Shown in pieces: positions 1 through 64,000 of a stretch of 64,000 bases of DNA; within the stretch, counting starts at the first letter, position 1, and each line of letters begins with the position of its first letter. The notes under the pieces were generated by a model, which was not told the origin of the DNA, ran no database searches, and saw only the letters and a program-made list of their open reading frames with translations. The position numbers and the translations under genes are program-made. The stretch is from Rhodococcus sp. ABRD24 (GTDB lineage Bacteria; Actinomycetota; Actinomycetes; Mycobacteriales; Mycobacteriaceae), in NCBI RefSeq assembly GCF_004328705.1, contig NZ_CP035319.1, positions 3,658,001 through 3,722,000 on the forward strand, written 5' to 3'.

Positions 1-168
1 GGCAGCGGGCAGGTTCGCGGTCGCCGAAGCGCAGCCTGGCTCGAGGCGCGGGGCCCTGCCGACACGTCAGCCACATGAAAGATCGAGGCCTATGAATTGG
101 AATTATTCATTTCGTCATGCGCGCTATACGGCAATGCCAAGTCGCAGGTCGAAGAATAGACGATGCCT
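1..168. other. Left edge, no gene recognised
   Basis: This short stretch lies beyond the 3' end of the paaX-like gene. I see no supportable coding region. It holds a small inverted repeat, ATGAAT-N7-ATTCAT, at 92-110, in locally AT-rich sequence, which could be an operator or part of a terminator. Nothing else can be said because the neighbour to the left is outside the window. Confidence 0.3.
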
Positions 169-999
169 TCATCGACATACGTCGTCCTGCCAGAACCACT
201 GTATGGCTGTCGGACCTAACTCGTCGCGCATCGCGAAAAATCTCGCTGTTACGTCCACCCCCACCCATCGCGCAGGAAGTAGTTCAGCTGGGAGATTTGG
301 ATCGGAAAGTACGAGGCGACGCCAGGAATGCACAAGTACGGTGTAATGTATGAACGCCATTTCAGGGTTTGAATTGCAGGAGAATCGGTTCATCTGCGTA
401 TCAAAATCTGCGTATTCCTGGGCAAGCAGTTTTAAATCCCATGCGCGCTGCACCATCTCGTACTCGTCACCTAGTGTACCGAATTGTCCCGCGAAGCTGA
501 ACGAGTTTCGTGAAATATCGAGTTCGCGAAGGACATCGGATGCAAGCCGCTCGGCATCCGCAGCCGGGCTGATCCAAACGCCGCCACCGACGGGGCCGAA
601 TCCCTTCCATCGGAGTTGCGTGCGCAGCTGATGACGTAGTTCTCGCTGATTTTCTGGAATCGAGGTGAAAAGCAAAAACCACGTTCCATTCCATTCAGGC
701 GGCTGATGGCGATTATATGCGATCACTTCTGCTTCACGGAAGTGCTGCACCGCTTTTTCTGACAATTGCCAGCGAACGCGTCTTCCCATTCGCTCGGATT
801 CGAGCCAGCCGTCTGCACTAGCCCGAGAGATGGCTTTTCTCGCCGCCGGCTCCTCGTAGTCAAGGGCGCCAAGAGCGCGGACGAATGTCGAGGTCCAAGG
901 TTTTTGATCGTTGTCGCGGAGGTATTCGCCGAGTAGAGTGAAGAGTAAGGACGCTGCGCTAGTGCTTCCCGTCTTCCGTACTCCTGAAGCGATAGTCAT
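169..999 (-). CDS. PaaX family transcriptional regulator
   Basis: A 276-residue protein with the PaaX family layout: an N-terminal winged-helix domain (about residues 18-85, beginning SLLFTLLGEYLRD), a central PaaX domain (about 100-200, containing W-GTWFLLFTSIPENQREL and a VGGGVWISP turn) and the C-terminal domain ending near LPARWVGVDVTARFF. Family members repress phenylacetate and related aromatic-CoA catabolic genes and are released by aryl-CoA thioesters. Here it is the leftmost gene of an aromatic-acid type catabolic island with acyl-CoA ligases and a thioesterase, so it is a good candidate local regulator. ATG start at 999. It lies next to an ISAs1 relic and may have been separated from its original neighbours. 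The family call is firm; the ligand is unknown. Confidence 0.85.
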   Translation of the reverse strand: MTIASGVRKTGSTSAASLLFTLLGEYLRDNDQKPWTSTFVRALGALDYEEPAARKAISRASADGWLESERMGRRVRWQLSEKAVQHFREAEVIAYNRHQPPEWNGTWFLLFTSIPENQRELRHQLRTQLRWKGFGPVGGGVWISPAADAERLASDVLRELDISRNSFSFAGQFGTLGDEYEMVQRAWDLKLLAQEYADFDTQMNRFSCNSNPEMAFIHYTVLVHSWRRLVLSDPNLPAELLPARWVGVDVTARFFAMRDELGPTAIQWFWQDDVCR

Positions 1000-1259
1000 T
1001 ACTTCAGGTTAGCGACTGTGGGCAGATCCGCCAACTTTCAACGAAGCCGTATGACACCAGAACTCTTTTCTCCCTGAACATGGAGCAGCAACCAGGGCCC
1101 CGGAAAAGTCGTGAGTGATGTCTGCTGAGCTGCAGTTTCGTGGCGGGGTCGACTGAGAGCGCAGATTGGGTCGGGCACGATCGCCTCGGTGATGATTCAA
1201 GTTTCCTACACAAGCTCCACAACCAGCCACGAGTCGTGCCCGCATCTCCATCATCGACC

Positions 1260-2050
1260 ACATATGTTCAGGTGCCCGGTGCCGGGATCCTCAACATGCT
1301 CGACCGTGTGCATGATCCACGAGCTCTGCGCGGGGTCCGGCATCGACTCGCAGCAATCCTGTCGGTGGCGTTGGCGGCGGTGTGTGCCGGCGCGAGATCG
1401 TTCACTGCCGTCGCCGAATGGGTCCACGATGCGCCTGTGGACGCACTGCAGCGGCTCGGGATCGAGGGCCGGGCCCCGGCGGATTCGTCGATCCGGCGCA
1501 CCCTCGCCCGTCTCGAGGCCGCGAGGTTGGACTGGGTCGTCGGTGCGTGGGCGTGGTTGCGGACAAGCATGATCGATGGTCGTCGGGTGGTCGCCGTCGA
1601 TAGCGGAACCTTGCGCGGCGCGAAGGACACAGCCGGGCACCTCGCCCATCTGTTGGCGGCGCTGGACCACGGCAATAGCGTCGTCCTCGGACAGGTCGAG
1701 GTCGGCGCGAAGACGAACGAGATCCCACTGGTGACCGACCTCCTCGACATGCTGGATCTGACCGATGTGGTGGTCACCGCGGATGCCCTGCATTGTCAGC
1801 GGGCGCCCGCCGACTACATCGTCGGCAGAGGCGGGTACTAAGTGCTCACCGTGACGAACAACCAACGCGCCCTACGGAATCTCCCGAGAACATTGCCCTG
1901 GAACAAGATTCCCGCATCGTCCGCGGTCATTGGGGCATCGGGAACCGCGCTGCACTGGGTTCGGGATATCACCCTCGACGAAGACCGCTCCAGCATCCGC
2001 GTGGGTACGGGCCGGTGGACTTACCCGCCTGAATGGTGCTCTTCGAACTG
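1260..2050 (+). pseudogene. ISAs1 family transposase relic
   Basis: The reading frame shows typical ISAs1 transposase text: DPRALRGVRHRLAAILSVAL, then RRVVAVDSGTLRGAKD, HLLAALDHGNSVVLGQ and VTADALHCQRAPADYIVGRG. A TAA stop at 1839-1841 interrupts it exactly where the family continues with a VLTV..NQ segment, and the frame then resumes. A large internal deletion joins LPW..IPASS directly to the C-terminal GHWGIxN-LHWVRD block, which is itself shifted by one base near 1950. The catalytic core is therefore incomplete and the element is dead. A second ISAs1 relic, on the opposite strand, lies at 23.5-23.8 kb. Confidence 0.8.
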
Positions 2051-2058
2051 GTGTTGAT

Positions 2059-2330
2059 TCAACAGTCGTAAGTCGAATTATCCCAGTTCAAGCCACCATT
2101 CTTCGTTAGTGACACAGGCTTCCGCGGCTCTTCCCGATCGGGAGCGTACGAGGATGATCCCGTGCGTGTGGTGAGGCGCCGAACGTAGATGAGGGTTACG
2201 TCCATGAGGATGGTGTACGAGCCGGAGCCTGATGAGATGACCGGCGTGTCGTAGCCGAACGAAAGACGATCACCGCGTGATTCTTCGAGAGACCTAACAA
2301 GTCGACTCGAGACAGGACCACGACGACCAC
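2059..2330 (-). other. Unassigned stretch, possible 3' gene remnant
   Basis: Between the ISAs1 and IS256 relics the minus strand is open and reads like the C-terminal part of a real protein (for example FGYDTPVISSGSGSYTILMD followed by VTLIYVRR), ending at 2059. No start codon or N-terminal domain belonging to it can be placed, because the upstream side is IS256 sequence. I do not recognise the family. It may be the tail of a gene cut by the IS256 element, or a chance open frame. Confidence 0.25.
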
Positions 2331-2334
2331 TGCT

Positions 2335-3096
2335 CACGATATAGACCTGCGCCAGCTCGCCCTGGACAGACTCACCGGCGCGAGCCCGAATCTGCTGCGG
2401 GAATTGCTCACGATGTTGATCCGGGCGCTGATGGGGGCCGAGGCCGACGTGGTGTGCGGCGCCGGCTGCGGGCAACGCTCCGATGAACGCGTCAACTCCC
2501 GCAACGGATACCGGCACCGCTAGTTCGACACCCGCGTCGGGACCCTCGACGTCGCGATTCCCAAGCTCCGGCAGGGCAGCTACTTCCCGGACTGGCTGCT
2601 TGAGCGCCGCAAACGCGCCGAACGTGCCCTGACCACCGTGGTCGCCACCTGCTACTTGCTCGGCTTCTCCACCCGCCGGATGGAGAAGCTCGTCGACACG
2701 TTGGGCATCACCTCGCTCTCGAAGTCCCAGGTCAGCATCATGGCGAAGGAGCTCGACGAGCAGGTCGAGGCGTTCCGCAGCCGGCCCGTGGACACAGGCC
2801 CGTACACCCAGAAGGCGTCGTTGCTGTGAGTGAAGACCTTGCTGCACTCAGTCTACGACCAAACCGAGTCGGAATCCGTTCACGCACAATATGATCGGAT
2901 CATCGACGCGCTCGCCAAGAAGTTCCCGAAGGTCGCCGACCACCTCGACGGCGCCGTCCTCGCCGAACAACACGACGAATGGATCGAAGGACGCCGCTAC
3001 CGCGGACTCGACGTCCTCACCCACGCCCGCGGAGACAAACCCACCGACACCGCCACCAACCCCGACGAGGAGGCCGCACCCGCCCTGACCGTATAA
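2335..3096 (+). pseudogene. IS256 family (mutator) transposase relic
   Basis: N-terminal IS256 sequence is clear: LLRELLTMLIRALMGAEAD, then RNGYRHR, VAIPKLRQGSYFPDWLLER and STRRMEKLVDTLGI..LSKSQVS. A TAG at 2521-2523 interrupts it early. The central DDE catalytic domain is missing: after GPYT the frame jumps to a fragment reading LLHSVYDQTESESVHAQYDR and then straight to the C-terminal block VLAEQHDEWIEGRRYRGLDV. So there is one nonsense mutation and at least two internal deletions. It cannot make an active transposase. Confidence 0.8.
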
Positions 3097-3209
3097 CCCC
3101 CGCGAGGAATCACGCGGCAACCGCGATATACCACGTCCCTGGACTTGACCTAGATGAGTCCTGCGGTGTGAGGACGGAAGTTCCTAGACACCCATCTCAC
3201 GCCCACAGG

Positions 3210-4149
3210 ACTCGTGACCGTCACCACCGGCCTCGTCGTCAATACCATTTGCCCCCGTCGAACTCGGAGCCACGTTCACCGGCGCTGCGATTGCCGAGGA
3301 GCGGACCTGGATCGTGTGCCGGCCCGTCGAGCACGACCCGGCGTGCCCGTCGCGCGTTCAGCCCGGCCGACTCCGCGATCACGTCGACCGGTTGCTGACC
3401 GACCTGCCGGTCGCCGGGCACCCGACCCGCCTACGGGTCCGGCTACACCGGCCCACCCGTACCGATGACGGCTGCGAGGTGACGATCTTCCGGCAGCGGA
3501 TCGACCGGGCCGCAACCCCGAAAGACGACCACCCGGCGGTGTTGCCGCTGGATCCTGCAGCGCCTGGCGGTCGACAAGATGCCGGTGTCCGCGATCGCCA
3601 AGGCGTTGGGTTTGGGCTGCGACACCGTCAACGCGTTGGCGGTGTCGCTGGCCCGCGACCTCGTGTTCGACCGGTCCGGGCACCTCTACGGGGTGCGCTA
3701 TCTCCATTCGGGATCCGCCGGATCCTGCTCACACGCACAGATCTACTCACCGACGAGCAGAAATCGAAGCTCGACACCGCGCTGGCGGCCGACGACGCTC
3801 ATGCCGCGGTCGAGGTCACAGCCTGGCGCTACCACGAACTCATCAATGCCTACGGCAACCCCGACCGCAGGGCAGGGGAGCTCACGATATTCAAGTGCCT
3901 CAAACGATTCCGCACCGGTGTCCCGAAGGGGCTCGAGGAGTTGGCCCAACTCGGCCGCAGCCTCTGGAACCGAGGACACCAGATCCTCGCCTAGTTCGAT
4001 GTCGGTGTCTCCAACGGTTCCGTGGAGGCGATCAACGGCTGTCTCGAGCACCTGCGGGGCATCGCCCTCGGCGTCCGGAACCTCAACCGCGACATCCTGC
4101 GATCACTGATCCACTCCAATCAGCTTCGGGCTCGGATCAACGCACTTTG
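3210..4149 (+). pseudogene. ISL3 family transposase relic
   Basis: The 5' part reads as an ISL3-type N-terminal zinc-binding and helix-turn-helix region (RLAVDKMPVSAIAKALGLGC at about 3568-3627), in a different frame from the 5' arm at 3270-3530. The middle, which should carry the first catalytic aspartates, is deleted around 3700. The C-terminal half is well preserved (RRILLTRTDLLTDEQKSKLD, KCLKRFRTGVPKGLEELAQL, SNGSVEAINGCLEHLRGIAL) but broken by a TAG at 3992-3994. Its last bases form the end of the adjacent convergent MFS gene. Confidence 0.75.
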
Positions 4150-5537
4150 AATTCAGTAGAGCCGGGCTTCTTCGGGACCATGAGCAGTGCCGCGATGCTC
4201 ATGGTGGTCGGAATGATCCAGATCCAGAGCATCCCGCTGGTGGAAAGGTGAAGGTCGAGAAGAATTCCCCCACCCAGGATTGCTGCAAATCCTCCGATGC
4301 GTGATGCTCCAAAACTCACTCCGAGAGCTATCGATCGAGAACTTGGAGGGAAGTAGTGAGCAATTTGTCCACTGAGAAGGATTAGACTGCCGATGGATCC
4401 GAATCCGATGATGCATACCAAAAAGTATGCGACAAGATTGGGAGGAGGCGCGATGCCGAGCCACAGCAAGCATGCCGCAGCGCTAAGCCAGGAGTATACG
4501 GGGATTCGTTGCGATCCAATTCGATCTGCGATCCTGGAGAACAGGAGCGTTCCCGCGATGGCGCCACAGTTGAGTGATAATAGAAAGAGGAGGGCGGAAT
4601 CCAAGGAATAGCCGGCATCATTCATTATTTTGGGCAACCAAGTGCTCATTCCGTAGTTGAGGACCTGGCCGCAGAAATAGGCGGCAGAAAACAGTGATAG
4701 AGCAATGACCCAAGGGCGTCTGGTGAGTATTGCCTGACCGCTACCATTCTGGGAGTTGCCCGCCTGCTCGTCCGATGTGATCGGGTCGAGGTCTACCCCG
4801 TACAGCTGCGCAATTTTCGCTGCTTGCAGGTTCTTTCCTCTGGAAACTAGGTAAGATGGCGCCTCGGGAAGGATCCAGATCATGACCGGCAAGACCAGGA
4901 TCAGGGGTGTGGTGCCCACAGCGAACATCATGCGGAACCCGTATGATTCGAGAATTGCTAGGGCGACCACAGCAGACAGGACGCCGCCAGCCGCATAGCC
5001 GGAGAGCGCTATCGCGTTGCTGAGATTTCGGCGGTCGGGCCGGGAGAACTCGGCTGTCATGGCAATTGCAAGTGGAATCAAAGCACCCAGCGCAACACCG
5101 GTCAGAAGGCGCGCGCTAGCGAACATTTGGGCATTGACGGAAACAGCGCACATACCCATACCGAGCGATGTCCACGTTAGTAGTCCGATCATGAGGGGAC
5201 GACGCCCAACCCTCTTGAACGCACCGACTGCGAAAGCGCCGGCAGCCATTCCGAGAAGGGCGGAAGCGCCAATTGCCCCGACCGTCGATGAGGTCAACCC
5301 CCATTCGCTCTCATTCAACAGTGAAGGCACTACGGCCCCGTATACGACAAGGTCGTAGCCATCGATGACCAGGACGATAAAGCACAGCAGTATCACGAGG
5401 CCACGCCGTCTCCGCTGACGTTTTTCCGTGGGGCTATCAGCCGACGTAGTCGACACTCGATTGGCTGCAGTGGGCGAGCTTTCACCGACTTCTTCAGTCG
5501 GTATTGGTCGATTTTCCAAGCTTTCTGACTGTGCCAT
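4137..5537 (-). CDS. MFS transporter, aromatic acid:H+ symporter (AAHS) type
   Basis: A 466-residue membrane protein with a hydrophilic tail (about residues 1-45, ending in RRRRR) and 12 predicted membrane helices. The signature DGYDLVVYG at about 59-67 in helix 1 and the FKRVGRRPLMIGL loop between helices 2 and 3 are characteristic of the AAHS branch (benzoate, hydroxybenzoate and related acids). It would import the aromatic acid fed to the CoA ligases of this island. The last codons (TEFKVR-stop) are supplied by the terminal bases of the ISL3 relic, so the native C-terminus has probably been trimmed by a few residues. The membrane core looks intact. Substrate unknown. Confidence 0.85.
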   Translation of the reverse strand: MAQSESLENRPIPTEEVGESSPTAANRVSTTSADSPTEKRQRRRRGLVILLCFIVLVIDGYDLVVYGAVVPSLLNESEWGLTSSTVGAIGASALLGMAAGAFAVGAFKRVGRRPLMIGLLTWTSLGMGMCAVSVNAQMFASARLLTGVALGALIPLAIAMTAEFSRPDRRNLSNAIALSGYAAGGVLSAVVALAILESYGFRMMFAVGTTPLILVLPVMIWILPEAPSYLVSRGKNLQAAKIAQLYGVDLDPITSDEQAGNSQNGSGQAILTRRPWVIALSLFSAAYFCGQVLNYGMSTWLPKIMNDAGYSLDSALLFLLSLNCGAIAGTLLFSRIADRIGSQRIPVYSWLSAAACLLWLGIAPPPNLVAYFLVCIIGFGSIGSLILLSGQIAHYFPPSSRSIALGVSFGASRIGGFAAILGGGILLDLHLSTSGMLWIWIIPTTMSIAALLMVPKKPGSTEFKVR

Positions 5538-5929
5538 GTGGCCATAGCCCTTCAGGGGGGAGGGATGGGAGAGAAGAGGAGAGCGCTGCCCGAGTCGGAC
5601 GGACTGAATAGAGCCGGACGGCAGCAGTGCGAGACATTGTGCGAGTTGGTTTCGTCAACAATGCCGAATGTAATGTAGGACACATCACCGTACTACGTCA
5701 AGCATTTGGGTTGTCTACTTGGCGTGCTGGGTGGAGATCGTGAGTCGTCGAGCAGTGCGCTCTGGAACGTGTTCGAACGTCGAAATGAACGGGACCTGCG
5801 TGCGGTGGTGGGTCTCTGGTCGCATGAGGTGGGGTGCGGTGTCGTTGCGTCCGACCTCGCCGGTAGGTCAGATGGTTAACGCCGGTGTTGCCTCCTGTGT
5901 GGTGCCGGTAGTCATGTCGAACAGGAGCT
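5538..5929. other. Upstream region of the MFS gene, no gene seen
   Basis: About 390 bases with no supportable gene. The AT-richer part around 5660-5700 presumably carries the promoter of the leftward MFS gene; it includes a run AATGTAATGTAGGACACA that vaguely resembles ATGTAAATGTCCACA just upstream of the thiolase at 6337. This similarity is weak and may be chance. Confidence 0.25.
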
Positions 5930-6145
5930 GGCCGGCGCGTCCGATCTCACGTAGCGGCGGCCTTCGATCCGCTCGTCGTACTGTTTGGTCGGCATGACTT
6001 CGGGAGTCGGACCAGGGCGGTCTGTTTCGGAACGATCCCGAAGGCATCGGTGCGGCGGCGGATCTCCTTCTTCGGCGATTGCGCCGGGTTGTTGGATCAG
6101 ACCTGCTGCCGGATCTGCGTCGGGAACCCGGTGAACCATGTCGTG
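5930..6145 (-). pseudogene. IS256 family transposase 3' fragment
   Basis: On the minus strand the sequence reads FTGFPTQIRQQV-stop-SNNPAQSPKKEIRRRTD followed by AFGIVPKQTALVRL, which matches the conserved IS256 C-terminal region (consensus like IWSNNPQERLNKEIRRRTD and VVGIFP). The end then moves into another frame with QYDERIEGRRY. Only the C-terminal part remains, with one stop and one frameshift. It is in the opposite orientation to the IS256 relic at 2.3-3.1 kb. Confidence 0.65.
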
Positions 6146-6281
6146 CCTCGCGGCAACGATCGCGACTACTTCAACGACTCTTGCCCGCCGACTCCCGGAT
6201 GTCCTGCGATCGACACGCCTCAGGTGCTCCCCGACCTCGGGCGCGTTGTGATGAGTCCTCTAGACGAACCGAACCCGGTGT

Positions 6282-6297
6282 TATACATTTTTGTACA
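6282..6297. promoter_or_regulatory. Imperfect palindrome upstream of the thiolase gene
   Basis: TATACA-TTTT-TGTACA, an inverted repeat with one mismatch, lies 40 bases before the thiolase ATG in an AT-rich patch. Position and symmetry suit an operator for a dimeric repressor. Which regulator binds is unknown; it does not match the KstR or KstR2 operator patterns I know. Confidence 0.35.
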
Positions 6298-6336
6298 GTT
6301 CGTCATGTAAATGTCCACAATAGATGAGGTCATGAA

Positions 6337-7512
6337 ATGCGCCCGGTCTTCATTGTCGATGCTGTCCGAACACCGTTTGGAAGGAGAAGTGGAGCACTCT
6401 CCTCGGTCCATCCCGCCGACCTCCTTGGACATACGTTCCGCCAGCTCCTACGTCGCACGGGAGTGCCTGCCTCCGAAGTTTCGCAGGTAGTGGGTGGCTG
6501 TATCGATCAGGTGGGTGAGCAGACTGCGAATATCACTCGCACCGCCTGGCTGGTCGCCGGTTTGACGGACTCGGTACCGGCGACGACCATCGACAGTCAG
6601 TGCGGGTCGTCTCAGCAGGCTCTGACGATGGCTGCAGCACTCGTGGCATCAGGAGCTGCGGACATCGCGATTGCATGCGGCGTCGAGTCCATGTCGAGGG
6701 TTCCCCTGCAGTGCACGATGGACGGCCCTGGCCATCCCGCTCCGCTCAGCTACTACGATCGATACGGCGAGTTTGTCCTACAGTTCGAAGCCGGTGAGCG
6801 CATCGCAAACCAGTGGGGAATTACCCGGGTAGATGCAGATGCCTTGGGGTTGAGTTCTCAGGTCCGTGCAGCAAATGCCTGGCAGGCAGGTCGATTCGAC
6901 TCTCAGGTAGTCCCCGTTCCGGTCAGTGAGCTATCGCGTTCCGCAACGGACGGGGCCGCGCAGGTTCATTCACGCGATGAGGGCTTGCGGAGTACCAGTC
7001 TCGAGAAGCTCGCTGCGCTCGTGCCAGTTCATTCCGAGCAAGGTATCCACACAGCAGGTACTGCATCGCAGATCGCGGACGGGGCGTCGGCAGTGCTTCT
7101 TGTATCCGAACGTGCAATGTCCGAACACGGACTGAGGCCGCTGGCGAGGATTATGGACACAATCTTGGTCGGCAGTGACCCGATTCTGATGTTGACGGGA
7201 CCAATCCCAGCCACAAGGAAACTACTGGATCGCAACTCCCTCACCGTCGATGACATCGACATTTTCGAGATAAACGAGGCGTTCGCGTCGGTAGTGCTGG
7301 CGTGGCAACGCGAGTTGAAGCCCGACATGGAGCGAGTGAATCCCAATGGAGGGGCGATCGCGATGGGTCACCCTCTCGGGGCTACGGGCACGGCGCTGAT
7401 TACTAAAGCGGTACATGAACTTGCCCGTGCCGACAAGGAACTGGCTCTCATCTCGGTGTGCTGCGGAGGCGGGCTGGCCACCGGGACCCTGCTCGCGCGT
7501 GTCGATGGCTGA
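6337..7512 (+). CDS. Acetyl-CoA acyltransferase (thiolase, FadA type)
   Basis: A 391-residue thiolase of normal length. The acyl-accepting cysteine is C89 in DSQCGSSQQA; the other catalytic elements are the GHPLGATG histidine (about H345) and the CCGGG cysteine (about C376). DSQCGSSQQ closely resembles the active site of actinobacterial side-chain thiolases such as FadA5. It would cleave a 3-oxoacyl-CoA to release acetyl- or propionyl-CoA, the last step of beta-oxidation of the island's substrate. ATG start with a weak GAGG upstream. It stands alone, between an IS256 fragment and an IS3/IS481 nest, so its operon partners have probably been lost or moved. Confidence 0.88.
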   Translation: MRPVFIVDAVRTPFGRRSGALSSVHPADLLGHTFRQLLRRTGVPASEVSQVVGGCIDQVGEQTANITRTAWLVAGLTDSVPATTIDSQCGSSQQALTMAAALVASGAADIAIACGVESMSRVPLQCTMDGPGHPAPLSYYDRYGEFVLQFEAGERIANQWGITRVDADALGLSSQVRAANAWQAGRFDSQVVPVPVSELSRSATDGAAQVHSRDEGLRSTSLEKLAALVPVHSEQGIHTAGTASQIADGASAVLLVSERAMSEHGLRPLARIMDTILVGSDPILMLTGPIPATRKLLDRNSLTVDDIDIFEINEAFASVVLAWQRELKPDMERVNPNGGAIAMGHPLGATGTALITKAVHELARADKELALISVCCGGGLATGTLLARVDG

Positions 7513-7623
7513 CTTCCGGCGTTCCAATAGAGTGAGCTGGGCTTGGCATGTCCCCGGTCGATAGGTCTCCTGTTCTAGAGTCCTGTGGCCCGGAGTTGGG
7601 CCGACAAAGGAACGATGAAACAC

Positions 7624-7767
7624 ATGGCTGGCCGGAAGAAGCACTCCGCTGAGCACGTCGTGCGCAAGCTCCGGCGCGCGGACGAAATCGCTGCCGCGGG
7701 TAACACCAACGACGAGATCGCTGCCGACCTCGGGGTGTCCACAACTGCTGCAGGCCGGCGAAACTGA
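7624..7767 (+). pseudogene. IS3 family OrfA, truncated
   Basis: The 47 codons start MAGRKKHSAEHVVRKLRRAD and include EIAADLGVS, the N-terminal helix-turn-helix of IS3-family OrfA proteins. The expected tryptophan-arginine end of the helix and the leucine zipper are missing, and the frame stops at 7765. Downstream sequence on the opposite strand is an IS481 relic; the matching OrfB tail reappears at 8949. Confidence 0.65.
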
Positions 7768-7829
7768 CGGCACAGGGACGGGTGGCACGCGGACATCGAG
7801 TTCGATCGCGCCTGCCGCGCGTGCACGGG

Positions 7830-8900
7830 TTATCGGCGTGCACGGTGTCGCCGACGCCGCGCACGCAGCGGCTTCCTCCTCCGCCGTCGCGTCGTGTGCA
7901 AGGTGCCGGCAGCGCGAGCTGCTGCCGTGCGCGCTCGGAACAGGCTCGCCGGGGTGGCCGAGTCCAGGGACTGGTGCGGGCGGTTGGTGTTGTAGGCGTG
8001 GATCCACTCGTCGACGGCGACCTGTGCTTCCTCGATGGTCGCGAATGCCTTTGTCTCGTCGAGTAGTTCGCGGCGCAGCGTGCGGTGGGTGCGTTCGATC
8101 TTGTCGGTCGCGGTCACCGGACCTGCATTGGGTCAGCCGGGTGTTGATCCCGTATTCGCGGCAGGTGCGGTCGAAGAGCACCTCGACCGGCAGCGGCCGG
8201 GTGAACTTGCCGGTGAACTGTTTGTCGTTGTCGGTGAGCGCTTCGAACGGCACGCCCCAGCGGCCCATGGCAGCGATGAACGCCTCGCACACGGCGGAGC
8301 CCGACGGCGTGGCCAGGACGGCGGCCACGCCGTCGGATCGGGAGTGGTCGTCGATACCACTGAGCATCTTGCATTCGCGGCCGTCGGCGAGGAAGATCCC
8401 GCAGACCGGATCGAGCTGCCACAGGTGCATCGGAGCTTCTCGGGCACACCGTTTGTAGGCCCGCTTGTGTTGCTGTTCTTGTGGATTGAGCAGTCCATCG
8501 CGCGCCAGCGCCCGGTGGATCGTCGACCGGGATGGGGTACGGTCTCCGACTTTCCGCCGCAGTTCGTCCGCGATCCGTGGTGCTCCCCATCGTCGGTGGT
8601 GGCGACGCATCTCGCAGATCAACGCTTCAATGTCGGGTGCGATCCGTTTCGGGCTCGAATACGGACGGCGGGACCGGTTGGCCAGCCCCTCGAGTCCCGC
8701 AGCCTCGTACCATTTGCGCCAGGCGGTGCCAGTCTGCCGCGAGACACCGAAGCGTTCGGCGACCTCGACGACCGGTGCATCGTCGCGGACCTCGGTCACA
8801 GCCCTCGAACGGATCTCGACTGGCGCACGGGCCGCAATGGCGAAATCGGGTTCAGGCTGCTCCGTTGAAGGTGCACACCACGGTTCCCCGAGGCGATGCC
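7830..8900 (-). pseudogene. IS481 family transposase, frameshifted
   Basis: The minus strand encodes a nearly complete IS481 transposase: helix-turn-helix VVEVAERFGVSRQTGTAWRK, integrase core with LWQLDPVCGIFLADGREC (first Asp), EALTDNDKQFTGKF (second Asp) and, in a different frame, DKIERTHRTLRRELLDE (catalytic Glu). A single-base frameshift at about 8115-8125, just after NTRLTQ, separates the last catalytic residue from the rest. The usual start is uncertain because the codon before VEIRSRAV is not a start. It sits inside remains of an IS3-type element. Confidence 0.8.
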
Positions 8901-8948
8901 CGTCAAGTATGTCCCGATGCCGCCTGGTCAAATGTGTCCTGAACCCAT

Positions 8949-9389
8949 CCACATCAGGTGATCGACCTCGCGACGCTGATGGTAGTCGGATGGCAGACGG
9001 CCTCGCACATGCGCACGTCGTCGATCACTGACGCATTGCAGATGACGGTCACCGGCAGGTACGTCAGGACGGGCGCGGCGTTCCATTCCGATCATGGAAG
9101 TCCATACACCTCAGAGGAATTTGAGGCGTTCGTCGATTCGGGGGACGCGCGGACCAGTGTCGGGCGGACCGGGGTGCGTCGGGACAACGCGTTGGCCGAT
9201 TTGTTCTTCGCGACCCTGAAGAAGGAGATGGACCAACAGCAGACGTTCGGCACCCAGGACCGGGTACGGTTCGCGGTCACCGAGTACATCGAGGTGTCCT
9301 ACAACCGACAACGCCTGCATTCGATGCCGGGGCAACGCATCTCCGCGGAAGCCCTCGCCGAGTACCGACACGCAGTATCAGCTGTCTGA
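8949..9389 (+). pseudogene. IS3 family OrfB, C-terminal fragment
   Basis: The frame gives the second half of an IS3 integrase core: VIDLATLMVVGW, FHSDHGSPYTSEEF (second Asp), GVRRDNALADLFFATLKKEM (catalytic Glu) and the end motif YNRQRLHS. The N-terminal half and the first catalytic Asp are absent, replaced by IS481 sequence. With the OrfA piece at 7624 it frames the inserted IS481 element. Confidence 0.75.
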
Positions 9390-9449
9390 AACCGCCAAGC
9401 TGCTGCCCAAGAACCTTGACATACCCCAGTCGCCGGCGACGGCGGTAAG

Positions 9450-9526
9450 TGAGCGCCCAGGCCGACAACGCTATGCATCGCCTCAGCCTTGAACTGCGGG
9501 CTGAATTGACGACGCTTCTCGGACAT
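9450..9526 (-). pseudogene. IS3 family OrfA 5' fragment
   Basis: The minus strand from 9526 reads MSEKRRQFSPQFKAEAMHSV, the start of another IS3-type OrfA, and then loses similarity. Only about 25 codons are recognisable. It is opposite in direction to the other IS3 pieces and represents a separate insertion. Confidence 0.5.
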
Positions 9527-10160
9527 GTTCAGGTCCACTCTCGTCCCGAGATTCGGCGTCCAAGATCATTGGTACTCCCAAAGTCGTTGCCCCTAAAACA
9601 TTCCCGGGACCAGCGTGGCCAACTTCGGTTCCGGATTGGCCGCCCCGGACGCGACTTTGGGGTCTACTCGGCCAACGCCAACGCCAACGCCAACGCCAAC
9701 GCCAACGCCAACACCGGGACCAGCCCGGCGCGCGAGACGATGTTGTCCCCGTCGAACACAGTTGAGCCGTCGACCAACCTGTGGGATGACTGCGGCGATA
9801 TGCCCTTCTCGAACCGGTCAGATTCTCGTGCAGAAGATCGAATCACCCCAGCTCAAAGGGCACTTTCGTTCAGGTCGGCACCCCGTCACGTCTCCGGTAC
9901 TTCGGTGGATCCCGGCATTGTGAAGTTTGGGCGTCGCCTTTCGTGCTTGCATTCGAAGGCGATTGGCCCTTGCCTCACCCACCACCTCTGATCTAACGTG
10001 TGACCATATCGAAACGAGTGGCACATGTTCTGTCCAATATTCTGGGTGTGGCTCCCGTACCGGCGGTAGTTATGCCTGCTAAGAGGCTGAACATCGATGA
10101 CTCAAATAAGGGATATCCGATGATAGACCGTCACCATCACGTCTCAGAAGGAGCGAACGG
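9527..10160. other. Long intergenic stretch before the acyl-CoA synthetase
   Basis: About 630 bases. Apart from the hexanucleotide repeat at 9671-9712 I see no gene that I can support; both strands are open over short distances but with no family resemblance. The 3' part (10000-10160) should hold the promoter of the acyl-CoA synthetase gene; its ribosome-binding site AGAAGGAG is at about 10145-10152. Confidence 0.4.
9671..9712 (+). repeat. GCCAAC hexanucleotide tandem repeat, 7 copies
   Basis: Seven perfect head-to-tail copies of GCCAAC, followed by a decayed unit. The repeat is in apparently non-coding sequence. Perfect short repeats of this kind change length by slippage and could be used for strain typing. 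Confidence 0.9.
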
Positions 10161-11729
10161 ATGCTCAAGATGAAGCACATCGGCGAACTCACCACTCTGC
10201 TCGACGTCGTCGAGGCGCAAGCTCGCCAATGCCCAGCTCAGGTCGCGGTCATCTGCGGCGACAGGCAAATCGCAGTGGCCGAGTTGTCCGCGTTGGGGCA
10301 CAGGATCGCTCGAACCCTCCGGGTCGCAGGGATCGGCAAAGGAGACCGCGTGTGCTATCTCGCGAAGAACGAGTGGGAGTTTATTCCGCTCTCCCTGGCT
10401 TGTGTCGAGATCGGAATCGCGCTGGTTCCCGTCAACTGGCGGTTAGCCGACGGCGAGATCATGCATATTCTCGCGCACTCCAAAAGTCGAATGGCGTTCG
10501 TCGGAGAGGAATTCGCAGAACGGTTGCGCAAACTTCAAGAATCGCTTCCGGAGCTGGGCCAGGTTGTTAGTATAGGTACTGGTCCCGAGTCGTTGGAAAG
10601 GTGGGCAAGCCCGCAGTCCGATCTCCCGATCGGAGATAGGATTGAGCCCAGTGCAGTTTGCTTCCAAATGTACACTTCGGGTACTACTGGACTTCCTAAA
10701 GGCGCGATGATAACGAACCGAAATCTCGCCGCAGCTGTTCCGGTTACAGCAAGGTCATGGGGTATCAAGAACGGCTCGGTTCCAATGGTTTCCAGCCCTC
10801 TATTTCATATTGCTGGAATTGCATATGCGCTAGCGGGAATCTGGAATGGAGGAACGCTTGTCATTGTCAAAGATGCAACACCGGAAAATTTGCTCCGCGC
10901 TATCGAGGAGCGATGCGTAACCTCAAGTTTGATGGTGCCGGCCATGATTTTGATGATGCTGAATCATCCCGACTCGCGAAATACTGATCTGTCGTCATTG
11001 GAGAGAATCGCCTATGGCGCATCGCCAATTAGCGAGGATGTTCTACGGCGCGCAATCGGTCTTTTTGGTTGCGAATTTGTGCAGTCCTATGGGATGACTG
11101 AAACGACAGGAGGTGTAGTTGAACTGCCGCCCGCTGACCACCTGCCTGATGCCCCCACAGGGAGGTTGCGAGCGGCGGGGGTACCGCTTGAGGGTGTCGA
11201 AATTAAGGTCGTCGACGAGGAAGGGCATGACCTACCCGAAGGCGGTGTTGGCGAAGTGTTGATCCGAAGCGACCAGAATATGCTGGGGTACTGGGCTGAT
11301 GAAGCGTCGACACGGGATGTCCTTTCTGACGAAGGATGGTTTAGGACCGGGGACGCTGGTTATGTCGATCGTGGGTACCTGCATATTCATGATCGGATAA
11401 AAGATATGATCATCAGTGGTGGAGAGAATGTTTATTCCACGGAGGTTGAGAACGTGCTCATGTCTCATCCCGATATTGCAAATTGCGCGGTTATTGGAGT
11501 GCCGGATGTGAAATGGGGTGAAACCGTAAAGGCATTCGTTGTGCTTTCCCCCGAAGCGTTCGCCGATGAAGTCTCGATTATCAACTATTGTGCGGATAGG
11601 CTTGCCAAATTTAAATGTCCCACTAGTGTCGAATTTCTGAAAGAACTCCCGTTCAATGCGGCAGGGAAGATGCTTAAAAGGAAACTCCGCGCGGACTTTT
11701 GGCCTCTCCGTGATCGTCAGGTCAATTGA
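10161..11729 (+). CDS. Acyl-CoA synthetase (class I AMP-forming)
   Basis: A 522-residue adenylate-forming enzyme. The P-loop YTSGTTGLPKG is at about 171-181, followed by the YGMTET motif, the hinge DRIKDMIISGGENVYSTEVE and the C-terminal catalytic lysine in NAAGKMLKRKLR (about K503). It activates a carboxylic acid to its CoA thioester via an acyl-adenylate. A good AGAAGGAG ribosome-binding site precedes the ATG. The gene becomes clearly AT-richer than its neighbours from about 10640 onwards (many AAT, ATT, AAA, TTT codons), which suggests recent acquisition from a lower-GC donor or a mosaic gene. It is the first enzyme expected for the island's substrate; a second ligase is at 20860. Substrate not predictable from sequence alone. 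Confidence 0.88.
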   Translation: MLKMKHIGELTTLLDVVEAQARQCPAQVAVICGDRQIAVAELSALGHRIARTLRVAGIGKGDRVCYLAKNEWEFIPLSLACVEIGIALVPVNWRLADGEIMHILAHSKSRMAFVGEEFAERLRKLQESLPELGQVVSIGTGPESLERWASPQSDLPIGDRIEPSAVCFQMYTSGTTGLPKGAMITNRNLAAAVPVTARSWGIKNGSVPMVSSPLFHIAGIAYALAGIWNGGTLVIVKDATPENLLRAIEERCVTSSLMVPAMILMMLNHPDSRNTDLSSLERIAYGASPISEDVLRRAIGLFGCEFVQSYGMTETTGGVVELPPADHLPDAPTGRLRAAGVPLEGVEIKVVDEEGHDLPEGGVGEVLIRSDQNMLGYWADEASTRDVLSDEGWFRTGDAGYVDRGYLHIHDRIKDMIISGGENVYSTEVENVLMSHPDIANCAVIGVPDVKWGETVKAFVVLSPEAFADEVSIINYCADRLAKFKCPTSVEFLKELPFNAAGKMLKRKLRADFWPLRDRQVN

Positions 11730-12214
11730 TATATATTCTCCAGGTAGATCCGACGAGGAGTTGTGAAAATATGAATAGAACTCTGTTTGTTCACGAATAT
11801 TAGGAATTCCGAAATATCGTAATCTGTTTTGTTTCCCGTGAGATCACTCCGAAGCATCAGGACTGGGAGGGTGCAGGTTAAGTCGATGTTTCCCTCCTGC
11901 CGCAGGGCAGATTATCGCGCAGAAAAGTGACCTCGGTTCCTGGTCATCATCCATACGAAGCTGACGATGATCGCCTGCGCAGCAGGGGAGGTCGTCGACG
12001 ACGGCGACAAACTTCCGGAGGTCGGGTAGTCACAGATCTGTCCGGCCTGCTGCCGATGGGGTGCCTGCTGGGGCCGACCGGTCTTGCGCAGTGTGCGGAG
12101 CTGTAGGGACGGGCTGAGGCCCACAGATCGACGGTGATCGTCAGGTGGCGTTGCAGCACAGGATCAGACGGCGGTGCCGCCGTCGTGACGCTCTACGAGA
12201 AGGTGGACTGAACC
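11730..12214. other. Gene-free or decayed stretch
   Basis: About 485 bases between the synthetase and the decayed MaoC gene. The first 150 bases are AT-rich. Later sequence looks like coding DNA that has lost its frame: a short reading frame ends AAVVTLYEKVD-stop at about 12206-12210, just before the MaoC start, as if an upstream gene of the same operon had been damaged. I cannot name it. Confidence 0.3.
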
Positions 12215-12590
12215 ATGGCAGTAGATCCCGCGGTGGTGGGTACACAGCTCCACGCGATTGATTCATGATCGATGCTGGAAGGTTGCGCTTCTTCCAGTGA
12301 TACGAACCCGGTCTACATCGACGTCATTGCGAGGGCTGCTGGGTTCAGCGATCTGCCGGTGCCACCGACTTCCTGTTCCATCGAGCTCGACAGCCCTGAC
12401 CCCATTGCCTGGGCACGATCGCGTATCCCGGCGACGCGTTGACCGCGAAGTCCGCGATCACCGATCGTCTACAGCAAGAAGGGGGTGGCGCTCCAGTTCA
12501 TCGTCGAGGACACGACAATCATCCGCGTCGATGGCGCCGCGGTCGCTGACCTGAAATCCGTTCTTGTGTTCGTACTTCAGAGGCAAGAAG
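12215..12590 (+). pseudogene. MaoC-type dehydratase, N-terminal (FAS1-DH like) gene, decayed
   Basis: Starting at ATG 12215, pieces in different frames spell a single-domain MaoC/FAS1-dehydratase-like protein: MAVDPAVVGTQLHAIDS, then in shifted frames MIDAGRLRFFQ, NPVYIDVIARAAGFSDLPVP, SIELDSPDPIAW, AYPGDALTAKSAITD, VYSKKGVALQFIVEDTTI and VADLKSVLVF. The stop in the first frame at about 12266 and several one-base indels break it. In related clusters such a protein pairs with a second MaoC subunit to hydrate an enoyl-CoA. It is no longer expressible as one protein. Confidence 0.75.
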
Positions 12591-12980
12591 ATGACAGCCA
12601 TCACGCAGCTCGAGGTCGGTGCCGAGCTTCCAGCCCTGGCAATCGGAGAGGTCACCCGAATGACGCTGGGACTGTTCGCCAGCACCTCAGGTGACCACAA
12701 CGCGACGCACATCAAGCAGGATTCGGCGAAGTCGGCTGAACCCGATGATGCCATTGCTCACGGTATGCTGCCGATGGCCTACTGGAGTCGATTGCTGACG
12801 AATTAGGTTCCGCAGCAGAATATTCGATCGTATCGAGTGCGTCTCGCTTCCGTCGGACAAGTACTGGCGAAGCCCACCGTCGGAGGCGATGCGAGCGCCG
12901 CGCCACCATCGAACTGACCGCCGCCATCTCGGACGGCACAGTCACCCTGACCAGCGACGCAATTGTCGCAATAGACTGAA
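12591..12980 (+). pseudogene. MaoC-type dehydratase, second subunit, decayed
   Basis: The frame opens at ATG 12591 with LEVGAELPALAIGEVTRMTL, LFASTSGDHNATHI and AHGMLPMAYWSRLLTN, the classic MaoC hot-dog fold with the catalytic D-x4-H segment (GDHNATH). A TAG at 12804-12806 stops it; the family text continues as VPQQNIRSYRVRLASVGQV and, after a further frameshift, RATIELTAAISDGTVTLTSD to a stop at about 12980. Together with the preceding gene it was a heterodimeric enoyl-CoA hydratase placed directly before the SDR dehydrogenase. Confidence 0.8.
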
Positions 12981-12994
12981 AGGACCTGCGGAGC

Positions 12995-13825
12995 ATGGGA
13001 ACCCTGGACAACAAGGTAGCGATCATCTCGGGATCCGGCCGTGGAATCGGTCGTGAGATTGCACTGAAAGTCGCGCGCGAGGGCGCAAAGGTTGTGGTCA
13101 ATGACCTCGATGAAGAGCCGGCGAAGGAGACCGTCGCGGCGATCGAAGCACTCGGCGGCACCGCGGTGTCCTGTATCGGTAGCGTCACCGATCCTGATTT
13201 CGGCGACCGGTTCGTGCAGACTGCTGTGGGTTCCTTCGGGGGACTCGACATCATCGTGAACAATGCTGGCTACACCTGGGACTCGGTAATTCAGAAGATG
13301 ACCGACGAGCAGTGGGATGCGATTGTGGACGTCCACCTCAAAGCTCCGTTCCGGATTCTTCGCGCCGCGCAGCCGGTCATTGCCGCCGCCGTCAAGAAGG
13401 CAAAGGCGGTGGGCGAGCCCGTCCCGTGTCGCAAGGTCGTGAACATCTCCTCAGTCGCAGGTACCGGCGGAAATGCCGGGCAGGTGAACTATTCCGCCGC
13501 GAAGGCCGGGATCACCGGTCTCACCAAGACACTGGCGAAAGAATGGGGCCGTTACAACGTCACCGTCAACACGGTCGCATTCGGGTTCATCAAGACCCGG
13601 CTCACCCAGCCACCGGTAGACGGCACCGGCACCATCGAGGTGCAGGGTCGCGAGATCAAGGTCGGCGTGAACCCGGACCTTCTTGGCGCGATGGAGCAGA
13701 TGATTCCGCTGGGCCGGCCCGGTACCCCCGTCGAGGGAGCTGGCGCCGTGTACCTCTTCTGTACCCCTGAGTCCGACTACGTCAGTGCGCAGACTGTGGT
13801 CTGCGGCGGCGGATTCAACATGTGA
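12995..13825 (+). CDS. SDR family oxidoreductase (3-hydroxyacyl-CoA dehydrogenase / 3-oxoacyl reductase like)
   Basis: An intact 276-residue classical short-chain dehydrogenase. The nucleotide-binding motif GSGRGIG is at 13-19, NNAG at about 89-92, and the catalytic residues are S153 (VVNISSVAG), Y166 and K170 (NYSAAKAG). The overall pattern, with an insertion before the catalytic serine, resembles the dehydrogenase domains of multifunctional beta-oxidation enzymes. It would oxidise the 3-hydroxyacyl-CoA formed by the neighbouring MaoC hydratase, whose two genes are decayed. The start ATG follows GAAAGGA at about 12978-12984. Direction of catalysis and substrate are inferred from context only. 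Confidence 0.85.
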   Translation: MGTLDNKVAIISGSGRGIGREIALKVAREGAKVVVNDLDEEPAKETVAAIEALGGTAVSCIGSVTDPDFGDRFVQTAVGSFGGLDIIVNNAGYTWDSVIQKMTDEQWDAIVDVHLKAPFRILRAAQPVIAAAVKKAKAVGEPVPCRKVVNISSVAGTGGNAGQVNYSAAKAGITGLTKTLAKEWGRYNVTVNTVAFGFIKTRLTQPPVDGTGTIEVQGREIKVGVNPDLLGAMEQMIPLGRPGTPVEGAGAVYLFCTPESDYVSAQTVVCGGGFNM

Positions 13826-14310
13826 GGTGCCCCGCGGGATAGCCCCCATGTTCGCTGTCAGCGGCCGCGGCGGTCGGTGAGTGGCAGAGCGCCATGTTGC
13901 TTCGCATGGTGCAGAGGACATCGCGTCGGCGTCGGACGAGGCAGATGACGGCGGAGTTTGAGGGTGGAGTTGTGCTACCTCCCCTCGGCACTTCTTCGGG
14001 TCGTTGTGGGCGCAGCTGGTGAGGTCGTACAAGGCCGCGAACATGCACAGAGACGTGCCCCTTTGGAGTTTGCGGTCCCCGTCCGCGCAGGGTGATTGCC
14101 GGGGATGGAGGATTCGGACCGGCGCGTGATAGGAGCGGTGCTGGCATCGGCTGCGAGGTGGCTGCCAGAAGCAAACTTCGGCCCGCCACCGACCTCGAGC
14201 AGGATATGCGCCGCGTTCCTGACGTTGATACCGGGCACCGATTCAGGAGCTGGGACACGGTCTCGTCGGGTAACCCAGGCCGAGTGGGGTCGCCCTGCCG
14301 TGAGAGCGAG
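13816..14310 (-). pseudogene. IS110 family transposase 3' relic
   Basis: The minus strand shows the C-terminal transposase_20 region of IS110 elements: VPGINVRNAAHILLEVGGG, LAADASTAPITRRSESSI and, after frame changes, YYDRK-like and RRRDVLCTMR segments. The N-terminal DEDD catalytic domain is missing. It borders the 3' end of the SDR gene. Confidence 0.6.
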
Positions 14311-14324
14311 GTCGAGTAGATCAA

Positions 14325-14768
14325 TCGATGTCGGATTCTGCGGGCGGCCGAGCGGTTGACCGGCAAGCAGCAGGCGACGCTGTTCGGGAAGTTGACCGTG
14401 GACCCGAACGGCGACATCGCCGCGGCCTGAGGCATGAAGGACTCCTGTGGGATATTTTGGCCTGCAAAGACGCTGGAGGACTTGGCCGCGGGCTCCGTCG
14501 TGGGCTGCATTGGTTCTGTGCGGATTGCTTGGTCTTTGAGATCGGCAAGATCGCGCCGACGATCTCCGACTGGCAGACCCCGATGATCCTCGCCACCACA
14601 GGATTGTCGAACCTCCTCAGAGCGCGCCACAACCGGATCGTCAAGCCCGTCGGCCGGATCACGTTCGGATTCGGTGGTCTTGACGACCAACGCCGCCGGG
14701 TAGGTTGGGCCTGTGCACGCCAGGCGCGATGGGCGTCATCCCGGGTCAGGCAGCTGTGCCTCTGCTGA
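14325..14768 (+). pseudogene. ISL3 family transposase 3' relic
   Basis: Fragments in alternating frames match the end of an ISL3 transposase: RAAERLTGKQQATLFGKLTV, a KELL..I-ACKD-like helix, ISDWQTPM, TTGLSN-RTE..NRIVKPVGR-like text, FGF and RRRVGWAC. At least three frameshifts. It is a different ISL3 member from the relic at 3.2-4.1 kb. Confidence 0.6.
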
Positions 14769-14849
14769 ACTCCCGATCTTCACGGTAGTTCGCCTGCGAG
14801 GTCATGTCTTTCATGGGAAAGGCGCCCTGAACGAACTCCCACGAACACG

Positions 14850-15632
14850 ACTCCCAACAGGGCAAGATCGTGTTGGATCTCGCGGTCATGCTCATGTTCG
14901 GCGGTGGTTGCCTGGCCGACGTCTCGCAGTTCCGGCCGTATCCGGAGGTGTTCGGTCCGGTCGCCTCCGATGGATGATGTCGAGGCTGGTCAACACGCCT
15001 GCTGCACACCCCGACGCCGTCCGCACGGCGACCGCGAGCGCTGCGCTGAGTCTCGACGCAGTGTATAGGCCGAGCCTGGACGCCCGGTCACCGGATCGAC
15101 GAGCGTCGATCACGACGCGACCCTGGAGACTGCGCACCTGGAGACAGAATCTGCCGCCCCACGATTCAAGGGTCTTCGCGCCGCATCGGTAGTGCGCGTC
15201 CGTAGCCCACAGCCCGGGCGGCGGGACCGGTGGCGATGTTGGGGGCCTGGCAAGGTCGACTCGAACATCGCCGAGGACCCGATCGGTGTGGTCACGACGG
15301 CGTTTGCTCAACTGCCCTTCGGTCCGGGCTGTCAATTCGGGCGAAAGGTGTTGATCCGCAACGATGGCGCCGAAGGGAAAGCTCGCGATGGGGTGTGGAT
15401 CGCCGCACTCACCGGGCTGGTCTACTTCTCGGGCTGGTCGGATGGGACGCGGATAGTCGGCCGCAAAGATCCGCCGTCTCCCGGCGTGCAACTGCGGTTC
15501 ACCGACTCAAATGACGTGCAGTGGAAGGCGTTCGCCACGAACCACCCGGCACGGCACGCCCACCGTGTTCATCTACGGTGCTCCTCGAACGTACCCCACA
15601 TCGACTTGCTCGTCGCTGCGATCAACGCCTGA
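14850..15632 (+). pseudogene. IS1380 family transposase relic (left copy)
   Basis: Pieces of an IS1380 transposase in several frames: KIVLDLAVMLMFGGGCLADV, PYPEVFGPVASD, VDHDATLETAHLETESAAP with the catalytic aspartate region, then DSNIAEDPIGVVTTAFAQLP, GRKVLIRNDGA, DGVWIAALTGLVYFSGW and PGVQLRFTDSN. Numerous stops and shifts. The orientation is opposite to a similar relic at 22.7-23.5 kb, and the P450 operon lies between the two. Confidence 0.7.
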
Positions 15633-16194
15633 TGAATCCGCCCTCCAAGTCCCGATCAGACAAGACCTCAGCCAAGATAGAAGGACTACCGTTGTTCGGG
15701 GCCGTGGACCTCGACGCTGGCCGTTCGCGTCCGGCATCTTCTCGACCTGAAACAGAAGCGCCTGATCCGATGCCGCTCAGGGCGGCCCGCGGAACTCACG
15801 AGAGACCGAGGCTGGGTGCTCCGCGAACGATCCGCCGACCGAAGTACCTGCGCCCTGACTAGGGCTGAAGTCGTGTTGCGCGTCCCTCCCGTCGAGGATC
15901 TGATGCGAGATCGGGGCCGACGCATGCATGAAGGGGGACACCTGTTGTGGCGATCGCAACTGGTACGACAAACCTTCTCGGATGGTTCCAGTGCTTCGGT
16001 CGAACCAGTTGCTGACGCTCGACAACGGGCAGGACTAGGGGTGAATGGACGAAGCCCGAATCGCGCGTATTTGCGCTGTTCGACGTCAGATTCGCTGGCC
16101 TAATCCTCTCGGTTCGCGGCGCTTCGGATCGCCCCCTGCGGCTTCGTCAACCGCTGAAATTTGGAAGCGCGGAACACGATGAGGGACACCTGCA
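15633..16194. other. Unassigned stretch before the P450 operon
   Basis: About 560 bases. I recognise no protein family on either strand. It probably contains further decayed insertion-sequence DNA, followed by the upstream control region of the P450 operon. Confidence 0.35.
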
Positions 16195-16223
16195 TTGCGA
16201 ACGCAAGCATCCTGTCGTATTAT
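16195..16223 (+). promoter_or_regulatory. Sigma-A type promoter for the P450 operon
   Basis: TTGCGA at 16195-16200 and TATTAT at 16218-16223 are spaced by 17 bases, a good housekeeping-type promoter. Transcription would start near 16230, giving a leader of about 25 bases with the GGAGGG ribosome-binding site at 16245-16250 before the GTG at 16256. Confidence 0.6.
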
Positions 16224-16255
16224 CGCTGCATGCCGACGATGACTGGAGGGCTTTC

Positions 16256-17539
16256 GTGCGTGACGCATTTCTAGTGGGAATCTCCACACTTCCCTTCGGC
16301 CGTTACCTCGACGTGTCATTCCGTGAACTAGCGGGGCGAGCGGTCGACTCCCTTGTGGAGGACTCGGGGTTGGGCGTGCAGGTGATGGGGGAGGTGGAGT
16401 CAGCCTGGTTCGGCAACTGCTTCCTCGGGACCCATGGTCAGAACAATGTTCGCGGGCAGATGGTGCTCGTGGAACTGATGGATGCAGGCGTGTTGCCACA
16501 GCGCATGCCGGTTACGAATGTCGAAGCGGCCTGTGCAACAGGATCATTCACCGTTCACGGTGCTGCACGTGAGGTCATGTGTGGCCATGTCGATGTGTCG
16601 CTGGCCTTGGCGGTCGAGAAGGTTGTGCTACCGAATGCTGGTGTTGACGACACCGCTCGCCAACGTATGTTCGCGCAATTCGACGGTGCTACGGATCAAC
16701 TGACCTATGAGCGCTTCCTCGGTTCTTACACTAGAGCGGCCGCTGAGATCGGGCAGGAGTTCGCGCCTGCCCCCGACCGAAGCCTGTTCATGGATACCTA
16801 TGCGCTGCAGGCGCTTGCGCACATGCACAGATACGGAACTACGGTGGCGCAGATTGCAGCGGGAGCCGCCAAGAATCACACCTATGGTTCAGAGAATCCC
16901 TTTGCACAGTACCGCTTCCCAATGACCCCGCAGCAGGTTCTCGATGATCGGCTCGTCAGCGCTCCGTTGACCCGAGCGATGTGCGCACCGATCAGCGACG
17001 GTGCTGCTGCGGCGCTTGTCGTATCTGGTGACTGGCTCGCCGGCCAGGATGCCGCGATTCGGGAACGCGCGGTTCGAATCAAGGGGTTCGCCGCGTCAGG
17101 AGGAACGTACCGCCGCGGAAGTGGCGAGCCAACACTATCCTACGAGGCCGCGCGTAAGGCCTACGCAGTCGCTGACATTACACCTGGAGATATCGATGTC
17201 GCCGAGGTGCACGATGCAACGTCGTTTGGAGAGATTCTGCAAGTCGAGATGCTCGGACTGTGCGAACAGGGTCAGGGAGGCCCGTTTGTCGCGGACGGCG
17301 CCACCGGACCGGGTGGGATCGTTCCTACGAATACTTCGGGTGGGCTGGTCTCCAAAGGCCACCCGGTCGGTGTCACCGGACTGTCGATGATCAATGAACT
17401 CGTCGTCCAGCTTCGGGGTGAAGCAGCCGAGAGACAGGTCGAAGGGGCGCGAATCGCTGTGGCAGAGAACGGGGGCGGTGTTCTGGGGCTTGAAGAAGCG
17501 GTCTGTGCAGTCACTGTCCTCGAGCGCCCCAGCTACTAA
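16256..17539 (+). CDS. SCP2-type thiolase / acetyl-CoA acetyltransferase-like
   Basis: A 427-residue thiolase of the SCP-x/lipid-transfer type. C93 in NVEAACATGS is the expected acyl-accepting cysteine. HDATSFGEILQ and SKGHPVGVTG carry the later active-site histidines; the C-terminal CxG cysteine of FadA thiolases is replaced by NGGG, as usual in this class. Such enzymes perform thiolytic or retro-aldol type cleavage of branched or ring-bearing side chains, for example in sterol degradation. GTG start at 16256 with GGAGGG six bases upstream. First gene of a six-gene operon, 18 bases before the P450 gene. Enzyme class is firm; substrate is inferred to be the island's CoA-activated acid. Confidence 0.85.
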   Translation: MRDAFLVGISTLPFGRYLDVSFRELAGRAVDSLVEDSGLGVQVMGEVESAWFGNCFLGTHGQNNVRGQMVLVELMDAGVLPQRMPVTNVEAACATGSFTVHGAAREVMCGHVDVSLALAVEKVVLPNAGVDDTARQRMFAQFDGATDQLTYERFLGSYTRAAAEIGQEFAPAPDRSLFMDTYALQALAHMHRYGTTVAQIAAGAAKNHTYGSENPFAQYRFPMTPQQVLDDRLVSAPLTRAMCAPISDGAAAALVVSGDWLAGQDAAIRERAVRIKGFAASGGTYRRGSGEPTLSYEAARKAYAVADITPGDIDVAEVHDATSFGEILQVEMLGLCEQGQGGPFVADGATGPGGIVPTNTSGGLVSKGHPVGVTGLSMINELVVQLRGEAAERQVEGARIAVAENGGGVLGLEEAVCAVTVLERPSY

Positions 17540-17557
17540 TCCAAGGAGTCGAACACG

Positions 17558-18814
17558 ATGACCGATTACCGTACGACATCGAGTACTGCTACCGATGATG
17601 TCGATCTACTCGCCAATGGCGCGGTGAGCGACCCGCACACCTACTTCGCAGATGTGGCTGAGCGAGGCGGAGTCGTCTGGAGTCAGGCGCACAGGGCCTG
17701 GTTGATCACCAGGTACCACGACGTGGTCGAGGCGTTCCGCGACACCGAGACCTTGTCTTCCGACCGGCTTACCCCTCTCTACGATCGCCTTCCCCTCGAC
17801 CGAAGTGAAGTCCTCGCGGAAGCCTTTGACATTTTGCGGGGCTGGATGGTCTTTCATGACGCACCGCGCCACATGTTGCTCCGAGAACCCGTCCGACGAG
17901 CGTTTACGCCGAGAATGATCCAAGGGCTGCAACCGAAGATCGAAGGCATCGTAGAAGCACTTCTCGATGACTTGACTCCGCTGCGGGAGTTCGACTTCAA
18001 AGAGATGTTCGCCTTCCCTCTGCCCGCGATCGTGATCTCTGCGCTCCTCGATATTCCGTCTGCTGACCGCGAACGCTTCCGCGATTGGTCTGCAGGCCTC
18101 GCCACCATCGTGTTCGGAGAATCTCGAAATCCCGACCAGGACCGATTGGCCGCACAGGGTGCTGCGAACTTTGTTGACTACTTTAGCTGGCTGGTCGCCA
18201 AACGTAAGGCGGAACCAGGCGACGATTTGCTCAGCGCGCTGGTCCTCGCTCAGTCCGAGGATCCAGCGGTCGGGTTGACCAACCTCGAGGTCCTCGGCGC
18301 AAGCACACTGATGCTCTTCGCCGGGCACGAGACCACTACCAACTTCCTCACTAATGCAATGCTCAGCTTGTTGCGTCACTCCGATCAGGCCGATGCGCTG
18401 CGGACAACACCCGACATGGTGGGTACGGCTGTCGACGAACTACTCCGGTACGACGGGCCGGTCAAGGTCATGGTTCGTAGCGTCGCGCGCACCCATGAGC
18501 GCTGCGGACAAGACTTACAGGCCGGCCAAACCGTGTTTCTCGCCGTCGCAGCCGCCAACCGAGATCCTGGAGTATTCGCCGATCCGCACCTGCTCGATCT
18601 GACGCGCACCGGGACCCCTCACATCAGCTTCGGGCAGGGGCCGCACCATTGCCTCGGTAGCTCGCTGGCACGGCTTGAGTCGCGGATTGCGCTGCCTGCC
18701 GTGCTGCGCAGGCTTCCGCACCTGCGCGCGTGCGACGAGCCACTCGTCTGGGAGAAGCAGATTCTGGTACGTGCCGTGAAGTCGCTGCCGGTCGTGAACC
18801 CCGGCGCATCATGA
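17558..18814 (+). CDS. Cytochrome P450
   Basis: A soluble bacterial P450 of 418 residues. The oxygen-activating I-helix motif AGHETT is at 255-260, an ExxR helix (ELLR) at about 290, and the haem-binding loop FGQGPHHCLG with ligand C365. It needs electrons from a ferredoxin and its reductase, both encoded two and three genes downstream, so this is a self-contained class I system. It should hydroxylate or demethylate the pathway substrate or an intermediate. AAGGAG precedes the ATG. Its stop overlaps the next start (ATGA), indicating translational coupling. Confidence 0.93.
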   Translation: MTDYRTTSSTATDDVDLLANGAVSDPHTYFADVAERGGVVWSQAHRAWLITRYHDVVEAFRDTETLSSDRLTPLYDRLPLDRSEVLAEAFDILRGWMVFHDAPRHMLLREPVRRAFTPRMIQGLQPKIEGIVEALLDDLTPLREFDFKEMFAFPLPAIVISALLDIPSADRERFRDWSAGLATIVFGESRNPDQDRLAAQGAANFVDYFSWLVAKRKAEPGDDLLSALVLAQSEDPAVGLTNLEVLGASTLMLFAGHETTTNFLTNAMLSLLRHSDQADALRTTPDMVGTAVDELLRYDGPVKVMVRSVARTHERCGQDLQAGQTVFLAVAAANRDPGVFADPHLLDLTRTGTPHISFGQGPHHCLGSSLARLESRIALPAVLRRLPHLRACDEPLVWEKQILVRAVKSLPVVNPGAS

Positions 18815-19245
18815 ACACGACTGACACCGTGATCCCCGTCTCGACGCGCGACATGCTCACCCGTGACCGTGCCTTTGCGGACGCTGGACTGAGCTTGCGT
18901 AACTGTGAGGTTGGGACTGCGACCGTGACGATGACGGTGTCCGAACGCATGCTCAACGGATACGGCCGGTGTCACGGAGGCTGGCTACTTTTTCTGGCCG
19001 ACGCGACGTTCGGCTGCGCAGCCAACTCCCACGGGCTCGTTGCTGTATCGGCATATGCCCAAATGAACTTCATATCCGGTGCAACCTTGGGCGAGACGCT
19101 ATCGGCACAGGCCTGTCTGAAACACCGGCACGGGAGAAACGGAATCTATGACGTGTCCATTCGGGGCGGCGACAATCGGCTCGTTGCCGAGTTTCGGGCC
19201 ACGGCAAGATTCAAGACTGCCACCGATCTCTCTGAAAAGGAGTAG
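18811..19245 (+). CDS. PaaI family hot-dog thioesterase
   Basis: 144 residues from ATG 18811, which overlaps the P450 stop by four bases. The segment NGYGRCHGGWLLFLADATFG matches the PaaI active-site region (NGxGxCHGG, then the D in LADxxF), with AANSHG after it. PaaI enzymes hydrolyse stalled aryl-CoA esters such as hydroxyphenylacetyl-CoA, freeing CoA. In this operon it would rescue dead-end acyl-CoAs or release a hydroxylated acid. A longer open frame begins at 18730 but runs through the P450 gene and lacks a ribosome-binding site. Confidence 0.82.
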   Translation: MNTTDTVIPVSTRDMLTRDRAFADAGLSLRNCEVGTATVTMTVSERMLNGYGRCHGGWLLFLADATFGCAANSHGLVAVSAYAQMNFISGATLGETLSAQACLKHRHGRNGIYDVSIRGGDNRLVAEFRATARFKTATDLSEKE

Positions 19246-19249
19246 AGAA

Positions 19250-19573
19250 ATGCCTCGTATTATCTTCATTGCACCGACCGGTTCACAGGAGACTGTCGAC
19301 GGGGCTGCAGGTAGCTCCATCATGGAGGCCGCAGTACAGAACGGGGTCTCCGGTATCGTCGGCGAGTGTGGTGGCGCGGCGGCATGCTCGACCTGCCACG
19401 TCTATATCGATTACGTTTCCGGACGGAACCTCCCCCCTGTATCGGATCTCGAGGATGAGATGCTTGACGGCGTCGCCGCCGAGCGAAGCCCGTCCAGTCG
19501 GTTGGCCTGCCAGATCCGGGTAAGCGATCTGCTCGACGGACTGATCGTGCGCACTCCCACGGAGCAACGGTGA
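19250..19573 (+). CDS. 2Fe-2S ferredoxin (adrenodoxin/putidaredoxin type)
   Basis: 107 residues with the vertebrate-type cluster pattern: C40, C46, C49 (GECGGAAACSTC) and C87 (RLACQI). This spacing is typical of P450-linked redoxins such as putidaredoxin, terpredoxin and rhodocoxin. It passes electrons singly from the reductase encoded next to the P450 encoded upstream. AAGGAG is 9 bases before the ATG, and the TGA overlaps the GTG of the reductase (GTGA). Confidence 0.92.
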   Translation: MPRIIFIAPTGSQETVDGAAGSSIMEAAVQNGVSGIVGECGGAAACSTCHVYIDYVSGRNLPPVSDLEDEMLDGVAAERSPSSRLACQIRVSDLLDGLIVRTPTEQR

Positions 19574-20823
19574 CTGTCGGGGCGCTGATAGTCGGAGCCG
19601 GCCACGCCGGCGTCCAAGTCGCTAGTTCACTCCGTGACCTCGGCTACGACAAACCAATAACGTTAGTCAGCGACGAGCGTTACCTTCCCTATCAGCGACC
19701 ACCGCTGTCCAAGACATTCCTCACCGGCTTCGCAGCTGCGGACACTCTGGCGCTGCGTGCTGAGCGATACTACCGTGAGCGGTCCATTACCGTCTTGACG
19801 GACGATCACCTCGCCGACGTCACGCTCGCCGACGTTTGCAGCGGGAGTGGAACTGCGGTTACCAGTTCGGGCGTTGCGCTTCCCTTCGAGCACTTGGCAA
19901 TTGCTACTGGAGCATCCGCGCGCCAGCTGGAAGTCCCAGGATGCTCCCTGCCCGGGATTTGCTACCTGCGTGGGCTAGACGATGCCGTCCGGCTCAAGGC
20001 CCTATTGCCCGCCGCCCAACGCGTCGTTGTCATTGGTGGAGGCTTCATCGGGCTCGAGGGAGCTGCGTTTGCGCAATCAGCTGGCAAGCAAGTGACTATT
20101 GTCGAGGCGACTGACAGGCTTGTTGCCCGGGCAGTTCCGTCTGTAGTCGGCGACTTTTACCGCACTGCCCACCAGCGACGCGGCACCAGAGTTCTGCTGG
20201 GCGCCGCAGTCAGCCACTTCCTCGGCGAAGACCGTGTCACAGGGGTCGCTCTCGCCGATGGACGAATCTTGGCAGCCGACCTTGTCCTGGTGGGTGTCGG
20301 CGCCGTACCGCGAACTGGGCTTGCCGAGAGGTTGCTGATTCGGTGTGACCAGGGTGTCTTGGTCGACAGTCGCTGCCGTACCAGTAACCCTCGTATCGTC
20401 GCCGCCGGCGACTGCACGCGAGCACCGCACCCGATGGCGCCTCATCAACTGGTCCGATTGGAATCGGTCAACAATGCCGTCTGCCAGGGACGCGTCGCGG
20501 CAGCATCGCTCCTCGGGATGGTCGACCATTACGGATCGGTACCTTGGTTCTGGTCCGACCAGGGGGCCATAAAACTGCAGATGGTTGGGACTTTCGATTG
20601 CGCTGACAGCCACGTACTGCGCGGTGATCCCGCTGATGAGAAATTCTCAATATTACATTACCGCGATCAGCGGCTGACCGGACTCACCTCGATCAATTGT
20701 TCGGCCGACTTCATTGCTGCCCGAAAAGCTCTCGAAAGCGGAAAGAATATTCCGGCCGATCAGGCCTCCGATCCGAGCCGTCGTCTCAAGGATCTCCTGG
20801 CGGAGCCTGCGCTCATTCTCTGA
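19570..20823 (+). CDS. NAD(P)H:ferredoxin reductase, FAD-dependent
   Basis: 417 residues of the putidaredoxin/rhodocoxin reductase type. An N-terminal FAD dinucleotide fold (LIVGAGHAGVQVA), an internal NAD(P)-binding fold (VVVIGGGFIGLEGA at about 155), the second FAD motif (RIVAAGDCTRAPHP) and a C-terminal reductase domain (VPWFWSDQGAIKLQMVG). It oxidises NADH and reduces the adjacent ferredoxin. GTG start overlaps the ferredoxin stop. Its presence completes the electron chain for the P450. Confidence 0.93.
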   Translation: MTVGALIVGAGHAGVQVASSLRDLGYDKPITLVSDERYLPYQRPPLSKTFLTGFAAADTLALRAERYYRERSITVLTDDHLADVTLADVCSGSGTAVTSSGVALPFEHLAIATGASARQLEVPGCSLPGICYLRGLDDAVRLKALLPAAQRVVVIGGGFIGLEGAAFAQSAGKQVTIVEATDRLVARAVPSVVGDFYRTAHQRRGTRVLLGAAVSHFLGEDRVTGVALADGRILAADLVLVGVGAVPRTGLAERLLIRCDQGVLVDSRCRTSNPRIVAAGDCTRAPHPMAPHQLVRLESVNNAVCQGRVAAASLLGMVDHYGSVPWFWSDQGAIKLQMVGTFDCADSHVLRGDPADEKFSILHYRDQRLTGLTSINCSADFIAARKALESGKNIPADQASDPSRRLKDLLAEPALIL

Positions 20824-20859
20824 ATCCCTTCCATAATCTGCCTGTTGAAAGGAACCTTC

Positions 20860-22395
20860 GTGGACGTACGAACTCTGATGCGGCGAGCTGCGTTGAACTA
20901 TTCCGATCAAGTTGCGGTCATCAGTGGAGATCGGCAACTTAGCTACACAGAGGCATGGGACCGCGGCCTACGGATGGCCAACGGCCTACTCGATCTAGGG
21001 CTTCGTCCAGGCGATCGAGTAGCTGTCTTGGAGGACAACACACTCGAGGCACAAGATTTCTTTGCCGGAACTACGATTGCTGGACTTGTCCGAGTACCGC
21101 TTTACGCTCGGGACAGCCGTGAAGCACACATGCACAATCTGCGTCATACTCAGTGCCGCGCCCTGGTGGTCTCTCCGAAGTACTACGAACTGGTCAAAGG
21201 CCTCGAAGACGCGATCGACGATCTCGATCACATTCTGCTACGGGACGAAAAATACGAGGATTGGCTGGCTAGCCAGACTGCAATCGATCCAGATGTTCCC
21301 CTCGGCTCTGAGGACCTCTATATTATTCGGCATACCGGTGGAACAACCGGACGTGCCAAAGGCGTCGCGAATACGCACCGCACGTGGCTCGCTGCATGTC
21401 GCGATTGGACCTACGCTCTTCCGCCTATTGCCGCCGGCGACTCTTGCCTACATGTGGGGCCCATCTCGCACGGTTCTGGCTATCTATACACTCCCATGTG
21501 GCTTCAAGGTGCCTGCAACATTCTCGTGGAGGAAGTGAACCCGGACGCAGTTCTCGAGATCATGCGAAAACTCGAGGTCAACTATATGTTCGCGGTGCCT
21601 ACTTTGCTTTCCATGCTGGCGTCCCGGCGGGGAGTGCACCCCGAGAATTTCCCGAAGCTGAAGGCTATTCTGATTGCTGGCGCCCCAATCACGGATCGTA
21701 CCGCCATCGACGGTTGCCAGGCGTTCGGGCCGGTGCTGCATCAACTGTACGGCCAAACCGAAGCGCTCCCAGCCACCTTCATGGGACCTAATGACTGGTT
21801 CGGTACCATACCCGGGTCCAACCCACTGCGATCGGCTGGTCGGCCCCTGCCATTTGCAGAACTGGAAATCCGAGATCCTCAAGGGACACCTCTGCCTACC
21901 GGCGAAGAGGGCGAAATTGCAATCCGCTGCGACGGGCAAATGGACGGATACTGGGATGACGATGAACTGACACATCAGAAAGTGGTAGACGGCTGGGTTC
22001 TCACTGGCGATATCGGAACCTTGGATCAGAATGGATTCCTATACGTTCTGGATCGCAAAGACGACATGATCATCTCGGGTGGCTACAACATTTGGCCCGC
22101 AGAGCTCGAAAATGCTATCGCCTCGCATCCGGCGGTGCAGGAAGTCGCCGTCGTAGGGGTCCCACACGAGAAGTGGGGGGAAACACCCTTGGCGATCTGT
22201 GTGGTCGACCCCGAAGCAAAGGTCGACGAGAAGGAGATCATTGAGTTGTGCGTCACGCGGCTCGGTTCCTACAAGAAACCGACTGCAGTGGTCTTCACAT
22301 CGGAAACACTTCCGAAGAGTCCTGTGGGCAAGTTGCAACGGAAAAAGTTGCGCGAACCCTACTGGCCACAACGTGATCGACGGGTTCTGGTGTAG
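20860..22395 (+). CDS. Acyl-CoA ligase (class I AMP-forming)
   Basis: 511 residues from the GTG at 20860, chosen because AAAGGA lies six bases upstream; an in-frame TTG at 20845 overlaps that site. The P-loop reads HTGGTTGRAKGV, with glycine where serine is usual. Further motifs: YGQTEA, TGDIG, DRKDDMIISGGYNIWPAELE and the terminal catalytic lysine in PVGKLQRKKLR. It forms a CoA thioester from an acid. Last gene of the P450 operon, 36 bases after the reductase. Both ligases of the island share the ending W-P-x-R-D-R, but they differ enough to suggest two different substrates or pathway stages. Confidence 0.88.
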   Translation: MDVRTLMRRAALNYSDQVAVISGDRQLSYTEAWDRGLRMANGLLDLGLRPGDRVAVLEDNTLEAQDFFAGTTIAGLVRVPLYARDSREAHMHNLRHTQCRALVVSPKYYELVKGLEDAIDDLDHILLRDEKYEDWLASQTAIDPDVPLGSEDLYIIRHTGGTTGRAKGVANTHRTWLAACRDWTYALPPIAAGDSCLHVGPISHGSGYLYTPMWLQGACNILVEEVNPDAVLEIMRKLEVNYMFAVPTLLSMLASRRGVHPENFPKLKAILIAGAPITDRTAIDGCQAFGPVLHQLYGQTEALPATFMGPNDWFGTIPGSNPLRSAGRPLPFAELEIRDPQGTPLPTGEEGEIAIRCDGQMDGYWDDDELTHQKVVDGWVLTGDIGTLDQNGFLYVLDRKDDMIISGGYNIWPAELENAIASHPAVQEVAVVGVPHEKWGETPLAICVVDPEAKVDEKEIIELCVTRLGSYKKPTAVVFTSETLPKSPVGKLQRKKLREPYWPQRDRRVLV

Positions 22396-22664
22396 ATTCC
22401 GCGGCACGCTGGGGGGTTGGTGCGGCAGCAGGGTTATAACTTAACCTAGCCTCTTCTTTTGCGAGTTCCGCCTGCCGGCCTGGTTGGGTTCGGATTGGTT
22501 GTCCAGGTTGCGGCTTCGCTTGTATAGGTGTCGGGGTGGCCGACGAGGTCGGTGGTGGCGGGATCCACGGCTCCGAAGTTGTCGTGCTCTTTCTGTCTAG
22601 CCCACACTCCCACGCTCGCCGCACGGGCCCCACACGTGGAGTGCTGGTCACAGGACTGACCCGT

Positions 22665-23460
22665 CTCAGCTCGCCACTGAAGCCAGCCTGACCAGTACAC
22701 ACCCGACCAAGGTGCGGCGGGCGTGACGGGTGATGCGGTCGGCGATGGAGAACAGTCGGAGTCGAAGTCGTTTCGGTTCTCATCGTCGGGTGTCCTCGGT
22801 ATCGAACGCGGGGAACTGCGCCCAGGCGAGCAACTCGTCGGTCAGTTGCACGATCTGAAGCCAGACCGGGTCCTGGTCGAACCCGTGCAGCGGCAGGCTC
22901 TCCAGGCCGGTTGCGGGCGCCACCCTGCACGAAGTGCTTAGGGGACTCTGGCGGCGCGGATCCGGTCCTCCAGGCGAGCCCATCGACGATGCCGCAACTC
23001 CAGGTCGGGAAGCTGGCTGCGGCGGGGGTTCGTGGCGAACGCTCTCAACCGCAGTCCATTTGAGTCGGTGAACCAGAGTTGCGCGCCGGGGTGAGGTCGT
23101 TCCATACCGGCAATATTCCGCGTCCCACCAGGCCAGGTAGCGAGGTCGATCAGCCCAGTGAGCTCGGCGACCCAAGCCCCCTCGTGGACGTCTCCGCAGG
23201 CGTCGTAGGCGGGGGTCCACGCGTCAGCGGGGATCAGTTCGACCGCCGCGGCGGTGGTGTCTGTGAGTCGAACCCGATCGAGTACGCCGGCTGGCGTTTG
23301 GTGAGGTAGTCGCGCGACCACTGTTGTGTTATCGGCGGAGGTGTTCGAGCCCACGTTCCCGGGACGCAGCAGTATCGCTACGGGCTTCCCTGTACCGTCC
23401 TCGCCGGGGTCGACGTGCGCCCACATCGGGTGGAACCCTAAGTCCCGCTTGTGGTTCGGT
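22665..23460 (-). pseudogene. IS1380 family transposase relic (right copy)
   Basis: The minus strand carries the C-terminal two thirds of an IS1380 transposase: LGFHPMWAHVDPGEDGTGKP, VAILLRPGNVGSNTSADN, AWTPAYDACGDVHEGAWVAE, LTGLIDLATWPGGTR and LPDLELRHRRWARLEDRIRA; after a frameshift near 22938 it continues GLESLPLHGFDQDPVWLQIV and AFDTEDTRR. It is better preserved than the left copy. Its 5' end is fused to ISAs1 sequence. Confidence 0.75.
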
Positions 23461-23502
23461 GCTGCGTTCTCGCAGGGCTTCGGAGAGTCGCGTAACTCTA
23501 TG

Positions 23503-23800
23503 TCAGATCGTGTGAAGTAGCTCGATCGGCCGATGTGCGTCACGGCTGTGGTGCCGTAACGCGATGGTGATGCTGGTGTGGCCGGCCAGGCGCAGGATGC
23601 TGACGGCGGTGTTTCTGATCGTGGCCATGGCCCGTGACGCGCTGCGGACGCGGATGCTGGAGCGGTCTTTGTCGACGGTGTATCCCGAACCCAGCGCAGC
23701 TGGTTCTCGATGCCCCGATGACCGCGGATCCAAGCGTCATCCTCTTCGTCATCGGGCACCTGTGTGTCGATCACAGTTGCCTTGAACATCCTTGTGCGCG
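23503..23800 (-). pseudogene. ISAs1 family transposase C-terminal relic
   Basis: The text KATVIDTQVPDD, DAWIRGHRGIENQLRWVRD and, in the next frame, DKDRSSIRVRSASRAMATIR, NTAVSILRLAGHTSI and RHHSRDAHRPIELL is the conserved end of ISAs1 transposases. One frameshift near 23670. It points the opposite way to the ISAs1 relic at 1.3-2.0 kb and abuts the broken pentapeptide-repeat gene. Confidence 0.75.
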
Positions 23801-23825
23801 GAGTCGAGGTGTGCGTGATCGAGTG

Positions 23826-24570
23826 TCACCGGCAGAGCCGTGACCGTGAGACCTCCAAATGCGACTCGACCAGATCGACCCCATCCATGGGTGCGCCAGC
23901 AAGATTGGTTGTTCTCAGGTGTGCGCGTCGTAGATGTGCTCCGGTCGGATGCGCTGCCATCAGGGCTGCACCTTCGAGGGTGGCGTCACCAAGATGGGTG
24001 CCATCCAGATGCAGTACGGACAGAGTCTGGTCGGTGAGATCCATACCGTTGGACGGTCGGCTCGTTGTCTTGTCATCCGAAGATCGCTCTCGTACGAAGT
24101 TGAGGTTCGCAAGGCGCACCGATTGGAGATGCTGTGCGGTAGCTAGGGTTCTCGACCGTGTCGCGCTCTTGGTCGAGATGTCGTTGGACCGCGATTCCAC
24201 TGGCCGAGATGAGAACGCCGATGACGAGGGCAATTACAAGTCGCGAAACCCACCACACGGGTTCCGGGCCGGCTTGGCGAGGCAGGAGTCGGTTCCTTCG
24301 CCGCGTGGTCCCACCCGCGTCGGATACGCGTTGGGGTGGACCGGTTGTGGAACTGTCGGGAGACTCTCCGACGGGTGTGTGAGAATCTGAGTCAGCATGC
24401 TTTTCGTGCTTGGCGCCGACTAAATCAGCTCTGAAAATCAGTCTGGCACGCACTGGCGTCGAGGTTCCGGGCCCAGTAGGACTCGACGGCCCTCGCTGCG
24501 TGGACGCTCGGACGGCGTCGGTCGGGCTGATCGCGAAGTCCGGCCGGTTCTCGATCTTCTCGTCACGCAC
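23826..24570 (-). pseudogene. Pentapeptide-repeat membrane protein, frameshifted and cut at the 3' end
   Basis: The N-terminal 145 or so codons from 24570 give a hydrophilic region and one membrane helix (VSRLVIALVIGVLISASGIA). Near 24165 the frame must shift by one base to continue with the A/N-x-L-x-x pentapeptide repeat (QHLQSVRLANLNF, MDLTDQTLSVLHLDGTHLGD, AALMAA, GAHLRRAHLRTTNLAGAPMD). The repeat stops at about 23826 where insertion-sequence DNA begins. Intact homologues should continue with many more repeats. Divergent from the DAHP synthase gene; probably a core gene that marks the right edge of the island. Confidence 0.7.
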
Positions 24571-24719
24571 TGTGATGCTGGTCTCGATCCTGGGGGTGGT
24601 GCCAGGCCCGAATGGGGGAGCCGCTACCCTGGCAGACGTGTCAGCGACCTATTTCTGGTTTAGCAGGCCGGCCCCGGGTGGGTCGGTCGGCGTAACCACG
24701 CGCTGACAACCCACCCCAG

Positions 24720-24739
24720 AGCCGGATGACAGACCGGCT
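24720..24739 (+). promoter_or_regulatory. Inverted repeat in the DAHP synthase leader
   Basis: AGCCGG-N8-CCGGCT forms a six-base-pair hairpin 54 bases before the ATG. No T-run follows, so it is not a simple terminator. It could be an operator or a leader element; aromatic-amino-acid genes are often controlled here. No leader peptide with Trp, Tyr or Phe codons was found. Confidence 0.3.
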
Positions 24740-24793
24740 CGCTGGGATTCTTCAGTCTTCGAGGGTCGGCCTGAGAACAGGAAACCGAACCCC

Positions 24794-25867
24794 ATGACCG
24801 TTATCACGAACGATCAGCGCCTGGACGACCAGCGCACCGTCAGCATCAGTCCACTAGCCGCGCCGTCCGTCCTACGCGCCGAGTACACCCCCGACGACGT
24901 GGCAGCCGCCACCGTGCGTTCGGGCCGTGCCGACACCGTCAACATCCTGAACGGCGACGACGACCGTCTCGTCGTCGTCGTGGGACCGTGCTCGGTGCAC
25001 GATCCCGAGGCCGCGATGGACTACGCCCGCCGCCTTGCCGCGAAGGCCGAGGAACTGCGCGACGATCTGCAGATCGTGATGCGCGTCTACTTCGAGAAGC
25101 CGCGCACGACGCTGGGTTGGAAGGGTCTGCTCAACGACCCGCACCTGGACGGCACCTACGACATCAACACCGGCCTGCGGATGGGGCGCAAGCTGCTGCT
25201 CGACATCTCCCGTCTGGGTCTGCCGGTGGGCTGCGAGTTCCTCGATCCGATCATTCCCCAGTACATCGCAGATCTGGTCACCTACGGCGCCATCGGTGCG
25301 CGAACCGCGGCCAGTCAGGTGCACCGCCAGCTGTGCAGCGCCCTGTCGATGCCGGTCGGCATCAAGAACTCCACCGAGGGCGACGTTCAGGTGGCGGTTG
25401 ACGGCACTCGCGCGGCGGCGGCGAGCCACGTGTTCCCCGGGACCGATCTCGAGGGCCAGGCTGCGCTGATCCACACGGTCGGCAATCCCGATTGCCATGT
25501 CATCCTGCGCGGCGGCACTGACGGACCGAACTACGACGCCGCCACAGTCGCGGACACTCTCGCCCGCTTGCGTAAGTCCGGTCTGCCGGAGCGCGTCGTT
25601 GTCGACGCGAGCCACGGCAACAGCCGCAAGGACCACAACAAGCAGGTCGACGTCGTCGCCGACGTTGCCGAGCGGATCGAGGCCGGGGAGAAGGGCGTCG
25701 TCGGGGTAATGCTCGAGAGTTTCATCGAGGCCGGCCGTCAGGATCTGACGCTCGGTCGCGCGGACGAGCTCGCATACGGCCAGTCCATCACCGACGCCTG
25801 CATCGACTGGGACACCACCGCGGCGACGCTCGACCGTCTCGCGGCGGCGGTCGCTGCGCGGCGCTGA
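24794..25867 (+). CDS. 3-deoxy-7-phosphoheptulonate (DAHP) synthase, class I
   Basis: A 357-residue class I (AroF/G/H-type) enzyme condensing phosphoenolpyruvate and erythrose 4-phosphate, the first step of the shikimate pathway. Landmarks: VVVVGPCSVHDP with the metal-binding cysteine, YFEKPRTTLGWKG, GARTAASQVHRQL, VGIKNSTEGD, VDASHGNS with the metal-binding histidine, and GVMLESFIEAGRQ. Length and motifs are normal. Mycobacteria rely on the unrelated class II enzyme, so a class I copy is a point of difference with M. tuberculosis. The feedback inhibitor cannot be assigned from the sequence. Confidence 0.93.
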   Translation: MTVITNDQRLDDQRTVSISPLAAPSVLRAEYTPDDVAAATVRSGRADTVNILNGDDDRLVVVVGPCSVHDPEAAMDYARRLAAKAEELRDDLQIVMRVYFEKPRTTLGWKGLLNDPHLDGTYDINTGLRMGRKLLLDISRLGLPVGCEFLDPIIPQYIADLVTYGAIGARTAASQVHRQLCSALSMPVGIKNSTEGDVQVAVDGTRAAAASHVFPGTDLEGQAALIHTVGNPDCHVILRGGTDGPNYDAATVADTLARLRKSGLPERVVVDASHGNSRKDHNKQVDVVADVAERIEAGEKGVVGVMLESFIEAGRQDLTLGRADELAYGQSITDACIDWDTTAATLDRLAAAVAARR

Positions 25868-26142
25868 CGCGCGCCTTGCGGTGACGCATGCTCGCGTGGC
25901 CTCGGTGACCACTGTGTCCGGTGGTGTGTTCACCCTCACCAACATGTCGCCGGGCCCCGTCGTGTACCCGGTGGTGTAGGACACTATTCCTTCTTTGCGT
26001 GGGCGGGACCAGTGGATATGGATGGTCCAGGGTGGCCGGTGCGCCGAGCGAGCCGGGCAGGTTTCGTGGTGGGCCCCTAGGTTGGATCGAGTGCCTTCTG
26101 CCGATCGTGCCGAGCAGATCGCGCAGAAGGGAGTCCACAGAA

Positions 26143-27993
26143 GTGAATGTGCGTGATGCTTGGCGTGCGATGAAGAAGCCGGTGTTCGTGCCGGCCTCGA
26201 TCGTGATTTTTGCGATGATCGCGTTCGCGGTGGTGTACTCGGGCGCCGCGGAGGGTGCGTTCGAGTCGCTCAATCGGTTGATCGCCGACGGGGTCGGTTG
26301 GTGGTACATCCTCGTTGCCACCGGATTCGTGGTGTTCGCGCTGTACTGCGGGATGAGCCGGATCGGGAACATCCGGCTCGGACGGGACGGCGAGGAACCG
26401 GAATTCTCGATCCTGTCCTGGTTCGCGATGCTCTTCAGCGCCGGCATGGGCATCGGTCTGGTGTTCTACGGTGTCGCGGAACCGCTTTCGCACTACGTCA
26501 CACCGCCGGAGGCCGGCCGCGTCGAGGGCTCGACGGACGCTGCCGCAAACCAGGCAATGGAGCTGACGCTGTTCCACTGGGGCCTGCACGCGTGGGCCAT
26601 CTACGTCGTCGTCGGGTTGGGTCTGGCCTACATGACGTTCCGCAAGGGGCGTCCGCTGTCGGTGCGGTGGCTGCTCGAGCCGCTTCTGGGTCGCCGCCGC
26701 ATCGAAGGTCCGATCGGGCATGCGATCGACGTGATCGCGATCGTCGGCACCCTGTTCGGAGTGGCGACGTCGCTCGGATTCGGGATCCAGCAGATCAGTG
26801 CAGGTCTCGAGTATCTGGGGTGGGTAGAGGTCGACAACTGGCTCATCGTCGTTCTCATTGCCGCGGTCACCGCGCTTGCGACGTTCTCGGTGGTGTCCGG
26901 AGTGTCCAAGGGCCTCAAGTGGCTGTCGAACATCAATATGCTGCTCGCGGTCGCGCTGGCCGTGTTCGTCCTGCTGCTGGGGCCGACCCTGTTCATCATG
27001 CAGTCCTGGGTGCAGAACCTCGGTGGCTACGTGCAGGCCCTGCCGAAGATGGCGCTGCGGACGTCACCGTTCTCGGAGGACGGGTGGGCCGGCGCCTGGA
27101 CCATCTTCTACTGGGGCTGGTGGATGAGTTGGGCGCCGTTCGTCGGTATGTTCATCGCACGCATCTCACGCGGCCGCACCATTCGTGAGTTCGTCTTCGG
27201 GGTGCTGCTCGCTCCCACCCTCGTCGGATCGCTGTGGTTCACGATCTTCGGTGGCTCCGGCATCCTGCGTCAGCGCAACGACGGCGACATGCTCGGCGCG
27301 GACGGCGCTGTCGACACCAACACGAGTCTGTTCAGTCTTCTCGGCGGATTGCCGCTCGGGACGATCACCAGCGTCCTGGCCATTGCGATCGTCGTCTTCT
27401 TCTTCGTCACCTCCGCCGACTCCGGTTCGCTCGTCATCGACATCCTGTCGACGGGCGGCGATATGGGAACGCCGGTGGTGACACGGGTCTACTGGGCCGT
27501 GCTCCAGGGAGTGGTTGCCGCCGTGCTGCTGCTCGTCGGTGGCAGCGGTTCGCTGACCGTGTTGCAGACGGCCTCGATCGCCACTGCGGTGCCGTTCTCG
27601 GTGGTGCTCGTTCTCGCGTGTGTCTCCATGCTCCGAGCGTTCAGGTACGAGGTCGCCTCGTCGCCGCGTTACGTTCGGATCACCTCTGCGGAGGGCAGTG
27701 ACCGGAAGCCGATCGGTGCTCCTGGTCGGCGCTCGGGCTTCTCCGCGACCCTGGCGGGTCTGCCGACGTCCACGCCGGAACGGGCCTCCGGGGCCGACGG
27801 GCCGCATCGGATCTTCGCCGTCCACGAGGTGCCTACCGGCGCGGTGAGCGTCGATCCAGCTTCGGGTGCGGTAACGCTCGACGACGATGCAAGGGTCGCC
27901 GATCCGCTCGGCGGCGAGGTGTTCGATACGCAGGAGTTCGCCGACTCGGCCGAGGGACACTTGCGACAGCCCTCACGGGTCGAAACGCCGTAG
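26143..27993 (+). CDS. BCCT family transporter (betaine/choline/carnitine type)
   Basis: 616 residues from the GTG at 26143; an open frame extends upstream but the first hydrophobic segment (VFVPASIVIFAMIAF) and a GAAGGGA site support this start. Twelve membrane segments and the family signatures GMGIGLVFYGVAEPLSHY (sodium and substrate region) and GWWMSWAPFVGMFIARISRG. The sequence resembles BetP/OpuD-type carriers that import glycine betaine or other compatible solutes with sodium under osmotic stress. A hydrophilic C-terminal tail of about 100 residues, possibly regulatory, follows the last helix. It stands alone between the DAHP synthase and the alcohol dehydrogenase genes. Exact substrate unknown. 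Confidence 0.9.
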   Translation: MNVRDAWRAMKKPVFVPASIVIFAMIAFAVVYSGAAEGAFESLNRLIADGVGWWYILVATGFVVFALYCGMSRIGNIRLGRDGEEPEFSILSWFAMLFSAGMGIGLVFYGVAEPLSHYVTPPEAGRVEGSTDAAANQAMELTLFHWGLHAWAIYVVVGLGLAYMTFRKGRPLSVRWLLEPLLGRRRIEGPIGHAIDVIAIVGTLFGVATSLGFGIQQISAGLEYLGWVEVDNWLIVVLIAAVTALATFSVVSGVSKGLKWLSNINMLLAVALAVFVLLLGPTLFIMQSWVQNLGGYVQALPKMALRTSPFSEDGWAGAWTIFYWGWWMSWAPFVGMFIARISRGRTIREFVFGVLLAPTLVGSLWFTIFGGSGILRQRNDGDMLGADGAVDTNTSLFSLLGGLPLGTITSVLAIAIVVFFFVTSADSGSLVIDILSTGGDMGTPVVTRVYWAVLQGVVAAVLLLVGGSGSLTVLQTASIATAVPFSVVLVLACVSMLRAFRYEVASSPRYVRITSAEGSDRKPIGAPGRRSGFSATLAGLPTSTPERASGADGPHRIFAVHEVPTGAVSVDPASGAVTLDDDARVADPLGGEVFDTQEFADSAEGHLRQPSRVETP

Positions 27994-28107
27994 CCCACGC
28001 CCGGAGGAACCGGCGTAAGGTGAGCGCTGTTCGGGACTGTCGACTCCACGGAGTGCGTGCATCGCCGAGTTCGCTGCCGCACGTCCGTGATTCGGAAGGG
28101 ATGCACT

Positions 28108-29160
28108 GTGGCAGAAAACGATCGGACGATGCGCGCGGCGAGGTTTCACGCGGATACGAAAACCAATGTGGTGGAAGATGTTCCGATTCCCGAGCCCGGG
28201 CCGGGTGAGGTGCTCGTGAAGGTCGCGTTCTGCGGGATCTGCCACTCCGATCTGAGCCTGCTCGACGGGACCTTCCCGGCGTTGCTGCCGGTGGTGACCC
28301 AAGGGCACGAATCGTCCGGCACGATTGCCGCGCTGGGCCCAGGTGTCACCGGGTGGAAGGTCGGCGACCGGGTGATCCCGTCGGCAGGACGGCCGGACAT
28401 GAAGTGCCGCAACTGTCGTCGTGGCGACTTCACCAACTGCCTGAACATTCAGTTGATGGCCTTTGCGTACGACGGCGCGTGGGCCGAATACACGGTCGCG
28501 CAGGCGGGCGGGCTGACCAGGGTTCCCGACAACGTCCCGCTCGAGCAGGCCGCGCTGCTTGCCGACGCAGTGTCCACCCCTTTCGGCGCGGTGGTGCGCA
28601 CCGGCCAGGTGGTGGTGGGCGAGTCGGTCGGCGTGTGGGGTGTCGGCGGGATCGGCACCCACATCGTGCAGCTGGCGCGTCTGGTGGGCGCGGTCCCGAT
28701 CATTGCGTTCGACATCAATCCCGCTGTGCGCGAGCGTGCGCTCGAGCTCGGCGCCGACTACGCCTTCGATTCCCGCGACGAGAACCTGCGGGAGAAGGTG
28801 GCGGAGGCCACCGACGGCAGAATGCTCGATGTCGCGTTCGACGCCGCGGGTTTGAAGGTCACCTCGGAACAGGCGCTGAGCTGCCTGGACATCGGGGGGC
28901 GGCTCGTGGTGGTCGGGATGAGCGGCCAGGACGTCTCGCTGGGGTCCACCGCGTCGCTGGTGCTGTCGAAGAAGCACGCCGTGGGCCATCTGGGCTACCA
29001 GAACGTCGATATCGAAACCCTCACCGAACTGGTGTCGCGGGGACGGCTGGACCTTTCGCGATCGGTCAGCGAGATCATTCCACTCGAGGACATCGCGAAG
29101 GGCATCGAGAAGCTGCACAATCACGAGGGCAACCCGATCCGGATCCTGGTGCAGCCGTAG
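28108..29160 (+). CDS. Zinc-dependent alcohol dehydrogenase (AdhP-like)
   Basis: 350 residues from GTG 28108 (GGAAGGGA is six bases upstream; an in-frame upstream extension lacks such a site). Catalytic zinc ligands are C42 in FCGICHSD and the GHESSG histidine-glutamate pair near 67-68. The structural-zinc loop reads PDMKCRNCRRGDFTNC with only three cysteines; the first expected cysteine is aspartate, so structural zinc binding may be altered. The NAD fold is GVWGVGGIGTHIVQLAR. Medium-chain enzymes of this type oxidise primary alcohols. It is followed by a VOC gene 42 bases downstream. Confidence 0.88.
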   Translation: MAENDRTMRAARFHADTKTNVVEDVPIPEPGPGEVLVKVAFCGICHSDLSLLDGTFPALLPVVTQGHESSGTIAALGPGVTGWKVGDRVIPSAGRPDMKCRNCRRGDFTNCLNIQLMAFAYDGAWAEYTVAQAGGLTRVPDNVPLEQAALLADAVSTPFGAVVRTGQVVVGESVGVWGVGGIGTHIVQLARLVGAVPIIAFDINPAVRERALELGADYAFDSRDENLREKVAEATDGRMLDVAFDAAGLKVTSEQALSCLDIGGRLVVVGMSGQDVSLGSTASLVLSKKHAVGHLGYQNVDIETLTELVSRGRLDLSRSVSEIIPLEDIAKGIEKLHNHEGNPIRILVQP

Positions 29161-29202
29161 TAGCGCGCGGAACCTGTCGGACCCCGGGGCTAGCGTCTGC
29201 AC

Positions 29203-29628
29203 ATGGGATATGAGATTCAGGTGACAGTGGATTCGGCGAACCCGCACGCGCAGGCCAAGTGGTGGGCCAGGGCGCTCGGCTGGCAGGTCGAGCCGAGCGA
29301 TGAGCAGTTCATCCGCGGACTCGTTGCCGCTGGTCACGCCCGCGAGTCGGACACGCTCGTCTTCGAGGGTGTGCTGGTGTGGCGTGAGGGCGCGGCCATC
29401 AGCGACCCCGAGCATCCGCAGCAGCCCCGCATACTGTTCCAGTTGGTGCCGGAGGGCAAGTCGGTCAAGAATCGGCTCCATCTGGACCTACGGGTGGGAG
29501 ACCGGCGCGAGGAGGTGGCTGAGGAACTGGCCGCCGACGGCGCGTCGATTCTCCACCGTGGGCAGCAGGGGCCCAGCGTCTGGATCACGATGGCCGATCC
29601 GGAGGGCAACGAGTTCTGCGTCGGCTGA
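29203..29628 (+). CDS. VOC (glyoxalase-like) family protein
   Basis: 141 residues forming two beta-alpha-beta-beta-beta modules: the first around YEIQVTVDSANPHAQAKWWA and LGWQV, the second NRLHLDLRVGDR, ILHRGQQGPSVWITMADPEG and NEFCVG. This is the Glyoxalase_6 branch of the vicinal-oxygen-chelate fold, usually of unknown substrate. ATG start. It probably shares a transcript with the alcohol dehydrogenase; no specific role can be given. Confidence 0.75.
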   Translation: MGYEIQVTVDSANPHAQAKWWARALGWQVEPSDEQFIRGLVAAGHARESDTLVFEGVLVWREGAAISDPEHPQQPRILFQLVPEGKSVKNRLHLDLRVGDRREEVAEELAADGASILHRGQQGPSVWITMADPEGNEFCVG

Positions 29629-29646
29629 ACCGGGTCCGCGTGTTCG

Positions 29647-30753
29647 TCAGTCTGCTGCGGCCGCGGTTTCCGGTGCCGCAGCGCGAGAGGCCATGACGGC
29701 GAACGACAGGCCCACCCGAAGGGCACCGGCGGCCTCGAACAGTGCGTCGATGCCGGCGCGGCCGTACCCGGTGAGATTGACGAACGCGTGGACCAACCCG
29801 CTGTGCACGCGCAGCGTCGTCGGAACCCCCGCGGCGCGCAGGCGTTCGGCGTACTCGAGGCCCTCGTCACGGAGCACGTCGAAGCCGGACAGCGCGACGT
29901 ATGCGGGAGGCAGCCCCGAGAGGTCCTTCGTGAGGATCGGCGAGGCACGGGGATCGGTGCGCTGCTCGGCCGTGGGCGCGTAGTGGGCTGTGTACCAGTC
30001 TATCTGGGCCTCGGTGAGGAAGAAGTCCTCGCTGAACAGCTCGTACGACGGCCTCTTGGCAGTCATGTCGAGCCACGGGAAGAACAGCATCTGGAAGGCG
30101 GGCCGTGGTCCCGCGGCGCGGGTGACCTGCGAGACCACCGCCGCGAGGTTGCCGCCGGCACTGTCCCCGGCCACGGCCACGCGGGCGGGGTCGATGTCCA
30201 GCTCGGCGGCATTGTCGACCGCGAAACGGAAGGCGGCCACGGCGTCGTCCGCGGCGGCGGGGAAGGCGTGTTCCGGCGCCAGGCGATAGTCGACCGCCAG
30301 GACCGCGACTTCGGCGTGCCGCGCGAGGAACCGGCAGAGCGGATCGTGGCTGTCGAGGCTGCCGAGAACGAACCCGCCGCCGTGGAAGTACATGAGCAGC
30401 GGTGCGGCCGGCGGAAGACCCCTCGGCCGGTACAGCCGGGCGGGGATTTCGCCCGCGGGTCCGGGGAGGGTGATGTCCTGGACCGACTGCATCGGGATCG
30501 GCCGTCCCCCGACAAGCCTTGCCTCCATATCGATCTGGGCGCGCGACTGTTCGAGTGGAAGCTGTTCGAAATCCGAGTCGGGCAACAGCGCCAGCATGCG
30601 CAGCATCAACTGGATCTCGGTATTCAGTTCCTGGCCGTCGACTCGAATCTGCCTGCCGGCGAGGAGGCGTTGAAGTGAGCCGGGCAGCGAACCGGCGATC
30701 GTGGCCGCGGTGCGGACGGTTGATTCGAGTGCTGCGTCGAGCTTCGTCCCCAT
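29647..30753 (-). CDS. Alpha/beta hydrolase, hormone-sensitive-lipase type esterase
   Basis: 368 residues from ATG 30753. The oxyanion motif FHGGGFVLG is near residues 123-131, the nucleophile S198 in GDSAGG, and the acid and base are the aspartate of GFDVLRDEG and the histidine of SGLVHAFVNL. This is the bacterial HSL-like family (LipN/LipH type) that hydrolyses short or medium acyl esters. An open frame runs further up to 30867, but that codon lies inside the -35 box of a good promoter, so the shorter start is preferred. Divergent from a TetR gene, its likely regulator. Confidence 0.87.
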   Translation of the reverse strand: MGTKLDAALESTVRTAATIAGSLPGSLQRLLAGRQIRVDGQELNTEIQLMLRMLALLPDSDFEQLPLEQSRAQIDMEARLVGGRPIPMQSVQDITLPGPAGEIPARLYRPRGLPPAAPLLMYFHGGGFVLGSLDSHDPLCRFLARHAEVAVLAVDYRLAPEHAFPAAADDAVAAFRFAVDNAAELDIDPARVAVAGDSAGGNLAAVVSQVTRAAGPRPAFQMLFFPWLDMTAKRPSYELFSEDFFLTEAQIDWYTAHYAPTAEQRTDPRASPILTKDLSGLPPAYVALSGFDVLRDEGLEYAERLRAAGVPTTLRVHSGLVHAFVNLTGYGRAGIDALFEAAGALRVGLSFAVMASRAAAPETAAAAD

Positions 30754-30838
30754 GAAAGTCCGTCCTCTGGTCGAATCCCTGCCCACGGTGTCGCGTTTCC
30801 TGTTCGGGCGAAGCGGGACATGGCCGGTGGATTTCGTG

Positions 30839-30867
30839 ACCGTAGACATACTCGGCGAGGCTGTCAA
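30839..30867 (-). promoter_or_regulatory. Promoter of the esterase gene
   Basis: On the minus strand TTGACA (30867-30862) and TACGGT (30844-30839) are 17 bases apart, a strong housekeeping-type promoter. It gives a leader of about 80 bases before ATG 30753 and lies in the divergent gap with the TetR gene, where an operator would be expected. Confidence 0.6.
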
Positions 30868-31001
30868 TCGACCAACTTGAATCGGTGGGTGGAATGCGTC
30901 GGCTACCGGCGCTCATGAGCCGTCCTCGATTCATCCTGGTCTGTAGCGGATCGGCGAACTACGCTGCCGCCAACGTCTTGAATTTCTCAGGGAAGGCTGA
31001 C

Positions 31002-31610
31002 ATGGCGTACATCTCGGTGGAACAGCGGCGGCAGGACTTGATCCGGGCTGCGATCCGGGTCACTGCCGACGTGGGATTGACGGCCGCGACCACGCGGGCC
31101 ATCTGTGCCGAAGCCGGCGTGCAACAGAGCGTCTTCCACTACTGCTTCAGCTCGAAAGAGGAACTGTTGCGCGCGCTCACCCGGGAGGTGGTGGGGGGCA
31201 TGGTGCAGACCGCCCTGGCGAGCCTGAAGCCGGGGGCGGACGTCGAGGAATCGCTACGCGACGGGTTGACGGTGCTGTGGGAGACGGTGAACGCCCAGCC
31301 CGAAAGACACTTGGTGTTCTACGAACTCACTGTCGGCGCGCTACGGGAGCCGAACCGCAGTGACCTCGCCGAGTGGCAATACCGAGAGTACTTCGCCGCC
31401 ACCGGCACCTTCCTCGCCAGCCTCGCCGAGACAGCGGAAATCGAATGGTCCGTACCGATTCCGGTGATCAGCAGGATGGTGGCCACGGTGATCGACGGGC
31501 TGATCCTCGGCTGGCTTGCGGACCGTCGCACCGACGAGGTGGTGGCCGCAATCGAGTCGTTCACGGCGATACTCGCTCGATTGGCCGTCGTGCAGGCGGC
31601 AGTGGACTAA
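31002..31610 (+). CDS. TetR family transcriptional regulator
   Basis: 202 residues from ATG 31002 (AGGGAAGG just upstream; an in-frame extension to 30885 lacks a site). The helix-turn-helix is at about residues 20-60 (TAATTRAICAEAGVQQSVFH), followed by an all-helical ligand domain. Divergently placed next to the esterase gene, so it probably represses that gene or itself. Its stop overlaps that of the convergent AraC gene by a few bases. Confidence 0.85.
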   Translation: MAYISVEQRRQDLIRAAIRVTADVGLTAATTRAICAEAGVQQSVFHYCFSSKEELLRALTREVVGGMVQTALASLKPGADVEESLRDGLTVLWETVNAQPERHLVFYELTVGALREPNRSDLAEWQYREYFAATGTFLASLAETAEIEWSVPIPVISRMVATVIDGLILGWLADRRTDEVVAAIESFTAILARLAVVQAAVD

Positions 31611-32623
31611 CGATACGTGCCCGGCGTCGAGCCCGTCCAACGTTTGAAGGCGCGCCGGAAGGCGCTCGGTTCGGAGAACCCCAGGCGCGCTGACAGTTCG
31701 TCCACCGGCTCGCCCCGGCCGAGCGCCGCGACAGCCGCATCCCGCAGTACCTCCTCCCGCAGAGTGTTGAGGGAAGTGCCCTCCTGGCGGAGGAGCCGCC
31801 GAAGATGCGGAACGCTGATGGAGAGCATCTCCGCGATGTCTTCGGCCGTACAGGTGCGGCCCCGAACACCCAACTCCAGCACGCGGCGCACCTGCGCGGA
31901 CGCTGTGCTGTCGTAGTCGCGTTCGGAGAGAAGAAGGTTGGGCGATTCGCGGAGGTACTCGGAGAGGGTCTGTTCGGTCTGGATGATCGGTGCCCGAAGG
32001 ATCGCGTTGTCGAACTCGAGCGACGCGACGTCCGCGTCGAAGGTGACCGGGACGCCGAAGATGCTGTCGTAGTGCTTCGCGAATTGCGGTTCGGGCTCCG
32101 GATAAGGGATCCGCACCGAGCGGAGCTTGACACGGCGGCCCACCAGCCAGGCCGCAAACCGGTGCAGCAGAATCAGTTCGAAGTCCGTGACGAGACGGAA
32201 AGCCTCATCGGCAAACTGTGGTGAATAGTCGTCGTCCCGGATGTCGACCCGTACCTCGAGGCGGGTGGAGTCCTCGCCGGGCACGAACGCCAACGGCGGG
32301 ACCGGCAGCGCACGAACCACGTCCGCCATGCGTTCGAGGGCGCTGCCGAGATCCGGCCGGTGGATCAACGCCAGACAGATCAGCCGGAATGTGCCACGTG
32401 GAACCGGCGTCGCACTCAGGCCGAAGAGTTCGTCGCCGGTGAGTTGCCACGTGGCCTGGGTGAAGGCGGTGACTTGCGTCGGGGTGAGGCGGGCGCGGGG
32501 ATCGTCGAGTACGGCGGTGTCGATGCCGGCGGCCGCGAAGGTGCCGGACAGGTCGGCGCCCGTGGCCTCGGCGAGGAGCAGCGCGCGGCGGACGAAGTCC
32601 GAGGGGATGGTAGCCAGGCTCAC
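31607..32623 (-). CDS. AraC family transcriptional regulator
   Basis: 338 residues from GTG 32623, which overlaps the stop of the aminotransferase gene (GTGA), so the two are translationally coupled; a longer frame to 32713 would run deep into that gene. N-terminal arabinose-binding-like domain (family of OruR/ArgR-type and mycobacterial virulence regulators) and a C-terminal double helix-turn-helix, with TCTAEDIAEMLSISVPHLRR and VDELSARLGFSEPSAFRRAF then WTGSTPGTYR. Effector and targets unknown; the aminotransferase is the obvious candidate partner. Confidence 0.82.
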   Translation of the reverse strand: MSLATIPSDFVRRALLLAEATGADLSGTFAAAGIDTAVLDDPRARLTPTQVTAFTQATWQLTGDELFGLSATPVPRGTFRLICLALIHRPDLGSALERMADVVRALPVPPLAFVPGEDSTRLEVRVDIRDDDYSPQFADEAFRLVTDFELILLHRFAAWLVGRRVKLRSVRIPYPEPEPQFAKHYDSIFGVPVTFDADVASLEFDNAILRAPIIQTEQTLSEYLRESPNLLLSERDYDSTASAQVRRVLELGVRGRTCTAEDIAEMLSISVPHLRRLLRQEGTSLNTLREEVLRDAAVAALGRGEPVDELSARLGFSEPSAFRRAFKRWTGSTPGTYR

Positions 32624-33804
32624 TGCGAGACCTCCAGCCGGTGCAGGCGCGAGACTGCCTCCGACAACACCTCGTCTCTCTTGCAGAAGGCGAAACGGAC
32701 CAGGTGATTCCACTGGCCCGGGTGATCAGTGAAGACGCTGATCGGCACGGCTGCTACCCCCACTCGCTGCGGCAGAGTTCGGCAGAACTCGATGCCGTCT
32801 CGGGTGCCGAATCCGGTGATGTCGGCACACAGGAAGTATGTGCCGCCCCCGGAGTACACGCCGAACCCGGCGTCCCGCAGTGCCGCGGCGAGCAGGTCGC
32901 GCTTGCGCTGCAACGCATCCCGCATTTCCGTGACCCATGCCTGCTCGTGGGTGAGCGCGTGCGCGACCGCGGGCTGGAAGGGGCCTCCGGCGACGAACGA
33001 CATGAACTGCTTGGCGGCGCGGACACCGTCGATCAGCTCGGCCGGCCCACACGCCCAGCCCGTCTTCCATCCGGTGACGTTGAACGTCTTTGCGGCGCTC
33101 GAGACGGTGACGGTGCGCTCGTACATCCCGGGCCGCGCCGCCATCGGGGTGTGTGCGCGCCCGTCGAAAACCAGGTGCTCGTACACCTCGTCGCTGAGGA
33201 CCAGAAGATCGTGTTCGCATGCCAGCCCGGCCACGGCGGTGAGCTCGGCCGCGGTGAACACGGTACCGGTCGGGTTGTGGGGCGAGTTGATCACGAGCAT
33301 GCGGGTGTTCGGGGTGATCGCGGCGCGCAGAGCGTCGAGGTCGAGCGTGTATGCGTCGCCGGCGCGCACCATCGGCACGGCCCGCCGGACCGCTCCGGCG
33401 AGTGCGACGGCGGCCGCGTACGAGTCGTAATACGGCTCGATCAGTACCACCTCCTCGCCGGGCTCGACGAGACCGAGGATCGCAGCGCTGATCGCCTCGG
33501 TCGCGCCGACAGTAACCAGGACCTCCCGCTCCGGGTCGTGCTCGATGCCGTAGCGAGCGGCGCGATCGGTGGCGATCGCCCGGCGCAGCACCGGCATGCC
33601 AGGTCCCGGCGGGTACTGGTTGAGTCCCTCCGCGATGGCACGGCGTGCGGTCTCGAGCATCGACGCCGGACCGTCGGTGTCGGGGTAGCCCTGGCCGAGG
33701 TTGACGGCGTCGTGCTCGGTGGCGAGCGCGGTCATCTCGGCGAAGATCGTGGACGCGAACGGTTGCAGTCGCTGGACGGTGCGGGATCGCGGCGCTGCGG
33801 GCAT
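32620..33804 (-). CDS. dapC: PLP-dependent aminotransferase (DapC-like, class I/II)
   Basis: 394 residues, fold type I. The PLP lysine is in SSAAKTFNVTGWKTGWACG; NSPHNPTG and LSDEVYEHLVFDG are the other cofactor-binding motifs, and RFAFCKRDE carries the substrate-binding arginine. It resembles the mycobacterial protein annotated as N-succinyldiaminopimelate aminotransferase (Rv0858c, lysine/peptidoglycan pathway), and it sits at the same place relative to XPB and Rpf. Kynurenine or methionine aminotransferases look very similar, so the symbol rests mainly on position. Start ATG 33804. Confidence 0.72.
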   Translation of the reverse strand: MPAAPRSRTVQRLQPFASTIFAEMTALATEHDAVNLGQGYPDTDGPASMLETARRAIAEGLNQYPPGPGMPVLRRAIATDRAARYGIEHDPEREVLVTVGATEAISAAILGLVEPGEEVVLIEPYYDSYAAAVALAGAVRRAVPMVRAGDAYTLDLDALRAAITPNTRMLVINSPHNPTGTVFTAAELTAVAGLACEHDLLVLSDEVYEHLVFDGRAHTPMAARPGMYERTVTVSSAAKTFNVTGWKTGWACGPAELIDGVRAAKQFMSFVAGGPFQPAVAHALTHEQAWVTEMRDALQRKRDLLAAALRDAGFGVYSGGGTYFLCADITGFGTRDGIEFCRTLPQRVGVAAVPISVFTDHPGQWNHLVRFAFCKRDEVLSEAVSRLHRLEVSQ

Positions 33805-33848
33805 TTATCCAGCGTAGCGACCACTGCGGCATCGACCGAACTCGGCCG

Positions 33849-33875
33849 TGTCACGTTGGGCGGTGCTGTGTCGTC
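33849..33875 (+). promoter_or_regulatory. ECF41-type promoter
   Basis: TGTCAC at 33849-33854 and CGTC at 33872-33875, spaced by 17 bases, match the ECF41 sigma-factor promoter as I remember it (TGTCACA, about 16 bases, CGTC). It lies 50 bases before the carboxymuconolactone-decarboxylase gene, whose convergent neighbour encodes an ECF41 sigma factor. Confidence 0.7.
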
Positions 33876-33925
33876 CTTGGAGTAGGCGGGGCGCAACCGG
33901 CGCCCCGGAGAAGCTGGAGGAGATC

Positions 33926-34519
33926 ATGCCTCGTATTGCCCCCGTGACCCCGCAGGACGCCGGCCCCCTGGTCAGGGCCGGGTACTGGTACGCCGGTCGG
34001 CGATTCGGCGAGGTCCCCGAGCCCTTCGCGGTGGTTGCCAACCATCGCAAACTGTTCACCGTCTCGGCCAGGCACGAGATGGCGGTCCAGAAGGCATCGA
34101 CCGTGCTGCCGCCGAACGTGCGCGACATTGCGGTGTATCGGGTTGCGTGTACCGTCGGCTGCTCGTGGTGCGTCGACTTCGGCGCGATGATGCAGCGCCT
34201 CGAGGGTCTGGACGTGGACCGATTGCAGCACATCGAGGACTATGCGACGTCGCCGCTCTACAACGACGACGAGCGGGCCGCGATCGCCTACGCAGACTCA
34301 ATGACCGAGACCCCGACGACCGCGACGGACGAGCAGGTGGCCGACCTCGAACGCCGGTTCGGCCGAGACGGCGTCGTGGAACTGACGTATCAGATCGGCC
34401 TCGAGAACATGCGCTCGCGGATGAACTCGGCGCTCGGCATCCACGACCAGGGCTTCAACTCGGGGGACGCCTGTCGGGTGCCGTGGGGGACAGTCGATCG
34501 GGAGGGGAAGAAGACCTGA
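33926..34519 (+). CDS. Carboxymuconolactone decarboxylase family protein (AhpD-like)
   Basis: 197 residues from ATG 33926, with GGAGGAG seven bases upstream. The redox motif C-x2-C appears in VGCSWCVDFGAMM, as in AhpD-type proteins. Such genes are the standard partner and target of ECF41 sigma factors (the 'COE' genes: carboxymuconolactone decarboxylase, oxidoreductase, epimerase). The preceding promoter and the convergent sigma gene support this. The last 65 bases overlap the 3' end of the sigma gene on the other strand. The chemical reaction is unknown. Confidence 0.85.
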   Translation: MPRIAPVTPQDAGPLVRAGYWYAGRRFGEVPEPFAVVANHRKLFTVSARHEMAVQKASTVLPPNVRDIAVYRVACTVGCSWCVDFGAMMQRLEGLDVDRLQHIEDYATSPLYNDDERAAIAYADSMTETPTTATDEQVADLERRFGRDGVVELTYQIGLENMRSRMNSALGIHDQGFNSGDACRVPWGTVDREGKKT

Positions 34520-35414
34520 TCCCACCGAGCTTGTCCGGGTTCGCGATGTCGTAGGCAGCCCACACCTTGCCGTCTCGGACGGTGAACGCGGTAACTCGCC
34601 CCGGGAATCCGGGGTGCGTGTCGTCGCCGGCGGAGCCGTGGCTGAGGAACCCCAACTGACCGTTGACCAGGGTCGGCGTTGCTGAGACGAAGGCCGACGG
34701 CCCGTACCGGCGGGCGAGCCCGAGGAAGAAGCGCGCGAAGTGGTCGGCGCCGGTGATGATGTTGACGGCGGTGCGGGTGGTGCCGTTCGCGTCGCCGATG
34801 ACGAGGGCATCGGGATGCAGCGCCGCCAGCACTGCCTCGAGGTCGCCACTCGACATCGCGGCGACCAACCGGGAGACGGCCTCGGCGTGTTCGGCGTCCG
34901 GCACGGGAGGCGGCGCCGCGGCGACCGAGCGTCGGGCTCGCGACGCGAGCTGTCGAGCGGCCGATACCGTCGTCGAGAGCACGTCGGCGATCTCGTCGAA
35001 CGGCACCGCGAACCCGTCGTGCAGCACGAACGCCACCCGCTGGTCGGGTGAAAGCGTATCGAGGACGACCATCGCCGCCATACGGTTCTCTTCTTGCCGG
35101 ACAACGAATTCCATTGGATCGGGCGTGGCGGACGGCGTCAGGTCGGTGATGATCGGTTCGGGCAGCCACTGTCCGACATAGCTTTCGCGGCGCGCTGTCG
35201 CCGAACGGAGCCGGTCCAGGCAGATCCGGCCGACGACGGTAGTGAGCCACGCGCGTAGGTCCCGGATATCGGAGGTGTCGGTGCCGACCACGCGCAGCCA
35301 CGCGTCCTGCACTGCATCCTCGGCGTCGCTCACACTGCCGGTCAGCCGATACGCGGCGGAGAGCAGGTGGCGACGATGGGACTCGAAGGATTCCGGCGCG
35401 ATCGCTTCACCCAT
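34455..35414 (-). CDS. ECF41 family RNA polymerase sigma factor (SigJ-like)
   Basis: 319 residues: sigma region 2 (LLSAAYRLTGSVSDAEDAVQ, RDLRAWLTTVVGRICLDRLR), region 4 (LDTLSPDQRVAFVLHD, FAVPFDEIADVLSTTVSAAR) and a C-terminal SnoaL-like domain of about 130 residues. Diagnostic ECF41 marks are WLPEP in the linker and NPDKL near the end; the usual DGGGK box of the extension appears as the divergent DANGTTR. In this group the extension controls activity instead of a separate anti-sigma factor, and none is encoded here. ATG start at 35414. Likely target: the convergent carboxymuconolactone-decarboxylase gene. Confidence 0.88.
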   Translation of the reverse strand: MGEAIAPESFESHRRHLLSAAYRLTGSVSDAEDAVQDAWLRVVGTDTSDIRDLRAWLTTVVGRICLDRLRSATARRESYVGQWLPEPIITDLTPSATPDPMEFVVRQEENRMAAMVVLDTLSPDQRVAFVLHDGFAVPFDEIADVLSTTVSAARQLASRARRSVAAAPPPVPDAEHAEAVSRLVAAMSSGDLEAVLAALHPDALVIGDANGTTRTAVNIITGADHFARFFLGLARRYGPSAFVSATPTLVNGQLGFLSHGSAGDDTHPGFPGRVTAFTVRDGKVWAAYDIANPDKLGGIRSSSPPDRLSPTAPDRRPPS

Positions 35415-35452
35415 GACGCGATCCTACGACTCCTCTCGGCTCCGCCCCCTCC

Positions 35453-35519
35453 TCGCGATAAGTGCGCGAAGCGCGGAATCCTGCCCGCGGCTTTCGCGAC
35501 AAGTGCGCGAATCGCGGGA
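35453..35519. repeat. Pair of 26-bp direct repeats
   Basis: Two copies of TCGCGAyAAGTGCGCGAAkC followed by GCGG, at 35453-35478 and 35494-35519, upstream of both the sigma-factor gene and the small membrane protein gene. CCTGCC after the first and GGCAGG after the second also form an inverted repeat. Could be a regulatory site or a REP-like element. Confidence 0.6.
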
Positions 35520-35622
35520 GGCAGGTGAGCTCGAACGCGACACAGCGGTCAATGCGGGAAGTCGAACCGCGGCTCAGCTGGTTGCGGCACAATGGACCGC
35601 CCGGGACCAAGGAGGTCGTGAC

Positions 35623-35859
35623 ATGACAGTTCAATCGACCGGGAACCACGGACCGGCGGCTCGGACGGCGGAGATCCGCAATCTCGATTCCCGCCAGCCT
35701 TCTTCGCGCCGGACTGCGCTGTGGTGGGTCTCCCTGATGCTGTTCGCGGCGGCAGTGCCCGCGACGACGGCATTCGCCCTGACGGGCTCGGCCGTCAACG
35801 GCGCCGTGATGGCGCTGTGCACCCTAATCTGTATCGCGCTCGCCGCGTTGATGATCTGA
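35623..35859 (+). CDS. Small membrane protein, unknown function
   Basis: 78 residues from ATG 35623 with GGAGG eight bases upstream. An N-terminal polar third is followed by two hydrophobic segments (WWVSLMLFAAAVPATTAFAL and AVMALCTLICIALAALMI). No family recognised. The clear ribosome-binding site and clean end make it a real gene. It converges on the DUF3239-like gene with 14 bases between. Confidence 0.65.
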   Translation: MTVQSTGNHGPAARTAEIRNLDSRQPSSRRTALWWVSLMLFAAAVPATTAFALTGSAVNGAVMALCTLICIALAALMI

Positions 35860-35873
35860 CGAACGCGACGCTG

Positions 35874-36542
35874 TCAGTGCAGCTCGTCCGGCAGTTGGGC
35901 GGGATCGAGCAGGACGTACTGGTTGTCCGATGCGCGCACCTTCTCCGACATGGAGATATTGCGGCGCAACAGATTCCATTCGGTTTCGGTGATCTGCGAG
36001 GTTGCCTTCGCGATGACCTTGCTGTCCCACGTTCCCCATGCGATGGGCATCATGCTCACCATCTGCCAAGTGTCGGAGTCGCCACGGTTCGTGCGGTCGC
36101 CGAGCACTGAGACTGACGGCACCTTGTGGCCCACCGTGTAGCCCTTGCCGGGCAGCGCGCGGATGGTGCGGGTCGCCAACGCGTAGCGCGGTGCGGCCGC
36201 GTCGGGCTTGGCAATGTCGACGAGGGCCAGCAGCGTGTAGCCGCGCGGATGAACCTCCGAGATGAGGGCCGGCACCAGGTCGCCCTTCGCGTAGAGCTGG
36301 TCGATGCTGCCGACCTTGCGTGGCGTCCACACCACCATCCACAGCGAGGTGACCGCACAGATCGCCAGGACCGCACCGAGGATGTAGGCCCACGGCTGGC
36401 CGAGGAAGAACAACCCCACCGCGGCGGCGGCGAGGACGACCGCCATCAGCGCGGCAGACCACTGCAGACGACGGACGTCCGCCAAGGTCTCGTTGACGGC
36501 CTTGGCGTGGTGCTTGTCGACCGGGAACTCGAAGCGTCGCAC
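35874..36542 (-). CDS. DUF3239-like membrane protein
   Basis: 222 residues. A polar N-terminus (HHAKAVNETLADVRRLQWSA), two adjacent membrane helices at about 28-70, then a soluble domain with GDLVPALISEVHPRGYTLLA and VPSVSVLGDRTNRGDSDTWQ. It resembles DUF3239 proteins of Corynebacteriales; function unknown. ATG at 36542; 12 bases after the XPB gene on the same strand, so probably co-transcribed with it. Confidence 0.65.
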   Translation of the reverse strand: MRRFEFPVDKHHAKAVNETLADVRRLQWSAALMAVVLAAAAVGLFFLGQPWAYILGAVLAICAVTSLWMVVWTPRKVGSIDQLYAKGDLVPALISEVHPRGYTLLALVDIAKPDAAAPRYALATRTIRALPGKGYTVGHKVPSVSVLGDRTNRGDSDTWQMVSMMPIAWGTWDSKVIAKATSQITETEWNLLRRNISMSEKVRASDNQYVLLDPAQLPDELH

Positions 36543-36554
36543 GGGTGTGAAGTC

Positions 36555-38213
36555 CTATCCGATGGTCGGGCCCAGCAGATCGTCGGCGTCCGCGATGCGA
36601 TACGCGTAGCCCTGCTCGGCGAGGAAGCGTTGGCGGTGTGCGGCGTACTCGGCGTCGAGTGTGTCGCGTGCGACCACCGAGTAGAAGTGTGCCTGACCGC
36701 CGTCGTGCTTCGGACGCAGGAGGCGCCCGAGGCGCTGCGCTTCCTCCTGCCGGGAGCCGAACGTGCCGGACACCTGCACCGCCACGGACGCCTCCGGCAG
36801 GTCGATCGAGAAGTTCGCGACCTTGCTCACCACCAGCGTCTGGATCTCGCCGTTACGGAACTTGTCGAACAGGATCTCGCGCTCCTTGTTGCGCGTCGAC
36901 CCCTGGATGACCGGGGCGTCGAGTTCCTCGCCCAACTCCTCGAGCTGGTCCAGGTAGGCGCCGATCACCAGTGTCGGCGCACCGGGGTGCCGGTCCAGGA
37001 TCGATTTCACGACGGCGTGCTTGGTCCGGGCCGTCGAACACAGCTTGTAGCGCTCCTCCGGTTCGGCCGTCGCATACGCCATCCGCTCGGCGTCGGTGAG
37101 CGTCACCCGCACTTCGATGCAGTCAGCGGGCGCGATCCAGCCCTGCGCCTCGATGTCCTTCCATGGCGCGTCGTAGCGCTTGGGGCCGATCAGCGAGAAC
37201 ACGTCGCCCTCCCGCCCGTCCTCACGGACCAGGGTCGCGGTGAGGCCGAGGCGCCGCCGCGACTGCAGATCGGCGGTCATCCGGAACACGGGAGCGGGCA
37301 GCAGGTGCACCTCGTCGTAGATCACCAGACCCCAGTCGCGGGAGTCGAACAGCTCGAGATGCTTGTACTCGCCCTTCGATTTGCGGGTGATCACCTGATA
37401 GGTGGCGATGGTGACCGGGCGGATCTCCTTCTTCTCGCCCGAGTACTCACCGATCTCCTCCTCGGTGAGCGACGTGCGCGCGATCAGCTCACGCTTCCAT
37501 TGGCGTCCTGCGACGGTGTTGGTGACCAGGATCAGCGTGGTCGCCTTCGCCTTCGCCATAGCCGCGGCTCCCACCATCGTCTTGCCGGCGCCACAGGGGA
37601 GCACGACGACGCCGGAGCCGCCGGCCCAGAATGAGTCCGCCGCCATCTCCTGGTAGTCGCGCAGGTGCCAGTGGCCCTCCTCGAACGCGAGGTCGATCGG
37701 GTGCGCCTCGCCGTCGACGTATCCGGCGAGGTCCTCGGCCGGCCAGCCGATCTTGAGCAGCATCTGCTTGAGGTGCCCGCGTTCGCTGGGATGCACGACC
37801 ACGGTGTCGTCGTCGACCTTGGCGCCCAGCATCGGTGCGATCTTCTTGTGCCGCATCACCTCGGTGAGCACGGCGCGGTCGAGACTGACCAGCGTGAGGC
37901 CGTGCAAGGGGCTCTTGACCAGTTGCAGCCGCCCGTAGCGGGCCATGGTGTCGACGATGTCGACCAGCAGCGGCTGCGGGACGGCGAAGCGGGAGTACGA
38001 CACCAGGGCGTCCACCACCTGTTCGGCGTCGTGCCCGGCGGCGCGGGCATTCCACAGTGCGAGCGGGGTGATCCGATAGGTGTGCACGTGCTCGGGTGCA
38101 CGCTCGAGCTCGGCGAACGGCGCGATCGCCTGCCGAGCATCGTTTGCGCGCTCGTGATCGACCTCGAGTAGCAGTGTCTTGTCGGACTGGACGATCAGCG
38201 GGCCGTCGGTCAC
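36555..38213 (-). CDS. xpb: DNA repair helicase XPB (ERCC3)
   Basis: 552 residues. N-terminal damage-recognition-like domain, then superfamily 2 helicase core: Walker A LPCGAGKT (about 205-212), DEVH box at 300-303, motif III GLTAT, the XPB-specific RED motif (REDGREGD), and motif VI EEAQRLGRLLRPK. It is an ATP-dependent 3'-5' DNA helicase found in actinobacteria and related to the eukaryotic TFIIH subunit, with a presumed role in nucleotide excision repair. Gene order (aminotransferase, XPB, helicase-associated protein, Rpf) agrees with mycobacteria. ATG start; upstream is a very strong hairpin. Confidence 0.95.
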   Translation of the reverse strand: MTDGPLIVQSDKTLLLEVDHERANDARQAIAPFAELERAPEHVHTYRITPLALWNARAAGHDAEQVVDALVSYSRFAVPQPLLVDIVDTMARYGRLQLVKSPLHGLTLVSLDRAVLTEVMRHKKIAPMLGAKVDDDTVVVHPSERGHLKQMLLKIGWPAEDLAGYVDGEAHPIDLAFEEGHWHLRDYQEMAADSFWAGGSGVVVLPCGAGKTMVGAAAMAKAKATTLILVTNTVAGRQWKRELIARTSLTEEEIGEYSGEKKEIRPVTIATYQVITRKSKGEYKHLELFDSRDWGLVIYDEVHLLPAPVFRMTADLQSRRRLGLTATLVREDGREGDVFSLIGPKRYDAPWKDIEAQGWIAPADCIEVRVTLTDAERMAYATAEPEERYKLCSTARTKHAVVKSILDRHPGAPTLVIGAYLDQLEELGEELDAPVIQGSTRNKEREILFDKFRNGEIQTLVVSKVANFSIDLPEASVAVQVSGTFGSRQEEAQRLGRLLRPKHDGGQAHFYSVVARDTLDAEYAAHRQRFLAEQGYAYRIADADDLLGPTIG

Positions 38214-38274
38214 GTGTGCCTCCTAGCAACGGTAACCAGACCATTGTCCAGACGGCGCCGACATCTCGCCATGT

Positions 38275-38340
38275 AGGCCTGCGGCCCGTGCGCGTTTTCG
38301 GTAGTGGGACCCACCAGAAACGCGCACGGGCCGCAGGCCT
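38275..38340. terminator. Perfect 23-bp inverted repeat
   Basis: Arms 38275-38297 and 38318-38340 are perfectly complementary over 23 bases (outer part AGGCCTGCGGCCCGTGCG), with a 20-base loop that itself contains GTGGG-A-CCCAC. It lies between the small-gene cluster (stop at 38349) and the XPB start, both leftward, so it would terminate the small-gene transcript before XPB. No T-run follows, as is common in actinobacteria. It could also be a dispersed repeat. Confidence 0.75.
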
Positions 38341-38348
38341 GCTCAGGA

Positions 38349-38513
38349 TCAGTCTCCGGCAGCGATGGATTTCTTCGTTTCCATCACCTGCACGAGCGCC
38401 TCGGAAATTCCGGCGCGATATCCGGCATCCCGTTCGGAGCGCACGGCGGTGGCGTCGAGTTCGCTTTCCAGTCGTGCCTGAATTCTGTCCAGGGCGAGCA
38501 TGGTCCGCTTCAC
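38349..38513 (-). CDS. Small helical protein, unknown function
   Basis: 54 residues from GTG 38513: MKRTMLALDRIQARLESELD then ATAVRSERDAGYRAGISEAL and a lysine-rich end. AAGAAGGA is seven bases upstream. The start overlaps the stop of the preceding small gene (GTGA), indicating coupling. The segment RIQA..L-x-R-x-D-x-GYRAGI resembles LDRLLG..R-x-DGFRSGI in the upstream protein, so the two look like diverged tandem copies. No known family. Confidence 0.6.
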   Translation of the reverse strand: MKRTMLALDRIQARLESELDATAVRSERDAGYRAGISEALVQVMETKKSIAAGD

Positions 38514-38731
38514 GATCTGGTCCTTCTTTTTCCTAGTCGTTCAGGGAAAAACGGAAATCCGGAATGCTGGGCGCGTTCGTCCAGGACGAAAAGCTTCGCC
38601 GATGCGATGCCGGACCGGAATCCGTCGGCCCGGGGTTCCTGCAGGGTGCTGTCCCCGAGCAGTCGATCGAGTTTCCGGTGCAGGTGATCCAGGACAACCG
38701 GTGCGTCGGGCACCATGGTCTCGTCGGTCAT
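38510..38731 (-). CDS. Small helical protein, unknown function
   Basis: 73 residues from ATG 38731, containing VVLDHLHRKLDRLLGDSTLQ and RADGFRSGIASAKLFVLDER, predicted mostly helical. Its pattern of L-D-R and D-G-[FY]-R-[SA]-G-I is shared with the next gene. Both flanking genes are nearly touching (11 bases upstream, four-base overlap downstream), so the three small genes form one transcript. Function unknown. Confidence 0.55.
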   Translation of the reverse strand: MTDETMVPDAPVVLDHLHRKLDRLLGDSTLQEPRADGFRSGIASAKLFVLDERAQHSGFPFFPERLGKRRTRS

Positions 38732-38742
38732 GGCCGGGTCCG

Positions 38743-38868
38743 TCAGTAGCGCTTGCGCTTTTTGATCAATTCGTCCGCGTCGGCAGCGCGTCCACGCTTT
38801 TCTGCGCGCCGCTCCTTGATGGATTGTGAGGGCTTTTTCAAATTCTTACCAGGTTTCTTGTCTGCCAT
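38743..38868 (-). CDS. Very small basic protein (41 aa)
   Basis: 41 residues from ATG 38868, too short for most gene finders: MADKKPGKNLKKPSQSIKER and then RAEKRGRAADADELIKKRKR-Y. Almost half the residues are lysine or arginine. GGAG lies five bases upstream (AGGAGCGATAATG). Such composition suggests nucleic-acid or ribosome binding, but nothing else supports that. First gene of the three-gene small-protein cluster. Confidence 0.6.
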   Translation of the reverse strand: MADKKPGKNLKKPSQSIKERRAEKRGRAADADELIKKRKRY

Positions 38869-38972
38869 TATCGCTCCTGACCTCGAAGTGGCAATCACTG
38901 ACTCGAGACCATACGTCATTCTGTAGAAAAATCCAGTCGCGGCCGTTCGGCAGTTTTTGCGGCCCGAAAAAT

Positions 38973-41276
38973 TCAGTCGGCGAGTGCGACGGAGGTGATG
39001 CGGTGCAGCGTGAAACGGCGCACCTCGCCCGTCGCACGGTCGAGCGCGTCGAGCTGGCCGCCGCCGACGCTCACCGGTTCCACGATGCGGTGAGTCGCGA
39101 TGCCCTGCGCGTCGACGTAGCCGATCGTGACGGAACGGCGTACCTGGACTGCGGTCTGCAGCAGCGTCATCGTGGCCGCGCCCGCGGCCCGGCTGCCGTC
39201 GGCGCGGATGCCGCCCCCGGCCGTGGCTGCGGCCCGGTCCCCGGACCGGAGTGAGCGCACCAGCGTCGAGAGCTGGTCGTCGGTGGGCAATGCGGGAGCC
39301 CGCCCCCGCGGCACCCGCGCCGCAGGGACTCTGGCGCCGCGGGAGCGCAGGTCGACGATTGCGCCCGACGAGTCCTCACCGGCTGGCGCGAACCCGGCAG
39401 CGCGGAGCTCGGTGAGGACCTCTTTGAGCGGGGCCTGGGAGATGGCGACGGTGGGAGCCAGCGCCCGTAGTGCGAGTGGCTCGGCGACCGGGGAGGCCAG
39501 GACCTCTGCCAGCAGCGCCGGATCCTCGCAGCGGATGAACGACGCCGCGACCCCAGCACGGAGCTGTCCGTGCCGCCTTGCGACGTCGTCGATGAGGTAC
39601 GTCAGCGACTGTGGGACCGGTGTCTTCGATCGGGTCACGAACAGCGTCTGCAGCTCGGACGCGGAGAGGCCGGCGTCGAGTGCGCGACGGATGCTGGCCT
39701 CGCTGATCCGGTACATCGACGCGGCGCCCGCCGATTCGATGTCGGCGACGAGGGTGATCTGCTCGAGTAATTCGGGAATCAGCGGTCCGGGTGCGACGAC
39801 GGTGAGATCGGCCTGCACCAGGACGAAGTCGATGGGTGCGGGCAGCGCCGCATCCATTTCGGACTCCGGGTCGCCGCCGTGTAGCAGCGCCTTTCCCGGC
39901 GAGCTGAGGACCCCATGCGCGACGAGTCCCAGGACACGGGCTTCGTCGAGGGTCCGCTCGACTACGACGGGTCCGAGCCGGCCCGCCCAGCGTGGCCGGC
40001 GCCACGCAAGGAGCCGGCTGGCGTCCGTGGCCGACACCGATCGGCCGCTGCCGGCTTCAGCGAACAGCTCGAAGAGCATCCGGCGCTCGAGCGCGGCGCC
40101 CGGGGCCCGCACCTCCTCGGACAGGGCAGCGATGGGCTTGCCAGTGGCGTCTCGGCTGCCGATGATCCAAGGGCGGCGCGGCAGTGACAGCCACGCGCCG
40201 ACCAGAGTCGCCCAGCGCCGGGCGGTGCCGGAGTGCAGCCAGCCGTCGACGGCCACGGTGGGGGCCCAGTAGTCGTCGATGTCGGTGAGCGGGGCTGGGT
40301 CGGGGCTGCCGTTCGCGATCAAGCCCGCGCCGGCAAGGAGTTCGACCAGTAAGCCGATCCGGGCTTCGTCGATGCCGGTGACCTTCGAGAGCCGGCGCAC
40401 CTCCCGCACGCCGAATCCGCCAGCCTTGAGTGCGGGCGCCGGCAAATCGCCCAGCGCCGCGATCAGGTCCTCGCAGTGCCTGACGAGTTCGAGTGCCTCA
40501 CCTGCGGCGGCAGCGTTGACGTCGGCGAGCTTGTGCTTGCGCCCCGACAGCTGGGGCGGGGTGGGGGAGGCAGGGTCGAAGACGGACTCGCCGCGCAGAA
40601 CCTGGCCCACCTGGACGGGTAGCTCCACTGTCTCGGCATCGATCCAGTGCAGCAGGCCGCGGGCGAGCAAACGTTGGACCGGACGGTCCGGCGATGTGCC
40701 GGGCGCGGCGTCGCGGGTGCGGCCGACCGGGGAGGACCGGGCCAAGGTGGTGAGCAGGTCGCGCTCGCTCGGCTCGATCGTGTCCAGGGCCGCCCGGATC
40801 TCGTCCTCGCTCATGGCATCGGATTCGGCCCTGCACCGGCCGATGCGCCACGGGATGGCGTCCGCCGCGGCCCGCACAATACGAAGGCGGTCTTCGTCGC
40901 CCCACACCAGCGCCAGCGATCTGAGATGCGCGAGGGCTCGGTCGAGGCTCTTGCCGGGGACTCGCGCAGCCAGGGCCTCGTCGATCAGCCGCCGCGGGAT
41001 CGGCATCCGGTCGGCCTGTTCGAGTGCGAGGACCTCGAGCACGCTGAACTCGAGCGAGTTGAGGGTGTCCGCGGCCCGCATCACCGAGGCGCGCTGCTCC
41101 GCGCGGCCGGCGAGAATGGCGCAGGTGGCGGGTGGGGGCACGGCGAGGTCGGGGCGAAGCCGGATCAGCTCGGTCAGCTCGGCGTCCTTGCAGTCGGACA
41201 GCCACCCGGTCAGGGTGGGTGCCACCACAGGATTCGCGGTTTCCGGGGTGCCCTCGGTGCCATGCGTATGGGTCAT
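38973..41276 (-). CDS. Helicase-associated (XPB/Ssl2 N-terminal-like) domain protein with WYL-like end
   Basis: 767 residues, no Walker motifs. It belongs to the actinobacterial helicase_C_3 / XPB-Ssl2 N-terminal-like family, encoded beside XPB in mycobacteria (Rv0862c by position). The C-terminal 60 residues (VRRSVTIGYVDAQGIATHRI, VEPVSVGGGQLDALD, RRFTLHRITSVALAD) form a WYL-like module, typical of proteins sensing nucleic acid or nucleotides during DNA damage. It may act with XPB, though the small-gene cluster and hairpin separate them here. ATG 41276. Confidence 0.82.
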   Translation of the reverse strand: MTHTHGTEGTPETANPVVAPTLTGWLSDCKDAELTELIRLRPDLAVPPPATCAILAGRAEQRASVMRAADTLNSLEFSVLEVLALEQADRMPIPRRLIDEALAARVPGKSLDRALAHLRSLALVWGDEDRLRIVRAAADAIPWRIGRCRAESDAMSEDEIRAALDTIEPSERDLLTTLARSSPVGRTRDAAPGTSPDRPVQRLLARGLLHWIDAETVELPVQVGQVLRGESVFDPASPTPPQLSGRKHKLADVNAAAAGEALELVRHCEDLIAALGDLPAPALKAGGFGVREVRRLSKVTGIDEARIGLLVELLAGAGLIANGSPDPAPLTDIDDYWAPTVAVDGWLHSGTARRWATLVGAWLSLPRRPWIIGSRDATGKPIAALSEEVRAPGAALERRMLFELFAEAGSGRSVSATDASRLLAWRRPRWAGRLGPVVVERTLDEARVLGLVAHGVLSSPGKALLHGGDPESEMDAALPAPIDFVLVQADLTVVAPGPLIPELLEQITLVADIESAGAASMYRISEASIRRALDAGLSASELQTLFVTRSKTPVPQSLTYLIDDVARRHGQLRAGVAASFIRCEDPALLAEVLASPVAEPLALRALAPTVAISQAPLKEVLTELRAAGFAPAGEDSSGAIVDLRSRGARVPAARVPRGRAPALPTDDQLSTLVRSLRSGDRAAATAGGGIRADGSRAAGAATMTLLQTAVQVRRSVTIGYVDAQGIATHRIVEPVSVGGGQLDALDRATGEVRRFTLHRITSVALAD

Positions 41277-41336
41277 CGACTATGAGATTAGTGACCTGGG
41301 CTGTACCGCGCCGCGCGCTCCTGTCAAAATGGGCGC

Positions 41337-41525
41337 GTGGCTAACAATTCGAAGAAGCGCTATGTCGATCCAGGGTGGCCGGAAACTGCGGATGGAGATC
41401 ACGCGGTGACCGAGTTGTCTTCCAGCCGTGCCGGAGGTCTTTCGCCGTTCGGCGAGGAGATGGAGTTCCCGCTTCCCGCGGACCAACTCCCGTACGCACA
41501 CCCCCACACCGTGATCAACCGCTGA
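41337..41525 (+). CDS. Conserved small protein of mycolata, unknown function
   Basis: 62 residues from GTG 41337: starts [20 protein letters not shown] and ends [19 protein letters not shown]. Polar, no membrane segment or signal. Conserved in position between the helicase-associated gene and rpf (the Rv0863 position in M. tuberculosis, from memory). Divergent from the helicase-associated gene with a 60-base gap and followed by a strong terminator. Confidence 0.7.
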
Positions 41526-41536
41526 CGCATACGCAA

Positions 41537-41577
41537 GAAAGAGGGCCCCTCGCCGTCACGGCGAGGGGCCCTCTTTC
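41537..41577. terminator. Bidirectional terminator
   Basis: A perfect 19-base-pair stem (GAAAGAGGGCCCCTCGCCG and its complement) with a TCA loop, bounded by AAAG on one side and CTTTC on the other. It separates the convergent small gene and rpf and can serve both. Confidence 0.9.
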
Positions 41578-41597
41578 GGTCTCGGGGTGAGCGCGGC

Positions 41598-42701
<1,104 letters not shown>

Positions 42702-43109
42702 TCAGGCGGGGGTCCACCGCGCCTGATCGCTGCTTCCGCCGACATCCACGATCTCCTTGCCGAGTGGCATCAGGGAGACCGGAATCATCTTGAGGTTCGC
42801 GATTGCGAGCGGAATGCCGATGATCGTGATCGCCATCGCGATGGCCGACACGATGTGGCCGATTGCGAGCCAGATGCCCGCCAGGATCAGCCAGATGATG
42901 TTGCCGATCAGGGATGCGACACCCGCGGTCGGCTTGTCGACGACCGTCTTGCCGAATGGCCACAGCGCGTACACGCCGATCCGGAACGACGCGATCCCGA
43001 AGGGGATCGTGATGATGAGGATGCACATGACCAGGCCGGCAAGGAAGTATCCGAGCGCCAACCATAGGCCGCCGAAGATCAGCCAGATGATGTTCAGCAA
43101 GATCCGCAT
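42702..43109 (-). CDS. YccF domain membrane protein
   Basis: 135 residues with two copies of the YccF pattern: NIIWLIFGGLWLALGYFLAG with IPFGIASFRIGVYALWPFGK, and NIIWLILAGIWLAIGHIVSA with IPLAIANLKMIPVSLMPLGK. Four membrane segments. Widespread inner-membrane family of unknown function. ATG at 43109; the same direction as rpf but separated from it by the Crp site. Confidence 0.85.
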   Translation of the reverse strand: MRILLNIIWLIFGGLWLALGYFLAGLVMCILIITIPFGIASFRIGVYALWPFGKTVVDKPTAGVASLIGNIIWLILAGIWLAIGHIVSAIAMAITIIGIPLAIANLKMIPVSLMPLGKEIVDVGGSSDQARWTPA

Positions 43110-43133
43110 GTGTTGTCCTTAAAGTTCGTAGGT

Positions 43134-43193
43134 GAGCCTCCGGCTCGGTGATCCGGGTGCCTCCGGCTCGGTGATCGGGGAGCCTCCGGCTCA
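43134..43193. repeat. Three GCCTCCGGCTC repeats (hairpin-forming)
   Basis: Three direct copies of GCCTCCGGCTC, two of them followed by GGTGATC, at 43136, 43159 and 43181 (approximate starts). GAGCC-TCC-GGCTC is a small hairpin, so the array is a triple hairpin lying between the YccF gene and the next leftward gene; the last copy overlaps that gene's stop codon. It probably acts as a terminator or REP-like element. Confidence 0.7.
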
Positions 43194-43427
43194 GCGGCTC
43201 CGGCGTCCGGAGCGGAGTGCGTATGCGATGGCGAGAACGAAGCCGAGCGGGCACGCGAGGGTGAGGAAGTACAGAACCAGGCCGGGGTCGCCCTCGGAGA
43301 GCGAATGGACGAAGAAGATGGCGACGATCGCCGCGATCCCGATGAGGAAGCTGGCGATAGCGAGGCGGAACAGCGTCTTGCCGTTGTTGCTGGTGTTGGT
43401 GCCGCTGCGGTTCGGTTCGTTCGTCAC
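43191..43427 (-). CDS. Small membrane protein, unknown function
   Basis: 78 residues from GTG 43427: TNEPNRSGTNTSNNGKTLFR, then two membrane helices (LAIASFLIGIAAIVAIFFVH and YFLTLACPLGFVLAIAYALR) and a basic RSGRRSR end. A second GTG at 43445 is possible; neither has a strong ribosome-binding site. Divergent from the first gene of the left SipW locus. No family recognised. Confidence 0.6.
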   Translation of the reverse strand: MTNEPNRSGTNTSNNGKTLFRLAIASFLIGIAAIVAIFFVHSLSEGDPGLVLYFLTLACPLGFVLAIAYALRSGRRSR

Positions 43428-43502
43428 AACACAACGGTAGGCCACCTGTAGCGAAGAGGTGTACGGAGCTTCCGGCTTCGGGAGTGCAGAAAATTTGCCG
43501 AA

Positions 43503-43528
43503 CTGGACGCTTGATCACATTTGCTGCC
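43503..43528 (+). promoter_or_regulatory. Shared upstream element, copy 1
   Basis: CTGGACGCTTGATCAC then ATTTGCTGCC. It agrees at 19 of 24 positions with the elements at 44301-44330 and 51395-51424. A possible -10 box TAGGCT follows at 43530-43535, only seven bases before the ATG at 43543, so the transcript may be leaderless and the element may be an activator site over the -35 region. Confidence 0.6.
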
Positions 43529-43542
43529 TTAGGCTCCGCGCC

Positions 43543-44172
43543 ATGACTGCTTTCACTCGTATGTCCGGAGCCCTGACGGGGCAGGGCAAAGTTCTGGGCG
43601 GCGTGCTGCTCGCGCTCTTCCTCGCGGCTGTTGCCGTGATCGCGGTCCCGTCCGTCGCTCGCGCCGACACCCCGGCTCCCACCGTCGAGTACTCGTCCGA
43701 CGACGGTGCCACTTGGGGCGGCATCGACGAGATCGACTGGAATCTCGATGAGCTGGTGCCTGGGCGGGAGCGCGCCACCAACTTCCAGGTCCGCAACGCC
43801 TCCGGTGTGGAGGGCTGGGTCGGCTTCTCGGTGGGCCAGTACACCCTGTCTCCGGGAATGACCGCGACCGCGCGCGTCGACGTCGACGGCAAGATCGGCG
43901 AAGCGGTGGCACTGACCGAGGCCCGCACGGTGCCCCCGGGAACGCAGCTCGGCTCGATCCATCTCGAACCGAACGCAACCGCGGTGATCTCCCTAGTCGT
44001 CGGCATGCCCGCCGACGCTGACAACCAGACGCAGAACGGCCACGTGAATCCCAGGTGGGCCGTCGGCTTCACCCCCGATGCGGCGCCCGATCCCGGCTGT
44101 GGAGGTACCGGATCCACCGGTTCGCTCGGCTGCATCTTCGGTTCGCTGGGCACTGGAAGCCTTGCTTCCTGA
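43543..44172 (+). CDS. Secreted protein of the left SipW locus, unknown function
   Basis: 209 residues. A long signal peptide (to about residue 41, VARA-DTPAP) is followed by a beta-rich domain with TVEYSSDDGATWGGIDEIDW, ERATNFQVRNASGVEGWVGF and TAVISLVVGMPADADNQTQN. The alternation of V-x-N-x-[SG] segments recalls Ig-like TasA-type proteins. A glycine-serine tail with two cysteines ends the protein. It opens the cluster that continues with a TasA-like protein and a signal peptidase. No ribosome-binding site is seen, consistent with a leaderless transcript. Function inferred only from position. Confidence 0.7.
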   Translation: MTAFTRMSGALTGQGKVLGGVLLALFLAAVAVIAVPSVARADTPAPTVEYSSDDGATWGGIDEIDWNLDELVPGRERATNFQVRNASGVEGWVGFSVGQYTLSPGMTATARVDVDGKIGEAVALTEARTVPPGTQLGSIHLEPNATAVISLVVGMPADADNQTQNGHVNPRWAVGFTPDAAPDPGCGGTGSTGSLGCIFGSLGTGSLAS

Positions 44173-44300
44173 TTCGCTGATCCCCGCACGGGCGGTGACC
44201 CGAGCTCCCTCGCCGGGATGGTCGGATAGCGGCCCGCCCGCGGTTCGAGTGGGATTGCTGAGTGGCCGCAGTCATCCTGTGACGGGAATCTGGCAAACTT

Positions 44301-44330
44301 CCTTCTGGACGGTTGACCAGTTTTGCCGCG
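44301..44330 (+). promoter_or_regulatory. Shared upstream element, copy 2
   Basis: CCTTCTGGACGGTTGACCAG followed by TTTTGCCGCG. It differs at only two of 30 positions from the copy upstream of the right SipW locus. TTGACC inside it could be a -35 box. It lies 99 bases before the TasA-like gene. Confidence 0.75.
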
Positions 44331-44334
44331 GAAG

Positions 44335-44351
44335 TACCACTTCGGGTGGTA
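44335..44351 (+). promoter_or_regulatory. Leader hairpin after element copy 2
   Basis: TACCAC-TTCGG-GTGGTA, a perfect six-base-pair stem, is followed by AAAAACC. It lies just downstream of the shared element and 80 bases before the gene. It may be an operator or a leader structure. Confidence 0.4.
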
Positions 44352-44429
44352 AAAACCTCATGACGCGTAACCCGGACAGCCTCCGGCGTGGCGGCGCCCG
44401 TTCGGTTTTCACGAAAGGCTCACACTGCA

Positions 44430-45041
44430 ATGTCTCGTCACGTCGTTCCGGATGAACGCCCAGGAGTAGGTACCCGAGTGCGCACGCTCCTGACAGGTCG
44501 TCGTCCCCGCGCCATCGCGTCACTCGGGATCGTGTTGGGGCTGGGTGCCATCGGCACCCTCGCCGCCTGGAGTGACACCGCGACGGCAACATCGGGTGTG
44601 TTCTCCACCGGGTCGGTGGACCTCCAGCTCAACGGAGATCCGGGAAACCCGACGGCCTACGCGTTTGCGACGCTGACGAAGTCGAACATGCTCCCGGGTA
44701 ATTCGGTTGCCGCTACCTTGCCGGTGCAGAACGCAGGGTCGACCTCGTTCGAGTACACGATGGACGCCGCGGCAACGACGTCGCCGCTGGCACCGTTCCT
44801 CAAGGTGACGATCTCCACGGGCACGTCGAACGGCACAGTATGCAGTGGCGGTACCCCGATCGCTACCGACGTTGCGTTGGTCTCCGGCGGTTCCGCCAAC
44901 CTGATCACTGCGCCGCGGACGCTGGACAACGGCGTCAGCGAGACGCTCTGCTTCCAGGTCAAGGTCGATCCGGCGGCGACGACGGCCGTCCAGGGGCAGA
45001 CGGTCAACGCGTCGTTCAACTTCGCGGCTACGAGCGTCTGA
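44430..45041 (+). CDS. SipW-dependent-type exported protein (TasA/CalY-like)
   Basis: 203 residues from ATG 44430. After a basic N-terminus (RTLLTGRRPRAIASLG) comes the SipW-type signal IVLGLGAIGTLAAWSDTATA and the typical follow-on SGVFSTGSVDLQLNG. The mature part is a beta-rich domain (AFATLTKSNMLPGNSVAATL, PVQNAGSTSFEYTM, ETLCFQVKVDPAA) as in TasA/CalY/camelysin proteins, which form extracellular fibres in Bacillus. It should be cleaved by the SipW-like peptidase encoded seven bases downstream. A paralogue is at 50129-50677. An upstream in-frame start at 44388 is less likely. Confidence 0.85.
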   Translation: MSRHVVPDERPGVGTRVRTLLTGRRPRAIASLGIVLGLGAIGTLAAWSDTATATSGVFSTGSVDLQLNGDPGNPTAYAFATLTKSNMLPGNSVAATLPVQNAGSTSFEYTMDAAATTSPLAPFLKVTISTGTSNGTVCSGGTPIATDVALVSGGSANLITAPRTLDNGVSETLCFQVKVDPAATTAVQGQTVNASFNFAATSV

Positions 45042-45048
45042 GTTTCGC

Positions 45049-46800
45049 ATGGCCATTCACGAGAACGCGACCGAAGCCGGTCGATCCCGCGGACGCGACA
45101 TCGCCCTGAATGTCGGCGCGATCGCGGGTTTGATCTGTGTGCTCGCGGCGGTGGCGTCGTTCCTGTTCGGAATCAAGCCGCTGATCTTCCGCTCCGGTTC
45201 CATGGCGCCGGATATCCCGACCGGCGCGCTCGCTCTGTCGAAAACCACGCAGGCCGCCGACCTGCAGGTCGGTGATGTCGTGAGTGTCGAGAATCAGCAG
45301 GGAACGCGGATCACGCACCGGGTCGACGAGATCGTCTCCTCCGACGGCACCTCATCGGTACTGATCCTCAAGGGTGACGCCAATCAGGATGCCGACCTCA
45401 CGCCGTACACCGTGACCGAGGCGGATCGCGTCTTCTTCAGCGTGCCGGGCCTCGGATACGTGGTGTCGTGGCTGTCGTCTCCCGCTGCGATCTTCCTCGG
45501 CGGAGCACTGGTCGGCGGCGTCATGGTGCTCGCCTTCGGCCCCGGTTCGAAACGTAAGGACGACGACGATTCCGACTCCGGCTCGGACGCCGACGGCGAG
45601 GCGCCGGGCGCGCATGGCGTCGGCGAGCCGCCACCGGCCGCTTATGCACACGCGCACGACGTACCCACCGAATCATTCCGGACACAAGGATTTTCGATGC
45701 GACGCATTCTGTCCGCCCGCGCGGTGATCGCGCTCGGTGTCGTCGGCCTCACCGCCATCGGAGCGACGACGGTCGGCACCGCGGCAGCCTTCACCGACAA
45801 TGCCACCGCGGCCAGCACGGTCAAGTCGGCGGCCAACTTCTATCCGACTCCCTTGGTGCCATCGGCATCGTGCTCCACCAACGGCGTCTGGGGATCCCGG
45901 AGTGTCACGATCAAGTGGACTAGCGCTGGTACGTCGCCGCTCGGATCGGCATACCAGTACCGGGTGTTCGTCAAGCGCAATTCAGATGGTTACGTCGCAA
46001 AGGATTCGGGCGTGATCAGCGGGTTGAGCTACGGTAGTTTCCGTATTGGAGACACCGCAAGGGGTTATCGCGCAGAGGTGCACACCGTCAACAACGGCGT
46101 AATGTCCACCGGTTGGATGGGGCACAACATGTGGGCCTCGACCCATAACGCGGATACATATTGTGACGGCGGTCAGAACAATACCGCGAACCCCGCTTTC
46201 GAGAACGATATCTATGGCGGACTCGGTCCCGCGAGTGCGGGCGGGAACTTCCTGCGGGCGGCCCCTGGTGTTTCCCAGCCGGAGGTGGCCGGTCCCTCCG
46301 CTACGTCCACTACCTCCGCGCAATCGACTGTAGAGACAACGGAATCCACTACGGTGTCGCCGTCCTCGACGACGGTTGCGACCACTACTCCGTCGACCGT
46401 AACCACACCTCCGACAACAACGTCGACCGGCCAGCCCAGTTCGACGTCCACCGAGCCGTCCTCGACGACCGTCACGTCGATGCCAGTCGATGGAACGACC
46501 GCGGCTACGACGACGAACCCGGTCACAACGGCGTTGGACGGCGTGATGGTATCGCCGTCGGGTGCGTACACGGCTGGCCGGTCCGGATCGGATGCAGTGG
46601 TGCAGGACGCTTCCGGGAAGGCGGTATTCACGACCCCCGTACCGGGATCCACTGTCTTGCAGTGGGATGCCACGTCCGACCGACTGTGGATGGTCGATGG
46701 TGACGTTGTTCGCTATGTGGACGCGGGTAGTTGGACGCTGGTGACGGTCGATTCCGCGTCCGGGGATATTCCGGAAGCTGTTGCAGCACTGATCAAGTAG
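45049..46800 (+). CDS. SipW-like signal peptidase fused to a surface protein with its own SipW-type signal
   Basis: 583 residues in one frame. Part 1 (1-170): membrane helix, catalytic S51 in FRSGSMAPDIPTGA and H90 in RITHRVDE (Ser-His, the ER/SipW class), second helix near 145-165. A charged linker leads to M217, where MRRILSARAVIALGVVGLTA and IGATTVGTAAAFTDNATAAS form a complete SipW-type signal. The exported part has an adhesion-like domain (to about 400), a Thr/Ser stalk (about 415-500) and a terminal beta domain. AAGGA lies six bases before the codon for M217 (45697), so a separate 367-residue protein may also be made. Such genes are normally separate. Confidence 0.85.
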   Translation: MAIHENATEAGRSRGRDIALNVGAIAGLICVLAAVASFLFGIKPLIFRSGSMAPDIPTGALALSKTTQAADLQVGDVVSVENQQGTRITHRVDEIVSSDGTSSVLILKGDANQDADLTPYTVTEADRVFFSVPGLGYVVSWLSSPAAIFLGGALVGGVMVLAFGPGSKRKDDDDSDSGSDADGEAPGAHGVGEPPPAAYAHAHDVPTESFRTQGFSMRRILSARAVIALGVVGLTAIGATTVGTAAAFTDNATAASTVKSAANFYPTPLVPSASCSTNGVWGSRSVTIKWTSAGTSPLGSAYQYRVFVKRNSDGYVAKDSGVISGLSYGSFRIGDTARGYRAEVHTVNNGVMSTGWMGHNMWASTHNADTYCDGGQNNTANPAFENDIYGGLGPASAGGNFLRAAPGVSQPEVAGPSATSTTSAQSTVETTESTTVSPSSTTVATTTPSTVTTPPTTTSTGQPSSTSTEPSSTTVTSMPVDGTTAATTTNPVTTALDGVMVSPSGAYTAGRSGSDAVVQDASGKAVFTTPVPGSTVLQWDATSDRLWMVDGDVVRYVDAGSWTLVTVDSASGDIPEAVAALIK

Positions 46801-46814
46801 GAGTTTCGAGAAGA

Positions 46815-46845
46815 GGGGGGTCGGGCTTGGAATGCCCGGCCCCCC
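46815..46845 (+). terminator. Terminator of the left SipW locus
   Basis: GGGGGGTCGGGC and GCCCGGCCCCCC form a 12-base-pair stem (one T-G pair) with a seven-base loop, followed by TCCTTTCGTTTCC. It lies 15 bases after the fusion gene stop and separates it from the endoglycoceramidase gene. Confidence 0.85.
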
Positions 46846-46939
46846 CTCCTTTCGTTTCCGGGCGGGTCGGCGCATTTCGCCCGCATCGCTATTGGCGATG
46901 GGGCACGATGTGCAGACCAAGTGACCATAGGAGGAACCC

Positions 46940-48406
46940 TTGCGCCGCATCAGATTCCTGTCCGCGATCATGGCGGGCTCGCTGGTTCTCGGTGGCGGCG
47001 TGGCCGCCGCGCAGAGCAGTCTTCCCTTATCCGGAAGCCAGGGCGGCAGTGCGGCACCGCCGTCGTATCTGAAGGACGAGGACGGTCGCTCCCTGATCCT
47101 GCGCGGGTTCAACACCGCATCGAGTTCGAAGAGCGCGCCGGACGGCATGCCGAAGTTCACCGAGGCGGACCTCGAACGCGAATATGCCGCCATGGGAACG
47201 AACTTCGTGCGGTTCCTGATCTCGTGGCGTTCGGTGGAGCCCGCTCCGGGGCAGTACGACCAGGCATATCTGAACCGGGTCGAGGAACGGGTCGGCTGGT
47301 ACGCCGAGCGCGGCTACAAGGTGATGCTCGACATGCACCAGGACGTGTACTCCGGTGCGGCCATTCCCGGCGGCGATACCGGCAACGGAGCAGGGCCGAT
47401 CGGCAACGGTGCGCCGGCGTGGGCAACATACACCGATGGTCTCTCGGTCGAGCCCCAGGACCGGTGGGAGCTGTACTACATTCAGCCGGGCGTGATGCGG
47501 GCGTTCGACAACTTCTGGAACACCACCGGCAAGCACCCCGAACTCGCCGAGCACTACGCGAACGCCTGGCGGGCGGTTGCCGAGCGTTTCGCCGACAACG
47601 ACGCCGTCGTAGCCTACGACCTGATGAACGAGCCCTGGGGAGGCTCCATGATCGGGTCGCCGTTCGAGGCCGGTCCCCTCGCCGCGCTGTATCAGCGGAC
47701 CACCAACACCATTCGGCAGGTCGACCAGGACAGCTGGGTTTGCGTGGCACCGCAGGCAATCGGCGTCAACCAGGGTCTGCCCAGCGGACTCACCAAGATC
47801 GACGATCCCCGCGCCGGTGAGCAGCGCATCGCCTACTGCCCGCACCTGTATCCGCTCCCGATGGACCTCGGTAGTGCATATGAGGGCCCGGCGCGGACGC
47901 TCACCGACGTGACCATCGATGCCTGGCGTGCCGATGTGGAGCGGGTGTCCGGCGTGCTCGGTGGCGTACCAGTCATCATCGGAGAGTTCGGATTCGACAC
48001 CACCCTCCCAGGCGTCGTCGACTACATCGGGCGCGTCTACGACGAGGCCCGCGAGATGGGCGCAGGTGTCGCGTATTGGTCAAGTGATCCCGGGCCGTGG
48101 GGCCCGTACCTCGAGGACGGTACCTCGACTGCGCTCGTGGGCACCGTGAACAAGCCGTATCCGCGCGCGGTGGCGGGTACCCCAGTCGAATGGTCGGCGT
48201 CGGATACCAATCTGCAGTTGACCTTCCGCCCCGACCCGGCGGTTACCGCCCCCACCGAGATCTACCTGCCGCAGCAGGGCTTCCCCGGAGCGGTGAACGT
48301 CGAGGGCGCCGACATCGTCTCGTGGGATCGAGACAGCAGACTTCTCACCGTACGGACGGTGGGTGACGCAGCCAGCGCCACCGTGAAGGTCACTCCGGCC
48401 AACTGA
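46940..48406 (+). CDS. Endoglycoceramidase-type glycoside hydrolase (GH5)
   Basis: 488 residues from TTG 46940, chosen because AGGAGG is five bases upstream. A signal peptide of about 24 residues (VLGGGVAAA-QSS) precedes a GH5 (beta/alpha)8 barrel: acid/base E231 in AYDLMNEPWGG and nucleophile E349 in VPVIIGEFGFD, close to E233 and E351 of Rhodococcus EGC II as I recall them. A C-terminal beta-sandwich (about 400-488) follows. Such enzymes cut the link between the sugar chain and ceramide in glycosphingolipids; some relatives act on glyceroglycolipids. It lies between the two SipW loci and has its own terminators on both sides. Confidence 0.9.
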   Translation: MRRIRFLSAIMAGSLVLGGGVAAAQSSLPLSGSQGGSAAPPSYLKDEDGRSLILRGFNTASSSKSAPDGMPKFTEADLEREYAAMGTNFVRFLISWRSVEPAPGQYDQAYLNRVEERVGWYAERGYKVMLDMHQDVYSGAAIPGGDTGNGAGPIGNGAPAWATYTDGLSVEPQDRWELYYIQPGVMRAFDNFWNTTGKHPELAEHYANAWRAVAERFADNDAVVAYDLMNEPWGGSMIGSPFEAGPLAALYQRTTNTIRQVDQDSWVCVAPQAIGVNQGLPSGLTKIDDPRAGEQRIAYCPHLYPLPMDLGSAYEGPARTLTDVTIDAWRADVERVSGVLGGVPVIIGEFGFDTTLPGVVDYIGRVYDEAREMGAGVAYWSSDPGPWGPYLEDGTSTALVGTVNKPYPRAVAGTPVEWSASDTNLQLTFRPDPAVTAPTEIYLPQQGFPGAVNVEGADIVSWDRDSRLLTVRTVGDAASATVKVTPAN

Positions 48407-48441
48407 ATCGGCGTTCCGGCAGGGGCTCGGGGCCGTCCGAT

Positions 48442-48474
48442 GATCGGCCCGCATCCACTGGATGCGGGCCGATC
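48442..48474 (+). terminator. Terminator of the endoglycoceramidase gene
   Basis: GATCGGCCCGCATCCA and its exact complement TGGATGCGGGCCGATC are separated by one base; the working hairpin has a stem of about 13 base pairs. It lies 36 bases after the stop codon. Confidence 0.85.
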
Positions 48475-48722
48475 GCGTTAACTCGTCGGCGTTCACGTGC
48501 CGCTCATGTCACCGAGGCGGATCGTGAGCGAATCGGCGGCACTCATCGCGGTGTCGTGGTTCGGGGGGGGAGGGGAGCCGCCCCGTGCCGGTAGATCGCG
48601 AAGTGGCGGGAGTCTGCCCCGGAATAGCCTGGACGAATCCGAACCGCTTCGATGCTGTTCGCCCGGCTTGACTCTCGGCTGAAGCCCGACGGGTGCGGAG
48701 CTACGCCCACTCATACCGCAGC

Positions 48723-48807
48723 GCTCCCCGGACTCGAGCTGAGACCGGGGAGCACATGCGATGTAAGGCAGGGCCACCGATCGGGAGGGGGACCGTCGGT
48801 GGCCCTG
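48723..48807. terminator. Two tandem hairpins after the right SipW locus
   Basis: Hairpin one: GCTCCCCGG and CCGGGGAGC (48723-48731, 48745-48753). Hairpin two: CAGGGCCACCGA and TCGGTGGCCCTG (48769-48780, 48796-48807). The second lies 11 bases after the stop of the leftward lipoprotein gene and is its likely terminator; the first may back it up. Confidence 0.75.
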
Positions 48808-48817
48808 AGTTCAGCGG

Positions 48818-49393
48818 TTAGGAGATGACCTGCTCGAGGTGTATGCCGATGTTCTGAAAGTCCGCTGTATCCGATTGTCCGACAGCGCCTGCGGTCTGTG
48901 GATCGAATGTGAACTTCGCTGATACTTCGACGGTCGCACCGTCCTGGGCCGTGGTTACTATGTTGCCCACCGGCAGGGGTGCACCGTTGACCGTGGCCGT
49001 CACCTCGGGTGCAAGATTGCCCTTGAGTTGCCCACCGCCGGTGAAGGTTACGTCGTCGGCGGTGAGGCGCGCTTCGAGATCGGTGCCCCGCACCGTGATC
49101 TTGAAGGTGCCACGGTAGGTGAGTACATCCCCCGGGACGATCCGCATGGTCGAGATGTTGATCGGGCCATTCTGATCGGTCCACGTCGGTTGATCGAGGG
49201 GTGTAATAGCCAGCGAGCCGGAACCGTTTCCGCCTCCGCCGATCGTGGTGGGCGGTGCCGTCGTCGTGGTCCCACCGCCGGAGCTTCCGCCTGAACTGCC
49301 CGCGCTTCCGGATCCGATCGGATCGCAGGCGGTCAGCAGGAACGCTGAACACAGCGCAGCCGTTGCGACGATGCCCTTGGTTCGCGTCTTCAT
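48818..49393 (-). CDS. Lipoprotein paralogue of the SipW-type exported proteins
   Basis: 191 residues. Instead of a SipW-type signal it has a classical lipoprotein signal (MKTRTKGIVATAALCSAFLL, lipobox LTAC at about C23), a Gly/Ser/Thr spacer, and then a domain clearly related to the product of the gene at 50682: QPTWTDQNGPINISTMRIVP and GDVLTYRGTFKITV against PSWSDQNGPIDIATFLAVPG and DVLTYKTQAVIG. It would be anchored to the membrane, unlike its exported relatives, perhaps as an assembly base or cap. It follows the signal peptidase gene by about 100 bases. Confidence 0.82.
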   Translation of the reverse strand: MKTRTKGIVATAALCSAFLLTACDPIGSGSAGSSGGSSGGGTTTTAPPTTIGGGGNGSGSLAITPLDQPTWTDQNGPINISTMRIVPGDVLTYRGTFKITVRGTDLEARLTADDVTFTGGGQLKGNLAPEVTATVNGAPLPVGNIVTTAQDGATVEVSAKFTFDPQTAGAVGQSDTADFQNIGIHLEQVIS

Positions 49394-49490
49394 CGGCTAC
49401 TCATTCCCCTCGGGTCGGTGGTCCGACCGATCTCGTGCCAAGTACGTCCTCCGAATCAGGTGGACGGGTTCCGGCTTCATGCGGTGGTAT

Positions 49491-50132
49491 TCACTTTGCG
49501 CTCGGTGTCGAATTGTCGGCGTCGAGCACTTGGCTTGCGACGGTGTCGGTGGATCCGTCGTTCGGCACCGACTGATGTCGGCGCTTGCGGGCGTTGTCGC
49601 GGCCCGAGCTGATGAACATCGACACCGCATAGATCAGCAGGCCGCCCACGACCACTGCAAGGAGGATCGAGCGCTGCTTACCGCTGACGAAGTTGTTGAC
49701 GTATCCGACATAGGGGACGGAATACCAGACCTTGCCGCGGATCTGTTCGGGTACAACGGTTCTCTCGTCGGGCGACGAGTTGGCATCGCCCTGGGTGGTG
49801 AATCGCAGTTCGCCCTGCGATGTTCGCTGCGCAGCTGTGATCCGATGCGTCACGACATCCGGATTGTCGGATTCCCATTGAAAAGTGATCGGGTCGCCGA
49901 CCTTCAGAGTCTCAGGGTCTTGAGTTCGCACGACGATCAACGCGCCGGGCGAATAGGTCGGCTCCATCGAACTCGTCAGCACGGTATAGGGCGTAGCTCC
50001 GGCGAGACGAGGAACCACGATGGTGAGCAAAAGGATCCCGACCATCGCGATCAGCAGCACCCACGACGCAACCGACTTGACCCACCACCAAGCGGTGGTG
50101 GGTTCATTGTCAAGCTTGTGGTGACGGTTCAT
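49491..50132 (-). CDS. SipW-like signal peptidase I
   Basis: 213 residues. Membrane helix at about 20-42 (VASWVLLIAMVGILLLTIVV), catalytic serine S55 in VLTSSMEPTYSPGAL, histidine H96 in DVVTHRITA replacing the lysine of ordinary bacterial type I peptidases, RFTTQGDANSSPDE, and a second helix at about 160-178. This Ser-His class processes SipW-type signals. Its start overlaps the stop of the upstream TasA-like gene (ATGA), showing a dedicated pair. A basic tail of about 35 residues follows. Paralogous to the peptidase half of the 45049 protein. Confidence 0.88.
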   Translation of the reverse strand: MNRHHKLDNEPTTAWWWVKSVASWVLLIAMVGILLLTIVVPRLAGATPYTVLTSSMEPTYSPGALIVVRTQDPETLKVGDPITFQWESDNPDVVTHRITAAQRTSQGELRFTTQGDANSSPDERTVVPEQIRGKVWYSVPYVGYVNNFVSGKQRSILLAVVVGGLLIYAVSMFISSGRDNARKRRHQSVPNDGSTDTVASQVLDADNSTPSAK

Positions 50133-50677
50133 CCGACCTCTGCGGCGAACGTGAACGTCGCGGTGGTGGTGGCGTTCTGGGCTGCCTCATCACTGATGCC
50201 AGCGCGCAGGCACAACACCTCGGAGGCACCGGGAGCCAGCGTGCGCCACAGCGGTATCTGGGCGCCGACCAGTGCGCCGCTGTACAAAGGTGTTGCATCG
50301 GAGGGATTCCCGGTTGCGGGGCAGGCGCCCTCGGACGGAACGGTCGACAATGTGAGTGCCAGCGGCACCGCCGGATTGGACTGGACGCCGTTCTGCAGGC
50401 GGTACTTCATGGCAACATTGCCCGAGTTCTGCACAGTGACCGGCGCCTGTGCGAAATCGCCAGGCATCATCCCGGACTTGGCCAAAGCAGTGAAAGCATA
50501 GTCGCTCTGAGCCGTGCCACCGCTGCCGACAGCGATGTCGAGGGTGCCGGCGGTGATGGTGCCGGCGTCGAGGTTCTCGGTGCCACTCCACAGGGCGCCG
50601 GTCTGCTGGGTTGAGAAGAAGATCAGACCCAGGACCGGCACCGCTGCGAGTGCCCACCAACGGTGGTTCTTGGACAA
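50129..50677 (-). CDS. SipW-dependent-type exported protein (TasA/CalY-like)
   Basis: 182 residues. The signal region RWWALAAVPVLGLIFFSTQQ is followed by TGALWSGTENLDAGTITAGT, the SipW-type cleavage zone. The mature domain shares AFTALAKSGMMPGDFAQAPV and TVQNSGNVAMKYRL with the left-locus protein (AFATLTKSNMLPGNSVAATL, PVQNAGSTSFEYTM). Probable fibre or matrix subunit. It lies four bases after the RER_14450-type gene and overlaps the peptidase gene. Confidence 0.85.
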   Translation of the reverse strand: MSKNHRWWALAAVPVLGLIFFSTQQTGALWSGTENLDAGTITAGTLDIAVGSGGTAQSDYAFTALAKSGMMPGDFAQAPVTVQNSGNVAMKYRLQNGVQSNPAVPLALTLSTVPSEGACPATGNPSDATPLYSGALVGAQIPLWRTLAPGASEVLCLRAGISDEAAQNATTTATFTFAAEVG

Positions 50678-50681
50678 GGCG

Positions 50682-51185
50682 CTACTGCTGCTGCAACTCG
50701 AGGGTCAGGTTGGCGAGCGAGGCAGTCTTGGTCTGACTCGTGTTGTCCGAGCTCTGGGCGAAGGTGAACGCGACCTCGACGTCGACGAGGTCGGTGTCGT
50801 TGTCGTCGGTGATCGTGGTCACCGAAGTGCTGCCAATCTTCATACTCACAGCGGGAGTTCCGAGCGCGGTCTTGAGATCGCCGGTGATGCTGGTGGGATC
50901 GACGGTGATGGCGGCTTCGAGGTTGTCGCCGGTGGCGCCAATGACGGCCTGCGTCTTGTAGGTGAGGACATCGCCGGGCACGGCCAGGAACGTGGCGATG
51001 TCGATCGGGCCGTTCTGGTCGGACCAGCTCGGGGTGCCCTGGGTGGAGAGCGTCAGCGTTCCGGCGGTGATGGTGCCACCGTTCAGCGACTCGGAGTCGC
51101 TCCACAGCGCGAAGGAACCCGCGCCACCGGCGAGGAGCAGGGCGGCGGCCCCGGCGGCAATTGCGCCCTTGGTCTTCTTGTTCAT
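50682..51185 (-). CDS. Alternate signal-mediated exported protein (RER_14450-like family)
   Basis: 167 residues from ATG 51185; a longer frame to 51314 adds only non-signal sequence. Signal: MNKKTKGAIAAGAAALLLAG then GAGSFALWSDSESLNGGTIT, the W-S-D motif of SipW-type signals. Mature domain: SWSDQNGPIDIATFLAVPGD and VLTYKTQAVIGATGDNLEAA. It matches the family described from Rhodococcus erythropolis as 'alternate signal-mediated exported protein, RER_14450 family'. First gene of the right locus; the shared element lies 209 bases upstream. Confidence 0.85.
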   Translation of the reverse strand: MNKKTKGAIAAGAAALLLAGGAGSFALWSDSESLNGGTITAGTLTLSTQGTPSWSDQNGPIDIATFLAVPGDVLTYKTQAVIGATGDNLEAAITVDPTSITGDLKTALGTPAVSMKIGSTSVTTITDDNDTDLVDVEVAFTFAQSSDNTSQTKTASLANLTLELQQQ

Positions 51186-51394
51186 CTCGGTGATCTCGAT
51201 TCTTCTGGCCCCACGGATGGGGTCGGTGCGAGGGGGTTGGTGCGTCGGATCGGGAAGCACGTGACCGGTCAGAGCGTTGTTTCGAAGAGCCACTCGGTCG
51301 GCGCTGTCTGTCACCGGGGTAGTGCTGGGTACAACGGATGCGGCAGGCCTTCGGGCCGTGCCGGAGTAATTTGTAGCACTACCGTGACCTTCGT

Positions 51395-51424
51395 CGTGGC
51401 AAAACTGGTCAATCGTCCAGAAGG
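51395..51424 (-). promoter_or_regulatory. Shared upstream element, copy 3
   Basis: Read on the minus strand: CCTTCTGGACGATTGACCAG then TTTTGCCACG. It agrees with copy 2 at 28 of 30 positions and, more loosely, with copy 1. It lies 209 bases upstream of the first gene of the right SipW locus. Confidence 0.75.
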
Positions 51425-51880
51425 AGTTTTGTCCCGAATCGGTTCAGTTGCCGGGGCCGTCCGCTTCCGGCACTGAAGCCGCAGGTCAATGGCCCTTGTA
51501 CTTCTCCACGCGCCACCGTCGGAACTTGCGTGCGCATCGACAAGTACCGGCGAATCGCGGGCGGACGGGGCTGCCGGTTCGCCGACGATCGGCAGGATCG
51601 AAGCAACCAACGTCGGCGCCACCGCCGACCTGATCGTGACGATGGGCGGGATGCGCGTCGTCGTGGTGCGACGGCGGATGGCCGCCGCCCTCGCTTGGAT
51701 TCGCAGGATGTCGACCGTCCACGACCAGCTGGTGCGGAGATATTCCGGATGCCGGACCGTGAACCAGACGGGTACACTGGTGTGTTCGCGCGTCCTGCAC
51801 TCGAGGTGGGGCGCGTTGTTTTGCATTATCCACGCGCGCACTCCGAACGGGGTGCGGCATCAGATGAGCGGGTGAACACG
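51425..51880. other. Intergenic region between the right SipW locus and the cold-shock gene
   Basis: About 455 bases. Both strands contain open frames, but none has a family, a good ribosome-binding site or a signal that I can support. TACACT at 51773-51778 is a plausible -10 box for the cold-shock gene, about 100 bases before its start. Confidence 0.4.
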
Positions 51881-52294
51881 GTGCCTACCGGCAATGTGAA
51901 GTGGTACGACGTCGAAAAGGGATTCGGCTTCCTGTCACAGGAAGAGGGGGAGGACGTCTATGTTCGCGCGTCCGCTCTGCCCGAGGGTGTCGGCGGCCTC
52001 AAGGCCGGCCAGCGAGTCGAGTTCGGCATGGCGGCCGGGCGCCGCGGTCCGCAGGCGCTGAGCGTCAAGGTGCTCGATCCGGCGCCGTCCGTGCGCCAGG
52101 GTGCGGGTGCACGCAAGGAGCCGTCGGCCCGCAAGCATTCGCCCGACGAGCTGCACGGCATGGTCGAGGACATGATCACGCTGCTCGAGGCGACGATCCA
52201 GCCGGATCTGCGCAAGGGTAAGTACCCGGACCGCAAGACTGCTCAGAGGATCTCCGAGGTGGTGCGGGCGGTGGCCCGGGAACTCGACAGCTGA
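51881..52294 (+). CDS. cspB: Cold-shock protein, CspB-type with C-terminal extension
   Basis: 137 residues from GTG 51881 (another GTG at 51872 is possible). The cold-shock domain covers about 1-65: [20 protein letters not shown] then [11 protein letters not shown], with the RNP1-like KGFGFL and RNP2-like VYVR motifs for single-stranded nucleic acid binding. A C-terminal helical domain ([36 protein letters not shown]) is typical of this actinobacterial protein (Rv0871 position). RNA chaperone or regulator role assumed from family. Confidence 0.9.
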
Positions 52295-52304
52295 CCCCTA
52301 CTGC

Positions 52305-52802
52305 CTACGACGCGGTCTGGGCCGAGGCGGGTATCGGCAGCGTCTGAATCGCCCAGACCGGGGCGAGGCCTTGATTCGACGGCAGCTGGATGATGACTCC
52401 GAGGAGCTGCTCATCCGGCTTCGACGGCACGGTCACCGAGTACACCTCGCCTGCGGAGTAGTCGCGATAGCCGTCGAACACCTCGCCGGTGCGCGGGTTG
52501 CCGAACTGCACGTTCAGCCGCCAGTTGGAGTCGGCGACATCCTTCGGAAGCGACAGCTGCAGCGGCATCCCCGCCGGCACCGGTAGTTCGACGAGTTCGA
52601 GGCCGTCGCACTCGAGGTTGGCATTACAAACGCCGGCCTGGACCTGCGTGGATGTGCCGTGCGCGTATGCGGTGATGGTCGGCAGCGCCGGGGAAGCGTC
52701 CTTGACGAGCAGCGTCACGACAGTGGCGAGACCGCCCGCCGTCACCAGCAGCACTGCCACCAGCAGCGCAAGAATCTTCTTCGTCCGGTCTTGCAACGTC
52801 AT
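52305..52802 (-). CDS. DUF2771 membrane-anchored protein
   Basis: 165 residues. An N-terminal membrane helix (ILALLVAVLLVTAGGLATVV) acts as an uncleaved anchor; the outside domain has paired cysteines (GVCNANLECDG) and a beta-rich fold (ADSNWRLNVQFGNPRTGEVF). DUF2771 is confined to mycolata and its function is unknown. Convergent with the cold-shock gene, downstream of the MFS gene and probably co-transcribed with it. Confidence 0.8.
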   Translation of the reverse strand: MTLQDRTKKILALLVAVLLVTAGGLATVVTLLVKDASPALPTITAYAHGTSTQVQAGVCNANLECDGLELVELPVPAGMPLQLSLPKDVADSNWRLNVQFGNPRTGEVFDGYRDYSAGEVYSVTVPSKPDEQLLGVIIQLPSNQGLAPVWAIQTLPIPASAQTAS

Positions 52803-52853
52803 CGGTTTCCGTTTCTCATTCGGTTCTCACGTGCGGGGTGGCGCATCGAGCGG

Positions 52854-54587
52854 TCAGTCGGCATGGGGTTTGCGGCCGACCGTGGTCTCCTGGTTCACGT
52901 GCTCGGGACGCTTGCCACCCAGGCCGGGTAGCAGGGTGCCGCCGCGGTACGTGACGATCGTCTGTACCAGACCGATCGTAAGCACGACCGAGACGACGGT
53001 GAAACCGATCCACAGTTCGGTGGGCAGCAGCACACCGAGCGCGCCGCCGATCACCCAGCTCAGCTGCAGAACGGTCTCGGAGCGGCCGAAGCCGGACGCG
53101 ATCGATTCCTCGGGCAGATCCTGTTGCAACGATGCGTCGAGTGAGACCTTCGCCAACGCACTGGCCGCGGACGCCACCAGGGCCGCCAGGGCCGCAGTGA
53201 GCAGATTGCCGGTGATCGCCGCAATGATCGCGACGACGGTCACCGCGATCGTGCACCGTAGCACCATCACCGCAGGCCGACCCAGCTCCAGGCGGGCGCC
53301 GGTGGCGTTGCCCGCGAAGTTGCCGATGCCGGCGGCGGCCCCCACCAGGCCCAGCATCGCGGCCTGCACCAGCGCCTCATGGTTGGTGTTCGCTTTCGCG
53401 ACGAAAGCGATGTACAGCGTGAGAAAGCCGGTGAGCACACGGATGGTGCCGTTGCCCCATAGTCCTGTGACCACCGCGCGGCCCAGTGGCTGGCGCCGCT
53501 TGCTCGGCTTCACGCCGGCGACCGCGGCAGCGTCGATCAGCTCGGTCGGCGAATCGTCGCCGTGAAAGGTCAGGGTTGCCGGGACCTCGCCCTCGGTGAC
53601 CTCGACCCACGCCGGGATTCGCATGCTCAGGTACGCGCCGAGCATCGTGATCAGGGCGGCAAGCCACAGCACACCCATCGACGACCCGGTGATCAACGCC
53701 ACCATGCCGGCCAGCGCGCCGGCACCGATCGTGCCGCCGATGAGACCGAAGACCGTCAGGCGCGAATTCACCCGCACCAGGTCGATCTCCGGGGGAAGCA
53801 CGCGTGGCGTCACGGCGCTCTTGAGCACCGAGAACGATTTGCTGAGCACCATCATCCCGAGCGCACAGGGGTAGAGCGCCCAGCTGTCGAAGTTGAACAC
53901 CAGGACGATGGCCAGCACAGTCCGCAGCGCGAACGACGACGCGAGCGCGATCCGGCGACCGCGTTGCAGGCGATCGAGTGCCGGGCCGATGAGCGGTGCG
54001 ATCACCGCGAACGGTGCGATGGTGATCAAGAGGTACAGCGCGACCTTCGTCTTGTCTTCGCCGGTCGCGGCTGAGAAGAAGAGGGTGTTCGCCAGGGCCA
54101 CCGCGATCGCGGCGTCGGTCGCGAAGTTGGCCATCACCGCATACGTGAGCGCGGTGAGACCTGACTTGTCCGCGCCATCGGCCTTTGCCGCCCGATGGAA
54201 CGTCGCGATGCTCTTGTTGGTGAGCTCACGGCTGCGCATCGCGGCGACGCGGGTGACGGTGAGCTTGCGCGGCATGGGCGGCGGCTTCGGCGGCCCACTG
54301 TCCGGATGTTCGGCGGTATCCGGTTCCGGCGCGTCCGCCGCGGCGAACGGCCGCGTCGATTGCGTGGACTGTTCGGTCTCGCCCGTGGGCGGCGGCTCGG
54401 GTTGCGACGCGATGCGCTCGGTCTGGGCCGACCGGTCGACGGGGTGCAACGGAGGCAGGGGCGTCCGGCGAGCCGCGGCACGCCGCGTGGGCGGGTAGTT
54501 GTCGTAGCCGGGATGCCGCCGAGGTTCAGGATCGCGCGGGTCGGGCCCACGCCGATAGGCGTCGTGGGGTTCGCGAGGTCCGGTCAC
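52854..54587 (-). CDS. MFS transporter with proline-rich N-terminal extension
   Basis: 577 residues. The first 125 or so are cytoplasmic and rich in proline, arginine and glutamate, then 12 membrane segments begin near VAMRNFATDAAIAVALAN-like text (TAVMANFATDAAIAVALANT). The loop GPALDRLQRGRRIALASSF corresponds to the conserved MFS motif between helices 2 and 3. It matches the Rv0876c position in the mycobacterial order. Substrate unknown; the long disordered tail may bind a partner. Confidence 0.82.
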   Translation of the reverse strand: MTGPREPHDAYRRGPDPRDPEPRRHPGYDNYPPTRRAAARRTPLPPLHPVDRSAQTERIASQPEPPPTGETEQSTQSTRPFAAADAPEPDTAEHPDSGPPKPPPMPRKLTVTRVAAMRSRELTNKSIATFHRAAKADGADKSGLTALTYAVMANFATDAAIAVALANTLFFSAATGEDKTKVALYLLITIAPFAVIAPLIGPALDRLQRGRRIALASSFALRTVLAIVLVFNFDSWALYPCALGMMVLSKSFSVLKSAVTPRVLPPEIDLVRVNSRLTVFGLIGGTIGAGALAGMVALITGSSMGVLWLAALITMLGAYLSMRIPAWVEVTEGEVPATLTFHGDDSPTELIDAAAVAGVKPSKRRQPLGRAVVTGLWGNGTIRVLTGFLTLYIAFVAKANTNHEALVQAAMLGLVGAAAGIGNFAGNATGARLELGRPAVMVLRCTIAVTVVAIIAAITGNLLTAALAALVASAASALAKVSLDASLQQDLPEESIASGFGRSETVLQLSWVIGGALGVLLPTELWIGFTVVSVVLTIGLVQTIVTYRGGTLLPGLGGKRPEHVNQETTVGRKPHAD

Positions 54588-54677
54588 TCGTCAATTCTCT
54601 CCTAGACCCCGGGCATTGCACGACACGGGCGGTTTGCTCCTGCTAGTTCGGACGTGTCGGCGCCGCCGCGCGAGCGG

Positions 54678-55487
54678 TCAGCCGGTGAACCGCACCTCGA
54701 ACATGCGCGGCCAGTTCTTGCCGGTGAGGAGGAACCGGTCGGTTCCCGGGATCTGGGCGATGCCGTTGAGCACGGCGTTCGGGTCGCTCAGGCTGCCGGG
54801 CAGCGCGGCCCGCAGGTTCGCCGCGTCGATCTGTCCGGTGACAGTTCCGGTGGCAGGATCGATCCGCGCGATGGTGTCGGTGGTCCACACGTTGGCGTAC
54901 ACGAAACCGTCGCTGCCGCATTCGAGTTCGTTGAGCTGGTCGAGGGGGTGACCGTCGAGCGTGACGTCGACCGATCCCGTCGGCGCGAACGTCGCGGGGT
55001 CTCGGAAGGTCAACGTGTCCGAGCCGTTGCTCATCACGAGCCGGTCCGGCTGAGCGCACAGACCCCAGCCCTCTCCGTCGTACCGGACCTGACGCTGCTC
55101 GGTGAGAGTGTCCCGGTCGCGGGCGAATGCGACCCCGTGCTTCCACGTCAGCTGCCATACCGTTTCGCCAGCCACGGTGATGCCCTCGCCGAACATCTCA
55201 CGCGGCAGATCGGCTCGGGCCTGTTCGACTCCCGAGCTGAACTCCGTGGCCCGCACCCACGACTGTCCGGTGAGTCCGGTGCTCTCGTACAGCGTGCCGC
55301 CGGAGATCTCGAGCCCCTGAGTGAACGCCGCGGGGTCGTGGGGCAGCTCGCGCACGATCTCGGTGTGCAGGTTCTGCGCGGGTGTCGCGCCCTCGGCCGG
55401 GGCCTCGGCGGAGCATCCGGCGAGCAGCGCGACGGCCAGCACGCAGACGCCGATCACGGTCGGATATGAGGTGCGACGCCGATTCAC
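54678..55487 (-). CDS. Glutaminyl-peptide cyclotransferase, lipoprotein
   Basis: 269 residues from GTG 55487; a much longer open frame exists but runs antisense through the DUF3027 gene. A lipoprotein signal (ALLAGCS lipobox) precedes a five-bladed beta-propeller of the plant/bacterial type: PAAFTQGLEISGGTLYESTG, VWQLTWKHGVAFARDRDT, GWGLCAQPDRLVMSNGSDTL and LNELECGSDGFVYANVW. The family turns N-terminal glutamine into pyroglutamate on exported proteins. Divergent from the DUF3027 gene. Target proteins unknown; exported proteins of the same window are conceivable. Confidence 0.87.
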   Translation of the reverse strand: MNRRRTSYPTVIGVCVLAVALLAGCSAEAPAEGATPAQNLHTEIVRELPHDPAAFTQGLEISGGTLYESTGLTGQSWVRATEFSSGVEQARADLPREMFGEGITVAGETVWQLTWKHGVAFARDRDTLTEQRQVRYDGEGWGLCAQPDRLVMSNGSDTLTFRDPATFAPTGSVDVTLDGHPLDQLNELECGSDGFVYANVWTTDTIARIDPATGTVTGQIDAANLRAALPGSLSDPNAVLNGIAQIPGTDRFLLTGKNWPRMFEVRFTG

Positions 55488-55547
55488 GAGACCAGCATGA
55501 CAGCCCGCACGAGCGCCGACCGGGTGGAGTGCGGCAAGATAGGCAAT

Positions 55548-56393
55548 GTGACTGTTGCGTCTTCTCCTGAGATCGCCGTCGTGCGCCCCGTCCTTGCCGA
55601 CGCCGTCGACCGTGCCCGGACGGCGCTGGTCGACCTCGGTGAGGGTGGCGTCGGGAAGTACCTGGGTGTGGCCTGGGAGGACGCGTGCGCCGCCACGCAC
55701 CGTTTCGAGGCGGATCTGCCCGGCTATCGCGGCTGGCAGTGGGCCGTCGTCATGGCCGCGGCGCCCGAGTCCGACCGCGTCACGATCAGTGAGCTGGCGC
55801 TCCTGCCTGGGCCCGATGCGCTCGTTGCGCCGGAGTGGCTGCCATGGGACCGGCGGATCCGTCCGGGCGACCTGTCTCCCGGCGACCTGCTGGCGCCGCC
55901 GGCGGGAGATGTCCGTCTGGTTCCCGGTTACGTCGCCACCGGCGACCCCGAGGTGGACGATGTCGCGCTCGAGCTCGGCCTGGGCCGCAAGCAGGTCATG
56001 AGCCGTGAGGGCCGACTCGACTGCGCCGAGCGCTGGCACGACGGAGCGCACGGCCCCGACTCGGAGATGGCGAAGGCCGCACCGTCCACCTGCGACCTGT
56101 GCGGTTTCTTCCTCCCGCTCGCGGGTTCGCTGCACGCCGCGTTCGGTGTGTGTGGAAACGAGATGGCGGCCGACGGGCACGTCGTGCACGCGTCGCACGG
56201 CTGCGGCGCACACTCCGATACGACGCTGCCGACCGGCGCCGGAACCCCGCGTTATGACGCCTATGACGACGCGGCGGTCGAGGTGGTCGAGATCGAGCGT
56301 GCCGAGGCGCCCACCGATCCGGCACTGGCAGAGCCCGAGGTCGAGACGTCCACCGATCCCGAGCCCCCACTGGACCCGGCATCGACCACCTGA
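55548..56393 (+). CDS. DUF3027 family protein
   Basis: 281 residues from GTG 55548 (ATG 55497 is an alternative). Conserved parts: VGKYLGVAWEDACAATHRFE, WQWAVVMAAAPESDRVTISE, WVPWDRRIRPGDLSPGDLL-like text and a cysteine pair CDLCGFFLPLAGSLHAAFGV with CGNEM and a later CGAHSDT, possibly binding a metal. Acidic C-terminal tail. Restricted to actinobacteria, function unknown. Its stop overlaps the CTG start of the next gene. Confidence 0.82.
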   Translation: MTVASSPEIAVVRPVLADAVDRARTALVDLGEGGVGKYLGVAWEDACAATHRFEADLPGYRGWQWAVVMAAAPESDRVTISELALLPGPDALVAPEWLPWDRRIRPGDLSPGDLLAPPAGDVRLVPGYVATGDPEVDDVALELGLGRKQVMSREGRLDCAERWHDGAHGPDSEMAKAAPSTCDLCGFFLPLAGSLHAAFGVCGNEMAADGHVVHASHGCGAHSDTTLPTGAGTPRYDAYDDAAVEVVEIERAEAPTDPALAEPEVETSTDPEPPLDPASTT

Positions 56394-59212
56394 CAGATCC
56401 CTTCGGCACTGCGACGCTGCGAGAGGGAACGGTCCTGGCGTGGCGCACGTCCCCGACACGCTTACGCGAGGATGCGGCGGCCGAATCCGATCTCGTACGC
56501 GGCGGCTACCGTGACCGGCTGCTTACGGAACTCGCCCAGAACGCGGCCGACGCCGCTGCTCGCGCCGGTGTGCCCGGGGCGCTGCGCGTCCGCCTGCACG
56601 ACGATGTGCTGCGAGTCGCGAACACCGGTACCCCACTCGACGTAGCCGGTGTGCATGCGCTCATGGCGCTGCGCGCATCCGGAAAGTCCACTGGGGTAGG
56701 AAGATTCGGTGTCGGGTTCACATCCGTTCTCGCGGTCAGTGACGAGATCGAGCTTCGCTCCACCTCCGGTTCACTGCAGTTTTCTGCCGCTCGCACCCGC
56801 GACGAGCTCTTGGCCGCCGGCCTCGACATACCTGCAGTGGGTCTGCCGGTGCTGCGCCTGGCGTGGCCGCTCGACGAGGGTCCGCCCGCTGGATTCGACG
56901 CCGAGGTGGTGTTGCACCTGCGGCCCGGCGTCGACGGCGCCGAACTGCTGGACCGGTTCGCTGCCGAGGCAGTGGATCTGCTGCTCGAACTCCCGGCGCT
57001 CGCGTCAATCGAGATCGGCGACGCCGTGCATTGTCGCAGCAGTCGCGACCTCGACGGCGGGCTCACCGAGATCACTGTCGGGGACCGCACATGGTGGCAG
57101 TACGCGACCGACACCGCGCGCTGGCTGGTGCCTGTGGTCGACGGACGGGTACAGCCGGTGACGTCGGACGTGTTGCGGGCACCCACCCGCTCCGACGAGG
57201 AGCTGTCCGTTCCGGCATTGCTGATCGCCGACATCGCGATGCAACCGGATCGGCGCAGATTGCTACCCGGTGCCTCGCTCACCGAGTGTGCCCGCGGCTA
57301 CGCCGATTTCGTTGCGGCCCTGCCGGCGGATCAGCGCCTGAGCCTGGTGCCCACGCCGGGTTTCGCCCGTAGCGAGGCGGACGCGAGGTTGCGCGAGGAA
57401 ATGCTGCGTGAGCTGCGCACGCACCGCTGGGTGCCGTCCGCCGGCGACGCCGGTGCGGGCGACGAGCCTCACGACCTGATCCCGTCCCGCGCGACGGTGG
57501 TCTCGGGTCTCACTGACGAGCTGGCCGCTGCCCTCGCCGATGTCGTTCCGGGCCTGGTGGATCCGGTACTGTCCGGGCCGCGGTACGCGCCGGCACTAGC
57601 GGCGGTGGACGTACACCGGATCGGTCTGGCGCGCATCGCAGAGCTGCTCGCCGGGCAGGCCCGCGATCCGCAGTGGTGGCACGCGGTGTACGCCGCGCTC
57701 GAACCGCTCGTGGTGGACGCGCTGGCGGTGGAAGAGCTTGCAGCTGTTCCGGTTCCGCTCGCTGACGGGCGCACCGTGACCGGCCCCCGCACCACCGTGC
57801 TGGGTACTGATCTTGGCCACACCCTCGACGCCGTTGCGGCGGCGTTGAACTGGGTACGGTTGGTGCACCCTGATGCCGCACACCCACTGCTGAGCCGCCT
57901 GGGCGCGGGACAGGCGACGGCGGGTGACCTGCTCGGCGATCCGGCGCTGCGGGCCCGGATCGAGGACGTCGACGATGACGATCCCACCACCGCAAAAGAA
58001 TTGGCGTCGGCGGTATTGGCGCTGGTGCGAAATTGCGCATCCGACGCACTGCCGGACTGGCTGGGACAGCTGCTCGTTCCCGACGCCGATGGTGACCTGA
58101 CGCCGGCCGATGAGCTGCTGCTGCCTGGCGCGCCGCTGGCGGACGTTCTCGACGAGGACTCGCCGTTCGGCACCGTCGACCCGGAGTGGGTCGCGCAGGT
58201 CGGGGAAGAGTCGCTGCGTGCGGTCGGTGTCGGCTGGGGCTTTCCACTGCTGCGGGCCGAACTACCGACCGGTCCCGAACACGACCTCGACTCCGAGGAG
58301 CGGTGGTGGGACACGCTCGCCGACGACCCGGAGACGCTCGTCGCGGTGCGGGATCTGGATCTCGTCGACCCCGCGAAGTGGCCGCAGGCGCTGACGCTGC
58401 TTGCCGAGAATCCAGCCACCGCGGCGGCGTTGGCCGACCGCGACGGCTACACCGCGTGGTGGCTGCGCACCCATGCCGAGGTGGGCGCAGTGCCGCTGGG
58501 CCTGCTGTGTGGACCGGAGGACGACACCTTCGCCGGGTTGCTCGACGTGCTCGATCATCCACAGGCTGCAGCACTCGCCTCGGCGCTCGCGCCCGCCGAG
58601 GTGGACGGCACCGAGCTGGCGCAGGTCCTGCTCGACCGGCTCGCCGATCCGGAGCGGACGCCGACACCGGCCGTCATCGCGCGCACCCACCGTCTGCTCG
58701 CGGACGCCGCCGACCGCGGTGTGCTCGACCTCGACGAGCTGGGCCTGCCTGCTGGCGTGCGCAGCCTGGCCGGCACGGTCGCCGACCCGGACCGAGCCCT
58801 CGTGCTCGACCGTCCGTACCTGGGCGCGGTGGTTCCGCCCGCGCGATTGGTGCTGGGGGCCTTCGAGACCGCAGACGCGCTCGCGGACCTGCTCGACCTG
58901 CCGCTGGCCTCGACCGCGATCCACGCGGAGGTGCTCGGCGAGGGGCAGCCGAGCTCGTGGGACCGCGAACCCGGTGCGGTGCTCGCATGCGCGGCGCTGG
59001 GGCTGGCGCTGCCGTCCGGCCCGGTGCAGGTGCACGATCGACTGGTCGTTCAGTTGAGTGGTGCGCTCGACGGCGAGGTCGCCGTCCCGTGGTGGGTGGA
59101 CGCGGACGGCCACGCGCACTGTGCCCGGTTGCCGACGGCACCAAATCGGACGGCACCAAATCGGACGGCGCAGAAACGGACGGCGCAGAAACGGACGGAA
59201 GGAACGGCGTGA
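56390..59212 (+). CDS. Sacsin-type ATP-binding protein (HATPase)
   Basis: About 940 residues if translation starts at CTG 56390, overlapping the DUF3027 stop (CTGA) where relatives would be expected to have ATG. The upstream start is needed because the GHKL ATPase N-box (LLTELAQNAADAA, about 45-57) lies before the first GTG (56570). Further ATPase boxes: RVANTGTPLD (about 75-84) and GVGRFGVGFTS (about 102-112). The rest is a long acidic alpha-rich region. The family resembles the N-terminal Hsp90-like domain of sacsin; role in protein folding assumed. The end carries four 15-bp repeats. Start codon uncertain. Confidence 0.8.
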   Translation: MTDPFGTATLREGTVLAWRTSPTRLREDAAAESDLVRGGYRDRLLTELAQNAADAAARAGVPGALRVRLHDDVLRVANTGTPLDVAGVHALMALRASGKSTGVGRFGVGFTSVLAVSDEIELRSTSGSLQFSAARTRDELLAAGLDIPAVGLPVLRLAWPLDEGPPAGFDAEVVLHLRPGVDGAELLDRFAAEAVDLLLELPALASIEIGDAVHCRSSRDLDGGLTEITVGDRTWWQYATDTARWLVPVVDGRVQPVTSDVLRAPTRSDEELSVPALLIADIAMQPDRRRLLPGASLTECARGYADFVAALPADQRLSLVPTPGFARSEADARLREEMLRELRTHRWVPSAGDAGAGDEPHDLIPSRATVVSGLTDELAAALADVVPGLVDPVLSGPRYAPALAAVDVHRIGLARIAELLAGQARDPQWWHAVYAALEPLVVDALAVEELAAVPVPLADGRTVTGPRTTVLGTDLGHTLDAVAAALNWVRLVHPDAAHPLLSRLGAGQATAGDLLGDPALRARIEDVDDDDPTTAKELASAVLALVRNCASDALPDWLGQLLVPDADGDLTPADELLLPGAPLADVLDEDSPFGTVDPEWVAQVGEESLRAVGVGWGFPLLRAELPTGPEHDLDSEERWWDTLADDPETLVAVRDLDLVDPAKWPQALTLLAENPATAAALADRDGYTAWWLRTHAEVGAVPLGLLCGPEDDTFAGLLDVLDHPQAAALASALAPAEVDGTELAQVLLDRLADPERTPTPAVIARTHRLLADAADRGVLDLDELGLPAGVRSLAGTVADPDRALVLDRPYLGAVVPPARLVLGAFETADALADLLDLPLASTAIHAEVLGEGQPSSWDREPGAVLACAALGLALPSGPVQVHDRLVVQLSGALDGEVAVPWWVDADGHAHCARLPTAPNRTAPNRTAQKRTAQKRTEGTA
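59134..59193 (+). repeat. Four 15-bp tandem repeats at the end of the sacsin-type gene
   Basis: Two copies of GACGGCACCAAATCG followed by two of GACGGCGCAGAAACG, in frame, encoding a basic tail of T-A-P-N-R and T-A-Q-K-R units. It ends ten bases before the phosphatase start. Unit length is a multiple of three, so copy number can vary without frameshift. Confidence 0.9.
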
Positions 59213-59763
59213 CCATCGACCAGTCGGTCCTGCAGTGGATGCTCGACCATCGGACCCCCGGCCTGACGGATGTGGTGACGGTGATCACGAACAGTGGCGG
59301 CACGATCGCGACGTTCCTGATCACCACCGTCGTCACACTCGCGCTGCTGGCGCGGCGGTACACCGCCGAGGCTGTGATAGTCGCGGGGGCGATGCTCTCG
59401 GGCTGGGTCGCGATGAGCCTGCTCAAGCTACTGTTCGGCCGCCAGCGTCCGCCGATTCCGCAGCGCCTGGTCGATCTCGACTCGCACTCGTTCCCGTCCG
59501 GGCACGCGATGATGACCGCGATACTCGCATGTGTGCTGGGCGTGGTGGTGCTGAGGCTTCTCGCGCCCGGGATCCGGCGGAATCTGCTCCTGGTGCTGCT
59601 CGCGTGCTACACACTCGCTGTCGGGGTATCGCGGGTCTACCTTGCCGCGCACTGGCTCTCCGATGTAGTCGCCGGCTGGGCTTTCGGTGTCGCGTGGGCC
59701 CTGCTGTGGATCTGGGCGATCAGCCGTCGGAACGCGTCGCGGACCCGCACGATCGAGGTGTGA
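59209..59763 (+). CDS. PAP2 family phosphatase
   Basis: 184 residues from GTG 59209, overlapping the previous stop (GTGA). Five or six membrane helices and all three phosphatase signatures: KLLFGRQRP, SFPSGHAM and SRVYLAAHWLSD. Such enzymes dephosphorylate lipid phosphates, for example undecaprenyl diphosphate or phosphatidic acid, at the outer face of the membrane. Translational coupling to the sacsin-type gene is notable but unexplained. Confidence 0.88.
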   Translation: MTIDQSVLQWMLDHRTPGLTDVVTVITNSGGTIATFLITTVVTLALLARRYTAEAVIVAGAMLSGWVAMSLLKLLFGRQRPPIPQRLVDLDSHSFPSGHAMMTAILACVLGVVVLRLLAPGIRRNLLLVLLACYTLAVGVSRVYLAAHWLSDVVAGWAFGVAWALLWIWAISRRNASRTRTIEV

Positions 59764-59809
59764 GATTACCCACCCGACATAGCAGGCGAGAGCGCCCCAG
59801 GCTTCGTAG

Positions 59810-60058
59810 TCAGGTGAGGCCCTGCTGTGCTCCCCGGCCGCCGCGGCGTGCGGCGCGCCGCTGTATTACGAACAACCCGAATCCGATGAAACCGAGGGCG
59901 ATTCCGGCGTAGCACACGGGCAGCGCGGTGCTCCACCGATCGCCGCCGAGAAGCACGACGATGGTGGCCGCTATCCACGCCGAGGTGCCCACAGCGAGCA
60001 CGGGACGCGGGTCGGAGAAGCGGGCCACGAGCGTCGACGTGCTACGGATCTCGGTCAC
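59810..60058 (-). CDS. DUF2530 membrane protein
   Basis: 82 residues from GTG 60058: polar start (TEIRSTSTLVARFSDPRPVL), two membrane helices (WIAATIVVLLGG and VCYAGIALGFIGFGLFVIQR) and a basic tail RRAARRGGRG. Matches the DUF2530 family of mycolata (Rv0879c position). A longer frame upstream is antisense to the purine permease gene and is rejected. Function unknown. Confidence 0.8.
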   Translation of the reverse strand: MTEIRSTSTLVARFSDPRPVLAVGTSAWIAATIVVLLGGDRWSTALPVCYAGIALGFIGFGLFVIQRRAARRGGRGAQQGLT

Positions 60059-60139
60059 ACGATTAACGCTACCCCCGCGTCGGTGCCCTAATCTGCCGGG
60101 TGCGACACCGGACCTTCGGCGATTGGGACTAGATACGAC

Positions 60140-61630
60140 ATGGCGGTAACCGACAGAACCTCCGGCTCCACCAGGCCGTCGGCACCCTCGCGGATGCTCG
60201 ACACGTACTTCAAGATCACCGAGCGAGGCTCGTCGATCAGCACCGAGGTACGCGGCGGTCTCGTCACGTTCGTGGCCATGGCCTACATCGTCGTGCTCAA
60301 CCCGCTGATCCTCGGTAGCTTCTCCGCCGACGATGCCGCCGCGAAGACCGACGTGCTCGGGAACATTCTGCCGGTCAGCCAGGTGGCTGCCGTCACCGCG
60401 CTCGTCGCCGGCCTGATGAGCATCATCTTCGGCATCGTCGCGAACTATCCGTTCGGTATCGCCGCGGGTCTGGGCATCAACAGTCTGCTCGCCGTGTCGA
60501 TCGCGCCACAGGTCACCTGGCCGGAGGCGATGGGCCTGGTCGTCATCGACGGCGTCATCATCGTCGCGCTGGCGGTCTCCGGCTTCCGCACCGCGGTGTT
60601 CAATGCGATTCCGGCGGAGCTCAAGGCCGCGATCGCCGCAGGCATCGGCATGTTCATCGCCTTCATCGGCCTCGTCGACGCCGGGTTCGTGCGCCGCCTC
60701 CCGGACGCCGCCGGCACGTCCGTCCCCGTCGGGCTGGGTATCGGCGGTTCGATCTCCGCATGGCCGACCGTGGTCTTCATCTTCGGCGTCCTGCTCATGG
60801 GTGCACTCGTGGTCCGCAAGGTCCGGGGCGGTTTGCTGATCGGAATCGTCGTCACCACCGTGCTCGCCGCGATCTTGGAGGCTGTGTTCGACATCGGCGC
60901 CTCGAAGGGCGTCGACCCCAAGGGCTGGAACCTGTCCGTCCCGGCGATGCCGGACGTTGTGGCGCAGATGCCGGATCTGAGCCTGGTCGGCGACTTCAGC
61001 CTGTTCGGCGCGTTCACCCGCATCGGTGTGCTCGCCGCCAGCCTGCTCGTCTTCACGCTCGTGCTCGCAAACTTCTTCGACGCAATGGGCACCATGACCG
61101 GCCTCGGCAAGGAAGCCGGACTGACCGACAAGGACGGAAATCTGCCGGGTGTCGGTAAGGCCCTCGTCGTCGAAGGCGCGGGCGCGATCGTCGGAGGTGG
61201 TGCATCCGCGTCGTCGAACACCGTGTTCGTGGAGTCCGCATCCGGAATCGCAGAGGGTGCCCGCACCGGTCTCGCCAACGTCGTCACCGGCCTGCTGTTC
61301 CTGGCCGCGATGTTCCTGACGCCGCTGTACTCGGTGGTGCCGATCGAGGCGGCCGCTCCGGCGCTGGTCGTTGTGGGCGCGTTGATGATCGGGCAGGTGC
61401 GCGATATCGACTTCAGTAAGTTCTCGATCGCGCTGCCGGCGTTCCTGACGATCGTCGCGATGCCGTTCACCTACTCGATCGCCAACGGCATCGGCGTCGG
61501 CTTCATCTCCTACGTCGTCCTCGCCGCCGCGGGTGGCAACGCGAAGAAGGTGCATCCGCTGCTGTGGATCGTCGCGGCACTGTTCGTGGCCTACTTCGCC
61601 GTCGGCCCGATCACTGACGCCGTTACGTGA
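60140..61630 (+). CDS. NCS2 family purine permease (AzgA/PbuG type)
   Basis: 496 residues with 13-14 membrane segments. Family signatures: STEVRGGLVTFVAMAYIVVL with NP at the start, NYPFGIAAGLGINSLLAV, NFFDAMGTMTGLGKEAGL and GGGASASSNTVFVESASGIA. This branch imports adenine, guanine or hypoxanthine with protons. ATG start without a strong ribosome-binding site. No purine riboswitch is visible in the 80-base leader. Confidence 0.9.
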   Translation: MAVTDRTSGSTRPSAPSRMLDTYFKITERGSSISTEVRGGLVTFVAMAYIVVLNPLILGSFSADDAAAKTDVLGNILPVSQVAAVTALVAGLMSIIFGIVANYPFGIAAGLGINSLLAVSIAPQVTWPEAMGLVVIDGVIIVALAVSGFRTAVFNAIPAELKAAIAAGIGMFIAFIGLVDAGFVRRLPDAAGTSVPVGLGIGGSISAWPTVVFIFGVLLMGALVVRKVRGGLLIGIVVTTVLAAILEAVFDIGASKGVDPKGWNLSVPAMPDVVAQMPDLSLVGDFSLFGAFTRIGVLAASLLVFTLVLANFFDAMGTMTGLGKEAGLTDKDGNLPGVGKALVVEGAGAIVGGGASASSNTVFVESASGIAEGARTGLANVVTGLLFLAAMFLTPLYSVVPIEAAAPALVVVGALMIGQVRDIDFSKFSIALPAFLTIVAMPFTYSIANGIGVGFISYVVLAAAGGNAKKVHPLLWIVAALFVAYFAVGPITDAVT

Positions 61631-61665
61631 CTGGCGGGGCGCGAGTTCCCGTATTGTTTGGATTT

Positions 61666-62097
61666 GTGACATCGGATACTCGCGCCCTGGCCAGTGACCT
61701 GTCCTTAGCGGTGGTGCGTCTCACGCGCCACCTGCGGGGGCGTCGAGCGGAAGCTCAGGTTTCGCTGACTCAGTTGTCGGCGCTGGCCACTCTGAGCGGC
61801 GAGGGTTCCATGACGCCGGGCGCTCTGGCCGCGCGGGAAAAGGTGCAGCCGCCGTCGATGACTCGGGTCATTGCGTCGCTTGCGGATCTCGGACTCGTCG
61901 ATCGCACACCGCATCCCACCGACGGCCGCCAGATCATCGTGTCACTCTCAGATGCCGGCCACGCCCTGATCGAGGGCGAGACCCAAGCCCGTGAGGCGTG
62001 GATGACCGAGAAGTTGTCGGGCCTCGACAGCAAGCAACTCGAGACGCTTCGGGACGCGGTCACCATCATCTCCTCGCTGGTTACCGAAAACGACTGA
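61666..62097 (+). CDS. MarR family transcriptional regulator
   Basis: 143 residues from GTG 61666 (an in-frame extension to 61627 overlaps the permease stop). Winged helix-turn-helix: SLTQLSALATLSGEGSMTPG, LAAREKVQPPSMTRVIASL and the wing DRTPHPTDGRQIIVSLSDAG. Corresponds by position to Rv0880. It may control the adjacent permease or itself. Ligand unknown. Confidence 0.88.
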   Translation: MTSDTRALASDLSLAVVRLTRHLRGRRAEAQVSLTQLSALATLSGEGSMTPGALAAREKVQPPSMTRVIASLADLGLVDRTPHPTDGRQIIVSLSDAGHALIEGETQAREAWMTEKLSGLDSKQLETLRDAVTIISSLVTEND

Positions 62098-62149
62098 GTA
62101 GGTACGGCCACGCTCGAATCGCTTGATACATGGCACGATCCGATTCGCT

Positions 62150-63151
62150 CTAGCGTGAATATGCTGCTCTCGGGATCTCTCCGTCGACTCGAGGTTCGAC
62201 CGACACCGTGCTCGCCTCGAGCGCGGTATCGCACTCGCTGCAGACCAACCGAGGGGTAAACACCTGCCCGCATCCGGTGTGGGTGAAGACGATCGCTTCA
62301 CCCTCCGGTGCATGGAACCACCGCTGACCCCACGTGATCATGCAAACCACAACGGGGAAGAAGTCGCGGCCCTTCGCGGTCAGGTGATACGTCGCCCAGT
62401 CCGTTCGTTCGGTACTCGGCGTCTCGGCCAGCACGCCGAGATCGAGGAATGTGCGGAGCCGCTCGGCGACGATAGCCGGGGACGATTGCATCCGCTCGGC
62501 GAACTCTCCGTAACGCTGTGCCCCGAAGAACGCGGCGCCGAGCATCGCTGCGGACCAGCGGTTTCCGAGCAAGGCCATCGTGTGCGGCAGCACATTCGGC
62601 GCTCGGGTGGCACCGCTCGATCGCCGTCGGCTGGATGCCGCGGGCACGCTGCGCGTCCAGCCGCCGCTGGGGCCCATCTCGGCCACGACTTCGCGGGCGC
62701 CTGCGGGATCTCCGCAGGCGGCGCAGTGCAGGACCGGCCGGAATTCGTGGCCGCAGGTGGAGTGGACCATTCGCGGCAGGATTCCCTCGTCTGGGGCCCA
62801 CCGAAGCTCCCACGACCACACCGCGAGCAGGATCGGCCACACCGCCTGGCCGCACTCGGTGCGCCGGTACTCGTAGCGCGGAGGTCGCTCGCTATAGCGC
62901 ACCCGATCGAACAGCCCGGCCTCGGTGAGCGCCCCCAGTCGAGAGGACAGGACGGCATGTGAGATGCCACCGACTGCAGTCCAGTCGCTGTACCGGCGAG
63001 CACCCTGGAAGGAATGACGCAGGATCCACAGGTTCCATTCGTCCCCGAGGATGCCGAGCGTGACCGCAATTGCGTTGTCGCCGCCGGCCTCGAGCATGCG
63101 TCCGGCGGACGGAGCGGTCGGCTCCGCGCCGGAGGCATGTTCGTCGGGCAT
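62150..63151 (-). CDS. Double HxlR-type transcriptional regulator
   Basis: 333 residues carrying two HxlR winged helix domains: the first at about 29-110 (LGILGDEWNLWILRHSFQGA, RYSDW, LSSRLGALTEAGLFDRVRYS), the second at about 188-275 (MALLGNRWSAAMLGAAFFGA, RYGEF, VAERLRTFLDLGVLAETPST). Each is followed by a cysteine-containing loop (CGHEFRPVLHCAACG and CGQVFTPRLVCSECD) that could bind a metal. Ordinary HxlR proteins have one domain and dimerise; here one chain could bind a full operator. Adjacent to the carotenoid oxygenase gene on the same strand. Confidence 0.87.
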   Translation of the reverse strand: MPDEHASGAEPTAPSAGRMLEAGGDNAIAVTLGILGDEWNLWILRHSFQGARRYSDWTAVGGISHAVLSSRLGALTEAGLFDRVRYSERPPRYEYRRTECGQAVWPILLAVWSWELRWAPDEGILPRMVHSTCGHEFRPVLHCAACGDPAGAREVVAEMGPSGGWTRSVPAASSRRRSSGATRAPNVLPHTMALLGNRWSAAMLGAAFFGAQRYGEFAERMQSSPAIVAERLRTFLDLGVLAETPSTERTDWATYHLTAKGRDFFPVVVCMITWGQRWFHAPEGEAIVFTHTGCGQVFTPRLVCSECDTALEASTVSVEPRVDGEIPRAAYSR

Positions 63152-63159
63152 TCAGAGAA

Positions 63160-64000
63160 CTATAGTCCGGGGTCGCCCAGGCCCGCCGCGGCCGTGAAGT
63201 CGTCTGCCTCGCGCCACTGAGGAAGTACCGATCCGGGTGCCCACGTCGAGTGCGTGCCGCTCGAGACCCTTTCGGGCAGACGGATTCGGGCTATCGGACC
63301 GTCGGCGACGCGGGCCGCATCGAACACCAGGCACTCGGACAGGTCGCGGTTGACATCCGAGGTGATGGTAACCAGGTAGCCGTCGTCCTCGGCCGTGGAC
63401 CCGATCCGCGGCGCCATGACGGTCTCGCTGCCGAATACGCCCTCGCCGAAGGAGAAACGCTCCTCGCTGCCGGTGAGGGTGTCGTGCTTGACGAGTCCGT
63501 CGAACAGGAACCAGCCGGGAAGCCCGGTGGCGGCGTAGGTGTAGCGGTGATCGCGCCCCTGATGCCGTGGATTGATCATCCCGAACTCGGTCACCGTCTC
63601 CGACAGTCGCTCCTCACGGACCTCACCGGTGCGCATGTTCAGGCGCCACCGATGCAGGTGGGTACCCATCCGGTCGAGTGCGAGGAAGCGGAACATCCGC
63701 TGGTACAGGTCTCCGTCGCCGGTATCTGCCGGTTCGGGATTCTCCTGGTGGAACCCCTCGAGGACGATCTCGTCGCCACTCTCGTACGCGTTGGTCCAGT
63801 GCAGGACGTATGTCGGCGCGGCCTCGAACCACCGGATCTGATCAGAGGTTCCGCGGCGGGGAATCACCCCGAGCCGCAGCGGGATATCCGGATGGAACCG
63901 GGATACGTACTTGCCGGCCGCGAGCGCCTCCGGAATCCAGAACAACGGGCAGTCGTTGAGGATCGCATAGTTGTCGGTGAACGCCATGTCGTGCGGCAGG
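63160..64000 (-). CDS. Carotenoid oxygenase family protein (partial, 5' end outside window)
   Basis: The last 280 or so residues of a carotenoid/stilbene cleavage oxygenase. Visible: HDMAFTDNYAILND with an iron-binding histidine, HWTNAYESGDEIVLEGFHQE with another, FGMINPRHQGRDHRYTYAAT and the C-terminal HSTWAPGSVLP. These non-haem iron enzymes split carotenoid or lignin-derived stilbene double bonds. The frame stays open through the window edge, so the ATG at 63987 is internal. It lies eight bases downstream in order from the HxlR gene and is probably its regulatory partner. The substrate is unknown. Confidence 0.87.
   Translation of the reverse strand, partial: LPHDMAFTDNYAILNDCPLFWIPEALAAGKYVSRFHPDIPLRLGVIPRRGTSDQIRWFEAAPTYVLHWTNAYESGDEIVLEGFHQENPEPADTGDGDLYQRMFRFLALDRMGTHLHRWRLNMRTGEVREERLSETVTEFGMINPRHQGRDHRYTYAATGLPGWFLFDGLVKHDTLTGSEERFSFGEGVFGSETVMAPRIGSTAEDDGYLVTITSDVNRDLSECLVFDAARVADGPIARIRLPERVSSGTHSTWAPGSVLPQWREADDFTAAAGLGDPGL

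What the first reader, a model, noticed from the sequence alone, without database searches (positions are those of the whole stretch)
43503..51424. Two convergent SipW/TasA-like loci share an upstream DNA element
Three copies of an element with core CTGGACGnTTGAyCA, two bases, then TTTGCyrC lie before 43543, before 44430 and, inverted, before 51185. Copies 2 and 3 agree at 28 of 30 bases, although the genes they precede are only distantly related. Each locus has a Ser-His signal peptidase and TasA-like exported proteins, and the two loci converge on an endoglycoceramidase gene. This looks like one co-regulated surface-fibre or matrix system in two modules, with an unknown regulator. The element and the loci are seen directly; joint control and fibre formation are inferred.
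Basis: partly seen in the sequence, partly recalled or inferred. Interest (0 to 1): 0.88.

Follow-up and report, generated by a model that had tools for sequence, protein, structure and literature searches.

The report
Shared operator for matrix and sphingolipid genes
The repeated DNA element in front of these two surface-protein loci is probably the docking site of a TetR-type gene switch that also sits before genes for breaking down animal-type membrane lipids, which hints that this bacterium makes a surface coat when it meets such lipids.

Summary
In detail: three exact copies in the window (0 in 100 shuffles) and no other exact copy in the 5.1 Mb genome. The genus is Prescottella (Rhodococcus equi group).

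The loosened core YTGGACNNTTGAYCANNTT has 24 exact hits in 14 genus genomes; its reversed control has none. All 24 precede genes of the SipW/TasA loci (16), a neutral ceramidase (6) or a membrane GH5 gene related to endoglycoceramidase (2). The element is therefore not SipW-specific.

A matrix from SipW-locus sites only finds the site before ceramidase in 14 of 14 Prescottella and in tested members of three other genera. The core is an imperfect dyad. A TetR-family gene carries the perfect dyad YTGGACNNNNGTCCAR before its own start (14 of 14 orthologues in three genera, 0-1 mismatch); in two genomes it lies beside ceramidase with that dyad between. Copies 2 and 3 differ from it by one base.

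Best reading: operators of this TetR, linking matrix export to sphingolipid breakdown. Binding, direction of control and inducer are inferred. Where A2-SipA is inverted it carries its own element. The endoglycoceramidase between the loci is a local paralogue. Fibre formation is only weakly supported.

The parts
43503..43527 (+). Element copy 1 (core dyad CTGGACGCTTGATCAC), before gene A1; dyad centre about 31 nt before the predicted start of transcription
   Evidence: 3 mismatches to the TetR's own operator
43530..43535 (+). Predicted -10 TAGGCT, kept in relatives, 7 nt before the ATG of A1 (leaderless-type promoter)
   Evidence: consensus reading, not mapped
43543..44172 (+). A1: 209-aa exported beta-rich protein, no family match
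44305..44329 (+). Element copy 2, before A2; 1 mismatch to the TetR's own operator
44347..44355 (+). Predicted extended -10 (TGGTAAAAA); dyad centre to hexamer 37 nt, as in copy 3
   Evidence: not mapped
44430..45041 (+). A2: SipW-dependent-type signal peptide protein
   Evidence: TIGR04088, 29.7 against cut-off 19
45049..46800 (+). SipA: signal peptidase (Ser-His) followed by a long second part rich in Thr/Ser (by eye)
46940..48406 (+). Endoglycoceramidase-like GH5 protein; local paralogue, 87% identical copy at G000:C1:1978439
48818..49393 (-). B4: TIGR04089 exported protein
49491..50132 (-). SipB: SipW-type signal peptidase (Ser-His)
50129..50677 (-). B2: exported protein, weak TIGR04089 match (below cut-off)
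50682..51185 (-). B1: TIGR04089 exported protein, TasA-like
51370..51378 (-). Predicted extended -10 (TGCTACAAA) of the B1 promoter; dyad centre to hexamer 37 nt
   Evidence: not mapped
51396..51420 (-). Element copy 3, before B1; 1 mismatch to the TetR's own operator

Best explanation
The element is an operator: an imperfect 16-bp dyad (YTGGAC-N4-GWYCAR, with a T-rich 3' side) bound by a dimeric TetR-family regulator, in this genome most likely the protein at G000:C1:4280442-4281059. The same regulator would control its own gene with a divergent FAD oxidoreductase and a PLP-enzyme gene, the neutral ceramidase, some endoglycoceramidase-type GH5 genes and the SipW/TasA export operons. The likely signal is a sphingolipid breakdown product or a related lipid, so the matrix proteins would be made together with sphingolipid-degrading enzymes. 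Shown: the sites, their conservation, the pairing of TetR and palindrome, and the equal 37-nt spacing to a predicted extended -10 at copies 2 and 3. Inferred: binding, one regulator for both the symmetric and asymmetric sites, the inducer, and the sign of control (repression likely at A1, where the site overlaps the core promoter, and at ceramidase; an activating or other role possible at B1/A2).
For: Core pattern: 24 of 24 exact hits in 14 genomes lie before B1 (10), A2 (4), A1 (2), ceramidase (6) or a membrane GH5 gene (2); reversed-pattern control 0 in 14 genomes (assigned). A matrix trained only on SipW-locus sites: ceramidase upstream regions reach 14.6 to 26.3 in 14 of 14 Prescottella; of 895 null windows (Prescottella DNA) one reaches 15.3, the rest stay at or below 10.2. 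Outside the genus 24 of the 59 ceramidase-positive genomes drawn were tested: g21 5 of 5, g23 4 of 4, g22 5 of 5 have the site or its palindromic form (at most 1 of 895 null windows as good); g7, g9, g10, g14, g15 0 of 10. SipW operons in g21 and R. erythropolis-type genomes carry it too. The TetR: divergent from ceramidase with CTGGACGATCGTCCAG or CTGGACGTTCGTCCAG between in G059 and G075. Its orthologues in Prescottella (7 genomes), g21 (3) and g23 (4) have a dyad with 0-1 mismatch before the start in 14 of 14 and another behind the gene in 14 of 14; in 380,753 comparison bases that dyad occurs once outside the SipW-locus elements. The recognition helix (assignment recalled) AGVSLGVVHYCF is identical in 19 of 19 proteins from g1, g21, g22, g23 and differs in the 4 others aligned. 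In a wider draw, overlapping the first, 20 of 28 loci have the dyad at 0-1 mismatch. Copies 2 and 3 are one base from that operator.
Against: No binding or expression data. The SipW and most Prescottella ceramidase sites are asymmetric (A where the palindrome has T), so a second TetR or a heteromer could read them. Three of five g22 TetR genes have no dyad nearby, and 7 of 28 loci in the wider draw have none upstream, four of them with the same or nearly the same helix. G019 has a TetR relative at 44% but no site at ceramidase. In G005 the element is separated from B1 and faces away. Further SipW loci in G004 and G009 (3 of 3) lack the element. SipW loci of other genera lack it at the threshold used (22 of 22 loci outside g21/g23), as do 7 of 12 g23 loci. 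Of the fetched loci of other families none has it at SipW. Ten of the 32 one-mismatch core hits lie at other genes. A dyad-only pattern is expected 0.6 times per window by chance at up to 1 mismatch, and perfect dyads also occur at unrelated genes.
Confidence: 0.62

Rival explanations
1. A different dimeric regulator (another TetR paralogue or another family) reads the asymmetric TTGGAC-N2-TTGAYCA sites, while the TetR found here reads only the perfect palindromes. The ceramidase-SipW link would still stand, but the regulator would be unknown.
For: The A at position 12 is kept in all three window copies and in most Prescottella ceramidase sites, whereas the TetR's own sites are palindromic. 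g21 genomes carry TetR paralogues, one with its own palindrome (L320).
Against: Ceramidase promoters in g22 show both forms. Among the places examined no other regulator gene recurs beside the sites; the two seen (G012 MerR-type, G009 TetR) are single-genome hits.
Confidence: 0.22
2. The element is only a conserved core promoter (TTGACC as -35) and no regulator site.
For: TTGACC resembles the -35 consensus.
Against: No sigma-70-type promoter is found in the region. The conserved -10-like hexamer lies 31 nt after TTGACC at copies 2/3 and 13 nt after TTGATC at copy 1. A 16-bp dyad is kept well outside what a -35 box needs, and exact core hits occur only at the few gene groups named.
Confidence: 0.06
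3. Copies 2 and 3 are alike only because a promoter piece was duplicated recently during the inversion, without functional constraint.
For: Of the genomes compared, A2 has its own copy only in the four where A2-SipA is inverted.
Against: The bases behind the two copies agree only at chance level (12 of 50), the element is kept in all four inverted genomes, and ceramidase, at an unlinked place, has the same site.
Confidence: 0.04
4. The element is an EspR-type nucleoid-protein site (TTTGC[TC][GA]).
For: All three window copies contain TTTGCYR, the EspR consensus given in PMC3315491 (passages read).
Against: That part is changed in several orthologous copies (TTTCGCC, TTTCTCC, TTTCACC, TTTTCC) and at ceramidase, while the dyad is kept.
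Confidence: 0.04

Closest known systems
SphR regulon of Pseudomonas aeruginosa (sphingosine-induced ceramidase and sphBCD; PMC5150637 outline with abstract, PMC11893366 passages)
   Same: One regulator controls a neutral ceramidase and an operon with an oxidoreductase and a PLP-dependent enzyme
   Different: SphR is an AraC-family activator; here the candidate is TetR-family, and SipW/TasA surface proteins are in the proposed regulon. The FAD protein here is ALO-type (PF04030), SphC is described as FMN-linked
TetR-family autoregulators with palindromic operators
   Same: Operator at its own promoter and at a divergent or neighbouring gene
   Different: Unlinked surface-protein operons carry one-sided variants of the operator
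SipW-TasA matrix system of Bacillus
   Same: SipW-type Ser-His signal peptidase with SipW-dependent exported proteins (NCBIfam TIGR04088/TIGR04089)
   Different: Bacillus SipW equivalog cut-off not reached; two peptidases; proposed control by a lipid-type TetR regulon instead of SinR (recalled)

Membership tests
TetR operator/regulon | TetR_N domain in the candidate regulator | tested here: met
   PF00440 41.7 bits against cut-off 24
TetR operator/regulon | Palindromic operator at its own promoter | tested here: met
   14 of 14 orthologues in three genera at 0-1 mismatch; 2 of 5 in g22; 20 of 28 in the wider draw
TetR operator/regulon | Same dyad at the SipW/TasA promoters | tested here: met
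   Copies 2 and 3 one mismatch, copy 1 three mismatches
TetR operator/regulon | Protein binds the element and controls the genes | not testable with these tools
   needs binding and expression experiments
SipW-type signal peptidase | Ser-His dyad, archaeal-type signal peptidase I family TIGR02228 | tested here: met
   SipB 103.4 and SipA 57.7 bits against 51.85; Ser55/His96 invariant
Bacillus SipW equivalog NF046067 | Curated cut-off 190 bits | tested here: not met
   94.2 and 60.6 bits
SipW-dependent exported protein TIGR04089 | Curated cut-off 60 bits | tested here: met
   B1 156.1, B4 82.7; B2 only 19.4, not met for B2
TasA fibre protein | TasA fold | tested here: inconclusive
TasA fibre protein | Fibre formation | not testable with these tools
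   needs microscopy
EspR site | TTTGC[TC][GA] kept across copies | tested here: not met

The most novel reading that the evidence does not exclude
In Prescottella and related rhodococci a TetR-family lipid sensor couples a SipW/TasA-type surface matrix to sphingolipid breakdown, so that contact with eukaryotic membranes or their debris switches on glycolipid- and ceramide-cutting enzymes and a protein coat together. The asymmetric operators set a second tier of response.
Probability: 0.35. Interest if true: 0.85.

Novelty: new variant of a known kind. Interest (0 to 1): 0.74.

Why it matters
A relative of SipB (E up to 0.001, some weak) is found in 129 of 301 genomes drawn from the family, yet my paper searches (titles and abstract starts seen) listed no study of such a system in Rhodococcus. 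A defined operator, a candidate regulator and an expected lipid signal make its function directly testable. A matrix under sphingolipid control would be a new link between bacterial surface layers and eukaryotic lipids, in a genus that contains an animal pathogen (P. equi) and a source of endoglycoceramidases used in the laboratory (both recalled).

Tried and rejected
EspR reading: rejected because TTTGCYR is not conserved outside some copies. Sigma-70 promoter reading: no consensus hit. 'Element only before SipW genes': refuted by ceramidase and GH5 sites. 'Endoglycoceramidase is the point of the convergence': rejected, since it was found at this place only in G000 and has an 87% copy elsewhere behind a phospholipase C-type gene with no site upstream at up to 1 mismatch. 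Known family of A1: none in NCBIfam or Pfam; its model matches only general beta sandwiches, best Foldseek E 9.5e-4 for an unrelated enzyme with TM 0.26. Sequence search of solved structures with B1: nothing better than E 0.3. Papers on the regulon: (listings) led to EspR and the Pseudomonas SphR work; no listed title was on a TetR of sphingolipid genes in Rhodococcus. Family-wide 21-mer search: 53 of 301 genomes, with control hits too, so too loose outside the genus to use alone. A first set of SipW loci from g21 was cut too short to show the promoters and was completed. Palindromes before a 4-hydroxyphenylpyruvate dioxygenase-like gene (L141, L161) and a site at an lpd-like locus (L154-L157, L163), products named by eye, were seen but not settled. 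The two 3-mismatch hits outside the SipW locus (L004, L019) were not followed. Second ceramidase copies in five genomes (G034, G053, G075, G091, G104) were not tested for the site.
Full report
What is there. The three copies of the element are exact matches at 43503-43527 (+), 44305-44329 (+) and 51396-51420 (-), with 0 chance matches in 100 shuffles of the window. In the whole 5,098,030-base genome the 25-mer has only these three and one 3-mismatch hit. Copies 2 and 3 agree at 28 of 30 bases, while the 50 bases that follow agree at only 12.

Where it lies. The genus of the window is Prescottella (ex Rhodococcus equi group). With up to 3 mismatches the 25-mer is found in 10 of 14 genus genomes at 20 places, 18 of them at the SipW locus; the reversed-pattern control hits one genome.

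Anatomy across relatives. Gene order was compared in 15 fetched loci of 12 relatives that hold a SipW-type gene: 12 at the main locus and three further SipW loci. In G001, G004, G005, G008, G009, G010 and G012 the A2-SipA pair follows SipB on the same strand, and A2 has no element of its own (7 of 7). In G000, G003, G006 and G007 the pair is inverted and A2 has its own element (4 of 4). G002 is a mixed case without a site at A2; G013 has the order B1-A2-SipA-B1'-B2-SipB with a weak site before the first B1. B1 has the site upstream in 12 of 13 SipW-positive genomes (weaker in G009 and G013); in G005 the element lies 533 nt away and faces away from B1. A1 has it in 9 of 9 close homologues, degenerate in G001 and G007, and not in the distant homologue of G013. 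No A1 and no copy 1 element were found in G010 and G012. The three further SipW loci (two in G009, one in G004) lack the element.

Promoter geometry. At copies 2 and 3 the dyad centre lies 37 nt before a predicted extended -10 (TGGTAAAAA, TGCTACAAA), although the sequence between differs. At copy 1 the distance to TAGGCT is 19 nt, and TAGGCT lies 7 nt before the ATG (one search shows similar spacing in relatives and in R. erythropolis). These -10 boxes are consensus readings, not mapped starts.

Beyond SipW. The loosened core YTGGACNNTTGAYCANNTT at up to 1 mismatch gives 56 places in 14 of 14 genomes; the reversed control gives none. All 24 exact places lie before B1 (10), A2 (4), A1 (2), neutral ceramidase (6) or a 798-aa membrane GH5 protein related to endoglycoceramidase (2; L112, L124). 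Of the 32 one-mismatch places, 5 are A1, 7 ceramidase, 5 a conserved operon for two secreted proteins (L151, L153, L158-L160), 5 an lpd-like locus and 10 other places (assigned). A ceramidase of the set matches PF04734 and PF17048.

Independent test. A matrix built only from 11 SipW-locus site variants was run on 210-nt pieces at the ceramidase start. All 14 Prescottella reach 14.6 to 26.3; of 895 null windows, all from Prescottella DNA, one reaches 15.3 and the others stay at or below 10.2. Of 59 ceramidase-positive genomes outside the genus in the draw, the 24 with a fetched locus were tested. The site or its palindromic form is beaten by at most one null window in g21 (5 of 5), g23 (4 of 4) and g22 (5 of 5), and absent in g7, g9, g10, g14 and g15 (0 of 10).

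SipW outside the genus. 129 of 301 family genomes have a SipB relative at E up to 0.001. 40 loci were fetched, eight of them extended. In g21 6 of 6 carry the site before the first gene (G074 only weakly); in g23 5 of 12 do (three R. erythropolis-type genomes at 22.8, two weaker). None of 22 loci in other genera does at a score of 14; some promoters there may lie outside the fetched pieces. The named loci of other families (L178-L193) have none at SipW.

The regulator candidate. In G059 and G075 (g22) a TetR-family gene is divergent from ceramidase with a perfect dyad, CTGGACGATCGTCCAG or CTGGACGTTCGTCCAG, between them. All 22 genomes examined have a relative; in Prescottella, g21 and g23 the best one is 42-49% identical. 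In those three genera 14 of 14 have YTGGACNNNNGTCCAR (0-1 mismatch) about 64-89 nt before the start and a second dyad behind the gene. In 380,753 bases of comparison sequence that dyad occurs once outside the SipW-locus elements. The recognition helix (assignment recalled) AGVSLGVVHYCF is identical in 19 of 19 proteins from g1, g21, g22 and g23 and differs in G019, G069, G050 and in the window's own TetR paralogue. In a wider draw of 101 genomes, which overlaps the first set, 20 of the 28 loci looked at have the dyad at 0-1 mismatch, 1 at 2 mismatches and 7 none. Against this, 3 of 5 g22 genes lack it. In G000 the gene is at C1:4280442-4281059, next to a divergent ALO-type FAD oxidoreductase and an alanine-racemase-type PLP protein, each with a dyad in its upstream gap. 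Perfect dyads number 72 in the genus against 21 for the control; several of those read are at unrelated genes.

Putting it together. Copies 2 and 3 differ from the TetR's own operator at one base, copy 1 at three. Endoglycoceramidase relatives at 61-66% identity carry a dyad-like hit near the start in 7 of 7 unbroken loci (scores 12.9-17.6), not in the broken G003 copy; the window-type endoglycoceramidase has none (0 of 5). Among the more distant GH5 relatives fetched, L112 scores 35.0, L113 17.3, L119 14.9, L122 12.4, L120 11.2 and L121 none. The simplest reading is one TetR regulon for ceramidase, part of the endoglycoceramidases, an oxidoreductase/PLP operon and the SipW/TasA operons. It resembles in content the sphingosine regulon of P. 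aeruginosa, where the AraC-type SphR controls ceramidase (PMC5150637, outline with abstract read) and sphBCD, a cytochrome, an oxidoreductase and a PLP-dependent aldolase (PMC11893366, passages read). That parallel is an analogy; the substrate of the operon here is unknown.

Verdict. The weak points are the asymmetry of the SipW sites, the missing dyads in some TetR orthologues, and the lack of any expression evidence.

Noticed in passing
46940-48406; L296:4132-7912: The endoglycoceramidase of the window has an 87% identical paralogue at G000:C1:1978439, directly behind a phospholipase C-type gene (PF04185).
   Followed up: partly
31011-31577: A TetR paralogue (about 35% identical to the candidate regulator) lies in the window about 12 kb from the SipW loci; G004, G005, G007 and G009 have a similar gene some 25-32 kb from theirs. 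No dyad was found at the promoter of the window's copy.
   Followed up: partly
L151, L153, L158, L159, L160: CTGGACACTTGACCAACTG, followed by a further conserved stretch, stands before an operon of two secreted proteins (about 176 and 340 aa, nearly no family match) in five species.
   Followed up: partly
L154-L157, L163: A weaker copy of the element recurs upstream of a dihydrolipoamide dehydrogenase-like gene in five species (product named by eye).
   Followed up: no
L141, L161: Perfect TGGAC-N4-GTCCA dyads precede a 4-hydroxyphenylpyruvate dioxygenase-like gene in two species (product named by eye).
   Followed up: no
L346 and eight more places: The dyad CTGGACGAGTGTCCAA is kept in nine genomes; in the one read it lies at the start of an MFS transporter gene.
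   Followed up: partly
L084, L085, L087: Further SipW loci in G009 (two) and G004 (one), divergent in sequence and without the element.
   Followed up: partly
L117:517-831: A small winged-helix regulator (PF13601) lies about 650 nt from an endoglycoceramidase gene in G002.
   Followed up: no
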